From Kribbella antiqua (GTDB taxonomy: Bacteria; Actinomycetota; Actinomycetes; Propionibacteriales; Kribbellaceae), in the NCBI RefSeq assembly GCF_004345665.1, contig NZ_SLWR01000002.1, positions 248,001-312,000 on the forward strand: a DNA stretch of 64,000 nt, written 5' to 3'. Shown one piece after another: positions 1 through 64,000 of the stretch. Made by a program: the position numbers and the translations under genes. The notes beneath the pieces were generated by a model that saw nothing but the letters and a program-made list of their open reading frames with translations, was not told the origin of the DNA and made no database searches. Numbering within the stretch: position 1 is the stretch's first letter; the number at the start of each line of letters is the position of its first letter.

Positions 1-1077
1 AAGGAAACCTGTCCCACTCCGCACCTCCGCGACGAGAGGATGGTCAGCCAGCGGCTGGATCGCGTTGTGCAGCACGCCTTCAAGCTCGGCCGATCGCTCG
101 AGCAGGTGCTCCTGCTCGAGGATGTCGATGTTGGCGTGCGCGACAGCGCACGCGGTCGCGTGGCCGGAGTACGTGATGCCGTGCCGAAGGATTGGAGCGT
201 CATCGGAGCTGAAGAACCGCGCCCAGACACGCGGGCTGATCAGAACGCCGCCCAGTGGTGCGTAGCCGGAGGTGATGCCCTTCGCCATCAGCACCATGTC
301 CGGCTCGAGACCGAACCGCTCACAGGCGAACATCGTGCCGGTCCGGCCGAAGCCGGTGATCACCTCGTCGGCGATGAAGAGAATGTCGTGCTGCCGGGCG
401 AGGCGCTGCAGACCTTCGAGGTAGCCGGGTGCCGGTGCGATGACGCCGCCGGTTCCGATCACCGGCTCGGCGACGACCGCCGCGATCCGCTCGGGACCGA
501 GTTCGGCGATCACCGCCTCGGCCCCGGCCAGGTCGTTGGCTGGGATCCGGGCAGTCTCGGGGATCAGTGAGTCGGAGCCGTAGCCCTCTCGGTTGTACTC
601 GAGGCCGGCGATGCTGGTGCCGAAGCCGTGCAGCCCGTGGTAGGCGTTGTTCCGGCTCAGGATGATCCGCTTGTCCGGTCGCCCCTCCAGTTGCCAGTGA
701 CGGCGGGCGAGCTTGCAGGCGAGATCGACCGAGTCGGAGCCGCCGCTGGTCCAGAACACCTTGGCGTCCGGGATCGGCCCCAGCGCGGTGACCCGGTCGG
801 CGAGGGTGAGTGCGACGTCGTTCACGAAGCGACCGAACACGTGGTACGTCTCGAGTTTCAGCATCTGCTCGTAGGCCACCCTGGCAACAGCTTCCCGACC
901 GTGGCCGACGTTCGCGTACCACAGACCAGCCGGCGCATCGAGCAACTCTGCTCCGTCCGCCGTGATCACCGTGGCACCGCGCCCTCCGACGATCGTGACC
1001 CTCTTCGCCAGGGCGGTCGGCATGTGAGCCTGTGCGTGCCAGAGCGAAGCTCCGGCCAGTGGCGTCGCGCTGGTCAT
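1..1077 (-). CDS. Class III PLP-dependent aminotransferase (3' end beyond window)
   Basis: The reading frame runs from ATG at 1077 to the window edge without a stop, giving 359 codons of a family usually 430-460 residues long, so the C-terminus is missing. It transfers an amino group, normally the omega-amino group of an amine or diamine, to a keto acid using pyridoxal phosphate. Visible hallmarks are TSGGSDSV near residue 110 (phosphate binding), the DEVITGFGRTG block with the PLP-contacting Asp near 237, and the Schiff-base lysine in MAKGITSGY near 266. GGAGAG stands 4 bases before the ATG. It follows the amine-oxidation operon but is separated from it by a 91-bp gap with two possible operators, so it probably has its own promoter. 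The substrate cannot be read from sequence; relatives act on putrescine, beta-alanine, pyruvate/omega-amine pairs or diaminobutyrate. Confidence 0.9.
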   Translation of the reverse strand, partial: MTSATPLAGASLWHAQAHMPTALAKRVTIVGGRGATVITADGAELLDAPAGLWYANVGHGREAVARVAYEQMLKLETYHVFGRFVNDVALTLADRVTALGPIPDAKVFWTSGGSDSVDLACKLARRHWQLEGRPDKRIILSRNNAYHGLHGFGTSIAGLEYNREGYGSDSLIPETARIPANDLAGAEAVIAELGPERIAAVVAEPVIGTGGVIAPAPGYLEGLQRLARQHDILFIADEVITGFGRTGTMFACERFGLEPDMVLMAKGITSGYAPLGGVLISPRVWARFFSSDDAPILRHGITYSGHATACAVAHANIDILEQEHLLERSAELEGVLHNAIQPLADHPLVAEVRSGTGFL

Positions 1078-1107
1078 GATCTCTCCATCCCATGTTGCAG
1101 ACTTTAG

Positions 1108-1121
1108 GATTGTTGACAATC
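1108..1121. promoter_or_regulatory. Candidate GntR (FadR-subfamily) operator
   Basis: GATTGT-TG-ACAATC is a perfect 6-bp inverted repeat with a 2-bp centre. It lies 31-44 bp upstream of the aminotransferase start at 1077. The TTGT-N2/3-ACAA form is what FadR-type GntR repressors commonly bind (established for the family). No GntR gene is in this window, so the regulator is unknown. On the minus strand the site overlaps TTGTCA, a possible -35 hexamer 17 bp from AACATG, so binding could block transcription. Confidence 0.4.
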
Positions 1122-1122
1122 T

Positions 1123-1141
1123 GAGGGTAAGGCTAACCCTC
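1123..1141. promoter_or_regulatory. Candidate iron box (DtxR/IdeR type)
   Basis: GAGGGTAAGGCTAACCCTC is a 19-bp imperfect palindrome with 6-bp arms. Its core GGTAAGGCTAACC differs at one position from the core of the actinobacterial iron box, GGTTAGGCTAACC, but the outer arms do not match the consensus. It abuts the possible GntR site and precedes the aminotransferase gene. It could also act as a weak terminator hairpin for the operon that ends at 1169. Confidence 0.3.
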
Positions 1142-1168
1142 GCAGGCGGAACCCATGGAGGTGCTACC

Positions 1169-2452
1169 TCAGCGGAAGCGGTCCTTGGCCTTGTAATAGG
1201 CGCCGGCGAACGGCAGGAACCAGGCGGTTCCGTTGTAGAACGGCACCGGAACCTTGGGGAAGTCGAGGCCGCGGAGCGGGTTGGCCTCAGGGTGTCCGTC
1301 CATCACCTCGGCCATCCGCTGGCCCATGTAGGTGGCCATCTGTACGCCGTGGCCGCAGTACCCCATCGAGTAGTAGAGGCCGTCGGCCTCCCCGGCGTGC
1401 GGGATCCGGTCGTAGCTGAAGCCGACGTTCCCGCCCCAGACGTAGTCGATCCGTACGTCGGACACCCGGGGAAAGATCGTGGCCAGTTCGCGCTTGAGCA
1501 CGTCGCCGGACTTCAGGTCCGAGGCCGGGTTCGAGGGAGCGAAGCGAGCCCGGCCGCCGAAGGCGAGGCGGTTGTCCGGGGTGAGCCGAATGTAGTGGCC
1601 GATGTTCTTGGAGTCGACCACCAGGCGGCGGTTGGGGATGAGCTCGCGAGCGACGTCGTCGGCAAGCGGCTCGGTGACGATGATGAAGCTTCCGACGTTG
1701 ATCAGCCGCTTGCGGAACCAGGGCAACGACTTGTCGGTATAGGCGTCGGTGGCGGCCATCACCTGCCGGGCATGGATGGTGCCGTGCATGGTCTCGACCA
1801 GGAAGCTGCCGTCGGCCTGGCGGGTGAGACCGGTCGCGGCATTGCGTTCGTGGATCTGGGCGCCGGCGCGCTCGGCGGCGTCGGCAAGACCGTGGACGTA
1901 CTTGCCGACGTGCAGTCCGGCGCTGAGCGGGTCGAGCAGGGCCCCGTGGTAGTAGTCCGATCCGAGTTCGGCACGCAACTCGCTCTTGCTGAGCAGCGTC
2001 GTGGTGTGGCCGAAGTTTTCGGCCAGGTCGCGCTGCTTGGCACGCATTCCGTCGAAGTGCTGTGGCTTGTATGCGACCCCGAGCCGCCCGACGCGGTCGA
2101 AATCGCAGTCGATCCGCTCTTCCAGCGTCAATGCCTCGACCACGTCGACGGCCGTCCGGAAGGCGTCGTACAGCTCGCGGGCACGCTCCTGGCCGTAACG
2201 CCGCCGTGCCTCGTCGACGCCGATGGTGATGCCCTGCGTGCACATGCTGCCGTTGCGGCCCGAGGCGCCGGAGCCGATCTTGTCCTTCTCGACCAGGACG
2301 ACGTGCGCACCTTTGCGGGCGGCGTGGTACGCGGTGGACAGGCCGGTGAGACCGCCGCCGATGACCACCACATCGGCGTGGTCCGGCAGCGGCTTCCCGC
2401 TTCGGTCCGGTAGCGGCGGTGCGGTGTCGAGCCAGTAAGGGATCTGCTTCAT
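1169..2452 (-). CDS. FAD-dependent amine oxidoreductase, DAO family (PuuB-like)
   Basis: This 427-residue flavoprotein of the D-amino-acid oxidase superfamily probably oxidises a primary or secondary amine to an imine or aldehyde. The N-terminal Rossmann motif VVVIGGGLTGLSTAYHA (about residues 28-44) binds the ADP of FAD, and GSGASGRNGSMC (about 61-72) is the flavin contact typical of gamma-glutamylputrescine oxidase PuuB and related enzymes. The C-terminal part carries the second FAD segment around YYSMGYCGHGVQMATYMG. It is the last gene of the long minus-strand operon, 15 bp after the HAD gene. In a PuuB-like role its aldehyde product would feed the aldehyde dehydrogenase at 4.1-5.5 kb. The substrate is inferred from context only. 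Confidence 0.85.
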   Translation of the reverse strand: MKQIPYWLDTAPPLPDRSGKPLPDHADVVVIGGGLTGLSTAYHAARKGAHVVLVEKDKIGSGASGRNGSMCTQGITIGVDEARRRYGQERARELYDAFRTAVDVVEALTLEERIDCDFDRVGRLGVAYKPQHFDGMRAKQRDLAENFGHTTTLLSKSELRAELGSDYYHGALLDPLSAGLHVGKYVHGLADAAERAGAQIHERNAATGLTRQADGSFLVETMHGTIHARQVMAATDAYTDKSLPWFRKRLINVGSFIIVTEPLADDVARELIPNRRLVVDSKNIGHYIRLTPDNRLAFGGRARFAPSNPASDLKSGDVLKRELATIFPRVSDVRIDYVWGGNVGFSYDRIPHAGEADGLYYSMGYCGHGVQMATYMGQRMAEVMDGHPEANPLRGLDFPKVPVPFYNGTAWFLPFAGAYYKAKDRFR

Positions 2453-2467
2453 GACAAAGGCTCCTCG

Positions 2468-3133
2468 TCAGCAGCCGAGCAGGCCGGGCAAGCCGGACAG
2501 GTCGGGCAGCTCGTCGTACGGCTGGTAGTCGGTGCTGCCGGGACGGCCGTACCGGTTGATCCAGACCCGGCGCTTCAGGCCGAGATCGCGGGTTGGGATG
2601 AGGTCGTATTCCCAGCCTTGGGCGGTGTGGATGACCTGGGCCGGCTCGACGCCCATGGCCTTGAAGGCGTGCTCGAAGGTCTGGCGGTCCGGCTTGTAGG
2701 CGCCGGCCTGCTGGGCGGTGATGACGTAGTCGAACTCGACACCGATGTTCTCGACGTTCCGCGCGATCATCTTGTCGTCGGTGTTCGAGATGATGGCGAT
2801 CTCGTACTTGGTCTTCAGCGCGCGCAGCGCCTCCGGGACCTCAGGCCACGGGCCGAAGGTGGGGACGGCCTCGACCAGGGCGTCGCCGTCAGACGTGCGG
2901 TACTCCAGGCCGTGCAGGCGCATCGCGTTGCGCAGGCTGGAGTGCAGGATCTCGTGGTACGGGCGGTAGGCCTCCAGGACTGCCTGGAACCGCATGACGC
3001 GGAAGTCGTCGAGGAACTCGTCGACGTCCAGGTTGTCCAGCTCCAGCCGGTCCCCGATGACCTTCAGGGTCGTGGGGCCGAGCTCGAAGTTGATCAGAGT
3101 TGCATAGGCGTCGAAGGTGACGATCTCTCGCAT
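2468..3133 (-). CDS. HAD-superfamily hydrolase (haloacid dehalogenase type II-like)
   Basis: A 221-residue HAD phosphatase/dehalogenase. The nucleophile motif VTFDAYATL is at the N-terminus, IISNTDD (motif II) is in the middle, the motif III lysine lies in AGAYKPDRQTF, and HTAQGWEYDLIP corresponds to motif IV. The DxYxT form of motif I, with Tyr where phosphatases usually have Asp, resembles L-2-haloacid dehalogenases more than classical phosphatases. I chose ATG 3133 because GAGG stands 9 bases before it. The in-frame ATG at 3148 would add five residues but has no ribosome binding site. It lies 16 bp after the aldo/keto reductase stop. Its role in the pathway is unknown. Confidence 0.8.
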   Translation of the reverse strand: MREIVTFDAYATLINFELGPTTLKVIGDRLELDNLDVDEFLDDFRVMRFQAVLEAYRPYHEILHSSLRNAMRLHGLEYRTSDGDALVEAVPTFGPWPEVPEALRALKTKYEIAIISNTDDKMIARNVENIGVEFDYVITAQQAGAYKPDRQTFEHAFKAMGVEPAQVIHTAQGWEYDLIPTRDLGLKRRVWINRYGRPGSTDYQPYDELPDLSGLPGLLGC

Positions 3134-3149
3134 GGTGTCCAACCTCATT

Positions 3150-4085
3150 TCAGACCACCCGTTCGCCGGGGGGCACGATCGCGTCGAGTGCGGCCAGATC
3201 GGCCGCGGTGGGGATCCACTCGGCCGCCGCCGCGTTGGCGGTGACCTGTTCGGGGGTCATGGCGCCGCAGATCACGGAGCCGACGGCAGGGAGGGCGGCG
3301 AGTCCGCCGACGGCGACCTCGAGGAGGGTCAGGCCGCGCTCCGCGCCGTACGCGGTCAGCGCCTCGACCCGGTCGAGGGCGTCGTCGGTGAGCCAGCCCT
3401 GCCGCCAGGTGAGCCGACTGCCCGGTGGTGGTCGCTCGCCTCGCCGGTACTTGCCGGTGAGCAGGCCGTTGGCGAGTGGGTAGTACGGCAGCAGGCCGAT
3501 ACCCGCACGCCGGCAAGCGGGGACGAGTTCGGTCTCCGCGCTGCGGTCGAGCAGGTGGTAGCAGGCCTGCGTGCTGACGAAGGCGTCGGTCAGCTGATCG
3601 GCGGGCACGTTGGAGCAGCCGACGGACCGGATCTTGCCTTCGGCAACTAGCTCCTGCAGTACGGCGACGGTCTCGTCGAGCGGGGTGACACCATCGGGTT
3701 CGTGGTATTGGTAGAGGTCGATCCACTCGGTGCCGAGCCTGCGCAGCGACTGCTCCAGAGCGTGCCGGATGTACCGGCTCGAACCACGCGGGCCGTACGC
3801 ATCGTCGTCGTACATCTCCATGCCGAACTTCGTGGCGAGGAAAACGCGATCGCGATCCGCCTTGAGGGCGGCGCCGAGCAGTCGTTCGCCGTCGCCACGT
3901 GAACCGCCCCGATCGCCGTACCCGCCGTAGATGTCGGCGGTGTCGAACAAGGTGATGCCGGCGTCCAAGGCGGCGTACACGACCGCCCGAGTGCCGTCCT
4001 CGTCGAGGCGGGAGCCGAAGTTGTTGCCGCCGAGGCCGACCACGGAGACGGCCGGCCCGCCGGCACCTAGACGCCGGTATCTCAT
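3150..4085 (-). CDS. Aldo/keto reductase
   Basis: A 311-residue NADPH-dependent aldo/keto reductase, (beta/alpha)8 barrel. It starts MRYRRLGAGGPAVSVVGLG. The catalytic tetrad can be followed as Asp and Tyr in FDTADIYGGYGD, Lys in VFLATKFGM and His in DLYQYHEPDG. The sequence is of the short-loop AKR type found in many actinomycete catabolic operons. Its ATG overlaps the aldehyde dehydrogenase stop (ATGA, 4082-4085), indicating translational coupling. A role in reducing or re-oxidising an aldehyde intermediate is inference from the neighbours. Confidence 0.88.
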   Translation of the reverse strand: MRYRRLGAGGPAVSVVGLGGNNFGSRLDEDGTRAVVYAALDAGITLFDTADIYGGYGDRGGSRGDGERLLGAALKADRDRVFLATKFGMEMYDDDAYGPRGSSRYIRHALEQSLRRLGTEWIDLYQYHEPDGVTPLDETVAVLQELVAEGKIRSVGCSNVPADQLTDAFVSTQACYHLLDRSAETELVPACRRAGIGLLPYYPLANGLLTGKYRRGERPPPGSRLTWRQGWLTDDALDRVEALTAYGAERGLTLLEVAVGGLAALPAVGSVICGAMTPEQVTANAAAAEWIPTAADLAALDAIVPPGERVV

Positions 4086-5536
4086 GACCGGTTCCCGAAA
4101 CCGATGCAGACGTTCTTGGTCTGGGTGTAGCTCGCCAGGGCGTCCAGGCCCTTCTCCCGGCCCCAACCGCTGTGTTTGTAGCCACCGAACGGCAGCTCCA
4201 CGCCCGTACCGACGCCGGTGGCGTTGATGTAGACCTGTCCTGCCTTGATTCCTTCGGCGACACTCAGTGCCTTGTCGATGTCGCGGGTCCAGACGTACGA
4301 CGACAGGCCGTACGGACTGTCGTTCGCGATGGCGACCGCATCCTCGAGATCGTCGAACTCCAGCACGGTCACGACCGGGCCGAAGATCTCCTCGCGGGCG
4401 GTGCGGGCTTCGTTGGTCAGACCCGTCAGCACGGTCGGCTGGATGAAGTAGCCATCGGCAAGCTCTGGATCCGCAGGAGCGCCGCCGCCCGCTCGGACCA
4501 CCGCGCCCTCCTCGCGCGCCAGCTCGAGATAGCCCCGGACCCGGTCTCGCTGCCGCGCCGACACCAGCGGACCCACATCCGGGTCCGACGAGCCCGGACC
4601 GAGTCGCAGCGACCCGGCGTGTGCCGCCAGCTTGTCGAGGAACTCCTCGGCACCGCGCTGCACCAGCACCCGGGTACCGGCCGAGCAGGTCTGCCCGGCG
4701 TTGCCGAAGGCCGAGCCGGCGACCGCGGACAGCGCGAGATCGAAGTCGGCATCGGCGAACACCACCACGGGCGACTTGCCGCCGAGCTCGACCACCGAAG
4801 GCACCACGTTGGCGGCAGCAGCCTGGGCGACCTTGATGCCGGTGGCCACAGATCCGGTGAAGGTGACCTGGTCGATGCCTGGGTGCCCGGCGAGTGCGGC
4901 ACCGGTATCGCCGTCGCCCGGTACGACGTTGAGCACTCCCGGCGGCAGCCCGCAGTCCAGCGCGATGGCGGCGATCTCCAGCGGTGTCAGCGGCGCCTCG
5001 GGCGACGGCTTGAGCACGACCGTGCAGCCCGCGGCGAGTGCCGGGGCACTCCCCCGGGCGGTGTTCTGCAGGGGGTAGTTGAACGGGATGATCTGACCCG
5101 ACACGCCGATCGGCTCGCGGACCGTGTAATCGAGCAGGCCGGGTCCGAGTGGAATCGTCGTACCACCGAGCTTGTCGGTGATTCCGGCGTAGAACTCGAA
5201 GTAACGCGCCGCGGCCTCGACATCGGCCTTCGCCTGCTGCAGCGGCTTGCCGACGTCCAGGCTCTCCAGCCGGGCCAGCCGGTCGCTCTGTTCGCGGATC
5301 GCCATCGCGATCCGGTACAGCAGCCGGCCGCGGTCCGCCGTCCGCATCCGTCCCCACTCCGGCGCGGTGAGCGCAGCCCGAGCGGCCGCGACCGCGTGGT
5401 CGACATCCGCCGGCCCGGCCAAGGCGACCTCGGCGATCGGGCTGGCGTGGGCCGGGTCGACAACGGTGAAAGTGCGTCCGTCGGCGGCAGGCACCTGCTT
5501 GCCGTCGATGACGAGCAGCCGCGGTTCGCCGGTCAT
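4082..5536 (-). CDS. NAD(P)-dependent aldehyde dehydrogenase
   Basis: A 484-residue enzyme of the ALDH superfamily that oxidises an aldehyde to a carboxylate. Catalytic residues are visible: Asn near 153 (IIPFNYPLQN), the general base Glu near 250 (VVELGGKSP) and nucleophilic Cys near 284 (GNAGQTCSAGTRV). The C-terminal ELPFGGYKHSGWGREKG is typical of betaine-aldehyde and gamma-aminobutyraldehyde dehydrogenases. The start overlaps the stop of the upstream deacylase by ATGA, and its own stop overlaps the downstream reductase start. With two aminotransferases and an amine oxidase nearby it is well placed to oxidise an aminoaldehyde. Confidence 0.92.
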   Translation of the reverse strand: MTGEPRLLVIDGKQVPAADGRTFTVVDPAHASPIAEVALAGPADVDHAVAAARAALTAPEWGRMRTADRGRLLYRIAMAIREQSDRLARLESLDVGKPLQQAKADVEAAARYFEFYAGITDKLGGTTIPLGPGLLDYTVREPIGVSGQIIPFNYPLQNTARGSAPALAAGCTVVLKPSPEAPLTPLEIAAIALDCGLPPGVLNVVPGDGDTGAALAGHPGIDQVTFTGSVATGIKVAQAAAANVVPSVVELGGKSPVVVFADADFDLALSAVAGSAFGNAGQTCSAGTRVLVQRGAEEFLDKLAAHAGSLRLGPGSSDPDVGPLVSARQRDRVRGYLELAREEGAVVRAGGGAPADPELADGYFIQPTVLTGLTNEARTAREEIFGPVVTVLEFDDLEDAVAIANDSPYGLSSYVWTRDIDKALSVAEGIKAGQVYINATGVGTGVELPFGGYKHSGWGREKGLDALASYTQTKNVCIGFGNRS

Positions 5537-6486
5537 GGCCGGATCTCGCCTTCGACCGCGCCGAAGATCACGACCTCGTCGCCCGGGTGCACGGTCCGCA
5601 TCCGCCGGACCCACAGCACGATGCCGTCCTGCGGTGCGCTGATCTCCTCCAGGGTGTGCCCGTAGTGGTCGACGACCTTGGCGATCGGGTCGCCGCCCTT
5701 GCAGGTCTCCCCCGGTTCGGCGTACGCGACGAAGAAACCACCCGACGCCGAGCGGGCGAAGGTCCCGGTCACAGCCGTGTAGCTGTCGCGCAGCCCAGGC
5801 TCGCCGTCGACCATGCCGAGCTGGCGCATGATGTTGCGGACGGCAACGACGTGCAGCTCGACGTTCTCCTCGCGGTAGGTGGCGCCGCCGACCTCGATGG
5901 TGACGGCGGGCTTGCCCGCCGCGAGAGTGGGGTGGCGCACGGTCCCACCCCACTTACCGCCCTTCCAGATCAGCTCGTGCCCAGCGGCCAGGCCGATCCC
6001 GGAGGCGAGGTCCTCGTATCCGGCCTGGACGATGGTGAGCGGGGCGATCTCGCCGAACGTGCCGCCGGTGTGCAGGTCAACCAACGCGTCGATGACGGGA
6101 ACCACCTGCTCGACGAACGTCGCCGCCAGACGCAGGGAGTACGAACCTTCCGGGTCGCCCGGGAAGATCCGGTTCAGGTTGAGGTGGTCCAGGCCGCTGC
6201 TGCGAGCCGCGGCCTCGAACGCGGGGGTGTTCATGCAGGGAATCCCGACCAGCGTGCCGCGCAGGCTCGCGGGGTCGGTCTCGGCGACGACCCGGCGGAC
6301 GGCTTCTTGCCCGTCGTACTCGTCGCCGTGCACGCCGGCGTCCACGCAGAGCACAGGGCCGGGCTGGGTGCCGTTGACGACGATCAGCGGAATGCCCAGC
6401 TCCACGCCGTAAGTGCTGGTGCCGACCGGGATCAGCCCTTCAGCTCGTTCACCGGGGGCACAGGTCAGCGGACCGATGGAATACAT
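5533..6486 (-). CDS. M14-type deacylase, succinylglutamate desuccinylase/aspartoacylase family (copy 1)
   Basis: A 317-residue zinc hydrolase of the aspartoacylase/succinylglutamate desuccinylase family, which removes an acyl group from an amino acid or amine nitrogen. The metal ligands are recognisable as His and Glu in GVHGDEYDG (about residues 52-60) and a further His in DLHTGG. The substrate-binding NLNRIFPGDPEG block lies between them. The family includes DoeB, the N-acetyl-diaminobutyrate deacetylase of ectoine breakdown. No ectoine hydrolase (DoeA) is present here, so an ectoine route is not supported. A second paralogue lies at 11846-12892 in the same operon. Confidence 0.85.
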   Translation of the reverse strand: MYSIGPLTCAPGERAEGLIPVGTSTYGVELGIPLIVVNGTQPGPVLCVDAGVHGDEYDGQEAVRRVVAETDPASLRGTLVGIPCMNTPAFEAAARSSGLDHLNLNRIFPGDPEGSYSLRLAATFVEQVVPVIDALVDLHTGGTFGEIAPLTIVQAGYEDLASGIGLAAGHELIWKGGKWGGTVRHPTLAAGKPAVTIEVGGATYREENVELHVVAVRNIMRQLGMVDGEPGLRDSYTAVTGTFARSASGGFFVAYAEPGETCKGGDPIAKVVDHYGHTLEEISAPQDGIVLWVRRMRTVHPGDEVVIFGAVEGEIRP

Positions 6487-6510
6487 GTGTTCGTCCTTTC
6501 GATGGTGTGG

Positions 6511-7863
6511 TCAACGGGCGATTGCGTGCGAGGCTTCGTCGAGGGTCTCCGCGATGATGTCGGCGATCCGGTCGAGGAGCTCGCGATCGCTGACCAACGG
6601 GGGTGCGATCTGCAAGAGTGGTGCGGCTCGGTTGTAGACCCGGGCGAGCAGCCCGGCCTCGCGCAGCCGGCGCGGGATGAGGTCGCCCACCAGTGCGTTG
6701 CGGGCGGCGTCGCTGAAACCGCCGTCCTCGGCGTCGCCGACGAGCTCGAGTGCGTAGAAGAAGCCGGCACCACGAACGTCGCCCACGACCGGCAGCGGGC
6801 CGAGGTCCGCCATCCGTTTGCCCAGGTGGTCCTGCAGGTCGCGGACGTTGTCCAGGACCCGGTCGCGCTCCACGATATGCAGGCTGCGGAGGGCGAGCGC
6901 CGCGCTGAGCGGATGCCCGCTGAACGTGTAGCCGTGGTTGAGCACCGCGCCCGGCTGGTTGATCACCTCGGCAACCTGCGCGCCCACCAGGGTCGCGCCC
7001 ATCGGGGCGTAGCCCGCGGTCAGGCCCTTGGCAACGGTCACGATATCTGGGCGGGCGTCGTACCGGTCGCCACCGAACCACTCCCCCAGCCGGCCGAAGG
7101 CGGTGATCACCTCGTCCGCGACCAGCAGGAAGCCGTACCGATCGGCAAGCACCCGCAGGCCCGGCCAGTAGCCGTCCGGCGGAGTGATGCAGCCGCCGCG
7201 ATTCTGCACCGGCTCGACAATCAGCATCGCGATGGTTTCCGGGCCCTCGGCAACGATCGCCCCTTCGAGCTCTGCCAGCAGATGCCTGGTGAAGACCGCG
7301 TCATCGGCGAACTCGGACGGCTGTCCGGCGCGACTGGTATTCGACACGAACACCGTCTCGATCGCAGGCGGCCCGAACGGCTCCGTCAACGCGGGGTCGT
7401 CGGTCAGGGACAGCGCACCGATGGTCAGGCCGTGGTAGGCGCCACGCCGGGAGATCGCCTTGGTACGGCGTGGCTCGCCGCGCAGCGTGTGATACTTCCG
7501 GGCGATCTTCCACGCGGACTCGACCGCCTCCGCACCGCCGCTGGAGAAGAAGGTGTGCTCGACGTCCATCGGTGCGATCCCGGCCAGCCGCTCGGCCAGT
7601 TCGATCGCCGTCGGGTGCGCTGACGCGGACCACAACGGGCTGAAGCACAGCTCCCGCAACTGCTCGGCGGCTGCGGTTGCGAACTCCTCGGCATACGAGT
7701 AGCCGAGCTGGCAGCAGTACAAGCCGGACAGTCCGTCGATGTAGCGGTTGCCGTCCGCGTCCTCGACGTACGGACCCTCCCCGCGCCGTACGACGAACAG
7801 GTTCTCGCCATCGCGGCCGAGTGAGCCGTTGGCGGTCATGTTGAGCAGCAGGTTCCGCGTCAT
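6511..7863 (-). CDS. Class III PLP-dependent aminotransferase
   Basis: A full-length 450-residue aspartate-aminotransferase-fold omega-transaminase. Motifs are FFSSGGAEAVESAWK (PLP phosphate), DEVITAFGRLGEWFG (Asp contacting the pyridine nitrogen) and VTVAKGLTAGYAPMG (Schiff-base Lys). The ATG at 7863 overlaps the stop of the permease gene by ATGA; a longer in-frame reading to 7944 has no such support and would add an Arg-rich tail unlike the family. The sequence is of the pyruvate-dependent omega-amine transaminase type. It probably turns the imported or deacylated amine into an aldehyde for the dehydrogenase downstream. It is distinct from the aminotransferase at the left edge. Confidence 0.92.
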   Translation of the reverse strand: MTRNLLLNMTANGSLGRDGENLFVVRRGEGPYVEDADGNRYIDGLSGLYCCQLGYSYAEEFATAAAEQLRELCFSPLWSASAHPTAIELAERLAGIAPMDVEHTFFSSGGAEAVESAWKIARKYHTLRGEPRRTKAISRRGAYHGLTIGALSLTDDPALTEPFGPPAIETVFVSNTSRAGQPSEFADDAVFTRHLLAELEGAIVAEGPETIAMLIVEPVQNRGGCITPPDGYWPGLRVLADRYGFLLVADEVITAFGRLGEWFGGDRYDARPDIVTVAKGLTAGYAPMGATLVGAQVAEVINQPGAVLNHGYTFSGHPLSAALALRSLHIVERDRVLDNVRDLQDHLGKRMADLGPLPVVGDVRGAGFFYALELVGDAEDGGFSDAARNALVGDLIPRRLREAGLLARVYNRAAPLLQIAPPLVSDRELLDRIADIIAETLDEASHAIAR

Positions 7864-8726
7864 GCCGCGTCGCCTTCGGACTTGGCCAGACCGGTGGTCG
7901 TCTCGACCGACAACAGACCGCTTTGACGCCCGGACCCGAGCCACCGCATCAGCGCCACCAGCACGAGCGCCAGCACGGCGAAGGCAATGAGTACAGCGCT
8001 GATCGCGGTCACGGTCGGATCGATGTCGAACGCGAGCGAGTTGAACATCTGGACGGGCAGGGTCACGGTCGTCCCCGACGACAGGAACTGGGCGATGAAG
8101 AACTCGTCGAAGCTGGTGATGAACGCGAAGACCGCCGCGGCGACCATGCCTGGCGCGGCGAGCGGGAAAGTGATCCGCCGCGCGATGGTGAGCCGGCTGG
8201 CCCCCATACTCGCCGCCGCGTCCTCGAGGCGTTCGTCGATGCCGCGGAACGTCGCGATCAGGATCATCACGGCGATCGGCGAGGCCAGCACGGTGTGGCC
8301 GAGGGCGATCGCGATCGGGCTGCCCAGCATCGCGGCGGGTTCGAACAACAGGAACAGTCCGAGCGCGATGACCACCTGCGGGATCAGCAGGGGCGCGAGC
8401 ACGAGCGCGTAGACGGCCGAGCGGAGGGGCAGCTCACTGCGGGTCAGCGCAGTCGCCGCCGTGATCGCCAGGATCAGTGAGAACACAGTGGTGATGGACG
8501 CGACCATCGCGCTCAGCGACAGCGCGGCGGGCCACCCACTGTCCTTGGCGAACACGGCCTGGTACCAGGTCAGGGTCCAGCCCTCCGGGGGGAACGCCCC
8601 GAAAGCATCCTTGCCGAACGACGTGACGATGATGACGACGATCGGCAACACGAGGAAGATCACGATCAGGGCCGCACTGATGCCGAGCGCGATCCTTCCG
8701 CTCCAGGTACTGCGCAGGCCGATCAC
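7860..8726 (-). CDS. ABC transporter permease, PotC/PotI type
   Basis: A 288-residue inner-membrane permease with about six hydrophobic segments, the first at IALGISAALIVIFLVLPIVV. The EAA-loop that docks on the ATPase is recognisable as LEDAAASMGASRLTIARRIT. I chose GTG 8726 because it overlaps the previous stop as GTGA; an extension to 8840 would read through the neighbouring gene. With the partner permease, ATPase and lipoprotein it forms a polyamine/opine-type importer. Confidence 0.88.
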   Translation of the reverse strand: MIGLRSTWSGRIALGISAALIVIFLVLPIVVIIVTSFGKDAFGAFPPEGWTLTWYQAVFAKDSGWPAALSLSAMVASITTVFSLILAITAATALTRSELPLRSAVYALVLAPLLIPQVVIALGLFLLFEPAAMLGSPIAIALGHTVLASPIAVMILIATFRGIDERLEDAAASMGASRLTIARRITFPLAAPGMVAAAVFAFITSFDEFFIAQFLSSGTTVTLPVQMFNSLAFDIDPTVTAISAVLIAFAVLALVLVALMRWLGSGRQSGLLSVETTTGLAKSEGDAA

Positions 8727-9618
8727 GAGGCGCTCCTCTTCTTGGCATTGGCACCGAGTCGCCCGACGAGCTTCAGCAACAACAGCCCGGCGAAGGTGAC
8801 GAGCAGCAGGACGACGCCTTGTGCTGCCGCACTGTTCCACTGGTTGTTCTTCATGACTTGCTGGTTGATCATCGCGGCGACCATGGTCTGCTTGGGACCA
8901 CCCATCAGTGCCGGCGTGATGTAGTAGCCGAGCGCAAGGATGAAGCTCAGCAGCGCCGCGCTGGCCAGGCCGGGGGCGATCAGCGGCAGGTAGACCCGGC
9001 GGAAGATCACCAGCCGTCCGGCGCCCATGCTGGCGGCCGCGGCGAGCAGCGCCGGTCGACCCCGCGCATCGCGCCGTACAGGACGAGCACGGTGTAGGGA
9101 AGCATCACCGAACTGGTGCCGATGATCACGCCGAGCTCGTTGTAGAGCAGCTGGAACGGTGCCCCCGGCACCCAGAGGTCGGTCATCACCTGGTTCACCA
9201 CACCGTGCTCACCGAGCAGGATGATCCAGCCGTACGTCCGCACCAGGGCACTGATGAAATGCGGGACGACGACCACCAGCATGATCAGTCCCGCCCACAG
9301 CGGGCGTAACCGGCATTCCGCGCTGGCCAGCACGAACCCGACCACGAGGCTGATCACCGCCGTCTCAGCCGAGACTCGCAACGTGGTGAGCAGCACGGCC
9401 AGGTTCGAGCCCGTGAGTGCGTCCACGTACCAGTGCAGGGTCAATGAGCCGTTCGCGGCCTTGAGGCTGAGGAGCAGCGTGCTGAGGATCGGGAACACGA
9501 ACAACGCCAGCAGGTAGACGACGATCGGTGTCGCGTTCAGCAACCCGATGCGGGTCCGGCGGGTGCCCAAGAGGCGACGCTGCGGGGCTCGGGGCGCGGC
9601 GGCGATGGACGCAGTCAT
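8723..9618 (-). pseudogene. ABC transporter permease, PotB/PotH type, with a 1-base frameshift
   Basis: The N-terminal part (from ATG 9618) reads as a normal permease through LYGAMRGVD, then shifts frame near 9054-9057. The C-terminal part continues in another frame as LLAAAASMGAGRLVIFRRVYLPL, the EAA loop, to the stop at 8723. Adding one C to the CC at the coding-strand GTCGACC-GGCG junction restores one continuous protein of about 298 residues with the expected VDPALL join. No other damage is visible and the flanking genes are intact. This may be a sequencing error or a recent inactivating mutation. As written, translation would stop in the shifted frame after about 203 residues and the importer would lack one permease. 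Confidence 0.8.
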
Positions 9619-9625
9619 GGCTGAC

Positions 9626-10759
9626 CTACCGCCCTTCGGTGCCGAAGAGGTTGACGTCCTGGGCGTCCGCCTTCACACCGATCCGCTCACCGGCGATCGG
9701 AGCCCATCCGGCCGGTGCCTCGATGCGCAGCAGCTTGTCGAGACCGGCGAGACGCAGGCCGACGCGGACGAGCGTGCCGACATATGTGACCGTCTCGACA
9801 GTGCCCGTACAGAAACCCTCGTCGGGCGTGCAGGCGCGGAGCCGGCCGGGCTGGATGGCCGCATCCACCGCGGCGCCCCGGGCAAAGGCGTGTGGCCGCG
9901 CCCTCAGCACGCCGCCGTGCTCCAGCCTGACCAGGGTGTGCTCGTCGGCGGTCTCCTCCACCTGACCAGGCAGGAAATTCGCCGCACCGAGGAAGTCGGC
10001 GACGAACGGTGTCTTCGGCCGCTCGAACAGCTCGCGTGGCGTGTCGAACTGGTCGATCAGCCCGTCGCGCATCACGGCGATCCGGTCGGACAGTACCAGC
10101 GCCTCCTCCTGGTCGTGCGTCACGTAGATCACGGTCAGGCCCAGCTCGCGCTGGATCGCCTTGATCTCGACCTGGAGCTGGTCGCGCAGCTTCTTGTCCA
10201 GCGCGCCCAGCGGCTCGTCCATCAGGACTACGGGCGGCCGGTACACCAGCGCGCGGCACAGCGCTACCCGCTGCTGCTGACCGCCGGACAACTCGCGCGG
10301 ATAGCGGCCGCCGTACCCCGTCAGACCGACGATCTCGAGCGTCTCGCCGACCCGCCGGCGGGTGTCGGCCTTCGACACCCCACGCAACTGCAGCGGGAAG
10401 GCGATGTTCTCGCCGACGGTCATGTGGGGGAACAGCAGATACTGCTGGAAGACGAAGCCCAGATTCCGCTTCTGCGGCGCGAGCCGGGTCACATCACGGT
10501 CGCCGACCGTGATGGTGCCGGAATCCGGCTCCGCGAAGCCGGCGATCATCATCAACGTCGTCGTCTTGCCCGACCCGGACGCGCCGAGGAAGGTGACGAA
10601 CTCGCCGGCGGCGATCTCCATCGATGCCTCGTCGACGGCGACCACGTCCCCGTAGGTCTTGCGCAACGAGACGACGGACAGCGGCTTGCCGATCCCGGCC
10701 TGCGCCGGTGAGCCGGCGCCGGTGACAGGCGACTCGAGAACAGTGCGGATGTCAGACAC
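9626..10759 (-). CDS. ABC transporter ATP-binding protein, PotA-like
   Basis: A 377-residue importer ATPase. Walker A is GASGSGKTTT, the Q-loop is FVFQQYLLFPH, the signature is LSGGQQQRVALCRAL, Walker B is VVLMDEPLGALD and the switch His is in VTHDQEEAL. The C-terminal 130 residues form a TOBE-like domain, as in PotA and other polyamine, iron or opine uptake ATPases. It sits 7 bp before the frameshifted permease and overlaps the end of the lipoprotein gene by 8 bp. It energises uptake of the substrate captured by the lipoprotein. Confidence 0.93.
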   Translation of the reverse strand: MSDIRTVLESPVTGAGSPAQAGIGKPLSVVSLRKTYGDVVAVDEASMEIAAGEFVTFLGASGSGKTTTLMMIAGFAEPDSGTITVGDRDVTRLAPQKRNLGFVFQQYLLFPHMTVGENIAFPLQLRGVSKADTRRRVGETLEIVGLTGYGGRYPRELSGGQQQRVALCRALVYRPPVVLMDEPLGALDKKLRDQLQVEIKAIQRELGLTVIYVTHDQEEALVLSDRIAVMRDGLIDQFDTPRELFERPKTPFVADFLGAANFLPGQVEETADEHTLVRLEHGGVLRARPHAFARGAAVDAAIQPGRLRACTPDEGFCTGTVETVTYVGTLVRVGLRLAGLDKLLRIEAPAGWAPIAGERIGVKADAQDVNLFGTEGR

Positions 10760-11849
10760 GAGCCCACTCCAGCCAGCGCTTGTTCACAGCGCCCTCGTTC
10801 TTCAGCCACCACTCGGTGTCCAGGTCGAACCCCTGGTCTCGGTACTCCGGCGCGGACGCCAGGTTGGCGCGCACGTCGTCCGGGAGGCTGTCGAACGCCG
10901 CCGCGGAGACCGGGTTCGTGGGGTAGATCTTCGCCAGGCCGGCCTGCGTCTCAGGGCGCAGCGAGAAGTCGATCAACTGGTACGCGGCGTCGAGGTTGGC
11001 GGCACCCTTGGGGATGGCATATCCCTGGCCCTGCCGGCGTGCGCCGGCGAACTGGTACGCCAACGGAACGCCCTGCTTGATCAGCGCACTGAGACGGCCG
11101 TGCCAGCAGGTGCCCAGCACCACTTCCTTGCGGCTGAGCAGCACGCCGGGAAGGTTGCCCGTGTCCCAGTACTTGCGCACGGACCCCTTGATCCGGTCCA
11201 GCGACTTGAACGCCCGTTCCACGTCGATCGGGTACAGCTTGTCCATCGGTACGCCGTCAGCGAGCAACGCGAACTCCAACTCGGGCAGGTCCGCGTCCGG
11301 GTGTTGCAGCGACCGGCTGCCGGGGAACGCCTTGGTGTCCCAGAAGTCCGGCCAGGAACTCGGCTTCTTGCCGCCGAACTCGTCGGTGCGGTACGCCATC
11401 ACGCTGGCGTAGTACGCCTTACCGACGGCGTGCTCGGTGACCATGTTGCTCGGGATGTTCGCGGCCTTGAAGCTCTTCAGCCGGTCGAAGTCGAGCTTCT
11501 CGATCCCGTCGTCCCGGACGAACTTCAGGAAGTCCATCATCGAGTTGTCGATCACGTCGAACTGCGGTCGGCCCTGCTTGATCTGCGCGAGCATCTGGGC
11601 GTACTGGACGTTCACCACCTGGACCTGGATGCCGGTCTCCTTGGTGAATGGCTCGTAGACCCCCTCCTGCAGCGCTTCGCCGTACGCCCCACCGCTGTTG
11701 CGCACGGCCAGCGTCTTCGTCGAGGCGGCGGCGCCGTCGGCGCGGCTGGTGCCGGAGCCACAGGCTGTCAGGGCGGGTACGGCGGCCATCGCCGACAACC
11801 CTGCGACGCCCTGCAGGAACGACCGACGCCCGATCACGGAATCTTTCAT
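10752..11849 (-). CDS. Extracellular solute-binding lipoprotein, polyamine/opine type
   Basis: A 365-residue substrate-capture protein. The N-terminus has a twin-arginine motif (GRRSFLQG, residues 7-14), a hydrophobic stretch and a lipobox LTAC with Cys30, so it is probably exported by Tat and anchored by lipidation. The mature part resembles the PotD/PotF fold: IQVQVVNVQYAQML, FDVIDNSMMDFLK and a C-terminal NEGAVNKRWLEW. Its ATG overlaps the upstream deacylase stop (ATGA). The ligand is not readable from sequence. The surrounding amine-catabolic enzymes suggest a cationic or acylated amine. Confidence 0.9.
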   Translation of the reverse strand: MKDSVIGRRSFLQGVAGLSAMAAVPALTACGSGTSRADGAAASTKTLAVRNSGGAYGEALQEGVYEPFTKETGIQVQVVNVQYAQMLAQIKQGRPQFDVIDNSMMDFLKFVRDDGIEKLDFDRLKSFKAANIPSNMVTEHAVGKAYYASVMAYRTDEFGGKKPSSWPDFWDTKAFPGSRSLQHPDADLPELEFALLADGVPMDKLYPIDVERAFKSLDRIKGSVRKYWDTGNLPGVLLSRKEVVLGTCWHGRLSALIKQGVPLAYQFAGARRQGQGYAIPKGAANLDAAYQLIDFSLRPETQAGLAKIYPTNPVSAAAFDSLPDDVRANLASAPEYRDQGFDLDTEWWLKNEGAVNKRWLEWARV

Positions 11850-12892
11850 GACAACACCTCAGGTTCTGATGGGGTTTGGAGGGATTCAGCGGTTCGGCCC
11901 GGCACTGCGGCCGACGCGATCGCCGCGAGTTCGGTGCCTGGGACAACGGTGAGCCCGCGCATCCCGTAGAAGACGTTTCCGGACGCCGGAGCGTGGACGA
12001 CATGTTCTCGACCGTCGGCGGGGTCGACGATGCGACCGATGATCTGGCCAACGGTCACGTCGTCGCCGGCGGTGAACTCCGGGTACCAGAGGCCGGTGAC
12101 GTCGGAGGCGACCTCTCCGGACCACACCCATTCACGGACGGCCGCAGGCTCAGACCCGTCCGATTCCAGGACGCCGAGACGTCGCAGGACCGCCTTCAGG
12201 CCGTCCACCAGCCCGCCGATCACGGCCGGGTCGCGCTCGCCGAGCTGGCTGGTCTCGACCAGGATGGCCGGGACGCCTTGGCGGACGGCGGCCGCGTGGC
12301 TGTTCCCACCCTCGGCGTTCTGGCCGAAGATGACGTCCTCGATACCGACAGCTCGTGCCATCGCGACAGTCGTCGCATCGACGTCCGCCTCACCGGTGAG
12401 ACGGACGCCGACGAAGTGCCGGAGGGTCTGGTCGATTCCGCCGGAGTGCAGGTCGAGGTAGGCGTCCGCGCCAGCGATCAGCTGCGCGAAGATCCAGGCG
12501 GCCATCCGTTCGGTGGGACTACCCTGTGGGTCGCCGGGGAACACGCGGTTGATGTTCACTCCGTCGATCGAGGAAACGTTGAGGCGTCCCCGGTAGGCGG
12601 CCAGCGGGTTCGCGACGATGCAGATGAGCACCTGTCCGCGGACCTCCTCGGCGTCCAGCAGTGCCGCGAGCCGATGGGCGGCATCCACTCCGGTGAACTC
12701 ACCGCCGTGCACGCCTCCGGTGATCACCACGCGAGGCCCCGGTCGCGCCCCGGCCACCAAGGCAAGCGGTACGTCTACGGTCAGGGTGCCGAGATCCGCG
12801 GGCACGATGCCGCGCACCGTGGTGCCCGGCTCGGCCCGCAGCGGGCCGAGGGCCAGCGGCCCCACCTGGTCGGCGTCTTTGGTCGTCGTCAT
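11846..12892 (-). CDS. M14-type deacylase, succinylglutamate desuccinylase/aspartoacylase family (copy 2)
   Basis: A 348-residue zinc hydrolase paralogous to the protein at 5533-6486, with GVHGGEFTG (zinc His/Glu), NINRVFPGDPQGSP and DLHSGG (third ligand). The C-terminal 90 residues (WSGEVASDVTGLWYPEF and VGQIIGRIVD) form the beta-barrel domain seen in AstE/aspartoacylase-like proteins. It lies 16 bp after the sarcosine-oxidase-like gene and overlaps the transporter lipoprotein. Two copies in one operon suggest either two acylated substrates or successive removal of two acyl groups. Confidence 0.86.
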   Translation of the reverse strand: MTTTKDADQVGPLALGPLRAEPGTTVRGIVPADLGTLTVDVPLALVAGARPGPRVVITGGVHGGEFTGVDAAHRLAALLDAEEVRGQVLICIVANPLAAYRGRLNVSSIDGVNINRVFPGDPQGSPTERMAAWIFAQLIAGADAYLDLHSGGIDQTLRHFVGVRLTGEADVDATTVAMARAVGIEDVIFGQNAEGGNSHAAAVRQGVPAILVETSQLGERDPAVIGGLVDGLKAVLRRLGVLESDGSEPAAVREWVWSGEVASDVTGLWYPEFTAGDDVTVGQIIGRIVDPADGREHVVHAPASGNVFYGMRGLTVVPGTELAAIASAAVPGRTAESLQTPSEPEVLS

Positions 12893-12908
12893 GTCGTCCT
12901 CGTTGGTT

Positions 12909-14042
12909 TCAGGCCGCGGCGCGGTTGACCGTGGAGATGAAGTCGATCGGTTGTGGGCTCGTGCCGGTCAGGGCGAGGTCGGCGGCGATGTCACCCATGG
13001 CTGGGGAGAGCTTGAAGCCGTGACCGGAGAATCCGGCGAGCAGTACGACGTTGTCGTCGCCCTGCAGCGGACCGACAAGTGGACGGCTGCTGTCGGTGTA
13101 GCCCTCCATGAAGACCGACAGGCGAATCGGGTCTGGGTGCAGGTCGGGGAGATAGCGCCCGAGGAGGTCGGTGAAGATGTCCAGCTCTGCGGGGTCGACG
13201 GTGCGTTTCAGCTGATTGGGATCACCCACCGGCTGGTGCAATGCGCTGGACAGGCCGAGCTTGACCGAGACGCCGTCCGGCGATGGAAGGCCATAGCAGT
13301 GCGTGGGTGCGGTCCGGATGAACGCCGGCCGCTCCTTACCGTGCCACGCATCGGTGGTGGGTACGTACCAGGCGCTGATCACCCGGCGGATGTCCACTTC
13401 CCATGGCAGATCGGGCAGCAGGTCGTTGATCCACGGGCCAACCGTGACCACAGCCGCGTCGAAGCGCTCGCTACCCTCGTCCGTGTGGATCGCGACGCCG
13501 TCTCCGAACGGGACGATCTCGCGAACCGGCGTGTAGCGCTCGATCCGCGCGCCGAGTTGTTCGGCCCGCAGCGCCGCCGACTGGACGGTCAGCTCAGGCC
13601 GGATGAATCCAGCGTGACGGTCGAGCACCGCCGCGTCGCCGTCCTCGATCCGGAATTGGGGGAAGCGCCGTGCCAACTGTTCCGCGGCGAGAACCTCATG
13701 ATCGAGCCCGTGCTCGGCGATGGAGTCCAGGACGGTCCGCATCTGCTGGTGCTCCGTCGGCCCCATCAGCAGGCAGCCGGTCAGCCTGCGGAGCTCACGA
13801 CCACTCTCCTCCTGGAGCCTGTCCCACAAGGCATCCGCGTGCCGCAGCAGCGGAACATAGCGCGAGTCCTCGAAGTGAGCGCTGCGGAAAATTCTGCTCT
13901 CCCCGCCGGCGGCACTGCGGTCATGCCCGGGGGCGAAACGGTCGTACCCGACGACCTCGGCTCCACGGGCCGCGAGCCGCCAGGCGGCCTGGCTACCCAT
14001 CGTTCCGACGCCGACGACGGCGACGCGCTTCTTCGCAGACAC
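12909..14042 (-). CDS. Sarcosine/N-methyl-L-tryptophan oxidase-like flavoprotein
   Basis: A 377-residue FAD enzyme of the monomeric sarcosine oxidase/N-methyltryptophan oxidase group, which oxidises secondary (N-methyl) amino acids using oxygen. The Rossmann motif VAVVGVGTMGSQAAW is at residues 7-21. Cys249 in APTHCYGLPS matches the place of the cysteine that binds FAD covalently in this family. The C-terminal AGFSGHGFKLSPAMGD is the family's second flavin signature. GTG 14042 is chosen because GAGAGG stands six bases before it and the Rossmann motif follows at the usual distance; the frame is open to 14582, into the regulator gene, without family homology. It is the first gene of the operon. 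Confidence 0.88.
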   Translation of the reverse strand: MSAKKRVAVVGVGTMGSQAAWRLAARGAEVVGYDRFAPGHDRSAAGGESRIFRSAHFEDSRYVPLLRHADALWDRLQEESGRELRRLTGCLLMGPTEHQQMRTVLDSIAEHGLDHEVLAAEQLARRFPQFRIEDGDAAVLDRHAGFIRPELTVQSAALRAEQLGARIERYTPVREIVPFGDGVAIHTDEGSERFDAAVVTVGPWINDLLPDLPWEVDIRRVISAWYVPTTDAWHGKERPAFIRTAPTHCYGLPSPDGVSVKLGLSSALHQPVGDPNQLKRTVDPAELDIFTDLLGRYLPDLHPDPIRLSVFMEGYTDSSRPLVGPLQGDDNVVLLAGFSGHGFKLSPAMGDIAADLALTGTSPQPIDFISTVNRAAA

Positions 14043-14282
14043 GGTTTTCCTCTCGTCGCGCCGGACGTACGACGGGTCCGGCGGGGGGATGCCTTGTTCG
14101 GGACGGGCCGTGTGATGACGACTCGTGGGACTCGCACCGCTGAGGATGTTGGCGGTGAGTCTTGCCGTATCCATGCCACATTGTGGTACGATGTGCTGGA
14201 ATCTGGCACAACATTCGCAGGGCCTCGAGAGCGAGTCAAGGGTGTCGGCCAAGAAAACATCTGACGTAACAGGGGAAATCTG
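14043..14282. promoter_or_regulatory. Divergent control region with palindromes at 14174-14188 and 14192-14210
   Basis: This 240-bp gap separates the divergently read oxidase operon and iclR-type gene. It contains TGCCACATTGTGGTA (14174-14188), a 15-bp palindrome with a perfect CCACA-T-TGTGG core. Next to it is TGTGC-N9-GCACA (14192-14210). Possible promoters overlap these: minus-strand TTGTGC-N17-TACCAC for the operon and plus-strand TTGCCG-N18-TACGAT for the regulator. The layout fits an IclR-type regulator controlling both directions and itself. Promoter calls are by eye. Confidence 0.55.
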
Positions 14283-15035
14283 ATGGAAATGAAGAGCGTG
14301 ACCCGATCGCTGCGGATCCTCGAGGCGGTCGCTCAGCACCAACCGGTGACGGTCGGCGAACTGACCAAGCTCTTCGGGCTGCCCAAATCCACTGTGCAGC
14401 GCACCCTGATCACCCTCAGCGAGGCCGGCTGGCTGCGGGCCAACCGCAAAGACACCACCCGCTGGGAGATCGGCGTGCGCGTGCTCGCCGTGCGCCCCGC
14501 CGCCCTGCAGGGTTCGAGTCTGTTCGCGGCCGCACGGGAGCCGATGATCCGGCTCCGGGACAAGGTGAACGAGACCATCCACCTGTCAGTGCCTGACGCC
14601 CTTCAGTGCATGGTCGTCGTCGACCGGGTCGACTGCGACCACGCCGTACGGACGTATCACGAGATCGGCGACACCTCGCCGCTGCACGCCACTGCAACGG
14701 GACGGGCCGTCCTCGCCCACCTGCCCGCAGCCGATGTCGACGAGCTCATCGACCGAGGGCTGGACAGCTACAGCGAGTCGACGCTGACAGATCCGTCCGA
14801 GCTGCGCACAGAACTCAAGCGGGTGCGGACCAACGGGTACTCCGTGAACCGCAACCAGTACCGCCCGGACGTGTGCGCCATCGCCGCCCCCATCCTGGAC
14901 ACCGACGGCACCCCCCTGGCCGCTGTGGCCATCTCGATGCCCGACTCCCGCTACGACCCGGCCAAGGAGCCCGAACTCGGCCGACTCGTCACCGATACGG
15001 CAGCCGAGGTCACCGCCCGCCGCCTGGGCGCGTAG
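14283..15035 (+). CDS. IclR-family transcriptional regulator
   Basis: A 250-residue regulator. The N-terminal winged helix (residues 1-65) contains VTVGELTKLFGLPKSTVQRT as the recognition region, followed by the IclR effector domain with VNETIHLSVPD, LHATATGRAVLAHL and YRPDVCAIAAPILD. IclR proteins bind a small carbon compound through the C-terminal domain and repress or activate neighbouring catabolic genes. It is divergent from the 12-gene amine-catabolism operon, which is the likely target. GGGGAAA precedes the ATG. Confidence 0.93.
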   Translation: MEMKSVTRSLRILEAVAQHQPVTVGELTKLFGLPKSTVQRTLITLSEAGWLRANRKDTTRWEIGVRVLAVRPAALQGSSLFAAAREPMIRLRDKVNETIHLSVPDALQCMVVVDRVDCDHAVRTYHEIGDTSPLHATATGRAVLAHLPAADVDELIDRGLDSYSESTLTDPSELRTELKRVRTNGYSVNRNQYRPDVCAIAAPILDTDGTPLAAVAISMPDSRYDPAKEPELGRLVTDTAAEVTARRLGA

Positions 15036-15233
15036 ATCGTCGCTGCCGAGACCACGCTGACTCATCACGATGTTGCTGGAGGCAATAATCCGACCCGGCC
15101 GGCGACCCCATCGCCCACCATCCCCGTCCGCATCACTACACGACCGCACCGCGACCGCCCAACCCAGCTCTACCGACTAGCCTGCACCCCTTACTGAAGG
15201 CAGCGCCACAGCTAGCACGACGCCAGCCGCAGA

Positions 15234-15284
15234 CGTGTGGTTAAGGTGCGTGTTCCTCCTCGGACACGCATGCTGAACCACACG
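15234..15284. repeat. Two-part perfect stem-loop (hairpin I)
   Basis: CGTGTGGTT (15234-15242) pairs with AACCACACG (15276-15284), and inside it TGCGTGT (15247-15253) pairs with ACACGCA (15264-15270). The internal loops are 4 and 5 nt and the apical loop is 10 nt. It lies 200 bp after the iclR-type gene and overlaps the next hairpin by two bases. It could end iclR transcription, be a mobile-element end, or be part of a small structured RNA. Confidence 0.5.
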
Positions 15285-15319
15285 CGGGGTAGGCCTGATG
15301 GAAACATCGGCCACCCGCG
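15283..15319. repeat. Stem-loop with GAAA tetraloop (hairpin II)
   Basis: CGCGGG (15283-15288) pairs with CCCGCG (15314-15319), GGCC (15292-15295) with GGCC (15309-15312), and GATG (15297-15300) with CATC (15305-15308), closing on GAAA. The stem has one small internal loop and one bulge. A GNRA-type loop closed by an extended stem suggests RNA structure rather than only a DNA palindrome. It ends where the broken gene remnant begins. Confidence 0.45.
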
Positions 15320-15694
15320 TTTTGTAGTTGTGGGGGACTTCAAGGCCCAAGGCGCCGTACAGATCGGCCAGGAGCCTCGGCCGGCTACGCCGTCGTCGCG
15401 GCCACCGCCCGCAACGGCGTCGTGTTCGAGTGGGACGCCAACGGCGACGGCTATCTGGACACCGATGCTCGCGCGAGCGTCGACAACTACCGTCCCGTGT
15501 GGGTGAAGCTCGCTCGATCCGGTACGTCGTTCAGCGCCTCGTACTCCTACGACGGTCAGAACTACATCCCGATCGGCGCGCCGGTAACCCTGACCTCGGC
15601 CGCAGCAACGCAGGACGCAGGAATCTTCTCCACCTCGCACGACGTGACCCGGTCGGCAATCAACCAGTTCGACTCGGTCGTGTTCGCCGGCTAG
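15320..15694 (+). pseudogene. C-terminal remnant of a secreted carbohydrate-active protein
   Basis: The frame ending at 15694 reads GYAVVAATARNGVVFEWDAN and continues through VWVKLARSGTSFSASYSYDG to INQFDSVVFAG. This pattern belongs to a jelly-roll, LamG/DUF1349-like domain common at the C-terminus of actinomycete glycosidases. A short piece in another frame just upstream (VVVGDFKAQGAVQIG, near 15327-15372) looks like an earlier part of the same domain, so a deletion or frameshift has removed the middle. No start, signal peptide or catalytic domain remains. The remaining frame has a possible GTG at 15422 but no clear ribosome binding site. I treat it as a decayed gene. Confidence 0.6.
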
Positions 15695-15714
15695 CAATCC
15701 GCAACCACTGGTGA

Positions 15715-15749
15715 CCGCAGGCCTTCCACCCCAGGTGGAAGGCCTGCGG
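15715..15749. terminator. Bidirectional terminator hairpin, 16-bp perfect stem
   Basis: CCGCAGGCCTTCCACC (15715-15730) and GGTGGAAGGCCTGCGG (15734-15749) pair perfectly around a 3-nt loop. It lies between the end of the plus-strand remnant (15694) and the end of the minus-strand response regulator gene (15768). There is no U-tract, as is usual in high-GC actinomycetes. Confidence 0.8.
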
Positions 15750-15767
15750 GCTGCCGGGGAGGTCTTG

Positions 15768-16424
15768 TCAGGGAGTGACGAGCCGGTTCTGGTAGGCGAG
15801 GACTACGAGCTGGGCTCGGTCCCGGGCACCGAGTTTGGTCATGGCGCGCTGGATGTGGGTGCGGACGGTGAGGACGCTCAGGTGGAGGGCCGCGGCGATC
15901 TCGGCGTTCGAGTGACCTTGGGCGGCCAGTTTCATGACTTCGAGTTCGCGGTTGGTCAGGTCGCGAAGGGCGGCGCTGGTCGGGGTCGGCGGAGAGGTGG
16001 CGAGAAACTGGGTGATGAGGGCCTTCGTGGCGCCGGCGGACAGCAGACTTTCGCCGGTGGCGGTCAAGCGGATGGCGTCGAGGAGAGCGTCGGTGGTGAC
16101 GTACTTGCCCAGGAAGCCGCTGGCGCCGGCGCGGAGGGCGCGGGCGACGTGGTCATCGTTCTCGAACGTGGTGAGGACCAGGACGCGGGTGCCGGCGAGG
16201 TCGGTGTCGGCGCAGATCGTTTCGGTGGCGGTGAGCCCGTCGGTTCCCGGCATGCGCAAGTCCATCAGTACGACGTCGGGGCGGTGGAGCCGGGTGAGTT
16301 CGACGGCCTCGGCGCCGTCGGCTGCCTCGGCGACGACCTCGAGGTCCTCGCAGGAGTCGATGAGGATCCGGAAGGTCCCACGGAGGAGAGCCTGATCATC
16401 GGCGAGGAGCACTCGGATCGTCAT
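15768..16424 (-). CDS. LuxR/NarL-family response regulator
   Basis: A 218-residue DNA-binding response regulator. The receiver domain has the acidic pair Asp9/Asp10, phospho-acceptor Asp55 in VVLMDLRMPG and Lys in GFLGKYVTTD. The C-terminal NarL-type helix-turn-helix is LTNRELEVMKLAAQGHSNAE followed by TVRTHIQRAMTKLGARDRAQ. The ATG overlaps the stop of the upstream kinase gene (ATGA), so the two make a co-translated two-component pair that follows an MMPL exporter. Control of that exporter is the simplest inference. Confidence 0.93.
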   Translation of the reverse strand: MTIRVLLADDQALLRGTFRILIDSCEDLEVVAEAADGAEAVELTRLHRPDVVLMDLRMPGTDGLTATETICADTDLAGTRVLVLTTFENDDHVARALRAGASGFLGKYVTTDALLDAIRLTATGESLLSAGATKALITQFLATSPPTPTSAALRDLTNRELEVMKLAAQGHSNAEIAAALHLSVLTVRTHIQRAMTKLGARDRAQLVVLAYQNRLVTP

Positions 16425-17644
16425 GACGAAGTCGGGATGGTCGGGAGGCGGAGCGGAGCCGCGTGGGTCTGAAGAGGGAGGGTGGTGACGACCTCGAAGG
16501 TCCCGGGGTTCACGTCGTTGACGGTCAGGTGGCCGCCAACGGCTTGGGCGCGTTCCTGCATGCCGGTGAGGCCGAAGCCCACGGTCTTCGACCGCGGCGG
16601 GGCGCTCGGGCTTCTGCTGTTACCGATGGTGATCGTGAGTGCTCCGTTCCCGTAGTAGAGGTTGAGCTGGGCGCCGCCGGTCGAGCTGTGCTTGGTGGCG
16701 TTTGTGAGAGCCTCTTGAATGATGCGGTAGGCGCTCAGATCGATGCCCGACGGCAGCTCCTGCGGCTCGCCTTCCACTTCGCAGGCGACCTCTAGCCCTG
16801 CAGATCTGCAGGAGGTCAGCAGGTCCGGGAGCTTGGCCAGGCCGGGCGTCGGCTCCAGTGATTCGTCGTCCACGCCGCCTGTGCGCAGGACGCCGACGGT
16901 GTCCCGCAGGTCGAGCATGGCTTTGGTGGTGGTGGCTTGCAGGTCGGCGAGCATTGCCTTGGTGAGTTGGGGGTTGGTGTCGAGCAGGTGCGCTGCCGTG
17001 CCGGCGTGAGCGTGCGCGACGGCCATGTGGTGGGCCATGATGTCGTGAAGATCTCGAGCGATCCGCAGGCGTTCCTCGCTCACCCGCAATCTGGCCTCCT
17101 CCTCGCGGGTCCGTTCGGCGTACTCCGCTCGCGCATGGACGGCATCGACGTACGCGCGCCGCAGTCGCGAGCTGCTGCCGAGGGCCAGCGGCAAGAGCAG
17201 CCAGAGCGCAGGCCCCAGCGCCCGCAGTGCCACCATCTCGTCGAAGTTGTCGAGGCCGACCGCAGTCGCGACGACAGCAGCGGTCGCGATGCCGCCGAAC
17301 GTCCAGCTGGTCCGTGGCGTGGTTGTTGCCGCCAGCCAATACAGCGCCACCATCACCGGGGCCAGCAGGAGCGGGGTGAGCAGGTAGCCGAGGCTGCCGG
17401 TGACGACTGCGCACAACGTCGTCACAACCACCGCTGTGCGGGCGTGGCCGCGCCCCCTCAAGATAGTCAGGCAGGCGAGCCCGGTCAGCAGCGCAGCGTC
17501 CCACACGTTGTCCGGGCGGCTCTCGCCCGGACCCACCAGGGTCAGGCCGAGTACCGCGCCCCCGGCGAGCGCGGTCACGATCACGGCGTCGGTCAGCCAG
17601 GGGTTGCGTTCGGCGTACCGCTCAAGATCGACCACGACCATCAC
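16421..17644 (-). CDS. Sensor histidine kinase (HisKA_3/NarX-type)
   Basis: A 407-residue membrane kinase. The N-terminal 150 residues hold about five or six hydrophobic segments with little extracytoplasmic sequence, then a dimerisation helix with phospho-acceptor His200 in IARDLHDIMAHHM. The ATP-binding domain shows the N-box IIQEALTNATKHSS and GFGLTGMQERAQAVGG. Start is GTG 17644 or the overlapping ATG 17641; either overlaps the exporter stop (17641-17643). It should phosphorylate the response regulator encoded immediately downstream. Its signal is unknown, but coupling to an MMPL exporter suggests membrane or lipid stress. Confidence 0.92.
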   Translation of the reverse strand: MMVVVDLERYAERNPWLTDAVIVTALAGGAVLGLTLVGPGESRPDNVWDAALLTGLACLTILRGRGHARTAVVVTTLCAVVTGSLGYLLTPLLLAPVMVALYWLAATTTPRTSWTFGGIATAAVVATAVGLDNFDEMVALRALGPALWLLLPLALGSSSRLRRAYVDAVHARAEYAERTREEEARLRVSEERLRIARDLHDIMAHHMAVAHAHAGTAAHLLDTNPQLTKAMLADLQATTTKAMLDLRDTVGVLRTGGVDDESLEPTPGLAKLPDLLTSCRSAGLEVACEVEGEPQELPSGIDLSAYRIIQEALTNATKHSSTGGAQLNLYYGNGALTITIGNSRSPSAPPRSKTVGFGLTGMQERAQAVGGHLTVNDVNPGTFEVVTTLPLQTHAAPLRLPTIPTSS

Positions 17645-19785
17645 CCCGTTCCGAGTCTGGTGCCCTCCACGTCAACAGTAGGCAGGACTTTGCCGAGCCG
17701 ATGCGGAAGCCACCAGGCGCGCCGTCCGAGCAGCGCCAGGATGGCCGGAACGATCGCCATCCGTACGACGAACGCGTCGAACAGCACCGCAGCGGCCAGG
17801 CTGAAGCCGAGCATCTTGACAAAGGAGTCCTGCTCGGTGATGAACCCGCCGAAGACGGCCATCATGATCAGCGCAGCCGCGACCACGACCCGGGAACTCT
17901 GCGCCATCCCGGTCTCGATCGCTTGGTGAGCGGCCTGGCCGTGCAAATATGCCTCTCGCATCCGTGAGACCAGGAACACCTCGTAGTCCATCGCAAGCCC
18001 GAAGACGACCCCGATCATGAAAATCGGTACGGCGCTCATGATCGGCCCGGTGACCTCCACCCCCAGCAGATCGGCCGCGAACCCCTTCTGGAAGACGAGC
18101 ACCACCGCCCCGAGCGCGGCGAGTACCGAGAGCAGGAAGCCCAGGGCTGCCTTGATGGGCACCAGGACCGACCTGAACATCACCAGGAGCAGCAAGGCGG
18201 CCAGGCTCACCACGGTTGCGAGGTAGGGAACCAAAGCGCGTTGGAGCTTGCCGGACAGGTCGATGTTGATCGCCGTGGTACCGGTCACCTTGAACGTCGC
18301 CCCGGTCCCACCCGTGATCTGCGTCCGGGCAGCACGCAGCCGCTGCACCAGGTCCGTGGTGGCCGCATCGGTCGGGCTCGTCGTCGGGACGGCCTCGAAG
18401 AGCGCCGTGTCACCCGCCTGGTTGAACTGGGCCGGCGACACCGAGGCGATACCGCGGGCGGCGGCCAACTTGGTGGAGATCGAGGTGGCAGCCGCCTTCG
18501 GATCAGGTGAGCCCTTGCCATCGACAACGATCATCAGCGGGCCGTTGAAGCCGGGACCGAACGCCCTGGCCAGTTCGTCGTACGCACGGCGCTGTGTCGT
18601 CGAGGCCGGCTTCGCCTCGTCGCCCAGCATCCCCAGCCGGAGTGCCATGGCCGGCACGGCGAGGGAACCAAGCAGGACCACACCGGTGGTGAGCACGGCG
18701 ATGGGGTGCCGGAGTACGAACTGCGCCCACCGCCTGCCGCCCGTACGCTCGGACACCGGCTTCCCCTGGCGCTGAGCCCGGGAGAGCACCTTGGCGGGCA
18801 CGAACCCGAGGATCGCCGGTACAAGCGTCAGCGCAGCGAGGACCGCGACCACCACCGCCGCTGCGGCCGCCAACCCCATCTTGGTCAGCATGGGCATCCC
18901 GACCACCGTGAGCCCGGCGAGCGCGATCACCACGGTCAGACCCGCGAACGCCACCGCCGAACCCGCCGTACCGACCGCCAGGCCGACGGCCTCGATCGGC
19001 GACCGCCCGCGGCTGCGCTCCTCCCGGTACCGGGCGACCACGAACAGGGCGTAGTCGATCCCCACGGCCAGGCCAAGCATCAGCGCCAGCGTGGTGGTCG
19101 TCGTCGAGAGGCCGAACACGTCGCTGAGCGCGAGCAGCGAGAGCAAGCTGACCGCAACCCCCAGCAGAGCTGTCAGCAACGGCAGCCCTGCTGCGACCAG
19201 GGAACCGAGGGTAGCCACCAGGATCACCGCGGCCAGGGAGATGGCAACAATCTCGGCCACGCCTGCCGGACCACCCGACTCCAGCGCATCGCCTCCCGCG
19301 TCGACCGTGAGTCCAGACCGTCTGGCTGCGTCGACCGCCGCCGTGAGCGCAGCGCGACTATCGGCCGTGACCTCGTTGGCGGGCACCTTGTACATGACAC
19401 TGGCGTACGCCGCCGACCGATTCGTGCTGACCGCATCGGACTTGAACGGATCGGCGACGTACGCCACCTGTCCACCCGTGCCGAGTCGCCGAACAGCCGA
19501 ACCGATCGCGGACTTGAACGGCTCCGCAGTGACGTTCCCACCGTTGGGCGCCACGAACACGACCGTCGCCCCACCCGCATCCGCGGTCAGGCCGGGGAAC
19601 CGCTCCTGCATCAGGTCGAACGTCTGCTGCGACTCCGTCCCCGGCATCGAGAAATCGTCGGCGGGCGCCGAGGGTGCCGTCAGACCGGCGAAGACCGCCC
19701 CGGCCAAGATCGCCAACCACACAATGAGAACCGGACCTCGGCGCCTGAAGGCGAACCTGCCCAGCCGAGCGAGAAGCGTTGCCAC
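17641..19785 (-). CDS. MMPL-family RND-type membrane transporter
   Basis: A 714-residue exporter of the MMPL group, which moves lipids, glycolipids or hydrophobic compounds using the proton gradient. It has an N-terminal membrane helix (VLIVWLAILAGAVFAGL), a periplasmic domain, a first helix bundle with LMLGLAVGIDYALFVVARYR, a second periplasmic domain and a second bundle with FGLAMDYEVFLVSRMRE. The GxxxDY pair in each bundle is the proton-relay signature. GTG 19785 is chosen because GGGAG stands seven bases before it and MATLLARLGRF fits the family start; an extension to 19833 lacks these. It heads an operon with the kinase and regulator. Confidence 0.92.
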   Translation of the reverse strand: MATLLARLGRFAFRRRGPVLIVWLAILAGAVFAGLTAPSAPADDFSMPGTESQQTFDLMQERFPGLTADAGGATVVFVAPNGGNVTAEPFKSAIGSAVRRLGTGGQVAYVADPFKSDAVSTNRSAAYASVMYKVPANEVTADSRAALTAAVDAARRSGLTVDAGGDALESGGPAGVAEIVAISLAAVILVATLGSLVAAGLPLLTALLGVAVSLLSLLALSDVFGLSTTTTTLALMLGLAVGIDYALFVVARYREERSRGRSPIEAVGLAVGTAGSAVAFAGLTVVIALAGLTVVGMPMLTKMGLAAAAAVVVAVLAALTLVPAILGFVPAKVLSRAQRQGKPVSERTGGRRWAQFVLRHPIAVLTTGVVLLGSLAVPAMALRLGMLGDEAKPASTTQRRAYDELARAFGPGFNGPLMIVVDGKGSPDPKAAATSISTKLAAARGIASVSPAQFNQAGDTALFEAVPTTSPTDAATTDLVQRLRAARTQITGGTGATFKVTGTTAINIDLSGKLQRALVPYLATVVSLAALLLLVMFRSVLVPIKAALGFLLSVLAALGAVVLVFQKGFAADLLGVEVTGPIMSAVPIFMIGVVFGLAMDYEVFLVSRMREAYLHGQAAHQAIETGMAQSSRVVVAAALIMMAVFGGFITEQDSFVKMLGFSLAAAVLFDAFVVRMAIVPAILALLGRRAWWLPHRLGKVLPTVDVEGTRLGTG

Positions 19786-19900
19786 AAGGAGTCTCCCGAA
19801 CGAAGGAATCGGACGAACCCACGATCCCGGCACCGCCCTGGCCGAGTCGTCCTGCAGGAGACGGCAACCACCTACTGAGTTCGCAGCGGATTCGCCCCGC

Positions 19901-19924
19901 CGAGTACTGCAACTGCAGTACTCG
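19901..19924. promoter_or_regulatory. 24-bp palindromic operator candidate
   Basis: CGAGTACTGCA (19901-19911) and TGCAGTACTCG (19914-19924) form a perfect 11-bp inverted repeat with a 2-bp centre. It lies between the divergent MMPL operon (start 19785) and the gene at 19956, where a repressor could control both. No TetR-, MarR- or PadR-type gene adjoins it, so the binding protein is unknown. Confidence 0.6.
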
Positions 19925-19955
19925 ACTCACTCCGAAGCGGTGATTTCATGGTGGT

Positions 19956-21200
19956 GTGGGGCACGATCAGGAAGAGGTTCTCGAAGTCGGGAAGGCTTCG
20001 AGACGTGGCCGCCGAAGGACCGGATGGATTCTGGTCCTGGTGGCGGTGCTGACCCTTGCCGTTCTCCGTGCCTCGACCGATCGTCCGCCCGATCAGGCGG
20101 TGCCGAGTACCACCCCGTCCGAGGCGATCAACGCGATCCCGGACGGGCGGACGGGGACGGCGTGGCCGACGGCGCCGGGCGCATGTGGAGCGGACACGCT
20201 GCTGCCTATCGTGTCGAGTGCGCCACCCGCGGAACACACCGGGATCCAGGTGCTGCTCGGCGGAGAGCGGCTGCGACTCGTCGACTTCGACAGCGGCCGC
20301 GCGAGGATCTTGCCTGACGCAGTCGTCCATCCGGGCGAGTACGCCGCTGTGCTGGCAGGTGATCCGATCACGGCGTACGCGACAACCGGGTCGTGCAACG
20401 AGACGGCTCCCTACGCGATGTTGCGCATCAGCGTCGATCACCGGGTCAGTGTCATCCGCCCACTCGCTCCCACCGAGTGGGCGCTGACCGATGGCAATCA
20501 GGTCTGGATCGCCTCCTTCGCCAGTGACATCGACAACCCTTACGGGACGATCATTCCGGTCGCCGGCGGGCAGCGGGTACGGCTTCCGCTCGGGTTCTAT
20601 GCATCCGCAATCGTGGGCGACACGATCGTCGGGCTGATGCAGCCCGATCCGTCGATCTCACCGACGTGGCTCGCGCTCGTCGATGCACGTACCGGTCGGT
20701 TGCAGGTCAAGCTGGACCAACACGTGGCGCCGCTCGCGGCCGGCGCAGGCCAAGTTTTCTGGACCAGCGGCTGTCACGACGACGCGTCGCGGTGCACGCT
20801 CCACGGCCGGTTGATCGACGGCGGGGAGACCCGCGGATTCCCACTTCCAGGCCCCGCCTGCTGCGGCGTCGTCAGCCCTGACGGCACGAGGATTGCGTTC
20901 CTGATGGAACGAGCATCGCCAGACTCACGTTTCGACGGCCATCCGCTCCCGCCCATGGACCTCGCTATCATGCAGCTCGACACGGGCCGACTGGGCATCG
21001 TGCCAGGCATCGAACTGCCCGCCAAGTCGCAACCCGGGCTGGCCTTCGTCGGCCGTGGTGACTGGTTGGTGATAGCGCTTGACGCGGGATCCCATACCCG
21101 GCTCCTCGCCTGGCGGCCCGGACTGCGGCAGCCGTACGAGACGAACGCGCTTCCGGGCCTAGTCCATCACCCGCCGACGCTCGTTGTCACCAGCCACTGA
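19956..21200 (+). CDS. Membrane-anchored extracytoplasmic protein of unknown function
   Basis: A 414-residue protein with a short basic N-terminus, one membrane helix at about residues 24-40 (WILVLVAVLTLAVL) and a large outer domain. The outer domain has repeated beta-strand patterns such as LRLVDFDSGRARIL, WLALVDARTGRLQV and GVVSPDGTRIAFL, suggesting a WD40/TolB-like propeller. Cys pairs (TSGCHDDASRCTLHG, GPACCG) may form disulfides. The GTG start is divergent from the MMPL operon across the palindrome at 19901-19924. No function can be named. Confidence 0.75.
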   Translation: MGHDQEEVLEVGKASRRGRRRTGWILVLVAVLTLAVLRASTDRPPDQAVPSTTPSEAINAIPDGRTGTAWPTAPGACGADTLLPIVSSAPPAEHTGIQVLLGGERLRLVDFDSGRARILPDAVVHPGEYAAVLAGDPITAYATTGSCNETAPYAMLRISVDHRVSVIRPLAPTEWALTDGNQVWIASFASDIDNPYGTIIPVAGGQRVRLPLGFYASAIVGDTIVGLMQPDPSISPTWLALVDARTGRLQVKLDQHVAPLAAGAGQVFWTSGCHDDASRCTLHGRLIDGGETRGFPLPGPACCGVVSPDGTRIAFLMERASPDSRFDGHPLPPMDLAIMQLDTGRLGIVPGIELPAKSQPGLAFVGRGDWLVIALDAGSHTRLLAWRPGLRQPYETNALPGLVHHPPTLVVTSH

Positions 21201-21271
21201 CCACCTCGTCGTCGTGGTCGCCGCGTGCCCGCGTTCGACGGGGCGGGGGTGCCACGTGGCATGCTGCGTCG

Positions 21272-24200
21272 GTGGCCCTGTACTTGCACCGTGCCGAGCG
21301 TACAGACGTGCTCGCCGACGGCCTGGGTGACTTGCTCGCCGCGCCTCTGGCCGATCCATTCGCCGAGGACCTGGTGGTGGTGCCGGCCAAGGGTGTCGAG
21401 CGCTGGCTCTCCCAGCGACTCGCACACCGTTTGGGTGCGGCGGCGGGGCGAGGTGACGGAGTGTGCGCCGGGGTTCGATTTACGACTCCGCGCTCGCTGG
21501 TGTCCGCAGTGCTGGGCCTCACAGATGACGACCCCTGGGCCGCGCAGGCTATGGCTTGGCCGCTGCTGGCCGTGCTCGACGATTCTCTCGACGAGGTCTG
21601 GTGCGAGCCTGTCGCGCGACACCTCGGCCACTTCGACACCGGAGCCGAGGCCGAGTTGCGCCAGGGACGCAGGTACGCCGTCGCAGCGCGGTTGGCCCGG
21701 CTCTTCGCGGCGTACGCCGTACAGCGGCCGGCTCTCCTGGCCGACTGGAGCGAAGGTCGCGACACCGACGGTCGCGGCGACGCCATCGCCGACGACCTGG
21801 CCTGGCAGCCCGACCTCTGGCGGCGACTGGTCAGCCGCATCGACGCACAGCCACCGAACACTCGCCACGCCGACACGCTCCGCCGGCTCGGGGATCAGCC
21901 AGAGTCCTTCGATCTACCGACACGTCTCTCACTGTTCGGACACACTCGACTGCCGCTCACGGAGATCGAACTGCTCTCCGCCCTGGCCGAGCACCGCGAC
22001 GTACACCTCTGGCTCCCCCACCCCAGCGGCGCGCTCTGGGAACGGTTGAGCACAGCGGGTGCTGCCACGGGCGACCGGGCCACCGACACGAGCCATCAAC
22101 AGGCCGACAACCCGTTGCTGGCCACCCTCGGGCGGGACAGTCGCGAGCTGCAGTTGGCCCTTGCTGTGGCGCCGACCGTTGACCGCCACCTGCCGTCACC
22201 ACCACCGCCCGGCACACTCCTCGGCTGGCTGCAGCACGACCTGCGCGGCAACACGGTCGCCGCTGACGGCCGCCACATCGCCCCCGACGACCGCACCGTG
22301 CAGGTACACGCCTGCCACGGCACCGCCCGGCAGGTCGACGTACTGCGCGAGGTGCTGCTCGGGAAGCTTCAGGCAGACCCAACGCTCGAGCCACGCGACA
22401 TTCTCGTCATGTGCCCCGACATCGAGACCTACGCACCGTTGATCAGCGCCCGCTTCGGCCTCGGAGAGGTCGACAACGACGGCCACCCGGCGCATCGGCT
22501 CCGCGTCCAACTGGCTGACCGGTCGCTCACCCAGACGAATCCGCTGCTCGGCGTCGCCGCTCAACTCCTCGACCTCGCCGGCAGCAGGGCAACGGCGAGC
22601 CAGGTGCTCGACCTCGCCGAGACCGAACCAGTACGCAGCCGCTTCCGGTTCACCGACGACGACATCGACATCGCCACCGCCTGGGTGCGCGAATCCGGCG
22701 TGCGGTGGGGGTTCGACCAGGACCACCGCGGCCCGTTCGGCTTGGCCGGGTACCCGCAGAACACCTGGCGCTTCGGCCTTGATCGAGTACTCGCGGGCGT
22801 GACGATGTCGGCCGACGCGCACGCGTGGATCGACACGACATTGCCGCTCGATGATGTGGGCAGCACCCGCATCGAGCTGGCCGGCCGGTTCGCCGAGTAC
22901 GTCGATCGGTTGCTGGCGGCAACTGATCGGCTCAGCGGCACCAGGCCGCTCGCGGACTGGCTGGACGCGCTCCGCGACGGGATCGACCAGCTTACCCGCG
23001 TCGGTCGCGGCGACGGCTGGCAGGTCGGACAGGTGCATCGCGAGTTCGCCGAGATCGCGGCCGCAGCCGGTCCCCTGGCCGCGACCTCGCTGACATTGCC
23101 CGACGTCCGGGCCCTGTTGTCGACTCATCTGGCCGGGCGGCCGACCCGCGCGAACTTCCGGACAGGCACGCTGACCGTCTGCACAATGGTGCCGATGCGC
23201 TCGGTGCCGCACCGGGTGGTCTGCCTGCTGGGCCTCGACGACGGCGTGTTCCCGCGGTTCGGCCACGCTGACGGAGACGACGTACTGGCCAGGTCACCGG
23301 TCACCGGCGAGCGCGACGTCCGCAGCGAAGACCGCCAACTCATGCTCGACGCGATCCTCGCCGCCACCGAATCGCTGGTGATCACCTACACCGGCGCCAA
23401 CGAGTACTCCGGTCAGCCACGGCCGCCGGCCGTACCGCTGGGTGAGCTCCTCGATGTCCTCGACCGCACCACCGAGTCGGAGGTTCGGCGGGCGGTCGTG
23501 ATCAAGCATCCGCTCCAGCCCTTCGATCGGAAGAACCTGGAGGCTGGTCGACTTGGTACGCCGGGGCCCTTCACGTTCGATCCGACCGCACTGGTCGCGG
23601 CGCGGGCCGCGGCGGGTTCCCGGCCGCCACGCCCGGAGTTCCTCGCCGGGCAGTTGACACTGCCGGCCGATGACGATGTCGCGTTGTCGGATCTCCTGGC
23701 GTTCTTCCGTGATCCGGTGAAGGGGTTTTTCCGGGCACTCGACCTGACCCTGCCGTGGGAGGTCGATGGCGTCTCGGACGTGATGCCGGTGGAGATCGAC
23801 AACCTCGAGAAGTGGTCGGTCGGCGACCGGATGCTCCGCGACATGCTCGCGGGCATCCATCCCGACGCGGCCCTCCAAGCAGAGTGGCGACGGGGCGTTC
23901 TCCCACCGGGACGTCTGGGCTGGCGGACCGCGACCGAGATCCGTGAGATCGCCCGAAGTCTCGCGATCAGTGCGTACCCGCATCGACAGGCGAGTCCACA
24001 GGCGTTCGATGTGGACGTCGACCTCGGCGCTGGCCGGCGCCTCACCGGGACAGTTCCAGGTGTGTACGCCTACCGGCTCGTCTCGGTGAGCTACTCCCGG
24101 CTCGACGCCAAGCAACTCTTGGCTTCCTGGATTCAGCTGCTCGCGCTGTCCGCCGATGACGAGGACCACAACTGGACGGGTCTGGCCATCGGCCGCCCGC

Positions 24201-24586
24201 GCAGCGGTCGCACCCCCGCGAGTCGGCTGTTCGGGCCGGTCGGGCCGCTTGCCCGCGACCTGCTCGCCGACCTGGTCGCGGTCTACGACGCCGGTCGTCG
24301 CGAACCGTTGCCGCTACCGCTGAAGACCTCCTTCGCCTGGTGCCAGGCGCGCCGCACGGACGACGACCCGATGCTCGCTGCCGAGCGTCGGTGGCGCCCC
24401 GCGAACTACGACGGCGAGAACTCTGATCCGGCCCACGTCCGCGTCTGGGGATCCAACACCCACCTCAAGGCTCTTCTCGAGCCGACTCGGCCCGGTGAGG
24501 AACGGCCGGGCGAACCGACCCGACTCGGCGCCTACGCGAACCGTGTCTGGGAACCGATGCTGCGCTTCGAGCAAGGGGCGCCGTGA
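21272..24586 (+). CDS. recC: Exodeoxyribonuclease V gamma subunit RecC
   Basis: A 1104-residue protein beginning at GTG with MALYLHRAERTDVLADGLGD, the RecC-type N-terminus. It contains VVVPAKGVERWLSQRLAHRL, ILVMCPDIETYAPLISARFG and the inactive-helicase signature VPHRVVCLLGLDDGVFPR, all diagnostic of RecC. RecC holds RecB and RecD together, splits the DNA strands and scans for Chi. Its length is close to the E. coli protein (about 1120). The stop TGA overlaps the recB start (24583-24586). With recB and recD it forms a complete operon for double-strand-break processing. Confidence 0.95.
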   Translation: MALYLHRAERTDVLADGLGDLLAAPLADPFAEDLVVVPAKGVERWLSQRLAHRLGAAAGRGDGVCAGVRFTTPRSLVSAVLGLTDDDPWAAQAMAWPLLAVLDDSLDEVWCEPVARHLGHFDTGAEAELRQGRRYAVAARLARLFAAYAVQRPALLADWSEGRDTDGRGDAIADDLAWQPDLWRRLVSRIDAQPPNTRHADTLRRLGDQPESFDLPTRLSLFGHTRLPLTEIELLSALAEHRDVHLWLPHPSGALWERLSTAGAATGDRATDTSHQQADNPLLATLGRDSRELQLALAVAPTVDRHLPSPPPPGTLLGWLQHDLRGNTVAADGRHIAPDDRTVQVHACHGTARQVDVLREVLLGKLQADPTLEPRDILVMCPDIETYAPLISARFGLGEVDNDGHPAHRLRVQLADRSLTQTNPLLGVAAQLLDLAGSRATASQVLDLAETEPVRSRFRFTDDDIDIATAWVRESGVRWGFDQDHRGPFGLAGYPQNTWRFGLDRVLAGVTMSADAHAWIDTTLPLDDVGSTRIELAGRFAEYVDRLLAATDRLSGTRPLADWLDALRDGIDQLTRVGRGDGWQVGQVHREFAEIAAAAGPLAATSLTLPDVRALLSTHLAGRPTRANFRTGTLTVCTMVPMRSVPHRVVCLLGLDDGVFPRFGHADGDDVLARSPVTGERDVRSEDRQLMLDAILAATESLVITYTGANEYSGQPRPPAVPLGELLDVLDRTTESEVRRAVVIKHPLQPFDRKNLEAGRLGTPGPFTFDPTALVAARAAAGSRPPRPEFLAGQLTLPADDDVALSDLLAFFRDPVKGFFRALDLTLPWEVDGVSDVMPVEIDNLEKWSVGDRMLRDMLAGIHPDAALQAEWRRGVLPPGRLGWRTATEIREIARSLAISAYPHRQASPQAFDVDVDLGAGRRLTGTVPGVYAYRLVSVSYSRLDAKQLLASWIQLLALSADDEDHNWTGLAIGRPRSGRTPASRLFGPVGPLARDLLADLVAVYDAGRREPLPLPLKTSFAWCQARRTDDDPMLAAERRWRPANYDGENSDPAHVRVWGSNTHLKALLEPTRPGEERPGEPTRLGAYANRVWEPMLRFEQGAP

Positions 24587-27500
24587 TGGAACCCTTCAAC
24601 CTCCTAGGTCCACTGCCGACGGGCACCACTGTGCTGGAGGCGAGCGCCGGCACCGGCAAGACCTATGCCCTCGCCGGGCTGGTCACCCGCTATGTCGCCG
24701 AGGGCGCCGCCCGTCTGGACGAGATGCTGCTGATCACCTTCGGCCGGGCCGCCAGCCAGGAGCTTCGTGAACGCGTCCGCTCCCAACTACTGGAAGCCGA
24801 GCGCGCTCTTGCGGATCCCGACCGCTGGCGAGACGACCCAGGTCTGCTCGGTCACCTCGTCGACGGCAGCGCTGCCGACGTCGCCGTACGACACAGTCGT
24901 CTTCGGGACGCGTTGGCCAACTTCGACGCGGCCACCATCGCGACGACTCACCAGTTCTGCCAGCTCGTACTGCGTTCGCTCGGCGTCGCCGGTGACACCG
25001 ACGCGGGCGTCACCTTGGTCGACGACCTCGGGGAGCTTGTCGCCGAGGTCGTCGACGATCTTTACCTCAATCGCTTCGGAGGTTCCGCGGAGCAACCGAC
25101 CATCACCCGCTCGACCGCGCTGGAGCTCGCCCTCAAGATTGTCGGCAACCCGCATACCCGGCTGGTGCCCGAGCAGTACGACGAGTCGTCGCCGGAGGGC
25201 GTACGCGTCGAGTTCGCGAAGGCTGTCCTGGCCGAGCTGGAGCGCCGCAAACGCCGCCTCGGCATCCTCGGGTACGACGACCTGCTGACCCGGCTGGCCA
25301 CCGCGCTGGAGGATCCCCACACCCCGGCCCGCCAGCGGATGCAGCGCCGCTGGTCGGTGGTGATGGTCGACGAGTTCCAGGACACCGATCCGGTGCAGTG
25401 GAAGGTGATCGACGCCGCCTTCAACGGTCACAGCACGCTGGTGCTGATCGGCGACCCCAAGCAGGCCATCTATGCCTTCCGCGGCGGCGACATCGCGACG
25501 TACCTCGCGGCGGCGGAAACCGCGGGTCAGCGGCGGACTCTCGGTACCAACTGGCGCAGCGACCAGCCGCTGGTCGACTGCCTTCAAGTGGTGCTCGGCG
25601 GCGCCCGGCTCGGCCATCCGGACATCGTCGTCCACAAGGTCAGTGCCCATCACCAGGGCAGCCGGCTCACCGGCGCACCATCCGACGCGCCAGTCCGGCT
25701 CAGGGTCGCGCGACGGGAGCGATTCGGATCGGCCAGGCGCAAGAGCATTCCCATGGACGACCTGCGCGACCACATCGCCCGTGACCTCGCCGCCGACATC
25801 GGTCAACTACTCGCCGCCAACGCGACGTACGACGAACGGCCGCTCCGGGCCGGTGACATCGCAGTGATCGTCGAGGCACACAAGGACGCTCGGGCCTGCC
25901 GCGAGGCGTTGGCCAAGGCCGGCATTCCCGCGGTCTACTCGGGCGACCTCGACATCTTCTCGTCGCAGGCCGCCCAGGACTGGCTCTGCCTGCTCGAAGC
26001 CTTCGAGCAACCGCACCGGTCCGGCTTGGTCCGGGCTGCCGCGACGACGATGTTCTTCGGGGAGACCGCGGCCACTCTGCACGCCGGCGGGGACGACCTC
26101 ACCGACCGGATCGGGCAAACCCTGCGCGGGTGGGCCGACCACCTCCGCACCCGGGGTGTGGCCGCGGTGTTCGAAGCCGCCCAGGTGAAGGGGATGGCGC
26201 AACGAGTACTTGCCTGGCGGGGCGGCGAACGCGATATGACCGACCTCGCACACCTCGCCGAACTGCTGCACGAGACCGCGCACCGCGAGGGGTTCGGGCT
26301 GCCCGCGCTGCTCGACTGGCTGAGAGAAGAGTGCACCGGCAAGGGGCGTACGACGGAGCGAACCCGCCGGCTCGACAGCGACGCCGCGGCGGTGCAGATC
26401 ATGACGGTGTGGGTGAGCAAGGGCTTGCAGTACCCCGTCGTCTACCTACCGTTCGGGTTCAACCGCCACATCTTCGACGATGACGACCTCCTTCTTTTCC
26501 ACGAGAACGGCGTACGCAGCCTCGATATCGGCGGCAAGAACCGAGCCGGCTACACCGCCAACGAGAAACTCTGGCGGACCGAGGTCGCCGGAGACGACAT
26601 CCGGCTCACGTACGTCGCGCTGACCCGCGCCCAGTCGCAGGTCGTGGCCTGGTGGGCGCCGTCCTGGGACGAGGTCAACGGCGGAATCTCCCGCCTGCTG
26701 CGCGGTCGCAAGCAGGGCGAACCGGTCGTACCCGACAGCCTGGACAGGGCGTCGTCCGACGACGAGGTGCTGATCTGGCTGCGCCGCTGGCAACAGGCCG
26801 GCGGCCCTGTCGTCGAGGAGTCCGTGATCGCCGAGCAGGTCGAGCCCGTGGGCGAGGAGTTGCCCGGCGGGCTCGCAATCGGGACCTTCTCCCGCGAGGT
26901 CGACCTCGCCTGGCGCCGTACGTCGTACTCCGGGCTGATCCGGGCGGCCGACCAGCAGGTGGGCGGTGTAGTCAGCGAACAAGAGGAAAGCCAACTCGAG
27001 GACGAGTCGGTGGATCCAGTACCGACACCGGAGAACGCGCCGGCCGACGCGCTGCCGTCTCCGATGGACGGACTGCCGGTCGGGGCCACGTTCGGGTCGC
27101 TGGTGCACGCAGTGCTCGAGGAGGCCGACCCGCACGCGCCCGATCTGCACGCCGAACTGGCCGCACAGGTCCGCGCCCAGTTGCGGCTCTGGCGCGTCGA
27201 TGTGACACCCGATGCCCTGGCCACGGCGATGCTGCCGCTGCACAACACGCCGCTCGGTCCGCTCGTTCCTGGGCTGACCCTCGGCGACCTCGGCCGCGCC
27301 GACCGGCTCCGCGAACTCGACTTCGAGATCCCATTGGCCGGAGGCGATCACGCGGTGGCCGGCGACGTACGGCTGGCCGAGTTGGCGCCACTGCTACGCA
27401 CCCATCTGCCGGCCGACGACCCGCTCCTTGCGTACGCCGACCGACTCGAACAACCGTTGCTCGGCCGACAGAGTTTGCGTGGATATCTGTCCGGATCGAT

Positions 27501-27882
27501 CGACGTCGTCTTGCGTGTCCCCCACGGCGACAGCCACCGATTCGTCGTGGTCGACTACAAGACCAACCGACTCGGCGACCCCGAGCAGCCTGCCACGTCG
27601 GCGGAATACGGCCCGGATCAACTGAGCGCCGCGATGCTGCACTCCGACTATCCATTGCAGGCGATGCTCTATTCGGTCGTGCTGCACCGATACCTCCGCT
27701 GGCGGCTGGCGGCGTACGACCCTGAGGTGCATCTCGGTGGGGTCGTCTATCTCTACCTGCGCGGCATGTGCGGCCCGGAGACGCCTCTCGTTGCCGGGCA
27801 TCCGGCCGGGGTGTTCAGCTGGCCATTGCCGGCGGCGCTCGTACTGGCCCTGTCCGACCTGCTCGATGGGAGGATGGCGTGA
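24583..27882 (+). CDS. recB: Exodeoxyribonuclease V beta subunit RecB
   Basis: A 1099-residue UvrD-type 3'-5' helicase fused to a nuclease. Walker A is EASAGTGKTYAL (Lys26), motif II is MVDEFQDTDPVQWK, the following GDPKQAIYAFRGGD is typical of RecB, and VSKGLQYPVVYLP is motif V. The C-terminal RecB nuclease motif is FVVVDYKTNRLG with Asp991 and Lys993, so nuclease activity is expected. Start is GTG 24583 or the adjacent ATG 24586, both overlapping the recC stop. Confidence 0.96.
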   Translation: MMEPFNLLGPLPTGTTVLEASAGTGKTYALAGLVTRYVAEGAARLDEMLLITFGRAASQELRERVRSQLLEAERALADPDRWRDDPGLLGHLVDGSAADVAVRHSRLRDALANFDAATIATTHQFCQLVLRSLGVAGDTDAGVTLVDDLGELVAEVVDDLYLNRFGGSAEQPTITRSTALELALKIVGNPHTRLVPEQYDESSPEGVRVEFAKAVLAELERRKRRLGILGYDDLLTRLATALEDPHTPARQRMQRRWSVVMVDEFQDTDPVQWKVIDAAFNGHSTLVLIGDPKQAIYAFRGGDIATYLAAAETAGQRRTLGTNWRSDQPLVDCLQVVLGGARLGHPDIVVHKVSAHHQGSRLTGAPSDAPVRLRVARRERFGSARRKSIPMDDLRDHIARDLAADIGQLLAANATYDERPLRAGDIAVIVEAHKDARACREALAKAGIPAVYSGDLDIFSSQAAQDWLCLLEAFEQPHRSGLVRAAATTMFFGETAATLHAGGDDLTDRIGQTLRGWADHLRTRGVAAVFEAAQVKGMAQRVLAWRGGERDMTDLAHLAELLHETAHREGFGLPALLDWLREECTGKGRTTERTRRLDSDAAAVQIMTVWVSKGLQYPVVYLPFGFNRHIFDDDDLLLFHENGVRSLDIGGKNRAGYTANEKLWRTEVAGDDIRLTYVALTRAQSQVVAWWAPSWDEVNGGISRLLRGRKQGEPVVPDSLDRASSDDEVLIWLRRWQQAGGPVVEESVIAEQVEPVGEELPGGLAIGTFSREVDLAWRRTSYSGLIRAADQQVGGVVSEQEESQLEDESVDPVPTPENAPADALPSPMDGLPVGATFGSLVHAVLEEADPHAPDLHAELAAQVRAQLRLWRVDVTPDALATAMLPLHNTPLGPLVPGLTLGDLGRADRLRELDFEIPLAGGDHAVAGDVRLAELAPLLRTHLPADDPLLAYADRLEQPLLGRQSLRGYLSGSIDVVLRVPHGDSHRFVVVDYKTNRLGDPEQPATSAEYGPDQLSAAMLHSDYPLQAMLYSVVLHRYLRWRLAAYDPEVHLGGVVYLYLRGMCGPETPLVAGHPAGVFSWPLPAALVLALSDLLDGRMA

Positions 27883-29714
27883 CCACGACCGGCGACGAGT
27901 TCGACTCGGCCTTGGCGCTCGCCGCTACCGGGATCCTGCGCGATTTCAACCAGGCCGGCGTGATCCTCGCTGCCGACGTACATGTCGCGTCCCGGCTGAC
28001 GACCATGCTGAACGAAGCCAACGAGTCGGTGGCACTCGCCTGTGCACTGGTAGCGCGGGCCGTCCGGGCCGGATCTATCTGCCTCGACCTCGCAGAGGTA
28101 CGCAACGAAGTCGGCGACGACGGCGACGAGCTGTCCTGGCCCGTCCTGGACGAGTGGCTCGCGGCACTCGCAGCCAGCCCCCTGCTCGCCGCTCCCTATC
28201 CACTGCGCCTCGAGGACGCACGGCTGTACTTCGATCGCTACTGGCGCGAAGAGGAGCAGGTCGAGCTGGACCTTCGCCGCCGCGCCGCTCAGCCGGCGCC
28301 AGAAGTCGCCGACGAGGCCGCACTGCTGGCAGGGCTCGACCGGCTCTTCCCAGGTAGCTCGTACGACGAGCAGCGGACCGCTGCACAGACCGCAGCCCGG
28401 CAATGGACGACAGTTCTCACCGGTGGCCCTGGCACCGGCAAAACCACCACCGTCGCCGGCCTGCTGGCTCTGCTCGCAGAGCAGGCGGAGATCGCCGGGG
28501 AGCGCCGCCCGTGGATCGCGCTGACGGCACCAACCGGCAAGGCCGCGGCCCGGCTCGAAGAAGCGGTACGTCGCGAGCTGTCCGACCGCCTTTCCGAACA
28601 GGACACCGAGAGGCTGGGCGACTTCCACGCCCGCACCCTGCACATGCTGCTCGGCAGGCGCCCTGACTCGTCCACCCGGTTCCGCCATGACCGGGAGAAC
28701 CGGCTGCCGCACGACATCATCGTCGTCGACGAGACCTCGATGGTTTCGCTGACGATGATGGCGCGGTTGCTGGAGGCAGTGCGACCCGAGGCCCGGCTCG
28801 TACTGGTTGGCGACCCCGACCAACTCGCCTCCATCGAAGCCGGCGCGGTACTCGCCGACCTCGTCGAGGGGCTGGTCGCCGGCGGGCACATCAAAGAAGC
28901 CGAACTGCGCACCTCGCACCGCTTCGGCAGCGAGATCGGTGAGCTGGCTTTGGCCGTGCGTGAAGACCGCCCCGAGGACGTCCTAGCCGTACTACGCAGC
29001 AGCGGCGAACGGGTCCACTTCGTCGAGGAGGACGACCCGCGCGAGGCTCTGCGGTCGGCGCTGCTTCCCGACGTACTCGCGATCCGGATCGCCGCCGAAG
29101 CCGGCGACCCCGACGCCGCACTGGCCGCACTCGACCGGCACCGCCTACTCTGCGCGCACCGGGAAGGGCCGTGGGGCGTCGATCACTGGAACCGAACCAT
29201 CGAGCGTTGGATCACCGAAGAAACCGAGGACCCGCTCTGGGACACCTGGTACGTCGGCCGACCGGTTCTGGTGACCGCCAACGACTACGCCTTGGGCGTG
29301 TACAACGGCGACGTCGGGGTGACGATCCGCCGTCCCGACGGCTCCCTACGAGTCTGCATCGACAGCTCCCGTGGCCGTCTCGACTTCGCCCCCAGCAGAC
29401 TCGGCAACATCGAAACGCTGCACGCAATGACCATCCACAAAGCACAGGGAAGCCAGGCCACCGAAGTCACGGTCCTGATGCCAGGCGAAGAGTCCCGACT
29501 ACTCACCCGCGAACTCTTCTACACAGCAGTCACCCGCGCCCAAGACCGACTGCGCGTCGTCGGGAACGAAACCTCCGTACGTCTGGCCATGGGCCGCAGA
29601 GCGCTCCGCGCAACCGGCCTCCGACAACGCCTGACTCTCGAACAGCAGCCGTCAGGTCTGACGCTTCGTGAAGCTCGGCCAAATCGTTACGGTCCGCGCG
29701 GCCCGGTGGAGTGA
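27879..29714 (+). CDS. recD: Exodeoxyribonuclease V alpha subunit RecD
   Basis: A 611-residue SF1B 5'-3' helicase. Walker A is TGGPGTGKTTTVAG (Lys188), TAPTGKAAARLEEAV is motif Ia, IIVVDETSMVSL is motif II, LVGDPDQLASIEAG is motif III, and the C-terminal AMTIHKAQGSQATEV and FYTAVTRAQDRL are motifs V and VI. The GTG at 27879 overlaps the recB stop as GTGA; an in-frame extension to 27768 lies inside recB and is rejected. It completes RecBCD. The stop faces the LacI gene stop across 25 bp. Confidence 0.95.
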   Translation: MTTTGDEFDSALALAATGILRDFNQAGVILAADVHVASRLTTMLNEANESVALACALVARAVRAGSICLDLAEVRNEVGDDGDELSWPVLDEWLAALAASPLLAAPYPLRLEDARLYFDRYWREEEQVELDLRRRAAQPAPEVADEAALLAGLDRLFPGSSYDEQRTAAQTAARQWTTVLTGGPGTGKTTTVAGLLALLAEQAEIAGERRPWIALTAPTGKAAARLEEAVRRELSDRLSEQDTERLGDFHARTLHMLLGRRPDSSTRFRHDRENRLPHDIIVVDETSMVSLTMMARLLEAVRPEARLVLVGDPDQLASIEAGAVLADLVEGLVAGGHIKEAELRTSHRFGSEIGELALAVREDRPEDVLAVLRSSGERVHFVEEDDPREALRSALLPDVLAIRIAAEAGDPDAALAALDRHRLLCAHREGPWGVDHWNRTIERWITEETEDPLWDTWYVGRPVLVTANDYALGVYNGDVGVTIRRPDGSLRVCIDSSRGRLDFAPSRLGNIETLHAMTIHKAQGSQATEVTVLMPGEESRLLTRELFYTAVTRAQDRLRVVGNETSVRLAMGRRALRATGLRQRLTLEQQPSGLTLREARPNRYGPRGPVE

Positions 29715-29739
29715 AATCGCGGGTGTTGGGGAAGCGCCG

Positions 29740-30804
29740 TCAGCGGTTGTTCTGGGCGACCGAGTCGCGGATGACGACTGGGCAGGGTAGCAAGGTCGGG
29801 TGGGTTGAGCGGTACCACGACGTGCTGCTGCTCTGGATGAGCCGGGTCAAGGTGGCCACCGCCCAGGCACCCATCTCGTAGTGCGGCAGGGCGACGGTGG
29901 TGAGCGCCGGGTGGACACTGGCCGCGATGGGCGCCTGGTCGTCGAAGCCGACGATCGACACGTCGTCGGGAACTCGCAGGCCGAGCTCCTGGGCCGCGCG
30001 GTAAGCGCCCATCGCCATCCGGTCGTTGTAACAGAAGATCGCCGTCGGCCGATCGTCTCGGTCGAGCAGCTCGAGGCTGGTCGTGTATCCGCCGCCGGCC
30101 TCCGAGACACCCGAGGTGATCAGTCGGTCGTCACGCGGGATACCTGCCTGCTCGAGACCGCGGAGGTACCCGATCAGGCGGCCCTGGGTGGCCGGAACCT
30201 CGATGCTCGAGTCCGCGAACGCGATGCGCCGATGCCCTGCCTCGGCCAGCAGGGCAACGAGATCGGCCGCCCCACTGGCCTCGTCCGGGAGCACGGCGGG
30301 TACGACGCCTTGCCGGTCCAGGGCTCCTATCAACACCGCCGGCACCGCGCGCAACTCGCGCGGCACCGACACCTCGTGGTGGAAGACCGTGGCGTAGATG
30401 ATGCCGTCCACCTGACGCTCGATCAGCGCCCGGGCGTCGGCGCGGCGGGCGTCCGCGCCGGCGTCGAGATGCGAGTTGATGATCGCGAGCGTGAGGTTGT
30501 GCCGACTCGCTTCCTCCTGCGCGCCCAGGATGATCCGGCCGGCGTGCGGGGTGGTCGCGATCTCCTCGGTGAGCAGCCCGATCATGTCCGACGCGCGGGT
30601 CCGCAGCCCGCGGGCGAGCCGGTTCGGGGTGTACCCGAGCTCCCGGGCGACCGATCGCACCCGATCCCGGGTCGCCTCACTCGTTCGCGTGTGCGGAGTC
30701 TCGTTGAGTACGTGCGAAACCGTCGTGACGGACACACCCGCGGCGCGCGCGACATCCCGGATGCCCACCTTCGGCGTGACCGCTTCCTCGCCTGCCCCGC
30801 TCAT
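29740..30804 (-). CDS. LacI-family transcriptional regulator of the fructan locus
   Basis: A 354-residue repressor. The helix-turn-helix and hinge are GIRDVARAAGVSVTTVSHVL and ATRDRVRSVARELGYTPNRL (about residues 14-62). The periplasmic-binding-protein-like sensor domain follows, with IFCYNDRMAMGAYRAAQELG and VSIVGFDDQAPIAASVHPAL. It is the last gene of the minus-strand transporter-GH172 operon, 10 bp after it. The four palindromes at 35044-35220 are the likely binding sites, which would make the operon self-regulated. The inducer would be a fructan breakdown product; that is inference. Confidence 0.92.
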   Translation of the reverse strand: MSGAGEEAVTPKVGIRDVARAAGVSVTTVSHVLNETPHTRTSEATRDRVRSVARELGYTPNRLARGLRTRASDMIGLLTEEIATTPHAGRIILGAQEEASRHNLTLAIINSHLDAGADARRADARALIERQVDGIIYATVFHHEVSVPRELRAVPAVLIGALDRQGVVPAVLPDEASGAADLVALLAEAGHRRIAFADSSIEVPATQGRLIGYLRGLEQAGIPRDDRLITSGVSEAGGGYTTSLELLDRDDRPTAIFCYNDRMAMGAYRAAQELGLRVPDDVSIVGFDDQAPIAASVHPALTTVALPHYEMGAWAVATLTRLIQSSSTSWYRSTHPTLLPCPVVIRDSVAQNNR

Positions 30805-30814
30805 CGACCCGGCC

Positions 30815-31936
30815 TCACTCGTCCCAGAGGCCGTGCTCCGGCCATCGTCGCGGCAGCCGCTCCTCGACCGGTGGCAGCTCGGCATGCGGCGCGTGATCGC
30901 CCAACTGGTACCAGTAGGCGACGCTGGAGTAGTCGTTCCCCTGATCGTTGGCGTGTCCGTGCTCGATCGACACCCGCAGGCTCTTCTCGAACCGGACCGG
31001 GTCCTCGATGTGCCAGCGGAACATGCTCCACAGCCCGAAGTGCTCCTGCGGGCTCGCACCGAGCGTGATGCCGTGGTAAGGACCGGCGTACTCCCCACTG
31101 GGGAATCCCCAGGCGGCACCGAAGTAGTCCTCCGTGCCGGTCCCGTGCAAGGAGGGCGGCCAGACCTCCCCGTCGATGAAGAACATGTCGTCGCCCTCGC
31201 CCGGCCAGGTGAACACCTGGTTGGAGGCGTCGAAGTTGTCGATGCTGAGCACGCAGCCAACGTAATGCCCCGTGCCGGTCGCATCGAGGATCACGTAGTT
31301 GTCATCTCCGGTCAGGTTCGTCCCCGGCAGATCCCACGGCGCCGGGTTCTCGAGATCGCCTGCGTGACGTACGGCGGTCGTCGGCTTCTCCTGGCGGTAA
31401 TACGCATGGAACCGCGCGACGTCGTCCGGGATCGGCTGCTCGCTGAGCTCGTAGTCGACGTAATAGAAGAGGTTCTCGATCGGCTGATCGCTCTCGTTGC
31501 GGATCTGGATCCTCGCGTGACTGCCGAACGGCATCGGGAAGTAGCTGTTCATCGCGGCCGCGAACGGCCCCTTGGGACCCCGCCGCGGACCGAACACGGC
31601 GTTCAGCGGAAGGGAGATGTAGTGCTTCGCGACCGCGTGCCCGACACCGAAGAAGTCGCCGAGCGGCGCTCGTACGCTCGGGTTCTCCTCCCCGTCCCAG
31701 AACATCTCGATGACGAGCTTGCGCAGGTACTTCTCCGAGTAGCACCGCGTGGTCAGCCAGATGTGCTCGATGCGTCCCGCCCCGCTGATGTCGGCGATCA
31801 CGAAGGTCTCGCCCGCGGGCACCACCGCGAAGTCTCGGTTGCCGCCACTGCGGTCCCAGCTCGACTCGCGTCGCGACCGGCCGGACTTCACGTGGGCTAG
31901 GCCGCCGAGCGGGCTGTTGGGTGTCCAGAATTCCAT
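30815..31936 (-). CDS. GH172 (DUF2961) glycoside hydrolase, possible difructose-dianhydride hydrolase
   Basis: A 373-residue protein with the DUF2961 hallmarks: GAGRIEHIWLTT near residue 50, FGVGHAVAKHYISLPLNAVF in the middle, and HGTGTEDYFGAAWGFPSGEY in the second half. DUF2961 is the catalytic unit of family GH172. Characterised members are a difructose dianhydride I synthase/hydrolase from Bifidobacterium and exo-acting D-arabinofuranosidases. There is no signal peptide, so it acts in the cytoplasm. It lies directly after the sugar permeases and divergent from a GH91 inulin fructotransferase-like gene, so hydrolysis of an imported difructose dianhydride to inulobiose or fructose is the best reading. 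A D-arabinofuranosidase is the alternative. Confidence 0.85.
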   Translation of the reverse strand: MEFWTPNSPLGGLAHVKSGRSRRESSWDRSGGNRDFAVVPAGETFVIADISGAGRIEHIWLTTRCYSEKYLRKLVIEMFWDGEENPSVRAPLGDFFGVGHAVAKHYISLPLNAVFGPRRGPKGPFAAAMNSYFPMPFGSHARIQIRNESDQPIENLFYYVDYELSEQPIPDDVARFHAYYRQEKPTTAVRHAGDLENPAPWDLPGTNLTGDDNYVILDATGTGHYVGCVLSIDNFDASNQVFTWPGEGDDMFFIDGEVWPPSLHGTGTEDYFGAAWGFPSGEYAGPYHGITLGASPQEHFGLWSMFRWHIEDPVRFEKSLRVSIEHGHANDQGNDYSSVAYWYQLGDHAPHAELPPVEERLPRRWPEHGLWDE

Positions 31937-31960
31937 ATCTTCTCCGGTGGTTGTGTGGTG

Positions 31961-32800
31961 TCAGCCCTTGACGGCGCCGAGGGTCAGGCCGGCGACGATG
32001 TGCCGCTGGAGCGCGAGAGTGAGCAGAATGACGGGGACGGAGTAGACCGCCGAGAGCGCGGTCATTCCGCCCCAGTCGAGGCCGAACTGGGTCTGGAAGT
32101 TGGCGATCACGATCGGCGTGGTCTGGGCCCGCACCGACGTGAGCAGCAGTGCGAACAGGAACTCGTTCCAGGACGCCAGGAAGGCGAAGATGGCCGTGAC
32201 CGCCAAGCCGCCTGAAACGACCGGCAGAACGACGTGCCGGAACGCCTGCAGCCGATCGCTGCCGTCGACCTTGGCGGCTTCTTCCAGCTCGACCGGGACC
32301 GCCTCGAAGAAGCTCGACATCAGCCAGATCGACAGCGGCAGCGAGATCGTGGTGTGGGCGATCGCCAAACCGATCGTGGTGTCCGAGATGCCGAGCCGCC
32401 GCATCGTCTCGACCAGCGGCGCCCCGACCGCGATCGTCGGCACCATCCGGGTGACCAGCGCCGCGATCACGAAGATGCGCCCGCTCGGCGTTCGGTAGCG
32501 GGTGATCGCGTACGCCGCCGGCACGCCGAGGGCGAGTGAGAACGCCGTACTGAGCACTGCGGTTGCGACGCTGTTGATCAGCGCCGGTACGACGCCTTCC
32601 TTGCTGAGTGCGGCGACGTAGTTGTCGAGCGTCCACTGCGACGGCAACACCTGGGGCGGTACGGCGATCGCGTCGAGCGGCGTCTTGAACGACGTCAGCA
32701 GAAGGTAGACGAACGGGAATCCGTACAGCACCAGTACGGCGGCCAGCGCGCCCCACAGAATGACGCGCGCCGGACGGCGACGGGTCTCGAGGCCGTTCAT
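31961..32800 (-). CDS. Carbohydrate ABC transporter permease (MalG type)
   Basis: A 279-residue permease with six predicted membrane segments beginning at VILWGALAAVLVLYGFPFVY. The EAA motif that contacts the ATPase is EEAAKVDGSDRLQAFRHVVL. No ATPase gene is in the operon; many actinomycete sugar importers of this class share a single MsiK-type ATPase encoded elsewhere (established knowledge, inference here). The ATG overlaps the stop of the partner permease by 4 bp. It should import the product of the extracellular GH91/GH32 enzymes. Confidence 0.92.
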   Translation of the reverse strand: MNGLETRRRPARVILWGALAAVLVLYGFPFVYLLLTSFKTPLDAIAVPPQVLPSQWTLDNYVAALSKEGVVPALINSVATAVLSTAFSLALGVPAAYAITRYRTPSGRIFVIAALVTRMVPTIAVGAPLVETMRRLGISDTTIGLAIAHTTISLPLSIWLMSSFFEAVPVELEEAAKVDGSDRLQAFRHVVLPVVSGGLAVTAIFAFLASWNEFLFALLLTSVRAQTTPIVIANFQTQFGLDWGGMTALSAVYSVPVILLTLALQRHIVAGLTLGAVKG

Positions 32801-33687
32801 GCCTGATCACCCCCGGGCCGCCAGATGGCGAAGATCGCGACCGCGGCGACCACGAGCATCCCGATCAGATAGACGGTGCCCATCGCGCTGGCCAGGCCGG
32901 GATCGCCGTTGCGCGTCATCGTGCGGTAGATCAGCAGGCTCAGGGTCGTCGTACTGTCCTGTGGCCCGCCGCTGGTCTGGATCAGGATGATGTCGAACGC
33001 GCGGGCCGCATCGATGCCGCGAACGATCAGAGCCACGGCGATCACCGGTCGCAGCAGCGGCAGGATGATCCGGAACAGCAGCGTCGGGAACCGCACGCCG
33101 TCGATCCGAGCGGCCTCGATGACGTCACCCGGCACGTTCTGCAGTCCCGCGAAGAGGACGAGCGTGATGAACGAAGTCGTCAGCCAGATGTCCGGCAGCG
33201 CCACCGAGAACAGTGCGATCTTCGGATTGCTCAGCCAGGCGATCTGGTCCGTGCTGTGCAGCAGTCCGGCCCGGCGCAGCAGCTCGTTGAGGATGCCGAA
33301 GTTGTCGATGAGCAGGAATCGCCACAGCAGGCCGGCTACCACCGGGGCGACCATGAGCGGGTACATGAAGACAGTCCGGAACACCGCCGACCGGCTGCCG
33401 AGCGCTGCGAAGACCAACGCCACGGCAAGCCCGAAGGTGAATTCGAGCGCGACCACGATGACCGTGTAGACGATCGTCCGCAGCGCCGCGCCCTGGAATG
33501 CCGGCGCAGCGAACGCGGTCGCGAAGTTCTCGAAACCCACGAACCTCCGCGGGCCGCCGGCGATCGGCGAGATCTCGTAGAAAGCGTTCGACACGAATCT
33601 GAGCAGTGGCCACGCCACGAAGGCGGCAAGGAACAATGCGGCCGGCGCGATCAGTACGAGTGCGAACCGGCGGTCGGTGAGGCGCAC
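32797..33687 (-). CDS. Carbohydrate ABC transporter permease (MalF type)
   Basis: A 296-residue permease with six hydrophobic segments, the first at FALVLIAPAALFLAAFVAWP. The cytoplasmic loop VIEAARIDGVRFPTLLFRII is the EAA motif. It lies 22 bp after the solute-binding protein gene and overlaps the MalG-type permease by 4 bp. The pair forms the membrane channel of the fructan-locus importer. Confidence 0.92.
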   Translation of the reverse strand: MRLTDRRFALVLIAPAALFLAAFVAWPLLRFVSNAFYEISPIAGGPRRFVGFENFATAFAAPAFQGAALRTIVYTVIVVALEFTFGLAVALVFAALGSRSAVFRTVFMYPLMVAPVVAGLLWRFLLIDNFGILNELLRRAGLLHSTDQIAWLSNPKIALFSVALPDIWLTTSFITLVLFAGLQNVPGDVIEAARIDGVRFPTLLFRIILPLLRPVIAVALIVRGIDAARAFDIILIQTSGGPQDSTTTLSLLIYRTMTRNGDPGLASAMGTVYLIGMLVVAAVAIFAIWRPGGDQA

Positions 33688-33709
33688 GGGAGTGTCCTTC
33701 GGAGTCGGT

Positions 33710-35020
33710 CTACTTGACGATGGCCTGAATCTGACCCTTCGCCTGTTTCAGCAGTGCCGCGTTGTCCGCGCCCTTGGCGACCGCCTTCTGCAGCATCGGC
33801 GTCAGCACCGAGGTCACGATCTCCTGCCATTTCGGTGTGGCCGGCCGTGCGATCGTCGCGGGAGACTTCAGCGTCGTGAGGATGGCCGGGTAGTTCTCGT
33901 GCCCGGCGACGCCGGCTTGCGATTCGAACGCCGAGATCCGTGCGACCAGGCCCAGCGACGTCTTGATCGAGAGGTTGTTGTGCGCGTAGGCGAAGGCGAT
34001 GAACTTCTTCGCCTCGGCCTGCTTGCCGGTTGCCTTGGGCACCGAGAGGTACCAGGCGCCCGGTACGCCGGCGATGCCGCCGGGCCCCGCGATCATCGGA
34101 GCGACACCGATCTTGCCTTTGACCGCGGCGTTGGCCGGGGTCTGGGTATAGGCATGTCCCCAGAAGCGCATCATCGCGAGCTTCCCCTGGTAGAAGAGGT
34201 TCTGCGCGCCGGCCCAGTCGAGCTGCGCCGCGCCGGGCGGCGCCGAAGGCAACAGGCTGGTGTAGAAGTTCAGCGCTGCCAGGTGATCGGCGTCGTCGAT
34301 GGTGACGTCGCCGCTCTTCGGATCGAGAACCATCGTCTTCTCGCCGGTCTGCGAAACCGTGGCCAGCCACTCGGTCTCGACCGCACCCTTCACATCGGTG
34401 CCGTACAGATCGGTCTGGCCGTCGCCGTTCGTGTCGCGGGTGAAGAACTCGGCAACGTCCTTGTACTGCTTCCACGTGGTCGGCGGCACGAGCGCGTACC
34501 CGTACTTCGCCTGGAAGGCGGCCTTCTCCTTCGGGTCGCCGAACAGGTCGGTCCGGTAGTAGAGAATCTCGGAGTTCGTCCAGACCGGCATCCCGACGTA
34601 CGACCCGCCGACCTGTGCCTCGGTCACCAGGCCCGGGAACAGATCGCGCTTCACATCGTCGGTGAAGAGCTCGTCGAGTGGCGACACACCGGCAGAGAAA
34701 GCGCTCAGCCAGATGGCGTCGAGCGCCGCGACGTCGAACGACGTCTTGCCCGAGCCGAGCTCGGTCTGGATCCGGTCGTAGAGACCGTCGTACGGCAGTT
34801 CGACCAGTTCGACCGTCGTACCGGTCTCCTTCTGGTAAAGATCGGCGATCGGCTGGAGCTCGGCCTTTCCGCCACCCTCCACCAGGACCGTGAGCTTGCC
34901 GGCGGCACCTTCCGAACTTCCACCGGCACCGCATCCGGCGACTGCCAGGATCACGCTCGTCGCAACGGCGATGCCGGCCATCGCGGTCCGGAGACGACCG
35001 CTCGTGCTGCGAAGCTTCAT
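33710..35020 (-). CDS. Carbohydrate ABC transporter solute-binding lipoprotein
   Basis: A 436-residue type 1 sugar-binding lipoprotein. A basic N-terminus, hydrophobic segment and lipobox VAGC (Cys30) give a Sec/lipoprotein signal. The mature domain resembles family 1 binding proteins: VELVELPYDGLYDRIQTELG, FDVAALDAIWLSAFSAG and VPGAWYLSVPKATGKQAEAK. ATG 35020 is chosen because GGAG repeats precede it and the signal peptide begins there; a reading up to 35062 would run into the operator DNA. It is the first gene of the operon, 24 bp from the nearest LacI-type site. Its ligand should be a fructo-disaccharide anhydride or short fructan. Confidence 0.92.
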   Translation of the reverse strand: MKLRSTSGRLRTAMAGIAVATSVILAVAGCGAGGSSEGAAGKLTVLVEGGGKAELQPIADLYQKETGTTVELVELPYDGLYDRIQTELGSGKTSFDVAALDAIWLSAFSAGVSPLDELFTDDVKRDLFPGLVTEAQVGGSYVGMPVWTNSEILYYRTDLFGDPKEKAAFQAKYGYALVPPTTWKQYKDVAEFFTRDTNGDGQTDLYGTDVKGAVETEWLATVSQTGEKTMVLDPKSGDVTIDDADHLAALNFYTSLLPSAPPGAAQLDWAGAQNLFYQGKLAMMRFWGHAYTQTPANAAVKGKIGVAPMIAGPGGIAGVPGAWYLSVPKATGKQAEAKKFIAFAYAHNNLSIKTSLGLVARISAFESQAGVAGHENYPAILTTLKSPATIARPATPKWQEIVTSVLTPMLQKAVAKGADNAALLKQAKGQIQAIVK

Positions 35021-35043
35021 ACTCCGACTCCGTTCCAGGCTTG

Positions 35044-35061
35044 TGATTAAACGTTTTGGCA
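35044..35061. promoter_or_regulatory. LacI-type operator O1 (degenerate left half)
   Basis: TGATTAAACGTTTTGGCA matches TGCCAAAACGTTTTGGCA at 15 of 18 positions. It lies 24 bp upstream of the solute-binding protein start. It overlaps O2 by five bases, so two dimers could not occupy both sites in the same way. Confidence 0.6.
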
Positions 35062-35074
35062 AAACGTCTTGGCA
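35057..35074. promoter_or_regulatory. LacI-type operator O2
   Basis: TGGCAAAACGTCTTGGCA matches the same 18-bp palindrome at 16 of 18 positions and has the central CG pair typical of LacI-family operators. It is placed to block the minus-strand transporter operon. Confidence 0.7.
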
Positions 35075-35127
35075 GAAGTGTTTGCCCGCCGGGGCCGGTC
35101 GTCAACGCCAAACTTCCGCCAAACAGC

Positions 35128-35144
35128 TGCCAAAACTTTTGGCA
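35128..35144. promoter_or_regulatory. LacI-type operator O3, 17 bp
   Basis: TGCCAAAA-C-TTTTGGCA is a perfect 8-bp inverted repeat with a single central base. It lies midway between the divergent start codons, where it could affect both promoters. The 1-bp centre differs from the 2-bp centre of O1, O2 and O4. Confidence 0.8.
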
Positions 35145-35202
35145 TCGGCGGCGATCTTGCCGCCGTCTGGCCGCAGTCCTACCTTCGGATCAATTCCGCC
35201 CT

Positions 35203-35220
35203 GCCAAAACCTTTTGGCAA
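35203..35220. promoter_or_regulatory. LacI-type operator O4, 18 bp
   Basis: TGCCAAAA-CC-TTTTGGCA is a perfect 8-bp inverted repeat ending 18 bp before the ATG at 35239 and just before its ribosome binding site AAGGAG. Binding here would block expression of the leader ORF, GH91 and GH32 genes. Confidence 0.85.
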
Positions 35221-35238
35221 TCTCGAGAAGGAGCCGCC

Positions 35239-35409
35239 ATGAACTCCTCCACCCCTCCGGACGCACGCCTGTCGCGCCGGGTCTTCCTGGCCGCCGCGGC
35301 CGCCGTGAGCGCCGCGGGCTGCCTCCGACTGCCGAGTACGCCGGCGGCTGCGGCGGTCGCCGCAGACCCGGCGCCGCGACCGCACAACACGCTCCTCGGC
35401 GTGCTCTGA
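35239..35409 (+). CDS. 56-residue Tat signal-peptide ORF in frame with GH91
   Basis: ATG 35239 follows AAGGAG by five bases. The product has a twin-arginine motif (LSRRVFLAAAA, residues 11-21), a hydrophobic stretch, a loose lipobox-like AAGC with Cys28, then an Ala/Pro-rich tail ending at a TGA (35407-35409). The next gene starts 33 bp later in the same reading frame. GH91 inulin fructotransferases are normally secreted with an N-terminal signal, so this ORF looks like the signal-peptide part cut off by one nonsense codon. It could instead be a free-standing leader or small lipoprotein. Confidence 0.65.
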   Translation: MNSSTPPDARLSRRVFLAAAAAVSAAGCLRLPSTPAAAAVAADPAPRPHNTLLGVL

Positions 35410-35442
35410 CCCACCGCAGCTCCCACCACGAAAGAGGAGACG

Positions 35443-36654
35443 ATGCCCTCCACGATCTACGACGTCACCACCTGGACCATCCCCGGCAGCCCATCGACGA
35501 CCGCCTACACCGACATCGGCGCAGTCGTGAACAGCATCATCGCCGACATCAAGACGAACCAGCCGGCCCAGGCCTCGAAGCCCGGAGCGGTCATCTACAT
35601 CCCGCCGGGCGACTACTCGCTCAAGACCCGGATCGTCATCGACATCAGCTACCTGCAGCTCAAGGGATCCGGACACGGCTTCACGTCGTCGAGCATCCGC
35701 TACAACTCCGGCAACACCTCCGGCTGGCACGAGATCTGGCCGGGCGGCAGCCGGATCCGGGTCGAGAACACCGACGGGAACGCCGAGGCCATCCTGATCA
35801 GCCGCAGCGGCGACCCCCGGCTCAGCTCGATCGAACTGCTGGACTTCTGCCTGGACGGCGTCTCGTTCACACCGAACCAGAACAGCTACCTCAACGGCAA
35901 GATCGGCATCCGGTCGGCCACCGCCACCGACTCGCTGCGGATCCGGGGCCTGGGGATGGTCTACCTGCAGCGCGGGATCGTGATCACCGACGCCGACGCG
36001 CTGCACATCCAAGACAACTTCCTCTGCGAGAACGGCAACTGCATCGAGCTCGTCGGCTCCGGGCAGGCCTGCATGGTCAACGGCAACATGATCGGCGCCG
36101 GCTACGTCGGCTTCTCGATCTTCGCCGAGAACCACTTCGGCCTGATCGTCTCCGGGAACAACATCTTCCCCCGGGGCAAGAGCTCGGTGCACCTGAAGAA
36201 TTGCACCAACAACACGATCAGCGCGAACCGCCTGCACGCCTTCTATCCGGGGATGATCCAGTGCGAAGGCGCCTGCCACAACAACCTGATCGGGTCGAAC
36301 CACTTCCTCCGGGTCCCCGAATCGTTCCCCGCGATGACCGGCTACAACAACGGGCTCGACGATCTCTTCGGGCTGGTCCAGCTCAACGGCAGCGGCAACA
36401 CCGTGGTCGGCAACCACTTCTCGTACGACGTCCCGGCCGCGAGCATCACGCCGTCCGGAGCGACCCCGACGATCGTCCTGGTGAAGTCGGGGAACAACAA
36501 CTACGTCGCCACCAATCACACGGCCGCGAACGTCGCCGTACGCACCGTCGTACTGGACGGATCGACGGTCAACACCAAGGTCCTCGACTGTGGTACCACG
36601 GCAGAGTTCCAGGCACTGAGCGGAGCGACGTACGGGTTCCGGGCCACGCCATGA
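35443..36654 (+). CDS. GH91 inulin fructotransferase-like enzyme (difructose-anhydride forming)
   Basis: A 403-residue right-handed beta-helix protein. The N-terminus IYDVTTWTIPGSP and the blocks GAVIYIPPGDYSLKTRIVID, GSGHGFTSSSIRYN, LLDFCLDGVSF, NHFGLIVSGNNIFPRG and RLHAFYPGM match inulin fructotransferases, which cleave terminal difructose units from inulin as DFA I or DFA III. The product type cannot be decided from sequence. A ribosome binding site AAAGAGGAG stands 3 bases before the ATG, so the body can be translated alone, but as written it has no signal peptide. Intracellular GH91 members hydrolyse DFA III, so that activity is the alternative. The stop overlaps the GH32 start as ATGA. 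Confidence 0.88.
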   Translation: MPSTIYDVTTWTIPGSPSTTAYTDIGAVVNSIIADIKTNQPAQASKPGAVIYIPPGDYSLKTRIVIDISYLQLKGSGHGFTSSSIRYNSGNTSGWHEIWPGGSRIRVENTDGNAEAILISRSGDPRLSSIELLDFCLDGVSFTPNQNSYLNGKIGIRSATATDSLRIRGLGMVYLQRGIVITDADALHIQDNFLCENGNCIELVGSGQACMVNGNMIGAGYVGFSIFAENHFGLIVSGNNIFPRGKSSVHLKNCTNNTISANRLHAFYPGMIQCEGACHNNLIGSNHFLRVPESFPAMTGYNNGLDDLFGLVQLNGSGNTVVGNHFSYDVPAASITPSGATPTIVLVKSGNNNYVATNHTAANVAVRTVVLDGSTVNTKVLDCGTTAEFQALSGATYGFRATP

Positions 36655-38900
36655 TCCGGGTCGCGTCGTTCCTGGCCTGGGTCCTCGCACTCACCTGTAT
36701 CCCGGCGGTCCCGGCCGCCGTGGCCGGCTCACCCACCGACTATCCGGAGTACCCGTACGCCGCCACCGACTACACCGAACCGTTCCGCGGTCAGTTCCAC
36801 CTCAGCCCGCAGAACGGATTCATGAACGACATCAACGCTCCGTTGTACTACCGGGGCGTGTACCACCTGTTCTTCCAGCACAATCCCCACGGGCTCGGCT
36901 GGGACGCCGCGGTGCACTGGGGACACGCGACGAGCACGGACCTGGTGCATTGGACGCAGCAACCGATCGCCCTCGAACCGGGTGTGCAGAGCGGCAACCT
37001 CTGGTCGGGATCGGGCTGGGTCGACGTGAACAACGTGACCGGCCTGAAGGCCGGGTCCGACGACCCGATCCTGTTGTTCACCAACACCGACGGCGTCAGC
37101 ATCGCGTACTCGACCGACGGGGCGAAGACCTTCCAGCTGTACAACGGCGGCGCGAAGGTGATCACCGATCCGGTCGAGAGCCGCGACCCCAAGGTGCAGT
37201 GGGACCCGCAGCACAACCGCTGGGAACTCGTCACGTTCCGGGCCGGGACCGGCGCCGCCTTCTACACCTCGACGAATCTGCTCGACTGGACCTATCGCGG
37301 CGCCTACTCGGCCAACTGGTTCGTCGAATGTCCCGACCTCTACCAGCTGCCGGTCGACGGGGACTCCAACGCCCAGAAGTGGGTTCTCCAGGATGCCAGC
37401 GGCGAGTACGTCGTCGGCTCACTCGACGCGAACGGCCTGTTCGTTTCGGACTGGGCGACCCCGCAGCGGATGGAATGGGGAGTCTCCGGCGCGGCCTTCC
37501 CCCCATCCACCTGGTACGCATCCCAGACCTTCAACCAGCTGCCGAACGGCCGCATCGTCCAACTGGGCTGGCAGCCGAGCAACGCCGGCGTGACCTGGAC
37601 CGGCAATGCGTCCTTCCCGGTCGAGCTCGCCCTGAAGACCTATCCGGAGGGCATCCGCCTCACCCGCAATCCGGTCAGCGAGATCTCCACCATCCGTACG
37701 TCGACGCGGACCTGGGGAACGCGCACGATCACGACGGATCCGGCGACCGATCCACTCAGCGGCATCTCGGCCGACACGTACGAGATCAGCGCACAGTTCG
37801 ACCTGACCGGCTCAGGAGCGTCGGAGTTCGGATTCCGCCTGCACGCGCGCTCGGACGGATCGAGCGATCGCACTGTCGCGTACACCGTCGTGGCGCAGAC
37901 CCTGTACGGCGCTTCGATGCCACCGATCTCGAACCGCGTCACGATCAGGCTCCTCGTGGACCGCGGGCAACTGGAGGTCTTCGGCAATGACGGCAAGACC
38001 GTCGTGAGCGACAACGTCGCCTTCGACTCCTCTCCCGCGAGCCGCGGGCTTCGCCTCTACGCCGTCGGTGGTGCAGTCACCCTCACCTCGCTCAGCTTCT
38101 CCCCCATCGGCTCGACCTGGACGCCCGGTCCTGCGGGCTCGGCTCCCGCCGGCGCCATCGCGTCGACCACGCGCCAGGACCTGTGCGTCGACCGTGATGT
38201 TGCCAGCGGCAACGTGCAGCTGTGGTCCTGCCTGGCGAACTCCAACCAGACGTGGAGTCTCGACAGCTTCGGAGAGCTGAAAACAGGAGGCGTCTGCCTG
38301 GAGGTGCCGTCCGGCCAGACGGCGAACCTGACCTTGGTGCACGTCGCGGCCTGCTCAGGCGGCGGCAACCAGAAGTGGCGCCAAGGCAACTTCGGCTCAC
38401 TCGTCAACCAGGCTTCCGGGCGGTGCCTGGACCTGCCCGAGGCCGACTTCACCAACGGCCGCCGGCTGCAGATCTACGACTGCGTCGGAACCCGCAACCA
38501 GAGCTGGGTCGGCCCCGGCTACACGACCGCCACCGGAGCACTCACCTGGGGTACGACGTCGTCGTGCGCGGATCGTGATGTCGCGACGAACAAGGTGCAG
38601 ATCTGGACCTGCACCGGTCTGGCCAACCAGACCTGGACCCTGAACGCCAACGGAACCTTCACATCGGGCGGAACCTGCCTGCAACCCGCGGCGTCGGCGA
38701 ACGGGGCCGGAGTGACGACAGCGCCGTGCACGGCCGGCAACCCGGGCCAGCAGTGGACCCGCTGGTCGAACGGACAACTGCGAAACGTCGCCGCGGACCG
38801 CTGCCTGGACCTCGACTCCGGCAACACCACCAACGGACGCCAGCTCATCATCTGGGACTGCGTCGGCGGCCCGAACCAAACCTGGACAGGCCCGTCCTGA
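36651..38900 (+). CDS. Secreted GH32 fructan-active enzyme with two ricin-type lectin domains
   Basis: A 749-residue protein. Residues 1-26 form a Sec signal peptide. The GH32 five-bladed propeller follows: GFMNDINAPLYYRG holds the nucleophile Asp, ESRDPKV the transition-state Asp and FVECPDLY the acid/base Glu. The C-terminal beta-sandwich ends near residue 490. Two ricin-type beta-trefoil regions follow, with QxW repeats NQTWSLD, NQKWRQG, NQSWVGP and NQTWTLN, QQWTRW, NQTWTGP. NDIN in place of the common NDPN at the nucleophile is seen in levan-active GH32 enzymes such as levan fructotransferases and endo-levanases. It is probably an exo- or transfer-type levanase/inulinase. The ATG overlaps the GH91 stop. 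Confidence 0.92.
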   Translation: MIRVASFLAWVLALTCIPAVPAAVAGSPTDYPEYPYAATDYTEPFRGQFHLSPQNGFMNDINAPLYYRGVYHLFFQHNPHGLGWDAAVHWGHATSTDLVHWTQQPIALEPGVQSGNLWSGSGWVDVNNVTGLKAGSDDPILLFTNTDGVSIAYSTDGAKTFQLYNGGAKVITDPVESRDPKVQWDPQHNRWELVTFRAGTGAAFYTSTNLLDWTYRGAYSANWFVECPDLYQLPVDGDSNAQKWVLQDASGEYVVGSLDANGLFVSDWATPQRMEWGVSGAAFPPSTWYASQTFNQLPNGRIVQLGWQPSNAGVTWTGNASFPVELALKTYPEGIRLTRNPVSEISTIRTSTRTWGTRTITTDPATDPLSGISADTYEISAQFDLTGSGASEFGFRLHARSDGSSDRTVAYTVVAQTLYGASMPPISNRVTIRLLVDRGQLEVFGNDGKTVVSDNVAFDSSPASRGLRLYAVGGAVTLTSLSFSPIGSTWTPGPAGSAPAGAIASTTRQDLCVDRDVASGNVQLWSCLANSNQTWSLDSFGELKTGGVCLEVPSGQTANLTLVHVAACSGGGNQKWRQGNFGSLVNQASGRCLDLPEADFTNGRRLQIYDCVGTRNQSWVGPGYTTATGALTWGTTSSCADRDVATNKVQIWTCTGLANQTWTLNANGTFTSGGTCLQPAASANGAGVTTAPCTAGNPGQQWTRWSNGQLRNVAADRCLDLDSGNTTNGRQLIIWDCVGGPNQTWTGPS

Positions 38901-38916
38901 CCCACCCGAGACCCCG

Positions 38917-38944
38917 GGGTGGGCGCCCGGACCGGTGCCCACCC
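38917..38944. terminator. Terminator hairpin between convergent genes
   Basis: GGGTGGGCGCC (38917-38927) pairs with GGTGCCCACCC (38934-38944) around a 6-nt loop; ten Watson-Crick pairs and one G-U. It starts 17 bp after the GH32 stop and faces the Gfo/Idh/MocA gene end at 38959. Confidence 0.75.
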
Positions 38945-38958
38945 ACCTCAATCACATC

Positions 38959-40011
38959 TCATTGCGCCGCGCCGCGGATGGTCGCCCGCTGCTGGGCTGT
39001 CAACGCCAGTCGCATGGTTTCGAAGGTGTGCTCCTGCGGCGCGGCCGAGGTCGTTCGTTCCCGTACGTCGCGAATCAGGTCGGAGTAGTAGGTGGTCTCG
39101 ACCTGCGAGCAGTCGATGTACTGCGTACGTTGCTGATCGACCAGGAACAGGTGGTCGCCACCGTCGCGGCCCGCGATATCGACGTACTTGCGCAACTCGA
39201 TGTAGCCGTCGGTGCCGAGGATCATCAGCCGGCCGTCGCCCCACGTCGGCAGGCCGTCCGGCGTGTACCAGTCGACCCGGATGTAGCCCTGGGCGTTGTC
39301 ACTGCGCAGCAGGATCTCACCGAAATCCTGCAGGCCTGGCTCCTCGGGGTTGGCGAAGTTCCCGACCGTGCTGGTCACGACCTCGGCGGTCCGTGCGCCG
39401 GTGAACCAGAGGAACTGGTCGATCTGGTGGGAGGCGAGGTCGGTAAGGATGCCGCCGTACCGGTTCTTGTCGTAGAACCAGTCCGGGCGGCCGGCCCCAC
39501 CGCCGAGGTGACCGCGGTCCCCGATGCGATGCGGTCCGATCCCGAGAGTCTGCACCACGGTCCCGATCCGGCCCTCGCGGACCAGCTCGCCGGCCTTGAT
39601 CACGCTCGGCACCTCGAACCGCTCCGAGAACGTCACCGACCAGAACCGCCCGCTCTGGCCGACCGCCTTCTCGATCTCCTCCAGCTGATCGAAACTGACA
39701 CAGCCGGGCTTGTCGGTCACGACGTCCTTGCCGGCACGCAAGGCCGCGACCGCGATCGGCCCGCGTCGATCCGGTACGGCGGCGGTCACGATCAAGTCGA
39801 TCCCGTCCCGGCTAACCAGGTCGTCCGGGCGCTCGACCACCGGAACCTCCGGATACAGCTCCCGGACCCGGGTCGCGATCGCGGCGGACGGATCGTCGGT
39901 CGCCATCCCGACGAACTCCGCACCGGCCCCGACGAGGCCCGCGATCTGACCGAAGATATGCGCGTGATCAAGCCCGACAGCGGCGAACCTGACAGCCTGG
40001 GTGGCAGTCAC
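38959..40011 (-). CDS. Gfo/Idh/MocA-family NAD(P)-dependent oxidoreductase
   Basis: A 350-residue sugar or cyclitol dehydrogenase-like protein. The N-terminal Rossmann fold reads VRFAAVGLDHAHIFGQIAGL, with VTDKPGCVSFDQLEEIE carrying the conserved Lys-Pro of the family. The C-terminal domain contains GGILTDLASHQIDQFLWFTG with the usual Asp/His pair. GTG 40011 is chosen because GGGAGGGG lies five bases before it; a TTG at 40026 is possible but has no ribosome binding site. A LacI-type palindrome lies at 40065-40078 upstream. Substrate unknown. It may belong to the sugar locus or be a separate transcription unit. Confidence 0.9.
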   Translation of the reverse strand: MTATQAVRFAAVGLDHAHIFGQIAGLVGAGAEFVGMATDDPSAAIATRVRELYPEVPVVERPDDLVSRDGIDLIVTAAVPDRRGPIAVAALRAGKDVVTDKPGCVSFDQLEEIEKAVGQSGRFWSVTFSERFEVPSVIKAGELVREGRIGTVVQTLGIGPHRIGDRGHLGGGAGRPDWFYDKNRYGGILTDLASHQIDQFLWFTGARTAEVVTSTVGNFANPEEPGLQDFGEILLRSDNAQGYIRVDWYTPDGLPTWGDGRLMILGTDGYIELRKYVDIAGRDGGDHLFLVDQQRTQYIDCSQVETTYYSDLIRDVRERTTSAAPQEHTFETMRLALTAQQRATIRGAAQ

Positions 40012-40064
40012 CCGCACCCCTCCCAACTCGGCAACATCTCGACCACCTCACCCTACGCCGATCC

Positions 40065-40078
40065 GGCAAACGCTTGCC
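40065..40078. promoter_or_regulatory. LacI-type operator upstream of Gfo/Idh/MocA gene
   Basis: GGCAAACGCTTGCC is a 14-bp palindrome (12 of 14 symmetric) with the central CG of LacI-family operators. It lies 54 bp upstream of the GTG at 40011. Its half-site differs from the TGCCAAAA sites of the fructan locus, so another LacI-family member probably binds it. Confidence 0.55.
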
Positions 40079-40103
40079 AACCTCCTGCGAGTCGCTCCTC
40101 CAA

Positions 40104-40580
40104 TCAGTGTTGTGGGAAGCAGGCAGCGACGGCCAAGCCATCCACGAAGTCGTTCATGTCGTGGCCGGAATGGCCCTTTACCCACCGGAAGGCGACATCC
40201 CCGCGCTTGATCACCAACGCCACCAAGGGTTCCCACAGGTCCCTGTTGGCGACCGGCTTCTTTGCTGAGGTGAGCCAGCCTCGCTCGAGCCAGCCTGTGT
40301 GCCACCCGTCGCGGAAGCAGTTGACGACGTAGGTCGAATCCGAGACGACCAGCAACGGACCGTCGTTCGCCCGCACGGCCTCGAGGGCGGCACGGATCTC
40401 CATCCGCTGGTTCGTGGAGGCAGCCTCGTGACCGGCGGCATACTCGGTCGTCGACAGCGCCCAGGCCCAGCCTCCAGGTCCAGGGTTGCCTGAGCAGGCA
40501 CCGTCGGTGAACACCGTGCGCGCGCCGATGGGGACTGGCATGTCGGCCGGACGAGGACGGCGGGCGCGGGCTGGAGGCAT
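40104..40580 (-). CDS. Ribonuclease HI
   Basis: A protein of up to 158 residues that cleaves RNA in RNA-DNA hybrids. The DEDD metal ligands are all visible: Asp in VFTDGACSGNPGPGG, Glu in NQRMEIRAALEA, Asp in VVSDSTYVV and Asp in NDFVDGLA. The catalytic His region VKGHSGHDMND is also present. The ATG at 40541 (MPVPIGART) would remove a basic N-terminal extension and is an equally possible start. It is divergent from the LAL regulator across about 43 bp. Confidence 0.9.
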   Translation of the reverse strand: MPPARARRPRPADMPVPIGARTVFTDGACSGNPGPGGWAWALSTTEYAAGHEAASTNQRMEIRAALEAVRANDGPLLVVSDSTYVVNCFRDGWHTGWLERGWLTSAKKPVANRDLWEPLVALVIKRGDVAFRWVKGHSGHDMNDFVDGLAVAACFPQH

Positions 40581-40623
40581 CAGAAGCGAAACACTACTCC
40601 GCCGGCGCTTCTATGATCGGTAG

Positions 40624-43377
40624 GTGTCGACTCCGGTGCTCGCCACCAAGCTGTTCCCGCCGACCAGGCGGTCCGAACTGGTTGCGCGCCCACGGCTTGC
40701 CGACCGGTTGGACAGCACCCTGAACCGCGGTCATCGGCTCACCCTTGTTTCCGCACCGGCCGGCTTCGGCAAGACTACGCTCCTCAGCGACTGGGCTACG
40801 AGCCAGGAGCGGGTTGGATGGCTGTCTCTCGACGAAGGCGACAACGCGCTGCCGCGTTTCTTGGCACACTTCCGGGCAGCGTTGTCCGGCGTCGGTCTCG
40901 ACATGGATCCGGCGGCGCTGGACGCCTTGGCTGCCGGGTCCACGTCCGTCGTACTGGCAATGGTCGTCAACGAGCTCGTGCGGGCGGGGCGACAACGGCC
41001 CGACAGCCAATGGCTGCTCGTGCTCGATGACTACCACGTGATCGAGGCGCCTGAGGTGCACGAGGCCATGACCTTCCTGCTCGACCACGGGCCGGATCAG
41101 CTGCACCTACTGGTGGCGACGCGTTCGGATCCACCGCTCCCGCTGTCACGGCTGCGTAGTCGCGGGCAATTGACGGAGGTACGGGCCGCGGACCTGCGCT
41201 TCGAACCGGCCGAGGCGCGGGAGTTCCTCAACGAGATGATGGCCCTGCGCCTCACCGAGGGCGACGTACGGGCGCTGGAGGAACGGACCGAGGGCTGGAT
41301 CGCCGGTCTCCAGTTGGCTGCGCTCTCGCTGCGCGATGCTTCCGATCGCGGGGACGTTGCCGAATTCATCGGAGCCTTCACCGGCAGCAACCGCTTCGTC
41401 ATCGACTACCTGGTTGACGAGGTCCTTGCCCGCCAGGGTGCGGACGTGCGGGACTTCCTGCTTCGCACCGCGATCCTCGACCGGTTGACCGGTTCATTGT
41501 GCGACGCGGTCACCGGCGGGACGGACGGCGGTCAGGTCCTGGCGGACCTGGACCGCCGCAATGTGTTCATGGTCCCGCTGGACGCTGAGCGTTCCTGGTA
41601 CCGGTACCACCACCTCTTCGGCGATGTCCTTCGCGCTCGTCTGATGGCGGAGAACCCAGAGCAGGTCCCGACGCTGCATCAGGCGGCAAGCGATTGGTTC
41701 GCATCGCACCAGCTCGCCGCGGACGCCGTACGACACTCACTCGCCGCAGGTGACTACGACCGCGCGGCCTATCTGATGGAAGAGGCGTTGCCCGAGATGC
41801 GCCGTACCCGGCAAGACAGTGTGATGCTGGGCTGGATGCGATCGCTGCCAGAGTCCGTGGTGAAGCGGAGTCCCGTCCTCAGCATCATGGCCGGATGGTC
41901 GCTGATGATGGCCGGCGACCTGGACGGGATGGAGCGCCGGCTCGATGACGTCGAGTCGGTCCTGGCTGCCGGCGCTCACGACCAGGCGCTCGCTGCGACG
42001 TGGGCTGACACCGAAGACCTGCGCACCGCACCGGCGACCTTGTGGATCTACCGGGCCGCGCTGGCGCAAGGGCGAGGCGACCTCCCGGCCATCGTGCGCC
42101 ACGCCCGGCGAGCGCTGGAGCTCGCCGGCGCTGACGACCACTTTGTGCGGGGGGCCGCGGGCGGGTTCCTCGGCCTGGCTGGGTGGGCGGCTGGCGACGT
42201 CCAGGAAGCCTTGTCTACGTTCTCCGAGGCGGTTCGCAGTCTGCATGCGGCGGGGAACCTGGTCGACGAGCTGGACAGCACGGTAGTGCTCGGCGACATG
42301 TGGATCAGCGCGGGGCGCCCCCACCGGGCACGCCGCCTGTACGAGCGGGCCCTCGAGACGGCGACCGGGGCAGGCGAGCCGTACCCGCGGGCCACCGCCG
42401 ACCTGCACGTAGGACTGGCCGAGCTTGACCGAGAGCTGGACGACCTCGTCAGTGCAGAGGAACACCTCGAGACCGCAAGGGTGCTCGGCGAGCGCGGCTC
42501 GATCACCGAGAACCGGCACCGCTGGTACGTCGCCATGGCACATGTGCGCGCCGCAACGGGCGACCACGCCTCCGCCCGGCAGCTGCTCGACCAGGCCGAG
42601 TCCCTGTACCGGCCCGGCTCCTACCCCGACCTCCGCCCTCTTGCCGCCATGAAAGCTCGCGTGCACATCGCAGAAGGAGACCTTGCCGCGGCCGAGGAGT
42701 GGGCGGACGAGCACGGTGTCACTGCGGCCGATGAGGCGTCGTTCCTGCGCGAGTACGACCACCTCACCCTCGTGCGGCTCCTGCTCGCCGGCCACGACCG
42801 CGACTCCGGGGCAGGCGCCGCCGCCGATCCGGCAGCACTGGGCGATGTGCTGGGGCTGCTGGACCGCCTCCACGCCGACGCTGACCGATCGCGCGCCGGG
42901 AGTCTGCTGGAGATCGGCATGCTGCGAGCCCTCACTCTTCAGGCGCGCGGTCACCGATCGGGGGCTCTCGCCGAGCTGAACCGAGCACTGGTCCAGGCAC
43001 CGGAACCGGACGGCTACGTGCGCTTGTTCCTCGACGAAGGCGCTCCGATGCTTGCCCTGCTGCACGGCGCTTTGGGCCCGGAAGGCGGCGAGTACGACGT
43101 ACTGCGCCAACACGCTCGCCGGCTCCTGGAGGCCGCCCCCAGCGCCCCGGCCGCCGTCCCTCTGGCTGGCCGCGGTTCCCTGGCCGACCCACTCAGCGAC
43201 CGGGAGCTCGACGTACTGCGACTCCTCGCCAGCGAGCTCACCGGTCCCGAGATCGCCCGCCAGCTCTTCGTCTCCGTGAACACGCTGCGCACCCACACCA
43301 AGCGCATCTTCACCAAGCTCGACGTCAACACCCGCGCCGCTGCCGTCCGCCGCGGCCATGAGCTCGGCCTGCTGTAG
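40624..43377 (+). CDS. LuxR-family regulator of the LAL/MalT type
   Basis: A 917-residue ATP-dependent regulator. The N-terminal STAND NTPase domain has Walker A SAPAGFGKTTLL (Lys50) and the LVLDDYHVIEAP Walker B. A long alpha-helical TPR-like region follows (about residues 350-830). The C-terminal LuxR helix-turn-helix is LSDRELDVLRLLASELTGPE plus FVSVNTLRTHTKRIFTKLDV. MalT-type proteins bind ATP and an inducer, oligomerise and activate nearby genes. Three GTCAC repeats spaced exactly 12 bp lie just downstream, before the membrane-protein gene at 43513, a possible target site. Inducer unknown. Confidence 0.92.
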   Translation: MSTPVLATKLFPPTRRSELVARPRLADRLDSTLNRGHRLTLVSAPAGFGKTTLLSDWATSQERVGWLSLDEGDNALPRFLAHFRAALSGVGLDMDPAALDALAAGSTSVVLAMVVNELVRAGRQRPDSQWLLVLDDYHVIEAPEVHEAMTFLLDHGPDQLHLLVATRSDPPLPLSRLRSRGQLTEVRAADLRFEPAEAREFLNEMMALRLTEGDVRALEERTEGWIAGLQLAALSLRDASDRGDVAEFIGAFTGSNRFVIDYLVDEVLARQGADVRDFLLRTAILDRLTGSLCDAVTGGTDGGQVLADLDRRNVFMVPLDAERSWYRYHHLFGDVLRARLMAENPEQVPTLHQAASDWFASHQLAADAVRHSLAAGDYDRAAYLMEEALPEMRRTRQDSVMLGWMRSLPESVVKRSPVLSIMAGWSLMMAGDLDGMERRLDDVESVLAAGAHDQALAATWADTEDLRTAPATLWIYRAALAQGRGDLPAIVRHARRALELAGADDHFVRGAAGGFLGLAGWAAGDVQEALSTFSEAVRSLHAAGNLVDELDSTVVLGDMWISAGRPHRARRLYERALETATGAGEPYPRATADLHVGLAELDRELDDLVSAEEHLETARVLGERGSITENRHRWYVAMAHVRAATGDHASARQLLDQAESLYRPGSYPDLRPLAAMKARVHIAEGDLAAAEEWADEHGVTAADEASFLREYDHLTLVRLLLAGHDRDSGAGAAADPAALGDVLGLLDRLHADADRSRAGSLLEIGMLRALTLQARGHRSGALAELNRALVQAPEPDGYVRLFLDEGAPMLALLHGALGPEGGEYDVLRQHARRLLEAAPSAPAAVPLAGRGSLADPLSDRELDVLRLLASELTGPEIARQLFVSVNTLRTHTKRIFTKLDVNTRAAAVRRGHELGLL

Positions 43378-43391
43378 CGCTCCAACCGGCT

Positions 43392-43433
43392 GTCACCGGG
43401 ACGGTCACATCGTCAGTCACCACATGTTGTGAC
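43392..43433. promoter_or_regulatory. Three GTCAC direct repeats at 12-bp spacing, last one in a palindrome
   Basis: GTCAC occurs at 43392, 43404 and 43416, each exactly 12 bp apart. The third begins the 18-bp palindrome GTCACCACATGTTGTGAC (43416-43433, 16 of 18 symmetric). The array lies 80-120 bp upstream of the ATG at 43513. Repeats about one helix turn apart suggest cooperative binding on one DNA face, for example by the LAL regulator; this is inference. Confidence 0.45.
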
Positions 43434-43512
43434 GCCGGCCCACCACATCGCGCCATACGTTCCGGACATACCGCGGCATTCGCCACGGATCCACCGGGAC
43501 AAGGAGCCGGAC

Positions 43513-44190
43513 ATGACCATCACACCGACCACCCTCACCCGGGCCGCCGGCGCCGCCGCGGTCCTCGCTGGACTGATCTTCATCGGTGTCCAGATCAACC
43601 ACCCACACCTGGACGCCACCTCGATCGGAACGACCGAGGTGGTACTGCGGAACTCCCTGAAGGTGCTGATGGCCGCGCTGACGCTGGCCGGCATCACCGG
43701 CATGTACCTGAGCCAGGTCCGCCGGAACGGATTGCTCGGACTCGTCGGCTATCTGGTGCTCGGCGTCGGCTACCTCACCATCATGAGCACCACCTTCGTC
43801 GCCGCGTTCGTCCTGCCTGCCATCGCTGAGACCAACCCCGGCTATGTGAACGACGTTGCCTCCGTTGCCACTGGCGGCAAGGCCATCGGTGACATCGGGG
43901 CGCTGCAGATCGCCGATCAGGTCCAGGGCATCGGCTACCTGGCCGGCGGCCTCATCTTCGGCATCGCGCTCTACCGGGCACGCGTTCTGACCCGCTGGGC
44001 GACCGTGCTTCTCGCTGTCGGTGGCGTCATCTCCGCCGCGCTGACCGTGATGCCGGATGCCTTCTATCGGCTGCTGGCCTTTCCGACCGGCATCGCCATG
44101 ATCGCACTCGGATACTCGTTGTGGCGCACGGCCCGCACGACACAGCCCGCCGTGGTTCGCACCCCCCGAGTCGCGACGGCAGGCTCCTGA
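43513..44190 (+). CDS. Multi-pass membrane protein of unknown function
   Basis: A 225-residue protein with about six hydrophobic helices, including GAAAVLAGLIFIGVQI near the N-terminus, VLMAALTLAGITGMYL and WATVLLAVGGVISAALTV. AAGGAG stands six bases before the ATG. It resembles small DUF4386-like membrane proteins often found beside LAL regulators in actinomycetes, but I cannot assign a function. It lies 135 bp after the LAL regulator and is separated from the small gene downstream by 2 bp, so the two are probably cotranscribed. Confidence 0.8.
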   Translation: MTITPTTLTRAAGAAAVLAGLIFIGVQINHPHLDATSIGTTEVVLRNSLKVLMAALTLAGITGMYLSQVRRNGLLGLVGYLVLGVGYLTIMSTTFVAAFVLPAIAETNPGYVNDVASVATGGKAIGDIGALQIADQVQGIGYLAGGLIFGIALYRARVLTRWATVLLAVGGVISAALTVMPDAFYRLLAFPTGIAMIALGYSLWRTARTTQPAVVRTPRVATAGS

Positions 44191-44192
44191 CC

Positions 44193-44429
44193 ATGCCGAC
44201 CGATGCCCCCATGGGTTACGAACTCCGTATCGAGGGACACCTCGACCAACACTGGTCGACCTGGTTCGGCGGCCTCGCCGTCTCACTCGAGGGTGACGGC
44301 ACCACCACCCTTCGCGGCGTCGTGACGGACCAGTCGGAGCTGCACGGCCTGCTCGCCAAGGTCCGCGACCTCGGCGTCACCCTCATCTCGGTCACGCCCA
44401 TCGACGCCGCTGCCCAGCAACATCCATAG
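44193..44429 (+). CDS. Small conserved-type cytoplasmic protein, 78 residues
   Basis: ATG 44193 begins 2 bp after the membrane protein stop. The product MGYELRIEGHLDQHWSTWFG and then LHGLLAKVRDLGVTLISV resembles a group of short actinobacterial proteins of unknown function often encoded near LuxR-type regulators. No membrane segment or catalytic motif is visible. A start further upstream would overlap the previous gene and is less likely. Confidence 0.72.
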   Translation: MPTDAPMGYELRIEGHLDQHWSTWFGGLAVSLEGDGTTTLRGVVTDQSELHGLLAKVRDLGVTLISVTPIDAAAQQHP

Positions 44430-44534
44430 ATCCCACAGTCACCACGCCCTCACTGGCAACCGGGTTCAGACGCTGACAACCAGGCGTGCGGTTCACGGCT
44501 TGAGCGGATGTAGAACCCCAGCCGGCAGGGCGCC

Positions 44535-44948
44535 TCACGCAATCGGGAGCGGAGCGGCGTGCGACCGGAGGATCAGGTGCAGGGAACTGTGGATGGCCAG
44601 CCCTCCGAGTGCGCCGAGGGCGCGGAACGTCAGCGCGACGTCCACGATCGTCGGTACGGCGAAGCGCACCCTGAAGCCACCCTCCTGACGCGGCTCGCCG
44701 GTCAGCTCGTGCACCGGGAGATCCAACTCGACCCCCGGCACCTGGGCGCCCTCGATGACCAGCGGACCCGTCACGTAACCGGTGTTGACGATCGGGAACT
44801 CGATCGTGTGCCAGTCACCGGTGGTCAGGCTCTCCACCCGGCTCCCGGTCCGGGCGACGTTCACCCGTGCCTCCGGATTGATCGTGACCGAGATCGGTGC
44901 CGTGGTGTCGACGGGGCCGCAACAGCCGGCCGGTTCGCCGTGAACCAT
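44535..44948 (-). CDS. Small beta-rich protein downstream of the CehA-like gene
   Basis: A 137-residue protein starting MVHGEPAGCCGPVDTTAPIS. Predicted strands such as ISVTINPEARVNVA, WHTIEFPIVNTGYVTGPLV and GGFRVRFAVPTIVDVALTF suggest an immunoglobulin- or C2-like sandwich. It has no signal peptide. The ATG overlaps the stop of the CehA-like gene by one base (TGATG), so the proteins are probably made together and may act together. I do not recognise the family. Confidence 0.7.
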   Translation of the reverse strand: MVHGEPAGCCGPVDTTAPISVTINPEARVNVARTGSRVESLTTGDWHTIEFPIVNTGYVTGPLVIEGAQVPGVELDLPVHELTGEPRQEGGFRVRFAVPTIVDVALTFRALGALGGLAIHSSLHLILRSHAAPLPIA

Positions 44949-47245
44949 CAGTCCACCTCACATTCGTCGCGCCGGACCCGGTAGCTGGCTTGCGCGGCGT
45001 CGTACGCTTCCCGCGCCGCCGATCGCTCGGTCTCGCGGATGAAGCCGGACTTCGCCTGCCACAGCGCGTCGACCGAGTCGTGCAGCCACTGTGCGCTGCG
45101 ACGCGACGCCCGGATCGGCTGCCCGCCGATCTCGACGAAGATCGGCTGGGTGTGGACACTGCGCAGGATTCGCAGCGCGATCCAGGACGAACGCTCCAGG
45201 TCCAGGTCGAACTCGATGGCCTGCTCGTTGCCGTCCGCAAGCAATTCCTGAGATCCGGCCGGTACGCCGTTCACCAGGACCTCGACGAGCACATTGCGGG
45301 ACCGGCCGATCCGCGAGCGCTCGAGATGCCAGCCGACAGGTGCGTTGTACACCGGGCGGCCCGGCCCTGGTGGCGCAGGTGGCTGTTCGGGCAACCAGGC
45401 CGCGATCGTCGCAGTCACCCGGACCGGTCCCGGCGCGTCGACCGCGAGCTCCCGGCCGGTGTCGCCGTCGACGGCGAAGTCGTACACGTGGCTGCGGCCG
45501 TCGCCGAAGTACGACGCACCCTCCTTCAGCCCGTCGAGCCACGCCTCCAACGCCTGCTCGCCCTGCGGCGGCTCAGGCAGCCGAACGTACGTGCGCCCGA
45601 CGCCCGGACCGTCGTCGTAGATGCAGGGATAGTCGGTCTCGCCGAGCATCAGGGTGCGGTAGCCGACGTTCAGCAGGTGGTACCAGATGTTGAGCTCGGC
45701 GGCGGGAGCGAACTCGGCACCGCACTGGAAGTCGGCGGCGCCGAGCGGCACATCGACGATGATCTCGTTGGAGCCGATCGACTGGAACCCCGGGATGACG
45801 TAGTTCGGCAGCTCCTCCGTGCCGACCGACAGGCCGAGACCGCAGTGCGCGTACCCGACCAGCGCGTTCTGCGCATGGCCCCAGCGCATGACCGGCAGGT
45901 TCCACGACGGCCAGTCCTCGATCAGCTGGGTGCCGGGGTAGTCCTGGTCGGTGAGCCCGAGCAGGATGACGTGACCGGAATGGCTGGACGGGAAACCTGA
46001 CACCTCGAGGTCGTACCGGAGCAGGCTCTGGCTGTCGCGGTCGGTGTCCTGCGGATCCCACGTCATGCCTTGGGCCCGCTGCATGGCGGGGTACTCCAGC
46101 TCGGCGCGCGGGCTGATCGACGAGCCGCTGAAGAACTGCTTCTGGTGGTAGTAGCACGGCCCCCAGGTGAGCACGCTGCCCATCCAGAGCCCTTCGCCGC
46201 GAACGTGCCGGATCATCGTCTCCGGAGTGACACCCTCGGACGGCACGCTGTAGTGCGAGCAGCCGCCGGCGTGGATGTGCGGGTCACCCGAGTAGTAGCC
46301 ACGAGCGGCCGGATCGGCCCAGCGATCGAGCTCGATCGTCACCGCCTCGACGTCGGCCGACAGGTCGACCTCGACACGGACCTCGCGATACTCCGGTCCG
46401 CGGCGGGCGGAGATCTCGTACTGACCGGCCGGCAGCGTGATCACCTCGCCGGTCGCCCGGTAGACGTGTTCGTGGAAGAACATGTCCGGCGCCAGCCGCA
46501 TCGCCTTCGACGGGTACGCCCGACGCTGGGAATCCAGGACGGTCAGCGCCGCCACGGTACTGCTGCCGTCGGGCTCCCGGACGTCGAACCGGATGTCGCG
46601 GGCGGGCAGACAATCGAAGTCGAATCGAGCGCCGTACTGACGGCTCTCGAAGTTCGTCCGCTGCCAGGCCTTCGCGCCCGAGGACCGGGTCAGGCTCTCC
46701 GTCGCCTCCTCCACCGCGAGGAGGAACGACAGCTCGCCGCTGCGGGTGCCGCCATCACGGCTGTACAGGCTGATGACCTTGTACTCGATATCCAGGCCGG
46801 ACACGTCGGTGGGACCGGCGAGCTTCACCTGCAGCCAACTGCTCTCGATCCGCGGTACGACGGTCAACGTGTCATGCAGCGTAATCCGCGATGCGTGGCT
46901 GTGGTGGTCGACCAGCCCGAGCACATGGTTCGACGGCGCGGACAGCTCGCCGAGCAGCCGATGCGGGTTCGCGACCCGGACCAGAAAGCTTCGCCACCCG
47001 TGCTGAACCAGTCGGGGCGGCGCGGCACCCGGCGTAGTCGCAGTCAGGCCCTGCTCGTCGATCTGGACGTCGGCAAGGACGTAGGGGCGCAGGAGTTCTT
47101 CGACTTTGGCGGACCTGACGGCGTCGGTCTGGGTGTCGTCCGCCAGCTTTGCCAGCTGGCTGGTCAGGTCGTCAGGTAGGGGTTCACCGATGTCACGGAG
47201 CTTTTCAACGGCTCGAGTCGCGGATGCCAGTAGTGGCTGGAACAC
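44948..47245 (-). CDS. CehA/McbA-family metallohydrolase (PHP-like) with large N-terminal domain
   Basis: A 765-residue protein. The C-terminal half has a PHP-type metal site beginning GYYSGDPHIHAGGCSHYSVP (about residues 325-345), with further His in VGYAHCGLGLS and the acidic GETDYPCIYDDGPGVGRTYV, as in CehA/McbA hydrolases of carbamates and phosphoesters. The N-terminal 320 residues are beta-rich and look like a carbohydrate- or protein-binding module. GTG 47245 is chosen because GAGGAGG lies four to five bases before it; a longer frame to 47839 would run antisense through the ABC permease gene. No signal peptide is seen. Substrate unknown. Confidence 0.82.
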   Translation of the reverse strand: MFQPLLASATRAVEKLRDIGEPLPDDLTSQLAKLADDTQTDAVRSAKVEELLRPYVLADVQIDEQGLTATTPGAAPPRLVQHGWRSFLVRVANPHRLLGELSAPSNHVLGLVDHHSHASRITLHDTLTVVPRIESSWLQVKLAGPTDVSGLDIEYKVISLYSRDGGTRSGELSFLLAVEEATESLTRSSGAKAWQRTNFESRQYGARFDFDCLPARDIRFDVREPDGSSTVAALTVLDSQRRAYPSKAMRLAPDMFFHEHVYRATGEVITLPAGQYEISARRGPEYREVRVEVDLSADVEAVTIELDRWADPAARGYYSGDPHIHAGGCSHYSVPSEGVTPETMIRHVRGEGLWMGSVLTWGPCYYHQKQFFSGSSISPRAELEYPAMQRAQGMTWDPQDTDRDSQSLLRYDLEVSGFPSSHSGHVILLGLTDQDYPGTQLIEDWPSWNLPVMRWGHAQNALVGYAHCGLGLSVGTEELPNYVIPGFQSIGSNEIIVDVPLGAADFQCGAEFAPAAELNIWYHLLNVGYRTLMLGETDYPCIYDDGPGVGRTYVRLPEPPQGEQALEAWLDGLKEGASYFGDGRSHVYDFAVDGDTGRELAVDAPGPVRVTATIAAWLPEQPPAPPGPGRPVYNAPVGWHLERSRIGRSRNVLVEVLVNGVPAGSQELLADGNEQAIEFDLDLERSSWIALRILRSVHTQPIFVEIGGQPIRASRRSAQWLHDSVDALWQAKSGFIRETERSAAREAYDAAQASYRVRRDECEVD

Positions 47246-47322
47246 AGGACCTCCTCGTCGTGGACCATCTTCGAGCCTAGTTCCCCCAGCTACGCCTGGC
47301 TCCCGGTTTTCGTCGGTGGGGG

Positions 47323-48123
47323 TCAGGCGGATTTGACTTCGCGGTGGAGCAGCCGCAGGAGACCGAGGGCGAGTGGCAAGAGAACCCAGATCGTCCCGCT
47401 GACCGCGAGGTGCGCCCAGTCGCCGCCCTGGAACGTCTGCTGCTCGAAGGCGGGTGCCATGGCAGTGTTGACGTCGAGCCAGGGGGCGGCGCTCTCGAGC
47501 GAGCCGACCATCGAGAAGAGCACAGTCCACGCGATCGGGATCACGTAGTACAGCACGATGGCGGCGGCGGTGTTCATCAGCAGCATGCCGAAGGCGAAGC
47601 CCTGCACGATGCCGATCAGTTGCACGGCGAAGAAGTCGCGGACGTTGGCGGCTCCGACGTTCCAGCTGCCGGCGCCGTCCATGAACGCCATCCCGGCCAG
47701 GTTGCTGAGGGCTGCGACGCCGAGTGCCACGACGACGGCGAGCAGGCCGACCAGGGTGACGGCGACCAGCTTGGCGACGGCGATGCGGATCCGGCTCGGT
47801 TCGAGCGTGAAGGTGACCAGGCCGGTGCGCTGGCTCCATTCGGCGGTGACCGCGAGGATGCCGAGCACCGGGAGCAGGATGCTCTGTGGGGTCGCGGTGG
47901 CGCCGACGAAGTTCACGAAGGTCAACTGGTCCGGATCGGCGACGAACAGGAACACCACGATGACGGCAACCGTGATGAGGCCGATGGCGGTGAGCAGCCA
48001 GAAGCCGGCCCGGGTGTCGACGAGCTTGCGCAGCTCGACTCGCAGCAGACGACTGAAGGGGACAGGTGTCACGCTCGGATCCGGTGAGACCTGGATCGGT
48101 GCTTGGTGGGTCGCGGTACTCAT
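47323..48123 (-). CDS. ABC-2 type transporter permease
   Basis: A 266-residue membrane protein with six predicted helices, for example WLLTAIGLITVAVIVVFLFV and the C-terminal VSGTIWVLLPLALGLLRLL. The N-terminal VPFSRLLRVELRKLVDTRAG is typical of ABC-2 permeases that export drugs, peptides or lipids or give immunity. Its ATG overlaps the ATPase stop by 4 bp. The pair is divergent from a two-component system at 49.2-51.0 kb, which may control it. Confidence 0.88.
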   Translation of the reverse strand: MSTATHQAPIQVSPDPSVTPVPFSRLLRVELRKLVDTRAGFWLLTAIGLITVAVIVVFLFVADPDQLTFVNFVGATATPQSILLPVLGILAVTAEWSQRTGLVTFTLEPSRIRIAVAKLVAVTLVGLLAVVVALGVAALSNLAGMAFMDGAGSWNVGAANVRDFFAVQLIGIVQGFAFGMLLMNTAAAIVLYYVIPIAWTVLFSMVGSLESAAPWLDVNTAMAPAFEQQTFQGGDWAHLAVSGTIWVLLPLALGLLRLLHREVKSA

Positions 48124-49019
48124 GCGGTGACCTTCTCTCGTGCGTCTTCGGCGGTGAGCTGCAGGAACATGTCCTCGAGTCCGGCGCCGTCAGCGCCGCG
48201 CAACTCGGTGACGACGACGCCGTGCTGCGCGGTGGCCGTGGCGATCTGCTCGCGGGTGGCGTCTACGACGTACGCGCCGTCCGGGCTGGTCTGATAGGTG
48301 TAGCCGGAGACGTCGAGGCAGCGGGCCAAGGCGTCCGGGTCCAGGGCGCGGACCAGTGTGCCCGCAGCGTTCAGCAGTTCTGCCTTGCTGCCGTCGGCAA
48401 CGATCACACCGCGGCCGATGACGACCAAGTGGTCGGCGATGACCTCGATCTCGTGCAGGAGATGCGAGGACAGCAGGACAGTCCCACCGCGATCGGCGAA
48501 GCTCTTGAGCAGCCCGCGCATCCAGTGAATGCCGGCCGGGTCCAGTCCGTTGGCGGGTTCGTCCAGGATCAGCACCTGCGGGTCGCCGAGGAGGGCGTGC
48601 GCGATGCCGAGCCGCTGCCGCATGCCCAGGGAGTAGTTGCCGACCCGGCGGTCGCCCTCGTCGCCGGACAGGCCGACGATCTGGAGCATCTCGTCCACCC
48701 GTTGGCGGCGAAGGCCCATGACGGTGGCGCCGAGGCGAAGGATCTCGCGCCCGGTCCGGCCGTTATGCTGCGCGGAGGCGTCGAGCAGGACCCCGACGTG
48801 CCGGCCCGGGTTCGGGAGTTCGGCGTACGGGACGCCGAGGATGGTGCTGCGACCCGCTGACGGCGGCGTCAGGCCGGTCATCATGCGCATCGTGGTCGAC
48901 TTGCCTGCCCCGTTGGGGCCGAGGAAGCCGGTGACGGATCCGGGCTGCGCCTGGAAGGACACCCGGTCGACGGATTGGTGTGCGCCGTAGCGCTTACTGA
49001 GTTCTTCGACTGTGATCAT
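48120..49019 (-). CDS. ABC transporter ATP-binding protein (drug/antibiotic export type)
   Basis: A 299-residue ATPase. Walker A is GFLGPNGAGKSTTMRM, the signature is YSLGMRQRLGIAHALLGDPQ and Walker B is VLILDEPANGLDPAG. The C-terminal 80 residues are the regulatory extension seen in DrrA/CcmA-like exporters. It is coupled to the permease downstream. The start codon at 49019 faces the kinase gene across a 151-bp region with a long inverted repeat. Confidence 0.93.
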   Translation of the reverse strand: MITVEELSKRYGAHQSVDRVSFQAQPGSVTGFLGPNGAGKSTTMRMMTGLTPPSAGRSTILGVPYAELPNPGRHVGVLLDASAQHNGRTGREILRLGATVMGLRRQRVDEMLQIVGLSGDEGDRRVGNYSLGMRQRLGIAHALLGDPQVLILDEPANGLDPAGIHWMRGLLKSFADRGGTVLLSSHLLHEIEVIADHLVVIGRGVIVADGSKAELLNAAGTLVRALDPDALARCLDVSGYTYQTSPDGAYVVDATREQIATATAQHGVVVTELRGADGAGLEDMFLQLTAEDAREKVTA

Positions 49020-49098
49020 GAGGTCGAGCCTGGCCCCGTTCGCAGTCCCGGCACATCGGCCGCAGTGCTAGGTCCCGAAACCCCGGGATAGACCTGCA

Positions 49099-49169
49099 TA
49101 GCCCACGGTAGGGGGACCGCCGGCCCGCGGCCCCTGCCCTGAAGCAACTGCCTCCCGTACCGTGGGCTA
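49099..49169. promoter_or_regulatory. 12-bp perfect inverted repeat flanking the divergent promoter region
   Basis: TAGCCCACGGTA (49099-49110) and TACCGTGGGCTA (49158-49169) are exact reverse complements 47 bp apart. The right arm ends one base before the kinase GTG at 49171. The arms could be paired operator half-sites for the response regulator, or fold into a long leader hairpin that hides the kinase start. Confidence 0.6.
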
Positions 49170-49170
49170 G

Positions 49171-50340
49171 GTGGACGCCATCCAACCCGCGCCACCACCT
49201 CCGCTGAGCCACTGGCAGTCGACGTGGCGCTACCTCTTCGCCATCGTCTCCGGCGCTGGTTTCTGGGTGACGAGCTACTACAACACCTACGCCGGGGAGA
49301 TCCACGCACTCTGGGCCATCGATCTCCTGCTCGGAGCCGTCGGCGTGGTTCTGATGCGCTGGAGACGCCGTCATCCACTGATCGTGGCCCTGATCGTCAA
49401 CGTCCTCGGATCCTTTTCCACGGCCGCATCGGGGGCCGTGGTCGTCACCACCGTGTCCCTGGCCACTCGACGGCGGTGGCGCGAGATCGTGCCGGTCGCG
49501 GTGGTGGGCTTCGTCGCCTCTGTCGTCTTCTTCGAGACCCACCCCGGTGCCGAGGACTCGTTGCTCTTCTCGCTCTTGTTCACGGTCGTCTTCGTGAGCG
49601 CCGTGATCGCCCCCGGCATGTACATCGGCGCCCGCCGCGACCTGCTGGCCACGCTGCGGGAACGAGCGGACCGCGCCGAACGCGAGCAGAGCCTGCGGGT
49701 CGGACAGGCGCAGGCCACGGAGCGGGCCCGGATCGCCCGTGAAATGCACGACGCACTGGCACATCGCCTGTCGCTGGTGGCATTGCATGCGGGTGCACTG
49801 GAGTACTGCCGGAGTCTCAGCGACGCCGAGGTAGCCAAAGCCGCCGCGATCACCCGGCAGAGCGCCCACCTCGCTCTGCAGGACCTGCACCAGATCCTCG
49901 GCGTACTGCGCACACTCGAAACCGACGCACCACCAGAGCGTCCGCAACCGACGCTGGCCGACCTTCCGGCGCTGGTCCTGGAAGCCGTGGGATCAGGTAC
50001 GAAAGTCCGGTTGCACAACCAGGTCGACAATCTGGCGGAGCCGCCCGACGCGGTCGGACGCGGCGCCTACCGGATGATCCAGGAGAGCCTGACGAATGCT
50101 CGCAAACACGCACCGGACACCGCTGTCGACGTCACGCTCAGCGGTCGGCCGGGCGGGCAGCTGATGCTCGAGGTACGGAACCCGCTGCGGCTCGGCTCCG
50201 CCGGGGTGAGCGCGACGCCCGGCTCGGGTCTCGGGCTGCTCGGACTGACCGAGCGCGCTGAGCTGATCGGTGGCCGCCTCGAGCACATGAGGTCCGACGG
50301 AGACTTCGTGGTCCGCGCCTGGCTGCCGTGGCCGGCATGA
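49171..50340 (+). CDS. Sensor histidine kinase (HisKA_3 type)
   Basis: A 389-residue kinase. The N-terminal 150 residues hold about five membrane helices. A cytoplasmic dimerisation helix follows with phospho-acceptor His193 in IAREMHDALAHRLSLVALHA. The ATP-binding domain has MIQESLTNARKHAPDT (N-box) and GSGLGLLGLTERAELIGG (G-box). GTG 49171 lies directly after the right arm of the inverted repeat, with no clear ribosome binding site free of it. Its stop overlaps the response regulator start (ATGA). Confidence 0.92.
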   Translation: MDAIQPAPPPPLSHWQSTWRYLFAIVSGAGFWVTSYYNTYAGEIHALWAIDLLLGAVGVVLMRWRRRHPLIVALIVNVLGSFSTAASGAVVVTTVSLATRRRWREIVPVAVVGFVASVVFFETHPGAEDSLLFSLLFTVVFVSAVIAPGMYIGARRDLLATLRERADRAEREQSLRVGQAQATERARIAREMHDALAHRLSLVALHAGALEYCRSLSDAEVAKAAAITRQSAHLALQDLHQILGVLRTLETDAPPERPQPTLADLPALVLEAVGSGTKVRLHNQVDNLAEPPDAVGRGAYRMIQESLTNARKHAPDTAVDVTLSGRPGGQLMLEVRNPLRLGSAGVSATPGSGLGLLGLTERAELIGGRLEHMRSDGDFVVRAWLPWPA

Positions 50341-51011
50341 ACGACGCTGCCGGTACGTCGATCCGGGTCGTGATCATCGACGACGACGCGTTGGTGCGCG
50401 CCGCACTCGCGATGATCCTGCGGGACGACGCCGCGATCGAGCTGGCCGGTGAAGCAGACGACGGCCAGGCCGGGCTCGATCTGGTCGCGCGGGTCGGGCC
50501 CGACGTCGTACTGATGGATATCCGGATGCCACGCCTGGACGGCCTCGAGGCCCTCGCACGGCTCATGGGTCAACCAGCACCGCCCAAAGTGATCGTGCTG
50601 ACGACGTTCGACGCCGACGACTATGTGCTGCGGGCGCTCCGCGGTGGAGCCAGCGGGTTCCTCCTCAAACACACCCCGCCCGCGCAGATCGTCGAGGCGG
50701 TGCACAAAGTTGCCGCCGGCGACCACATGCTCTCCCCCAGCGTGACCGCCCAACTGATCGCCCAACTGGGTGACGACGAGCCGGAACCCCAGCGGGTCCT
50801 CCACGCGCAGTCGCTGACCGGGACCTTGACCGACCGCGAACGCGAAGTGGCCATCGCGGTCGGCGAAGGCAAGATCAACGCGCAGATCGCCGACGAGCTC
50901 TACCTGAGCATGGCCACCGTCAAGGCGCACGTCTCGCGCATCATGATGAAGCTGGAAGCCACCAACCGCGTGCAGATCGCGAACCGCGTCCACGACGCAG
51001 GCCTGCTCTGA
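50337..51011 (+). CDS. LuxR/NarL-family response regulator
   Basis: A 224-residue regulator with acidic Asp15-17, phospho-acceptor Asp61 in VVLMDIRMPRLDG and Lys in GFLLKHTPPAQ. The C-terminal helix-turn-helix is LTDREREVAIAVGEGKINAQ then LSMATVKAHVSRIMMKLEA. ATG 50337 overlaps the kinase stop as ATGA; a GTG nine bases upstream is possible but less likely. The divergent ABC exporter operon is the probable target. Confidence 0.93.
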   Translation: MNDAAGTSIRVVIIDDDALVRAALAMILRDDAAIELAGEADDGQAGLDLVARVGPDVVLMDIRMPRLDGLEALARLMGQPAPPKVIVLTTFDADDYVLRALRGGASGFLLKHTPPAQIVEAVHKVAAGDHMLSPSVTAQLIAQLGDDEPEPQRVLHAQSLTGTLTDREREVAIAVGEGKINAQIADELYLSMATVKAHVSRIMMKLEATNRVQIANRVHDAGLL

Positions 51012-51048
51012 GCTGTACGGTGCCTTCGCCGCGGCTCCTCGCTAGGCC

Positions 51049-51699
51049 TCAGGTGAATTTCAATCCGTTGAGCATCGTCTCGAACTCGGTGAAGAACGCC
51101 GCGACGTCACCGGCGCCTTTCTCCGCCCGTGCCCAGGCGAGCAGCGTCTTCCCGCCGACGTCGATCACCGCGATGCGCAGCGAGAGATCGGGCTGGAGTC
51201 CGAAGCACTCCTCTGCCGGGGTGTTGAGCTCCGCACACCCCAAGGCACCGTCGAGGGGGTCTGCGGCGCTGCCGGTCAACACGGTCGCGGGGTGGCCGTC
51301 AACGGTTGTCGCCACCTCGTCCGCATACGTCGCCCCGTACGCGGTCAGTCCCCGAAGGTAGGCCAGGTAGTCCTGGGGCGGGGCTACCGGCCTGAGTTGC
51401 TTCGGCTTGTACAGGTTGACGGGCAGCACGAATCGGACCTTGTTGTTCTCGGCGAGATTCGAGTCCCAGCTCAGCAGCGTGGCGTTGTCCGGATTCGCCG
51501 CGATCTTGAGGTCTTCCGGCAGCGTGACCGTCAGCGCTATCGAGAAGGCCTTGCTCGCATACATCCGTGCACCGACGGTGGTGGTCGGGGGCGGAGTCGT
51601 CGGCGAGTCGCCGCTGCAGGCTGAGGACGCGAGTACCAAGAGCGAAGTGGCAAGGATCGCAGCCCTCCGGCGGATTGAAGCGGGTGTGAATGCTGACAT
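51049..51699 (-). CDS. Lipoprotein of unknown function
   Basis: A 216-residue secreted protein. The basic N-terminus, hydrophobic segment and lipobox SSAC (Cys28) indicate lipid anchoring. A Pro/Thr-rich linker (TTPPPTTTV) precedes a globular domain with FSIALTVTLPEDLKIAANP, VDGHPATVLTGSA and FTEFETMLNGLKF, a layout seen in actinomycete LpqN/LpqT-like lipoproteins. No catalytic motif is visible. Its stop lies 37 bp from the convergent response-regulator stop. Confidence 0.82.
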   Translation of the reverse strand: MSAFTPASIRRRAAILATSLLVLASSACSGDSPTTPPPTTTVGARMYASKAFSIALTVTLPEDLKIAANPDNATLLSWDSNLAENNKVRFVLPVNLYKPKQLRPVAPPQDYLAYLRGLTAYGATYADEVATTVDGHPATVLTGSAADPLDGALGCAELNTPAEECFGLQPDLSLRIAVIDVGGKTLLAWARAEKGAGDVAAFFTEFETMLNGLKFT

Positions 51700-51863
51700 C
51701 TCGGCCCCCTAGCCAGGGGGAATCTGAACAAGCGATTGCCCGCCCCCTTGTGAATCCGCCCCGCCCTCGACCCTGCGCCCTCGATGCCCACATCGCAAGG
51801 TCGGGGCGTCACGCATTTCGCCAGCCCGGTCGGGGCAGTGAGGTGTACCTCGCCTTCGCTGCG

Positions 51864-52658
51864 TCAGTGAGCGGGTCGTTGGTGGTGGGTGAGGCCCCGG
51901 ACGCCGCGGACGGGGGCCTCCAGCATGTAGATCGCGGAGCGGATCGCCGAAGAGTGCCACACGTTGCGCCACCTCGACCATTGGCGTCTCCTGTCCACGC
52001 AGACGACCTTGGTGTCGACAGCTGCTCCCGGATGACCGAAGTGTGCTGCGACGTTGCCGAGGGTCTGGCTCCAGAATCGGTCCTCCTGGCGATGGCCGCC
52101 CATCATCAGGGCCAGTTCGAAGATCGGGTCCGAGGCGCGCATCAGGACCTGCGTCTGTACGACGGTCGCGTCGTCCTGCCGCGATGCGCTGAACGTGATC
52201 CAGCCGGCGAACATGTGACCCTGTGGGGTCATCAACGTGAACGACTCCTCGTCGGCGTACAGCACCATCACACCGGTCGACAGCTTGGTGCCGCCGGGCA
52301 TCCGCATGTTGAGGAGAGCGACGTCGCCAGGTTCGATGCCGGTGAGCGGTGCGTAGAAGTGGTTGCCCGGCGGCCAGAAGTCGCCGAAGTCCTTGCGCCA
52401 GGTGGCGATGAGATCGGCCGGCGCGACACGATCGGACGGTAGCCGCACCACGTAGGTCTTCTGCCACATCTTGCCGAACCCCTGGATCGGGCTGGTGAGC
52501 TGGCGACCGTCCACGTTGAGGTTCACGGCGCCCTCGGGCACCTGGGAGACCTTCAGCCGCGAGACCTTCTTCGCCCAGTTGGCCGCGTCGCGGGTGGCCG
52601 CGGCGGGCATGTCGTCGTTGCTGCCGGCGGGCGTGTCGTCGTTGCTGCCGTTGGTCAT
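51864..52658 (-). CDS. Conserved-type protein of unknown function, last gene of the PP2C/STAS operon
   Basis: A 264-residue cytoplasmic protein. A short polar N-terminus with two DD(T/M)PA repeats leads to a globular domain with FGKMWQKTYVVRLPSDRVAP, YAPLTGIEPGDVALLNMRMP and MLYADEESFTLMTPQGHMFA-like strands, resembling an SRPBCC/START-type cup. This is a visual impression and not a firm family call. Near the C-terminus MMGGHRQEDRFWSQTLGNVA is distinctive. It lies 13 bp after the STAS gene, so it belongs to the same operon. GTCATGGCG marks ATG 52658; a longer frame to 52847 overlaps the STAS gene and is rejected. Confidence 0.78.
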   Translation of the reverse strand: MTNGSNDDTPAGSNDDMPAAATRDAANWAKKVSRLKVSQVPEGAVNLNVDGRQLTSPIQGFGKMWQKTYVVRLPSDRVAPADLIATWRKDFGDFWPPGNHFYAPLTGIEPGDVALLNMRMPGGTKLSTGVMVLYADEESFTLMTPQGHMFAGWITFSASRQDDATVVQTQVLMRASDPIFELALMMGGHRQEDRFWSQTLGNVAAHFGHPGAAVDTKVVCVDRRRQWSRWRNVWHSSAIRSAIYMLEAPVRGVRGLTHHQRPAH

Positions 52659-52671
52659 GGCGTGCGCTCCT

Positions 52672-53022
52672 CTATGCCGCGCCGGTCGCGGCCAGCGCAT
52701 CCTGTTCGGTGTCGTGGATACCGATCGCCTCGTCGAGGCGGGTGAGCTCGAAGATCTGGCGGTAGTGCTCGGACAGGCCGTACGCCAGCAGCCGTTGCGA
52801 ACGTCGCCTGGCGCGCACCAGCAGGGTGACCAGCAGCCCGATGCCACCGCTGTTCATGTACGACAGTCCGGTGAAGTTGAGGATCACCGCCGTGATGTCG
52901 CCGGTGCTCTCGTAGGCGTTCATGAGCACCTCCTCCGACCCTGCCGTGACGTCGCCCTGGATGTCGACGACGCCGGCCGTCCCCTTCCGGCGTACGTCGA
53001 AGGTCGCTGTTGCCTCAGCCAT
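52672..53022 (-). CDS. STAS-domain anti-anti-sigma factor (copy 2)
   Basis: A 116-residue single-domain STAS protein of the SpoIIAA/RsbV type. The phosphorylatable serine is in LSYMNSGGIGLLVTLL. In partner switching the unphosphorylated form binds an anti-sigma or other switch kinase, and phosphorylation by that kinase releases it. The ATG overlaps the end of the other STAS gene by 8 bp. YESTGDITAVILNFTGL gives the usual central strand. Confidence 0.9.
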   Translation of the reverse strand: MAEATATFDVRRKGTAGVVDIQGDVTAGSEEVLMNAYESTGDITAVILNFTGLSYMNSGGIGLLVTLLVRARRRSQRLLAYGLSEHYRQIFELTRLDEAIGIHDTEQDALAATGAA

Positions 53023-53380
53023 CTTTGTCCCCTCCTATGCCTTGTACGGCGCTGTCCTCGTCGTTCTCGATCGCCATGAAGTCGGCCAGCCGGGTGATCT
53101 CGAAGATCTTGCGGTAGTGGTCGGTGAGGCCGTACGCCCGGATCGGGATGCGGTGTGCCCGCGCACTGGCGAGCAGGCCGACCACGAGCGCGATGCCGGT
53201 CGAATTGATGTAGCCGCTGTTCTCGAAGCTGAGCACCACGGCATCGGGGCGCGTGTTCGTCGCGGCGGTCCAGGCCTCGTCCAGTGCTGACTCGGCCGCG
53301 GCGTTGAGATCACCGACCAGTTCGATGACCGCTACGCCGTCGCGCCGGCGTACGTGGGCGACCGCTTCACGTGTCGTCAT
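53015..53380 (-). CDS. STAS-domain anti-anti-sigma factor (copy 1)
   Basis: A 121-residue STAS protein with the serine in SGYINSTGIALVVGLL. It is clearly related to its neighbour (shared YGLTDHYRKIFEITRL versus YGLSEHYRQIFELTRL), so the pair arose by duplication. Its ATG overlaps the phosphatase gene stop by 14 bp. It should be dephosphorylated by the adjacent PP2C protein. Confidence 0.9.
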   Translation of the reverse strand: MTTREAVAHVRRRDGVAVIELVGDLNAAAESALDEAWTAATNTRPDAVVLSFENSGYINSTGIALVVGLLASARAHRIPIRAYGLTDHYRKIFEITRLADFMAIENDEDSAVQGIGGDKDG

Positions 53381-55004
53381 CGTCGCCTCCTTCCTTCGAC
53401 TCCGGTTCGAGGTGCATGACGAGCTCGACGGTGTGGCGTTCGCCGTCGCCGGTCTCGCGCGCCTCGTCGACCATGTTCTTGATCAGGAACAGTCCCCAGC
53501 CACGAGGCCGCTGCAGTCCTGCGAGCTTCGCCTCCAGGTCGGGCACCTCGGCCTGGCCGGGCGCCAGGCGGGCGCCACCGAGGTCGGCGACCTCGACGCG
53601 GATCCGGCCGGGTTCGGCGTACACGCGGACCGTGACCGGACGGTCGGCGCGGTACGAGTTGCCGTGCTCCATCGCGTTCATCGTGGCCTCGGCGACCGCG
53701 GTCTCGAGCCGGCGGAGCCGGGCCGGCGCGAGGCCGAGCGGGACGACCGTGGCGGCGACTCGTTCGAGAGCCATCCGCTCGTTGCCCTCGACACTCGGCA
53801 CCTCGAACTCGACGAGCAGCTTCCCGATGACCTTGCCGTTGGGGCTGTCGCTCTGAGCGGGCTCCCGTTGCAGCACGACCATGGTGATGTCGTCCTCCTG
53901 CTCGGCGTCAGGTCCGGTGTGGGCGTGCAGATCCGCGAGTACCAGGTCGATCAGCTCGCCGCCGCCCGGGTAGCGCGCCACCAACTCCTTCAGGCGCGGG
54001 AAGCCGAACATCTGTCCCTGTGGATCGTGTGCCTCGACGATGCCGTCGGAATGCAGCAGCAGCGACTCGCCGGGCGCGAGAAGGGTCTCGCGTTCCTCGT
54101 ACTTCATCCCGGTCATCAGACCCAGCGGCATGCCGCGGGCGCGCAACTCGACCGAGCCCTCGGCAGTCTTGACGTACGGCAGGTCGTGGCCGGCGTTGGC
54201 GAACCGGAAGTGACCGGTGGCCGGGTCGAGAACGCCATACAGGCAGGTGACGAACATCTTCGCCGGCATGTCCGGGCAGAGGTGTTCGTTGACCCGCTCG
54301 AGTACGGCGCCCGGGTCGATCAGTCGTTGGGCGGAAGCACGCAGCACGCTCCGGGTGGCGGCCATCACCAGCGCGGCCGGTACGCCCTTGTCGGTGACAT
54401 CGCCGATGACGAAGCCGACTTGGCCGCCGGCCAGTGGGATGACGTCGTAGAAGTCGCCGCCCACCTCGCGGGCCGGTTGGTAGCAGGCCGCGACCTGCCA
54501 GCCGGACAATTCGGGAAGCGTCTTGGGCAGGAAGTTCTGCTGGATCAGCCGGGCGACCTCGAGCTCCTGCTCGAAGCGCTGGCGGGTGCGGGCCTCAGCC
54601 TGTTGCTGGCGGACCAACTGGCCGACCCGCAGGGCCGGCGCGGCCTGCGCGGCGAGGTTGTCGAGCAGCTTGCGGTCGTCGCTGGAGTACTCCTGCTCAG
54701 ACCGGCGCGGCCCTAGGTGCAGTACGCCGATCAGCTCGCCCTGGCTCACCAGCGGCACAGCGAGCTTGACGCCCGCGGCCTTGAGCTCTGCCAAGGCGGG
54801 CGAGTCAAGCTCTAGCGCCTCCACGTCTACCGCGCCGCTGGCGCTTTGCAGGTAGGCCAGGAGCGGATCGTTGGGTGCGATGTCGACCGGAGTCGCCTCG
54901 TCGTCCGGCACCGGATGCGAGCGCTGCTCGGGCACCCGGTGGCCTGCTCCGGCGGCGGTTCGCCTGCGGAGGCGGCGGAAGGTGCTGCTCAATGCGACCA
55001 TCAC
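53367..55004 (-). CDS. GAF - PP2C (SpoIIE/RsbU) phosphatase - HATPase_c fusion
   Basis: A 545-residue three-part signalling protein. Residues about 35-165 resemble a GAF sensor (AVPLVSQGELIGVLHLGPRR). A coiled coil then leads to the PP2C core with metal-binding Asp in VGGDFYDVIPL, GDVTDKGVPAALVM, LLLHSDGIVEAHD and EQEDDITMVVL. Residues about 405-535 form an RsbW-like ATP-binding domain: VAEATMNAMEHGNSY (N-box), RVEVADLGG and RGWGLFLIKNMVDE. It can thus both dephosphorylate a STAS protein and, in principle, rephosphorylate it. GTG 55004 or ATG 55001 is the start, 8-12 bp after the fourth membrane paralogue's stop at 55014. Confidence 0.93.
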   Translation of the reverse strand: MMVALSSTFRRLRRRTAAGAGHRVPEQRSHPVPDDEATPVDIAPNDPLLAYLQSASGAVDVEALELDSPALAELKAAGVKLAVPLVSQGELIGVLHLGPRRSEQEYSSDDRKLLDNLAAQAAPALRVGQLVRQQQAEARTRQRFEQELEVARLIQQNFLPKTLPELSGWQVAACYQPAREVGGDFYDVIPLAGGQVGFVIGDVTDKGVPAALVMAATRSVLRASAQRLIDPGAVLERVNEHLCPDMPAKMFVTCLYGVLDPATGHFRFANAGHDLPYVKTAEGSVELRARGMPLGLMTGMKYEERETLLAPGESLLLHSDGIVEAHDPQGQMFGFPRLKELVARYPGGGELIDLVLADLHAHTGPDAEQEDDITMVVLQREPAQSDSPNGKVIGKLLVEFEVPSVEGNERMALERVAATVVPLGLAPARLRRLETAVAEATMNAMEHGNSYRADRPVTVRVYAEPGRIRVEVADLGGARLAPGQAEVPDLEAKLAGLQRPRGWGLFLIKNMVDEARETGDGERHTVELVMHLEPESKEGGDDDDT

Positions 55005-55013
55005 AAGCCCTTT

Positions 55014-56219
55014 CTACTGACCTGTCGTCCGGGAATCGTTACGGTCGTCGGTTCGCAGCCACAGCGACACATGGGTCGGCTGCATGGTGTCGTGTACGAC
55101 GTTGCGCAGATCGGTGGCCAACGCCTGCAAGTCGAGTTCATGGCGCAGCCGCACGCCGAACGCAGCCAGCGTGCGGGCGGCGTCGTACCTGCGGCGGAAG
55201 AAGCGTCGGTCGACGACGGCCTGGATCCGCGAGCGCACGGGGCGGAACAGGGCCGCGACCGCGAGAGTCGACACCGCGACGGCCGGGCCCGAGCCGTGTG
55301 TCACCGGACGCAACAGCAGTTGGAGGATGAGCACGCTGCCCAGATATCCGGTGGCCAGCGTGACGGTCAGGGCGCCGTACACGATCGTGCGGTTGATCAC
55401 CACGTCGACGTCGTAGAGGCGATGGCGCAGGATGCCGATGCCGGTCGCGACGGGCAGACCGAGAATGCTGAGCATGATCGCGGCGTTGGCCACGGCGGGC
55501 GTGAGGAGCTCGTAGCCGGCTGTGCCGATGGCGATCGTCGCGGCGGCCAACGCGCCCGCCCAGACCAGCCATTTGATCTGCTGGCGTTGCACATAGCCCG
55601 CTCTGCGGAACCGCAGAATCAGCGCCAGCGGCGAGGCGATGAGTACGCCGAGCACCACCAGCGCAGATACACCCTCACCTACCGTCCGGACGACGCTGTC
55701 GATCGCGAACGGGTTCGTGAGCCCGGGGAAGTCCTCGAGCGCACCCGGCTTCGTACCCGCCGTCACGAAGGATCCGGTGATTCCGAGCGCAGCGCACCAC
55801 GCCACCAGACGCCAGCGATGGGAAGGTAGGCGGCCGTCAGGGAACAGCAGGGGCAGGTAGGCCGCCGGCACCAGGACGACCGGAATCCACGAGACCGTCG
55901 CATACCCAGCGGCTGCTTCGGCCAGGGAACCGGCGGAACCTGCCTCGACCTGCCCGTACTCGGCATAGCTGCTGGCCACGGCCCCGAGCCCGTTCACCAC
56001 CGCGGAGGCGAGGAAGATCCAGCCGATCGGATTGTGCGGGTGCCGTCGCGCGATCAGGATCCCGACGGTGCAGAACACCAGCACCATCACAACAATCAGG
56101 TCTCCCCACCCCAACCCGATGGTCCCGGCGGCGGCAGTCAGACCGATCGCGATCGCGGTGAACGCCACGGCCACGCCGCCGAGCGTCCAGGCCAGGAGCG
56201 CTGCCGTACGGGCGCTCAT
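55014..56219 (-). CDS. Sensor-like membrane protein without kinase core, paralogue 1
   Basis: A 401-residue protein with about ten hydrophobic helices in the first 320 residues (for example GWGDLIVVMVLVFCTVGILI) and a cytoplasmic C-terminal tail. The tail has the signature VVDRRFFRRRYDAARTLAAF, a helical segment, and HDTMQPTHVSLWLR at the end. This tail is found in actinobacterial membrane sensor kinases just before the GAF or kinase part, which is missing here. IGWIFLASAVVNGLG and VDVVINRTIVYGALTVTL are shared with paralogues 2-4. The start overlaps paralogue 2 by ATGA. Confidence 0.82.
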   Translation of the reverse strand: MSARTAALLAWTLGGVAVAFTAIAIGLTAAAGTIGLGWGDLIVVMVLVFCTVGILIARRHPHNPIGWIFLASAVVNGLGAVASSYAEYGQVEAGSAGSLAEAAAGYATVSWIPVVLVPAAYLPLLFPDGRLPSHRWRLVAWCAALGITGSFVTAGTKPGALEDFPGLTNPFAIDSVVRTVGEGVSALVVLGVLIASPLALILRFRRAGYVQRQQIKWLVWAGALAAATIAIGTAGYELLTPAVANAAIMLSILGLPVATGIGILRHRLYDVDVVINRTIVYGALTVTLATGYLGSVLILQLLLRPVTHGSGPAVAVSTLAVAALFRPVRSRIQAVVDRRFFRRRYDAARTLAAFGVRLRHELDLQALATDLRNVVHDTMQPTHVSLWLRTDDRNDSRTTGQ

Positions 56220-57385
56220 CGCGGCCTCCGCAGCCACAACGACACGTGGGCCGGCTGCATGGTGTCGCGTACCACGGATTGCAGGTCGTTGCCCAGCGCA
56301 TCGACATCCAGTTGGTCTCGCAGCCGGGCGCCGAAGGCCGCCAACGTTCGGGTGGCGTCGTACTTGCGCCGGAAGAACCGCCGGTCCACCACGGCCTGGA
56401 TTCGCGACCGGACCGGCCGGAACAACGCCGCGACCGCGAGCGTCGACACTGCCACGGCCAGGCCGGAGTCCGAGGTCAGCGGGCGCAGCACCAGCTGCAG
56501 CAGCAGGACGCTGCCGACGTACGCCGCACCCAAGGACACCGTCAGACCGCCGTAGACGAGCGTCCGATTGACCACGACGTCGATGTCGAACAGCCGGTAC
56601 CGCAGGATCGCGATCCCGGTCGCGACCGGCACGGTGGCAAGTGCAAAGGAGGGGATCAGTTCTCCGTAAGGCGCGGTCGCCGGTCCGCCCACCGTCTCCA
56701 ATACGGCCACTGCGCAGAGGGCGACGGCGACGAGCATCCCGGCGTACATGAGCCACTGGATCTGCTGGCGCTCCACCGTCTGCGAGGTGCGGTAGCGGAT
56801 CACCAACGACAGGATGGAGGCTGCCACTGCGATCAGCAGGGCGACTATTCCCGCCGCCCTCAGCGGAGTCCACAGGTCGATGCCGACGTGGACCCCGAAC
56901 GGGTTGTCCGCCGCGACGTCCTCCATCGGTCCCGGTGCGAACGCGGTGGTGACGAACAGGGCCAGGAAGCCACCAATGGCGAGCCATGCGACCGGACGCC
57001 AGCGCCTGGACGGCAATCGGCCGGTCGGAAAGAGCAGCAGACCGAAGGTTGGCGCCAGCCACACCGGTAGCCAGGCCCAGGTCGAGAACCAACCGATCAC
57101 CAGGGCGGGCTGGTCCATGCCCCGCCGGGTGAGCTCGTCGGCCGCGTAGCCGGCGGATCCCACCAGCACCGAACTCACTCCGGGCAACAGCAGAATCCAG
57201 CCGATCGGATGGCTGGGGCGCTGCGACACGATCAGCGCGCCGACCGAGACGAAGGCCAGGACGAACACCAACCAGCCGGCGGACGTCGGGATCCCGTCGC
57301 TGCTGGTGACCTCGTCCACCAAGTCAACCGCCGGGACGCTGACCGCGAGCAGCCAGAGCAGACTGATCGGTACCCACCGCTTCAT
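56216..57385 (-). CDS. Sensor-like membrane protein without kinase core, paralogue 2
   Basis: A 389-residue member of the four-gene array, with the IGWILLLPGVSSVLVGSAGY and FDIDVVVNRTLVYGGLTVSL blocks and the tail VVDRRFFRRKYDATRTLAAF ending VRDTMQPAHVSLWLRRPR. The N-terminal loops (VDEVTSSDGIPTSA, GYAADELTRRGMDQPA) differ most from the other paralogues, which suggests different sensed signals. ATG 57385 overlaps the paralogue 3 stop (ATGA). Confidence 0.82.
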   Translation of the reverse strand: MKRWVPISLLWLLAVSVPAVDLVDEVTSSDGIPTSAGWLVFVLAFVSVGALIVSQRPSHPIGWILLLPGVSSVLVGSAGYAADELTRRGMDQPALVIGWFSTWAWLPVWLAPTFGLLLFPTGRLPSRRWRPVAWLAIGGFLALFVTTAFAPGPMEDVAADNPFGVHVGIDLWTPLRAAGIVALLIAVAASILSLVIRYRTSQTVERQQIQWLMYAGMLVAVALCAVAVLETVGGPATAPYGELIPSFALATVPVATGIAILRYRLFDIDVVVNRTLVYGGLTVSLGAAYVGSVLLLQLVLRPLTSDSGLAVAVSTLAVAALFRPVRSRIQAVVDRRFFRRKYDATRTLAAFGARLRDQLDVDALGNDLQSVVRDTMQPAHVSLWLRRPR

Positions 57386-58581
57386 CGCGAACCCCGCAAC
57401 CACAGCGTCACCTGGGTGGGCTGCATGGTGTCGCGTACCACGGATTGCAGGTCGTTGCCTAGCGCATCGACATCCAGCTGGTCTCGCAGAAGGGCGCCGA
57501 ACGCCTGCAGGGTACGGGCGGCGTCGTACCGGCGGCGGAAGAACCGCCGATCCACCAAGAGCTGGATCCGTCGTCGCGCCGGGCGGAACAACGCCGCCAC
57601 CGCGAGCGTCGACATCGCGACCGCGAGGTCCGACCCCTGGGTCATCGGGTTCAGCACGAGTTGGAGGAGCAGCACGCTCCCGAGGTACGACGCACCCAGC
57701 GTCAGGGTCAGCGCGCCGTACACGAGGGTCCGGTTGATGACGACGTCGATGTCGTACAGGTGATGACGCAGGATCGCGACGCCGATGGCCAACGGCAGGC
57801 CGACCAGGACCAGCGCGACGAGCGACCACCAGGCGATCAGGGCAGCCACGTTCAGCCACGGTGGGAGATCGTCACCCGCGACCAGGCTAACCACCGCGAG
57901 AACGACGAATGGAACGAGCGCCAGCATGCAGACGTAGGCGAACCACGTGACCTGCCGACGCTCGCGACCGCGTGATCGCCGCAGTCGCAGGACCAAGGAG
58001 ACGCCACCGAGTACGAGTGTGCCGGCCGCGAGGAGTTCGCCGGCGCCGGACAGCCAGGAGAGCGCGCCGCCAACGGGTCCTCCGACGCCGAGCGGGTTGT
58101 GGATCGGGCGGTCTGCGGGGATCTCGAGAACGCCGGGCGCGAAAGCGGTCCCGACCACGTTGGCCGCGACAGCACCGATGCCGAGCCCGACGACAGTCCG
58201 CCACCGTCGCGACAGCAACCTGCCGGCGGGGAAGACCAAGGTGAGGAACAGGGCTGGGAGATAGAGCCACACGAACAACAACCAACTGGTGAGCCACCCC
58301 GCCCACGCCGCGCCGGGGGACGACGCCCGACTGGCGTACACGGTCATGAAGGTGTCGAGCCCGAGGGCAACGGCGGCGACGAGCAGGAGCCATCCGGCGG
58401 CATTGGCGGGTTGCCGTGACGCGACCAACGCACCGACGAGCGCGAAGCCGATCCCGATCGCGACCAGCGCGTCGGACGCATTCCCGTGCCGAACCGCCAC
58501 CAGCACAGGCGTTGCCAAGGCCAGGATCACGAAGAACCCGAAGAGGCTCCAGGCGAGCCACTTGGCGACACGGCCGCTCAT
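57382..58581 (-). CDS. Sensor-like membrane protein without kinase core, paralogue 3
   Basis: A 399-residue member of the array. Helices begin at WLAWSLFGFFVILALATPVL, and YDIDVVINRTLVYGALTLTL is conserved. The tail VDRRFFRRRYDAARTLQAFG and VRDTMQPTQVTLWLRGSR ends without a kinase domain. Its region between helices (VFPAGRLLSRRWRTVVG) keeps the FP-GR-LPSRRWR pattern shared by all four. ATG 58581 overlaps the paralogue 4 stop. Confidence 0.82.
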   Translation of the reverse strand: MSGRVAKWLAWSLFGFFVILALATPVLVAVRHGNASDALVAIGIGFALVGALVASRQPANAAGWLLLVAAVALGLDTFMTVYASRASSPGAAWAGWLTSWLLFVWLYLPALFLTLVFPAGRLLSRRWRTVVGLGIGAVAANVVGTAFAPGVLEIPADRPIHNPLGVGGPVGGALSWLSGAGELLAAGTLVLGGVSLVLRLRRSRGRERRQVTWFAYVCMLALVPFVVLAVVSLVAGDDLPPWLNVAALIAWWSLVALVLVGLPLAIGVAILRHHLYDIDVVINRTLVYGALTLTLGASYLGSVLLLQLVLNPMTQGSDLAVAMSTLAVAALFRPARRRIQLLVDRRFFRRRYDAARTLQAFGALLRDQLDVDALGNDLQSVVRDTMQPTQVTLWLRGSR

Positions 58582-59810
58582 CGGTCGGCCTTTCGCAGCC
58601 ACAGCGTCACGTGGGCCGGCTGCATGGTGTCGCGCACCACGGCCTGGAGATCGGTGCCGAGGGCATCCAGATCCAGCTGCTCTCGCAACCGTGCACCGAA
58701 CGCCTCCAGAGTCCGGGCCGCGTCGTACCGGCGCCGGAAGAACCGCCGGTCGACCATCGCCTGGATCCGCGACCGCACCGGGCGGAACAGGCCTGCCACC
58801 AAAAGTGTCGACACCGCCACCGCGAGGCCGGATCCCTGCGTCACCGGGCTCAGAACCAACTGAAGCAACAAGACACTGCCGACGTACGCCGCACCCAGTG
58901 TCACGGACAGAGCGCCGTACACCAGTGTCCGGTTGATGACGACGTCGATGTCGTACAGGCGATACCGCAGGATCGCGACACCGACGGCCCACGGGATGGC
59001 CAGAAGCAAAACCGCGAAGGCCAGCTCGGACACCGGGATGCCGCCGACGTGAAGGTCGGTGAATGACAGCGCCGTCGTGACGGGAATGGACCCGATCAGC
59101 AGGGCCCCGAGGTAGAACATCCAGGAGATCTGCAGCCGTTCCACTCCTCGCGACCGCCGGAAGCGAACCGCGAGAGCCACCAACCCGAGGATGAGCCCGA
59201 CACTGAGGGCGGGTGCGGCAACGTCACCGACTCCCGACATGACGGAGCTCGATACCGGGAACGGGTTCGAGACCGGGAAATAGTGCAGCTCACCCGGCGC
59301 GAGTACCGTCCCGACGACGTACGCCGCCACGTCGAGCGCCACCGCCCACACGAGCCATCGCCATCTCCGCGACGGCACGTGCCCGGTCGGGAAGAGGACG
59401 AACACCAGGAGCGACGTCGCCGCGACGGCCGGCCAGATCACCGCATCGGCGATCAGAGCAGCCCAGGCGCCGCCGGGCAGAGTGCCCGGCGCGTGGAGCA
59501 GCGCGTAGGCGCCGTATTCGAGCAATGCCTGCGCGAGGGTGTTCCCGAGACCGGTGGCGAGGAACAGCCAGCCGATCGCGTTGTCTGGTTGCCGTGCGGT
59601 GATCACCGCACCGACGGTGGGAAAGCCGAGGATGGCCACGTCGACCACGGCATCCAGCGAGCCGTACGAACCCGCCGGCCGGGCATGTCCGTTGATCACG
59701 AAGAGTACGAGCGCGACTGCGGTGAGCACGACGCACAGTCCCCACACCGACCAGGCCAGACGGGCAGCACCCATTCGGACCACCACTGCGCCCCCTCCCC
59801 CTGCAGGCAT
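58578..59810 (-). CDS. Sensor-like membrane protein without kinase core, paralogue 4 (first gene of operon)
   Basis: A protein of up to 410 residues. ATG 59810 has GAGG four bases before it and gives a Gly-rich leader; the ATG 33 bp downstream (MGAARLAWSVWG) is an alternative start after a purine-rich stretch. The body has ten or so helices, IGWLFLATGLGNTLAQALLE, YDIDVVINRTLVYGALSVTL, and the tail VDRRFFRRRYDAARTLEAFG to MQPAHVTLWLRKADR. It heads the eight-gene operon and is divergent from the SARP-type regulator. Confidence 0.82.
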   Translation of the reverse strand: MPAGGGGAVVVRMGAARLAWSVWGLCVVLTAVALVLFVINGHARPAGSYGSLDAVVDVAILGFPTVGAVITARQPDNAIGWLFLATGLGNTLAQALLEYGAYALLHAPGTLPGGAWAALIADAVIWPAVAATSLLVFVLFPTGHVPSRRWRWLVWAVALDVAAYVVGTVLAPGELHYFPVSNPFPVSSSVMSGVGDVAAPALSVGLILGLVALAVRFRRSRGVERLQISWMFYLGALLIGSIPVTTALSFTDLHVGGIPVSELAFAVLLLAIPWAVGVAILRYRLYDIDVVINRTLVYGALSVTLGAAYVGSVLLLQLVLSPVTQGSGLAVAVSTLLVAGLFRPVRSRIQAMVDRRFFRRRYDAARTLEAFGARLREQLDLDALGTDLQAVVRDTMQPAHVTLWLRKADR

Positions 59811-59860
59811 GGAACCTCTGATTCCCCGATGAACGACACGTTCGCAGTCGACCGTGCAAG

Positions 59861-59872
59861 AATCGTTACGGT
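59861..59872 (+). repeat. 12-bp word AATCGTTACGGT, one of three same-strand copies
   Basis: The identical 12-mer occurs at 29682-29693 (end of recD), 55034-55045 (end of membrane paralogue 1) and here, between the divergent operon and the SARP-type gene. Two of the three copies bracket the four-paralogue array. The role, if any, is unknown. Confidence 0.4.
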
Positions 59873-59919
59873 TTCGGTGCGCGGTCCGCCGCGCCGCCGG
59901 CGCACGGGGCGGGGGTGTG

Positions 59920-62679
59920 GTGATCGAGGTCAGTCTGTTGGGTCCGCCTCGGGTCGAGCGGGCCGGAATGCTTGTCGGGTTCGACACCCGCAAGGCGGTG
60001 GCGCTGCTCGCCCATCTGGCCCTGGCCGACCGGCCGCGCCCGCGGGACGCCCTGGCTGATCTGCTGTGGCCGGACAACGACATCGAGCACGCCCGCGGTG
60101 CGCTGCGGCGGACCCTGTCCACGCTGCGCACCGCGATCGGGGCCGAGTCTCTGGAGACCACCCGCGATCACGTCCGCCTGATCAAGGGCCAGGGCCTGTC
60201 CGTCGATGTCGACCGCTTCCGGGACCTGGTGACCGAGGGCGACCTGCACACGGCCATCGGCCTGTTCCGCGGCGACTTCCTGGAGGGTTTCGGTCTGCGG
60301 GACTCCCCCGGCTTCGAGGATTGGGCGCGTAACCAGGCCGACACTTTGCGCCGCGAACTGACGGGCGCTCTTGCACAACTGGCTGCCGCCTTGGAGGAGG
60401 CCGGCGATTATTCGGCCGCCCTTGTGCACGTACGCCGCTGGCTGGCGCTCGACCCCTTGCACGAGCCGGCGCATCGCGCGCTCATCCGGCTGCACGCGCT
60501 CACCGGGGATCGGGCCGCGGCGCTGGTCCAATACCGCCAGTGCGTCCGCACTCTCTCCCGCGAGCTGGGGGTTTCGCCGCTCCCCGAGACCACCGAGCTC
60601 TACGAGGCCGTCAACACAGGCAAGCTCTTCGTGTCGCCGCCAACTGCGGAGACCGCGGAGACTCCGGCGCAGGAGACCCAGACACCGTTCGTCGGGCGGC
60701 ACGACGACATCCGTGCCGTCCGCGCGGTCTACGACGCGATCGATCATGACGGCCGGCTGGTCGTGGTCGAGGGCGAGGCCGGCATCGGCAAGACTCGTCT
60801 GGTCGAGGAGCTGCTCGTCGACCTCCGCAAGAACGGCGCCGCCGTACTGACCGGCCGGGCGTACGAGGACGAGGCAGCGCTGGCGTACGCGCCACTGGTC
60901 GACGCGCTGCGGGCCCGGTTGCGCGAGGACGCCCGCTGGGTCGACGACGTACCGGACCAGACGATCGCCGAGGTGTCCCGGCTCCTGCCAGAAATTGCCG
61001 ACGCCCGGCCTGAGCCCCAGGCCGAGGGCCCGGGAGCCGAAGCCAGGTTCCTCGCCGCCGTATGGGACACCCTCGCCGCGGCGGTGTCCGGACCCGTCCC
61101 CGGCGTGATCCACATCGACAACGCGCACTGGCTCGACGAGGCGTCCTTGGTTCTGCTCAGGTACGGCCTTCGCCGACTCGCGGGCCGGCCGCTGCTCATC
61201 ACGCTCACCTGGCGAACCCCCGCCGACCACCCGGTCAGCAGCGTCGTCGCGGAGGTTGCGCGAGGTGGTGGCGCCGTCCGCCGGCTCGGACGGCTGGACG
61301 TGGACGCGATAGGTGAGCTGCTGGCCGCCGCGCGCCCCTCGATGGACCGCGAACTGTTGCGCAGGTTGTACGACGAGACCGAGGGCGTGCCGCTGCTGGT
61401 CGTCGAATACCTCAACGCCCTCACAACCGGTGCCGACGAGAGCTGGCCGGTGCCGACCGGCGTCAACGACCTCCTGCGCGCACGCCTCGACAGGGTCAGC
61501 GACACCGGCATGCAGGTACTGGCCGCCGCGGCGGTCCTCGGGAGATCGTTCGACGTCGACACGGTCCGTGCGGTCAGCGGGCGTACTGACGAGGAGACCG
61601 TCGCCTCGCTGGAGGAACTGGTACGCCGCGGGCTGATCCGCGAAGGAGCCCTCGACTACGACTTCGTCCACGACCAACTGCGAAGACTCGTGTCCGACGA
61701 CACCAGCCTTGCCCGGCGCCGACTGCTGCACGCCCGGGCGGCCCGCGCCGTTCACGGCCCGGCAGCAGTCGTTGCCCATCACCTCCAACTCGCCGGCCAT
61801 GACCAGGAGGCCGCCCAGGCCTACGCTGCCGCCGCCGGCCAAGCCCGCAAGGTCTACGCCAACGCTGAGGCCCTCGAACACCTTCACGCAGCGCTGGCGC
61901 TCGGGCACGACAGTCCGTCCACGCTGCACGCCTCGATCGGAGACCTCGAGACGCTCGCCGGAAACTACACCGCCGCCGTGCGCAGCTACGAACTGGCAGC
62001 CGCCGACGCACCCGCCGCCGACCTGCCCGGGATCGAACACCGCCTGGGGCGCCTGCGTCACAGGCGCGGGGAATGGGCACTCGCGGAGGCACATTTCCGC
62101 GCTGCATTGGAAAACCTGCCGCCCGGACAACCTGCCGAGCAGGCTCGCATCACAGCCGACATGAGCCTCACCCGCCACAACGCCGGTGACGTGGCCGGTG
62201 CGACGGAACTCGCCCGCCAGGCACTCGCGTTCGCCACCGATTCAGGTGACCGACGAGCCCTCGGCCAGGCACACAACATGCTCGGCATGCTCGCGACCGC
62301 CGACGGCCGCATCGACGACGCCTTCCAGCATCTCAGGACCGGCCGCGACCTCGCTGAGCAGATCGGCGACCTGCCCGGCCGCGTCGCGGCGCTGAACAAC
62401 CTCGCCCTCGCCCATCGTGCCCACGGAGAACTGGAACCCGCGCTCGAACTCGCCAACACCGCGCTCGCGCTTTGTACCGAGGAGGGCGACCGCCACCGCG
62501 AGGCCGCGTTGCACAACAACCTCGCCGACCTGCACCACGCCCTCGGCCACCACGACGAGACGATGCGACACCTGAAGTCAGCGGTGGCGATCTTCGCCGA
62601 GGTGGGCGCTCCGCACGGCACGAACATCGACCCCGCCGACGAACCCCGTCCAGAGCTATGGAAACTCGTCCGCTGGTAA
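59920..62679 (+). CDS. SARP-type regulator: winged helix - BTAD - AAA ATPase - TPR
   Basis: A 919-residue AfsR/DnrI-type activator. Residues 1-95 are an OmpR-like winged helix (IEVSLLGPPRVERAG and LADLLWPDNDIEHARGALRR). The BTAD domain (about 100-235) contains HVRRWLALDPLHEPAHRALI and QYRQCVRTLSRELGVSPLPE. The ATPase domain has FVGRHDDIRAV, Walker A EGEAGIGKTRLV (Lys291) and VIHIDNAHWLDEASLVLL. The C-terminal 300 residues are TPR repeats, such as ALNNLALAHRAHGELEPAL. GTG 59920 (or 59917) follows a G-rich stretch; the longer frame to 59854 gives an Arg-rich tail unlike SARPs. It probably controls the divergent operon. Confidence 0.9.
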   Translation: MIEVSLLGPPRVERAGMLVGFDTRKAVALLAHLALADRPRPRDALADLLWPDNDIEHARGALRRTLSTLRTAIGAESLETTRDHVRLIKGQGLSVDVDRFRDLVTEGDLHTAIGLFRGDFLEGFGLRDSPGFEDWARNQADTLRRELTGALAQLAAALEEAGDYSAALVHVRRWLALDPLHEPAHRALIRLHALTGDRAAALVQYRQCVRTLSRELGVSPLPETTELYEAVNTGKLFVSPPTAETAETPAQETQTPFVGRHDDIRAVRAVYDAIDHDGRLVVVEGEAGIGKTRLVEELLVDLRKNGAAVLTGRAYEDEAALAYAPLVDALRARLREDARWVDDVPDQTIAEVSRLLPEIADARPEPQAEGPGAEARFLAAVWDTLAAAVSGPVPGVIHIDNAHWLDEASLVLLRYGLRRLAGRPLLITLTWRTPADHPVSSVVAEVARGGGAVRRLGRLDVDAIGELLAAARPSMDRELLRRLYDETEGVPLLVVEYLNALTTGADESWPVPTGVNDLLRARLDRVSDTGMQVLAAAAVLGRSFDVDTVRAVSGRTDEETVASLEELVRRGLIREGALDYDFVHDQLRRLVSDDTSLARRRLLHARAARAVHGPAAVVAHHLQLAGHDQEAAQAYAAAAGQARKVYANAEALEHLHAALALGHDSPSTLHASIGDLETLAGNYTAAVRSYELAAADAPAADLPGIEHRLGRLRHRRGEWALAEAHFRAALENLPPGQPAEQARITADMSLTRHNAGDVAGATELARQALAFATDSGDRRALGQAHNMLGMLATADGRIDDAFQHLRTGRDLAEQIGDLPGRVAALNNLALAHRAHGELEPALELANTALALCTEEGDRHREAALHNNLADLHHALGHHDETMRHLKSAVAIFAEVGAPHGTNIDPADEPRPELWKLVRW

Positions 62680-63205
62680 ACGGTCGAGCGCGCGGTTGAC
62701 AATGGCGGCCCTCCGGAGGATGGTGAGCGACTTAGGGCGTTTGCGGTGCTGATCTCAGGCTTGTCCGTCGACGACAACAGTGGGAGCCGCCGTTCGGCGG
62801 GCTCCTCGCAGGGAGCTCAGCCACACGACGGGACTGCCCATCTACTGGCCTGCCTTGCAAGCTCCGCCGCCCTCGTTGTTCGACGCCTGCGGCCTGAGTG
62901 CCGACCGCGGAGCTCATCATCTTGCTGCGCCCCGCCCATGGAGGGAGTGGCGGGGCGCAGGAAGCACACCAAGCTCGCAGCCGCCGTATGACACCGACTC
63001 CGCCCGTTATGTGCCGCTAGTCGCGAGTGGATAGGTGGCCCACAGGTGGCCAGCCATGCATGCCCGGCACCCCTCCAGCTGGGCCGCCCCCAAGCGGGCT
63101 GGTCACCGTCACTGGCCTCTCGCGCAGGCCGCGCGACCGATCCCGGCGATGAAGCGGGTGGGGTCCAGGCCTGGACCATCTGACGGAGTGCGACCACTGT
63201 GAGGT
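62680..63205. other. 526-bp intergenic stretch without a convincing gene
   Basis: No frame here shows coding character: short open frames carry no recognisable motif and no good ribosome binding site. It contains a hairpin GGAGCCGCCG-TTC-GGCGGGCTCC near 62783-62805 (one-base bulge), about 105 bp after the SARP stop, and the longer perfect stem listed separately at 62925-62960. The rest looks like plain spacer DNA. Confidence 0.55.
62925..62960. terminator. 12-bp perfect GC-rich stem-loop
   Basis: CTGCGCCCCGCC (62925-62936) pairs exactly with GGCGGGGCGCAG (62949-62960) around a 12-nt loop. It lies 246 bp after the SARP gene and 245 bp before the acetyltransferase gene. A transcription stop is the simplest reading. 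The loop is longer than usual, so another structural role is possible. Confidence 0.5.
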
Positions 63206-64000
63206 GTGAATACCACCGCTGTACTACCGCACGACTGCACCGCCCGCCCACCTGAGCCAGCAGATGCCGAAGCATTGTTCGACATGCTCGCGGCTTACAA
63301 CACAGCGTTGATCGGAGTCGCGGACGGCACGGTGGACGAGGTCGCCGACCGCATCGTCGAGCCCGGCTTCGACCGCGGGACCGACGGCTTCCTGGTCCTC
63401 GCCGGGGACGGTCTGCCGGTCGGCTACGGGACGACCTTCGGCAGGGGCGACCGTGAAGTCGTCGGAATCCAGGTGTGGTCGCAACAGGCGGCGGTCGCCG
63501 ACTGGCTGTTCGAGCAGACGATGCATCGTGCCCGCGAGATGGGACGCGAACGCGGCCACGCCGAGATCACCGTCGACACCGAGGTGTACCGAGCCGACGA
63601 GTCACTGCGCACGCTGTTGTCCGATCACGATTTCACCGCGAGTACGACGTACCAGCGGATGCGGATCGATCACACCGGCCCGATCGCCACCCCGGAGGCG
63701 CCGGCCGGCGTCGTGGTCCGGCGCGGCGCCTTCGACGACGCCACCCGCTGGACTGCTCACCAGATCATCATCGAGTGCCTCCGTGGCCAGGTCGGCTTCG
63801 TCGCCCGGCCGCACGACGAGTGGATCGAGGCCCTCGACGGCACCTCCACCTTCGACTGGTCTCTGATCACCCTGCTCGAGATCGACGGGCGGGCGGTCGC
63901 GATACGCCTGTGCAGCGAGGAGTACGTCGAGACTGAGAAGTGCGGCCACATCGGCATGCTCGGCGTATTCGAGGAGTTCCGCGGGCGTGGTCTCGCGACG
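63206..64000 (+). CDS. GNAT-family N-acetyltransferase (3' end beyond window)
   Basis: The frame is open from GTG 63206 to the right edge (265 codons) without a stop, so the gene is incomplete. The first part reads PADAEALFDMLAAYNTALIG, FLVLAGDGLPVGYGTTFGRG and MHRAREMGRERGHAEITVD, a degenerate first GNAT domain. The last visible residues GHIGMLGVFEEFRGRGLAT match motif A of GNAT enzymes, with the acetyl-CoA-binding RGRGLA loop. It is thus a tandem-GNAT protein of the kind that acetylates small amines or antibiotics. The start is uncertain because no clear ribosome binding site precedes the GTG. Confidence 0.82.
   Translation, partial: MNTTAVLPHDCTARPPEPADAEALFDMLAAYNTALIGVADGTVDEVADRIVEPGFDRGTDGFLVLAGDGLPVGYGTTFGRGDREVVGIQVWSQQAAVADWLFEQTMHRAREMGRERGHAEITVDTEVYRADESLRTLLSDHDFTASTTYQRMRIDHTGPIATPEAPAGVVVRRGAFDDATRWTAHQIIIECLRGQVGFVARPHDEWIEALDGTSTFDWSLITLLEIDGRAVAIRLCSEEYVETEKCGHIGMLGVFEEFRGRGLAT

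Follow-up and report, generated by a model that had tools for sequence, protein, structure and literature searches.

The window analysed here is a 64,000-nucleotide stretch of the genome of the soil bacterium Kribbella antiqua. It contains eight minus-strand genes arranged head to tail, with a SARP-type regulator diverging from them (Table 1). The eight-gene operon proposed in an earlier note on this DNA is therefore present, as are the junctions it described, P1/P2, P2/P3 and P3/P4 each sharing the tetranucleotide ATGA. The phosphatase gene starts at ATG 55001, 12 bp past the TAG stop of P4, with GTG 55004 as an alternative start; it overlaps the first STAS gene by 14 bp, and the two STAS genes overlap by 8 bp. 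Between positions 51000 and 60300 we found no terminator-like site and, scanning for the sigma-70-type consensus only, no promoter-like site. Pfam recognized SpoIIE, HATPase_c_2, a partial GAF and two STAS domains in the operon, and returned no match for the four sensors or for the gene at 51864-52658. Two families of the module, that of the short sensors and that of the START-fold protein, are therefore without any Pfam hit here.

The order phosphatase-STAS-STAS-unknown recurs in 67 of 82 loci across several phyla, which argues that the layout is not due to chance, and 38 of these 82 loci have at least one sensor directly upstream of the phosphatase module. Both Chloroflexota and Actinomycetota carry the gene set.

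Table 1. Features of the operon, the divergent gene and the domains discussed in the text
Feature	Coordinates	Strand	Basis
P1, membrane sensor paralogue, 410 aa (start possibly further in)	58578..59810	-	9 hydrophobic segments (Kyte-Doolittle)
P2, membrane sensor paralogue, 399 aa	57382..58581	-	9 hydrophobic segments (Kyte-Doolittle)
P3, membrane sensor paralogue, 389 aa	56216..57385	-	9 hydrophobic segments (Kyte-Doolittle)
P4, membrane sensor paralogue, 401 aa	55014..56219	-	8 hydrophobic segments (Kyte-Doolittle)
Partial GAF - SpoIIE/PP2C phosphatase - HATPase protein, 544 aa	53367..55001	-	Pfam, conserved columns
STAS protein 1, motif NSTG	53015..53380	-	Pfam
STAS protein 2, motif NSGG	52672..53022	-	Pfam
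Predicted START/SRPBCC-fold protein ('unknown' gene of the earlier note), 264 aa	51864..52658	-	AlphaFold2 model, fold matches
SARP-type regulator (BTAD, AAA_16, TPR), divergent	about 59920..62679	+	Pfam domains; conservation
Proposed GAF N-terminal piece (helix + first strand), end of P1	58593..58673	-	alignment with P4 and fusions
Proposed GAF N-terminal piece, end of P2	57394..57474	-	alignment with P4
Proposed GAF N-terminal piece, end of P3	56228..56308	-	alignment with P4
Proposed GAF N-terminal piece, end of P4 (model helix 42-57, strand 62-66)	55056..55130	-	AlphaFold2 joined model; GAF fold match
Remaining GAF part, phosphatase N-terminus	54618..54875	-	Pfam partial matches; joined model
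SpoIIE-type PP2C domain	53865..54428	-	PF07228, E 2.2e-52
HATPase domain, RsbW-like by family	53418..53744	-	PF13581, E 3.4e-18

Partner-switching and START-fold proteins

The phosphatase and STAS genes have the make-up of a partner-switching module of the RsbU-RsbV-RsbW type: a PP2C with its acidic residues, an RsbW-like HATPase and STAS proteins with a conserved serine. PP2C residues D183, D201, D319, D370 and D371 and N-box residues E438, N442 and H446 of the HATPase are invariant in 25 aligned sequences, and the HATPase scores 66.3 bits against PF13581 (cut-off 27.4). The NCBIfam anti-sigma kinase models score far below their cut-offs, and we do not call the domain an RsbW or SpoIIAB equivalog. 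The HATPase part occupies a reading frame of its own in four loci of the Rubrobacter type and in one Chloroflexota genome. Both STAS proteins exceed the PF01740 cut-off and are 38% identical to each other. The motif NSxG, whose serine is the putative phosphorylation site, is present in 79/79 first and 74/74 second copies. It had been remarked that no separate anti-sigma kinase lies nearby; for the window this holds, but the HATPase domain within the phosphatase protein can itself serve as such a kinase. No sigma factor was found among ten proteins scanned around the operon.

The last gene, previously listed as encoding an unknown protein, does lack a Pfam match, but an AlphaFold2 model (pLDDT 89.6) indicates that the protein has a START (SRPBCC) helix-grip fold. 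Residues 61-211 of the model match many START proteins, including KanY (Z 12.3, rmsd 2.9, 139 residues) and PYL2 (Z 11.6). We did not assign the family to DUF1990: one homologue reached 18.6 bits, compared to a cut-off of 23, and the window protein gave no match.

Sensor tails and the GAF domain

P1-P4 share 46-50% identity overall and 71-82% across the last 110 alignment columns. Among Kribbella paralogues the last 50 residues are 76% identical, compared to 31% for the body, and this contrast is equal within and between genomes, suggesting strongly that the tail is kept by selection rather than by conversion. Outside Kribbella, tails are more alike within a locus, but control segments show the same. 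The tail ranks among the best conserved parts of the sensors. Nearly all sensors near phosphatase homologues (177/181; 61 of the 82 loci) end no more than 45 residues (median 6) past the first GAF strand. The earlier note described the paralogues as keeping the tail that precedes GAF/kinase parts in membrane sensor kinases and ending there; this tail now seems to form the opening of the GAF domain itself and not just a linker ahead of it.

Evidence for this reading comes from two natural sensor-phosphatase fusions (L110 and L112), which match PF01590 over profile positions 2-130 of 133 (26.9 and 23.8 bits, respectively, versus a cut-off of 22.4). In both, the GAF match sets in 25 residues ahead of where the sensor part ends and continues into the phosphatase part. 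We also modelled the P4 tail and the phosphatase N-terminus with AlphaFold2 as one covalent chain, reading the stop as Q. The joined chain is predicted to fold as a GAF domain (pLDDT 83.7, pTM 0.74, with the tail helix and strand at about 90), and nearly all of the closest experimental structures belong to GAF proteins, with alignments that extend over both pieces. One structure search gave 12 matches with E no higher than 0.001, and a second gave Z up to 12.7 (176 residues, rmsd 3.9). According to the second tool, a Z below about 13 may reflect a common arrangement in long-helix models, and the joined model has two long helices. Confidence is low from about 68 to 118, and hence the second GAF strand may be absent.

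Because the GAF match of the fusions spans the sensor end and the joined model folds as a GAF, one GAF domain seems to be divided between many sensors, which carry the first piece, and one phosphatase, which carries the remainder. We infer that separate chains could complete the fold. In a mirror-tree analysis, the distance correlation of tail and half-GAF, given PP2C and HATPase, was 0.32, with control segments nearly as high at 0.27-0.28; when the controls were added, it was 0.18, and that of tail and PP2C 0.22.

The sensor tail might instead be a leftover or a general dimerization coil, in which case the short GAF would fold alone or through a swap inside the phosphatase dimer, and the sensors would work in some other way, for example by pairing with full sensor kinases. 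Many GAF domains dimerize via their end helices, and the same genome has ten other relatives of the sensors in long frames, of which the four scanned are all histidine kinases. The sensors of this operon resemble such membrane kinases in their membrane region, but whereas some of the kinases continue into GAF and kinase parts, the short sensors end early; Pfam finds neither HisKA nor HATPase in any of the four, which are thus not classed as sensor histidine kinases. The phosphatase by itself aligns to three GAF profiles in their later portions alone (GAF_2 88-135/136, GAF_3 52-127/129, GAF 65-133/133), but in five unsplit relatives, too, the Pfam match of the GAF part sets in only at profile position 37-92. 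The late start is therefore no special sign of a missing piece, and it is the two fusions, the model and the shared end point of the sensors that carry the case for a split. Conservation of the tail, the shared stop, fusions that join exactly these two pieces, and the near absence of short sensors where the split phosphatase is absent (see below) all argue against a leftover or coil, which we consider unlikely while giving it real weight.

P4 and the phosphatase lie in one frame with a single TAG between them, in the window and in all seven other Kribbella module loci. Read-through of this stop would yield one fused sensor-phosphatase plus three free sensors. Outside Kribbella, however, 10/31 adjacent pairs are in frame, the one-in-three level expected by chance, and all three stop codons are used. 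The phosphatase gene is also served by an AAAGGG resembling a ribosome site and by its own start codons within 12 bp, and in other genomes the sensors are unlinked. These data leave read-through highly improbable.

Co-occurrence of sensors, phosphatase and SARP

In Kribbella, short sensors are found in 8/8 genomes with the phosphatase and 0/30 without it. In a sample of Chloroflexota they occur in 12/12 genomes with a split phosphatase versus 1/189 others. One short sensor, at a contig end, was seen in a genome without a detected phosphatase (G463). Hence the paralogues are not mostly found apart from PP2C/STAS genes, an outcome that would have spoken against the earlier proposal. Neither of the two genomes with the fused form has a short sensor, searched down to E 1e-5. 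Eight of eight phosphatase-bearing genomes checked have exactly one full-length phosphatase and at least two short sensors. In some genomes the sensors are scattered and the phosphatase is single; in one MAG titled complete genome, all six short sensors found are far from it. The suggestion that several sensors share one phosphatase is well supported by these counts. As for the point of contact, a divided domain now seems likelier than some undefined effect on a GAF.

The divergent gene, described before as SARP-type, matches PF03704 (BTAD), PF13191 (AAA_16) and TPR families. Its first 100 residues are present, but Pfam shows no N-terminal OmpR-type DNA-binding family in it at E 0.1. The AfsR equivalog model gives 73 of 1430 bits, far below its cut-off. 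The SARP is a conserved, module-specific partner: it occurs in 8/8 Kribbella genomes with the phosphatase versus 0/30 without and, at 445 bits or more, in 11/12 Chloroflexota genomes with a split phosphatase versus 2/189 others. In three Chloroflexota genomes the linked copy scores 617-660 bits, compared to 206 or less for the next best. Of 32 loci with roughly 10 kb of sequence to either side, 11 lack the SARP. Given this partnership in both groups, the SARP is the best candidate for the output of the module, by a path that would run through the STAS proteins, as neighbourhood and co-occurrence suggest. The final target had been left open; no sigma factor has come to light among the ten proteins scanned, but the conserved SARP means that the question is not wholly open.

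The STAS, START and SARP genes tend to occur together across loci. This would also fit sensors that act on the system by a route other than the GAF, such as recruiting the STAS or START protein to the membrane, with the half-GAF binding something else. The two natural fusions, however, place the sensor before the half-GAF and not before STAS or START, and we regard such a route as quite improbable.

A proposed hub-and-spoke switch

A hub-and-spoke partner-switching system built on a split sensory domain is in our view the best explanation, with a somewhat better than even chance of being right. Several sensors with differing membrane and outer parts would all terminate in one common short segment, made up of a GAF's first helix and first strand, and the remainder of the GAF would open the shared phosphatase-kinase protein. 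By supplying its piece, a sensor would complete the GAF and recruit the phosphatase to the membrane. The long helical linker would then carry the signal on to the dimer of PP2C domains, as for RsbU and its relatives. From what is known of these families, the PP2C would strip phosphate from, and the RsbW-like HATPase add it to, the conserved serine of both STAS proteins. The divergent SARP would read out the STAS state, and the START-fold protein may be a further, perhaps ligand-binding, partner, as its conserved linkage, neighbourhood and co-occurrence suggest.

Bacteria usually funnel several signals into one output through several kinases or through hub complexes such as the stressosome. Here, the principle could be fragment complementation: a sensory domain permanently divided, its helix and strand multiplied on many receptors and its remainder kept on one hub, for which receptors compete or which they share by completing the fold, with a STAND-type SARP rather than a sigma factor as output. 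We advance this wider reading tentatively, at a little under an even chance. If true, cutting a sensory domain so that each of several receptors is able to complete it would let one switch gain inputs in a simple and evolvable manner. It would also place a possible phospho-switch upstream of SARP regulators, which are known chiefly for controlling antibiotic production.

The general stress RsbU/RsbV/RsbW system shares with this module a PP2C (PPM) phosphatase, an RsbW-kind HATPase, a STAS antagonist with a conserved serine and a helical linker between sensory domain and phosphatase (PMC12143880). It differs in that here phosphatase and kinase form one protein, there are two STAS proteins, several membrane sensors provide the input, and a conserved SARP is present instead of a sigma factor, of which the scan of ten proteins gave none. 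The same text describes PPM phosphatases activated through a coiled-coil linker by N-terminal sensory domains, including GAF, and names Rv1364c of M. tuberculosis, fused to anti-sigma and anti-anti-sigma domains, and OsaC of S. coelicolor as phosphatases with PAS/GAF input; as listed there, their sensory domains are their own N-terminal parts, not divided with separate membrane proteins (PMC12143880). RsbQ-RsbP is likewise a two-protein sensory module in which one protein is separate from the phosphatase and the signal passes via a coiled coil (PMC3183031). RsbQ, however, is a hydrolase in contact with a PAS domain, whereas here each membrane sensor seems to carry a piece of the sensory domain itself, and several sensors serve one phosphatase.

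A START-fold protein beside a PP2C enzyme recalls the plant PYR/PYL receptor-PP2C pair, perhaps through convergence only.

Organization of the operon and its relatives

The earlier note had described an operon of four tandem membrane sensor paralogues (here P1–P4, the short sensors), a GAF–PP2C–HATPase phosphatase gene, two STAS genes and a gene of unknown function, and the eight minus-strand genes that we read from the window sequence match this description. Three 4 bp overlaps come first along the operon; the phosphatase gene follows after 12 bp, the next two junctions overlap by 14 and 8 bp, and 13 bp separate the last gene from its neighbour. Nothing resembling a terminator or a sigma-70-type promoter was detected in 51000–60300. 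Pfam and NCBIfam profiles matched SpoIIE, HATPase_c_2, a partial GAF and two STAS domains among the operon proteins; P1–P4 and the product of the last gene had no match. The genome carrying these genes is 8.1 Mb. Three genes adjoin the operon end, the names of which rest on reading translations; the small lipoprotein-like gene is without a Pfam match.

Coordinates of the operon and adjacent features in the window
Feature	Position	Strand
Eight-gene operon	51864–59810	-
P4–phosphatase junction	55014–55004	-
Divergent SARP-type regulator gene (BTAD/AAA_16/TPR)	59920–62679	+
Histidine kinase-like, response regulator-like, then small lipoprotein-like gene	49171–51011; 51049–51699	+; -

A genome scan gave 172 stretches, of which 109 were relatives and 80 loci were kept; two further Kribbella genomes bring the set to 82 loci. 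Dropped before the counts were five loci from the same genomes as others (L026 = L044, L027 = L040, L028 = L041, L030 = L042, L032 = L043) and L033, with a partial phosphatase match only, while L045 and L047, nearly identical by look, were both retained. The order phosphatase–STAS–STAS–START is found at 67 of the 82 loci (56 with one START gene, the counterpart of the last operon gene, and 11 with two), and several of the other 15 are truncated by contig ends. Stop points were counted for the 181 sensors that match the model to its end (position 374 or beyond of 386, >100 bits); 177 of these end no more than 45 aa past it (median 6), spread over 61 of the 82 loci, and the four exceptions include two sensor–phosphatase fusions. 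A sensor is present at 29 of the 32 loci having about 10 kb on either side, and L074, L098 and L102, which have long flanks and no local sensor, come from genomes with short sensors elsewhere. The genome of L098, a MAG whose title calls it complete, has its phosphatase at 0.21 Mb and six short sensors at about 0.75, 1.0, 1.9, 3.5, 3.7 and 3.7 Mb. The full phosphatase is single in all eight genomes checked, scoring at least 787 bits against 506 for the best second match in any of them.

A candidate divided GAF domain

We modelled the P4 tail (the C-terminal end of the sensor, where the GAF is proposed to start), read through the TAG into the phosphatase N-terminus with its half-GAF, as one chain of 244 aa, using an alignment with 123 related pieces. 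The mean pLDDT was 83.7 and the pTM 0.74; the tail helix (42–57), a strand (62–66) and the half-GAF were confident, and residues from about 68 to 118 were not. Foldseek and VIA-align returned GAF proteins nearly exclusively (sensor kinases, phytochromes, phosphodiesterases), over ranges such as 23–236, with a best Z of 12.7, slightly below the tool's safe level for models with long helices. The model covers a single covalent chain, in which the two joined pieces adopt a predicted GAF-like fold; that separate sensor and phosphatase chains would assemble in this way is a proposal. Because Foldseek and VIA matches, whether of START or GAF fold, have similar Z, no closest relative is claimed.

Matches of the phosphatase to Pfam GAF profiles start only at position 52 (GAF_3), 65 (GAF) or 88 (GAF_2). 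This late start cannot serve as proof of a split and is only weak evidence, since in unsplit relatives (L017, L025, L181, L197, L198) the GAF profile likewise matches only from 37–92 on. This control slightly lowered our confidence in the split-domain reading, and slightly raised that in an alternative in which the tail is a leftover or a general dimerization coil, and the phosphatase GAF folds alone or swaps within its own dimer. Stronger evidence for a split domain comes from two loci of other bacteria, where sensor and phosphatase occupy one long frame (the fused form): L110 (979 aa) and L112 (1050 aa). In these, PF01590 matches above cut-off at residues 378–541 and 463–616, respectively (profile positions 2–130), and the short-sensor model runs to its end at residues 403 and 488. 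It follows that the GAF starts 25 residues before the point at which short sensors stop, and the phosphatase would carry the remaining part. The fusion spacer of ~50 residues is about as long as the two free ends taken together when the proteins are separate (the split form: 12 residues of P4 plus about 40 of the phosphatase). We regard the leftover or coil alternative as unlikely. Among the matches listed from open-licence PubMed Central texts, no paper was found on such a split GAF or on this gene set.

The genomes with the fused form (G488 for L110, G392 for L112) also contain a second frame of 616–657 aa, in which a sensor end (model 287–393) is joined to a half-GAF and PP2C. Its match to the phosphatase model ends near position 358 and does not reach the HATPase part.

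P4 and the phosphatase are in frame with each other, with a single TAG between them, in all eight module-bearing Kribbella genomes, this one included. Read-through of the P4 stop was considered and dropped because, constant as the in-frame TAG is in Kribbella, the relative frame is random elsewhere (10/31). We judge the shared frame to be chance, inherited by descent.

Conservation across 149 sensors, calculated as mean identity per 15 residues, is highest in the C-terminal stretch that begins with the last membrane part (P3 residue 256 onward), at 0.39–0.68 versus 0.13–0.47 before. The conserved tail carries the pattern MQP..VxLWL. For five orthologous sensor groups in Kribbella, between-group identity is 76% for tails compared to 31% for bodies. 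Two segments preceding the tail are held similarly (73% and 81%), indicating that the constraint covers the whole juxtamembrane part and tail, rather than the tail alone. Gene conversion of the tails was rejected, as paralogue tails in Kribbella are not more alike within genomes (0.759, 47 pairs) than between them (0.765, 328 pairs). Outside Kribbella, tails are more alike within loci, but control segments show the same excess, and hence it was not used as evidence. In a mirror-tree comparison over 45 loci, excluding the near-duplicates L040–L044, L029 and L047, control segments tracked the half-GAF nearly as closely (0.27–0.28) as the tail did (0.32) after allowing for PP2C and HATPase.

Co-occurrence of sensors and phosphatase

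In 38 Kribbella genomes (all taken, from their handles, to belong to a 293-genome scan whose misses are listed only in part), all 31 sensor matches above 280 bits fall in the eight phosphatase-bearing genomes (3–5 each). Only two further matches were seen at E 1e-45, of 171 bits (a full histidine kinase, L016) and 165 bits. As the genes are linked in Kribbella, this co-occurrence is not independent, and the scattered sensors of Chloroflexota, the phylum of L098's genome, provide better evidence.

The phosphatase was found at E 1e-100 in 14 of 201 Chloroflexota genomes, 12 split and 2 fused (G392, G488); among the split genomes, the phosphatase is in pieces in G456 and the HATPase is in the following frame in G419. 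Short sensors occur in 12/12 split-phosphatase genomes versus 1/189 others (G463, at a contig end), with sensors weaker than E 1e-55 left out of the count. The sensor stop was read directly in seven of the 12 (G303, G316, G356, G384, G419, G456, G485) and lies no more than 28 aa past the model end; G293, G326, G448, G480 and G496 were called from matches ending at 393–394 of 394, in frames of 405–539 aa. All 24 listed sensor matches in 16 phosphatase-free genomes were read, and only that of G463 is a true short sensor. The match in G495 departs from the model before the tail and stops 46 aa later, and the remaining 22 continue 107–319 aa past the shared part. Pfam searches of eight long or odd ones gave four with a GAF part (one also with a kinase) and four without a family at E 0.1, including G495; one locus is divided by an apparent frameshift. 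In the fused genomes, no short sensor was found down to E 1e-5, the only sensors being in frames of 616–1050 aa. These counts, like those for SARP below, score the best candidates per genome at cut-offs that we chose, in a sample affected by MAG incompleteness. Some sample genomes (e.g. of L098, L058, L110 and L112) also fed the alignments behind the models, and some MAG titles conflict with the sample phylum (Proteobacteria for L058 and L112).

Phosphatase-free Chloroflexota contain a different type of short sensor (L194–L198; G415, G423, G387, G395). These are kinase-less and stop 107–141 aa past the shared part; the extra part has a Pfam GAF match in L197 and L198 and none at E 0.1 in the other three.

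Candidate output and mechanism

A SARP-type gene scores >150 bits at 36/82 loci, and at 21 of the 32 with long flanks; in 32 of the 36 cases it and the phosphatase gene are on opposite strands. Scores of the linked copy reach 617–660 bits in three Chloroflexota genomes, where no other copy exceeds 206. At E 1e-80, SARP is found in 8/8 phosphatase-bearing Kribbella genomes versus 0/30 others. In Chloroflexota, matches of at least 445 bits occur in 11/12 split-phosphatase genomes (G485 is the exception) versus 2/189 others, and in those two (G416, G322), frames of about 700 aa match only the first 690 residues. Fused-form genomes gave no SARP match at E 1e-80. From this linkage and co-occurrence, we take SARP to be a likely component of the system and the leading candidate for its output.

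The last operon gene is predicted to encode a START/SRPBCC fold over residues 61–211, with extra ends (pLDDT 89.6). Its fold matches include plant PYR/PYL receptors, known regulators of PP2C phosphatases. As they are one of many equal matches, a PYR/PYL-like role beside the PP2C is only a suggestion.

PMC12143880 describes sensory domains, GAF included, controlling PPM phosphatase dimers via coiled-coil linkers. Drawing on this source and on knowledge of the RsbU/RsbV/RsbW family, we propose that a sensor signal would lead the tail to complete the GAF, that completion would order the linker and activate the PP2C, and that active PP2C would dephosphorylate STAS, with the HATPase opposing. Conservation extends to the catalytic residues and to the serine of the STAS proteins. 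On balance, we lean toward the whole explanation of a split-GAF hub, with many sensors, one phosphatase and a SARP readout. Signaling by fragment complementation, in which receptors compete for or share the hub through a divided sensory domain with SARP as output, is a more tentative proposal, to which we give a little less than an even chance. In four Rubrobacter-type loci (L115, L116, L118, L119) and in L215 (G419), the HATPase has a frame of its own, which follows and overlaps that of the PP2C part. Phosphatase and kinase there seem to be separate proteins, which fits a kinase able to act by itself.
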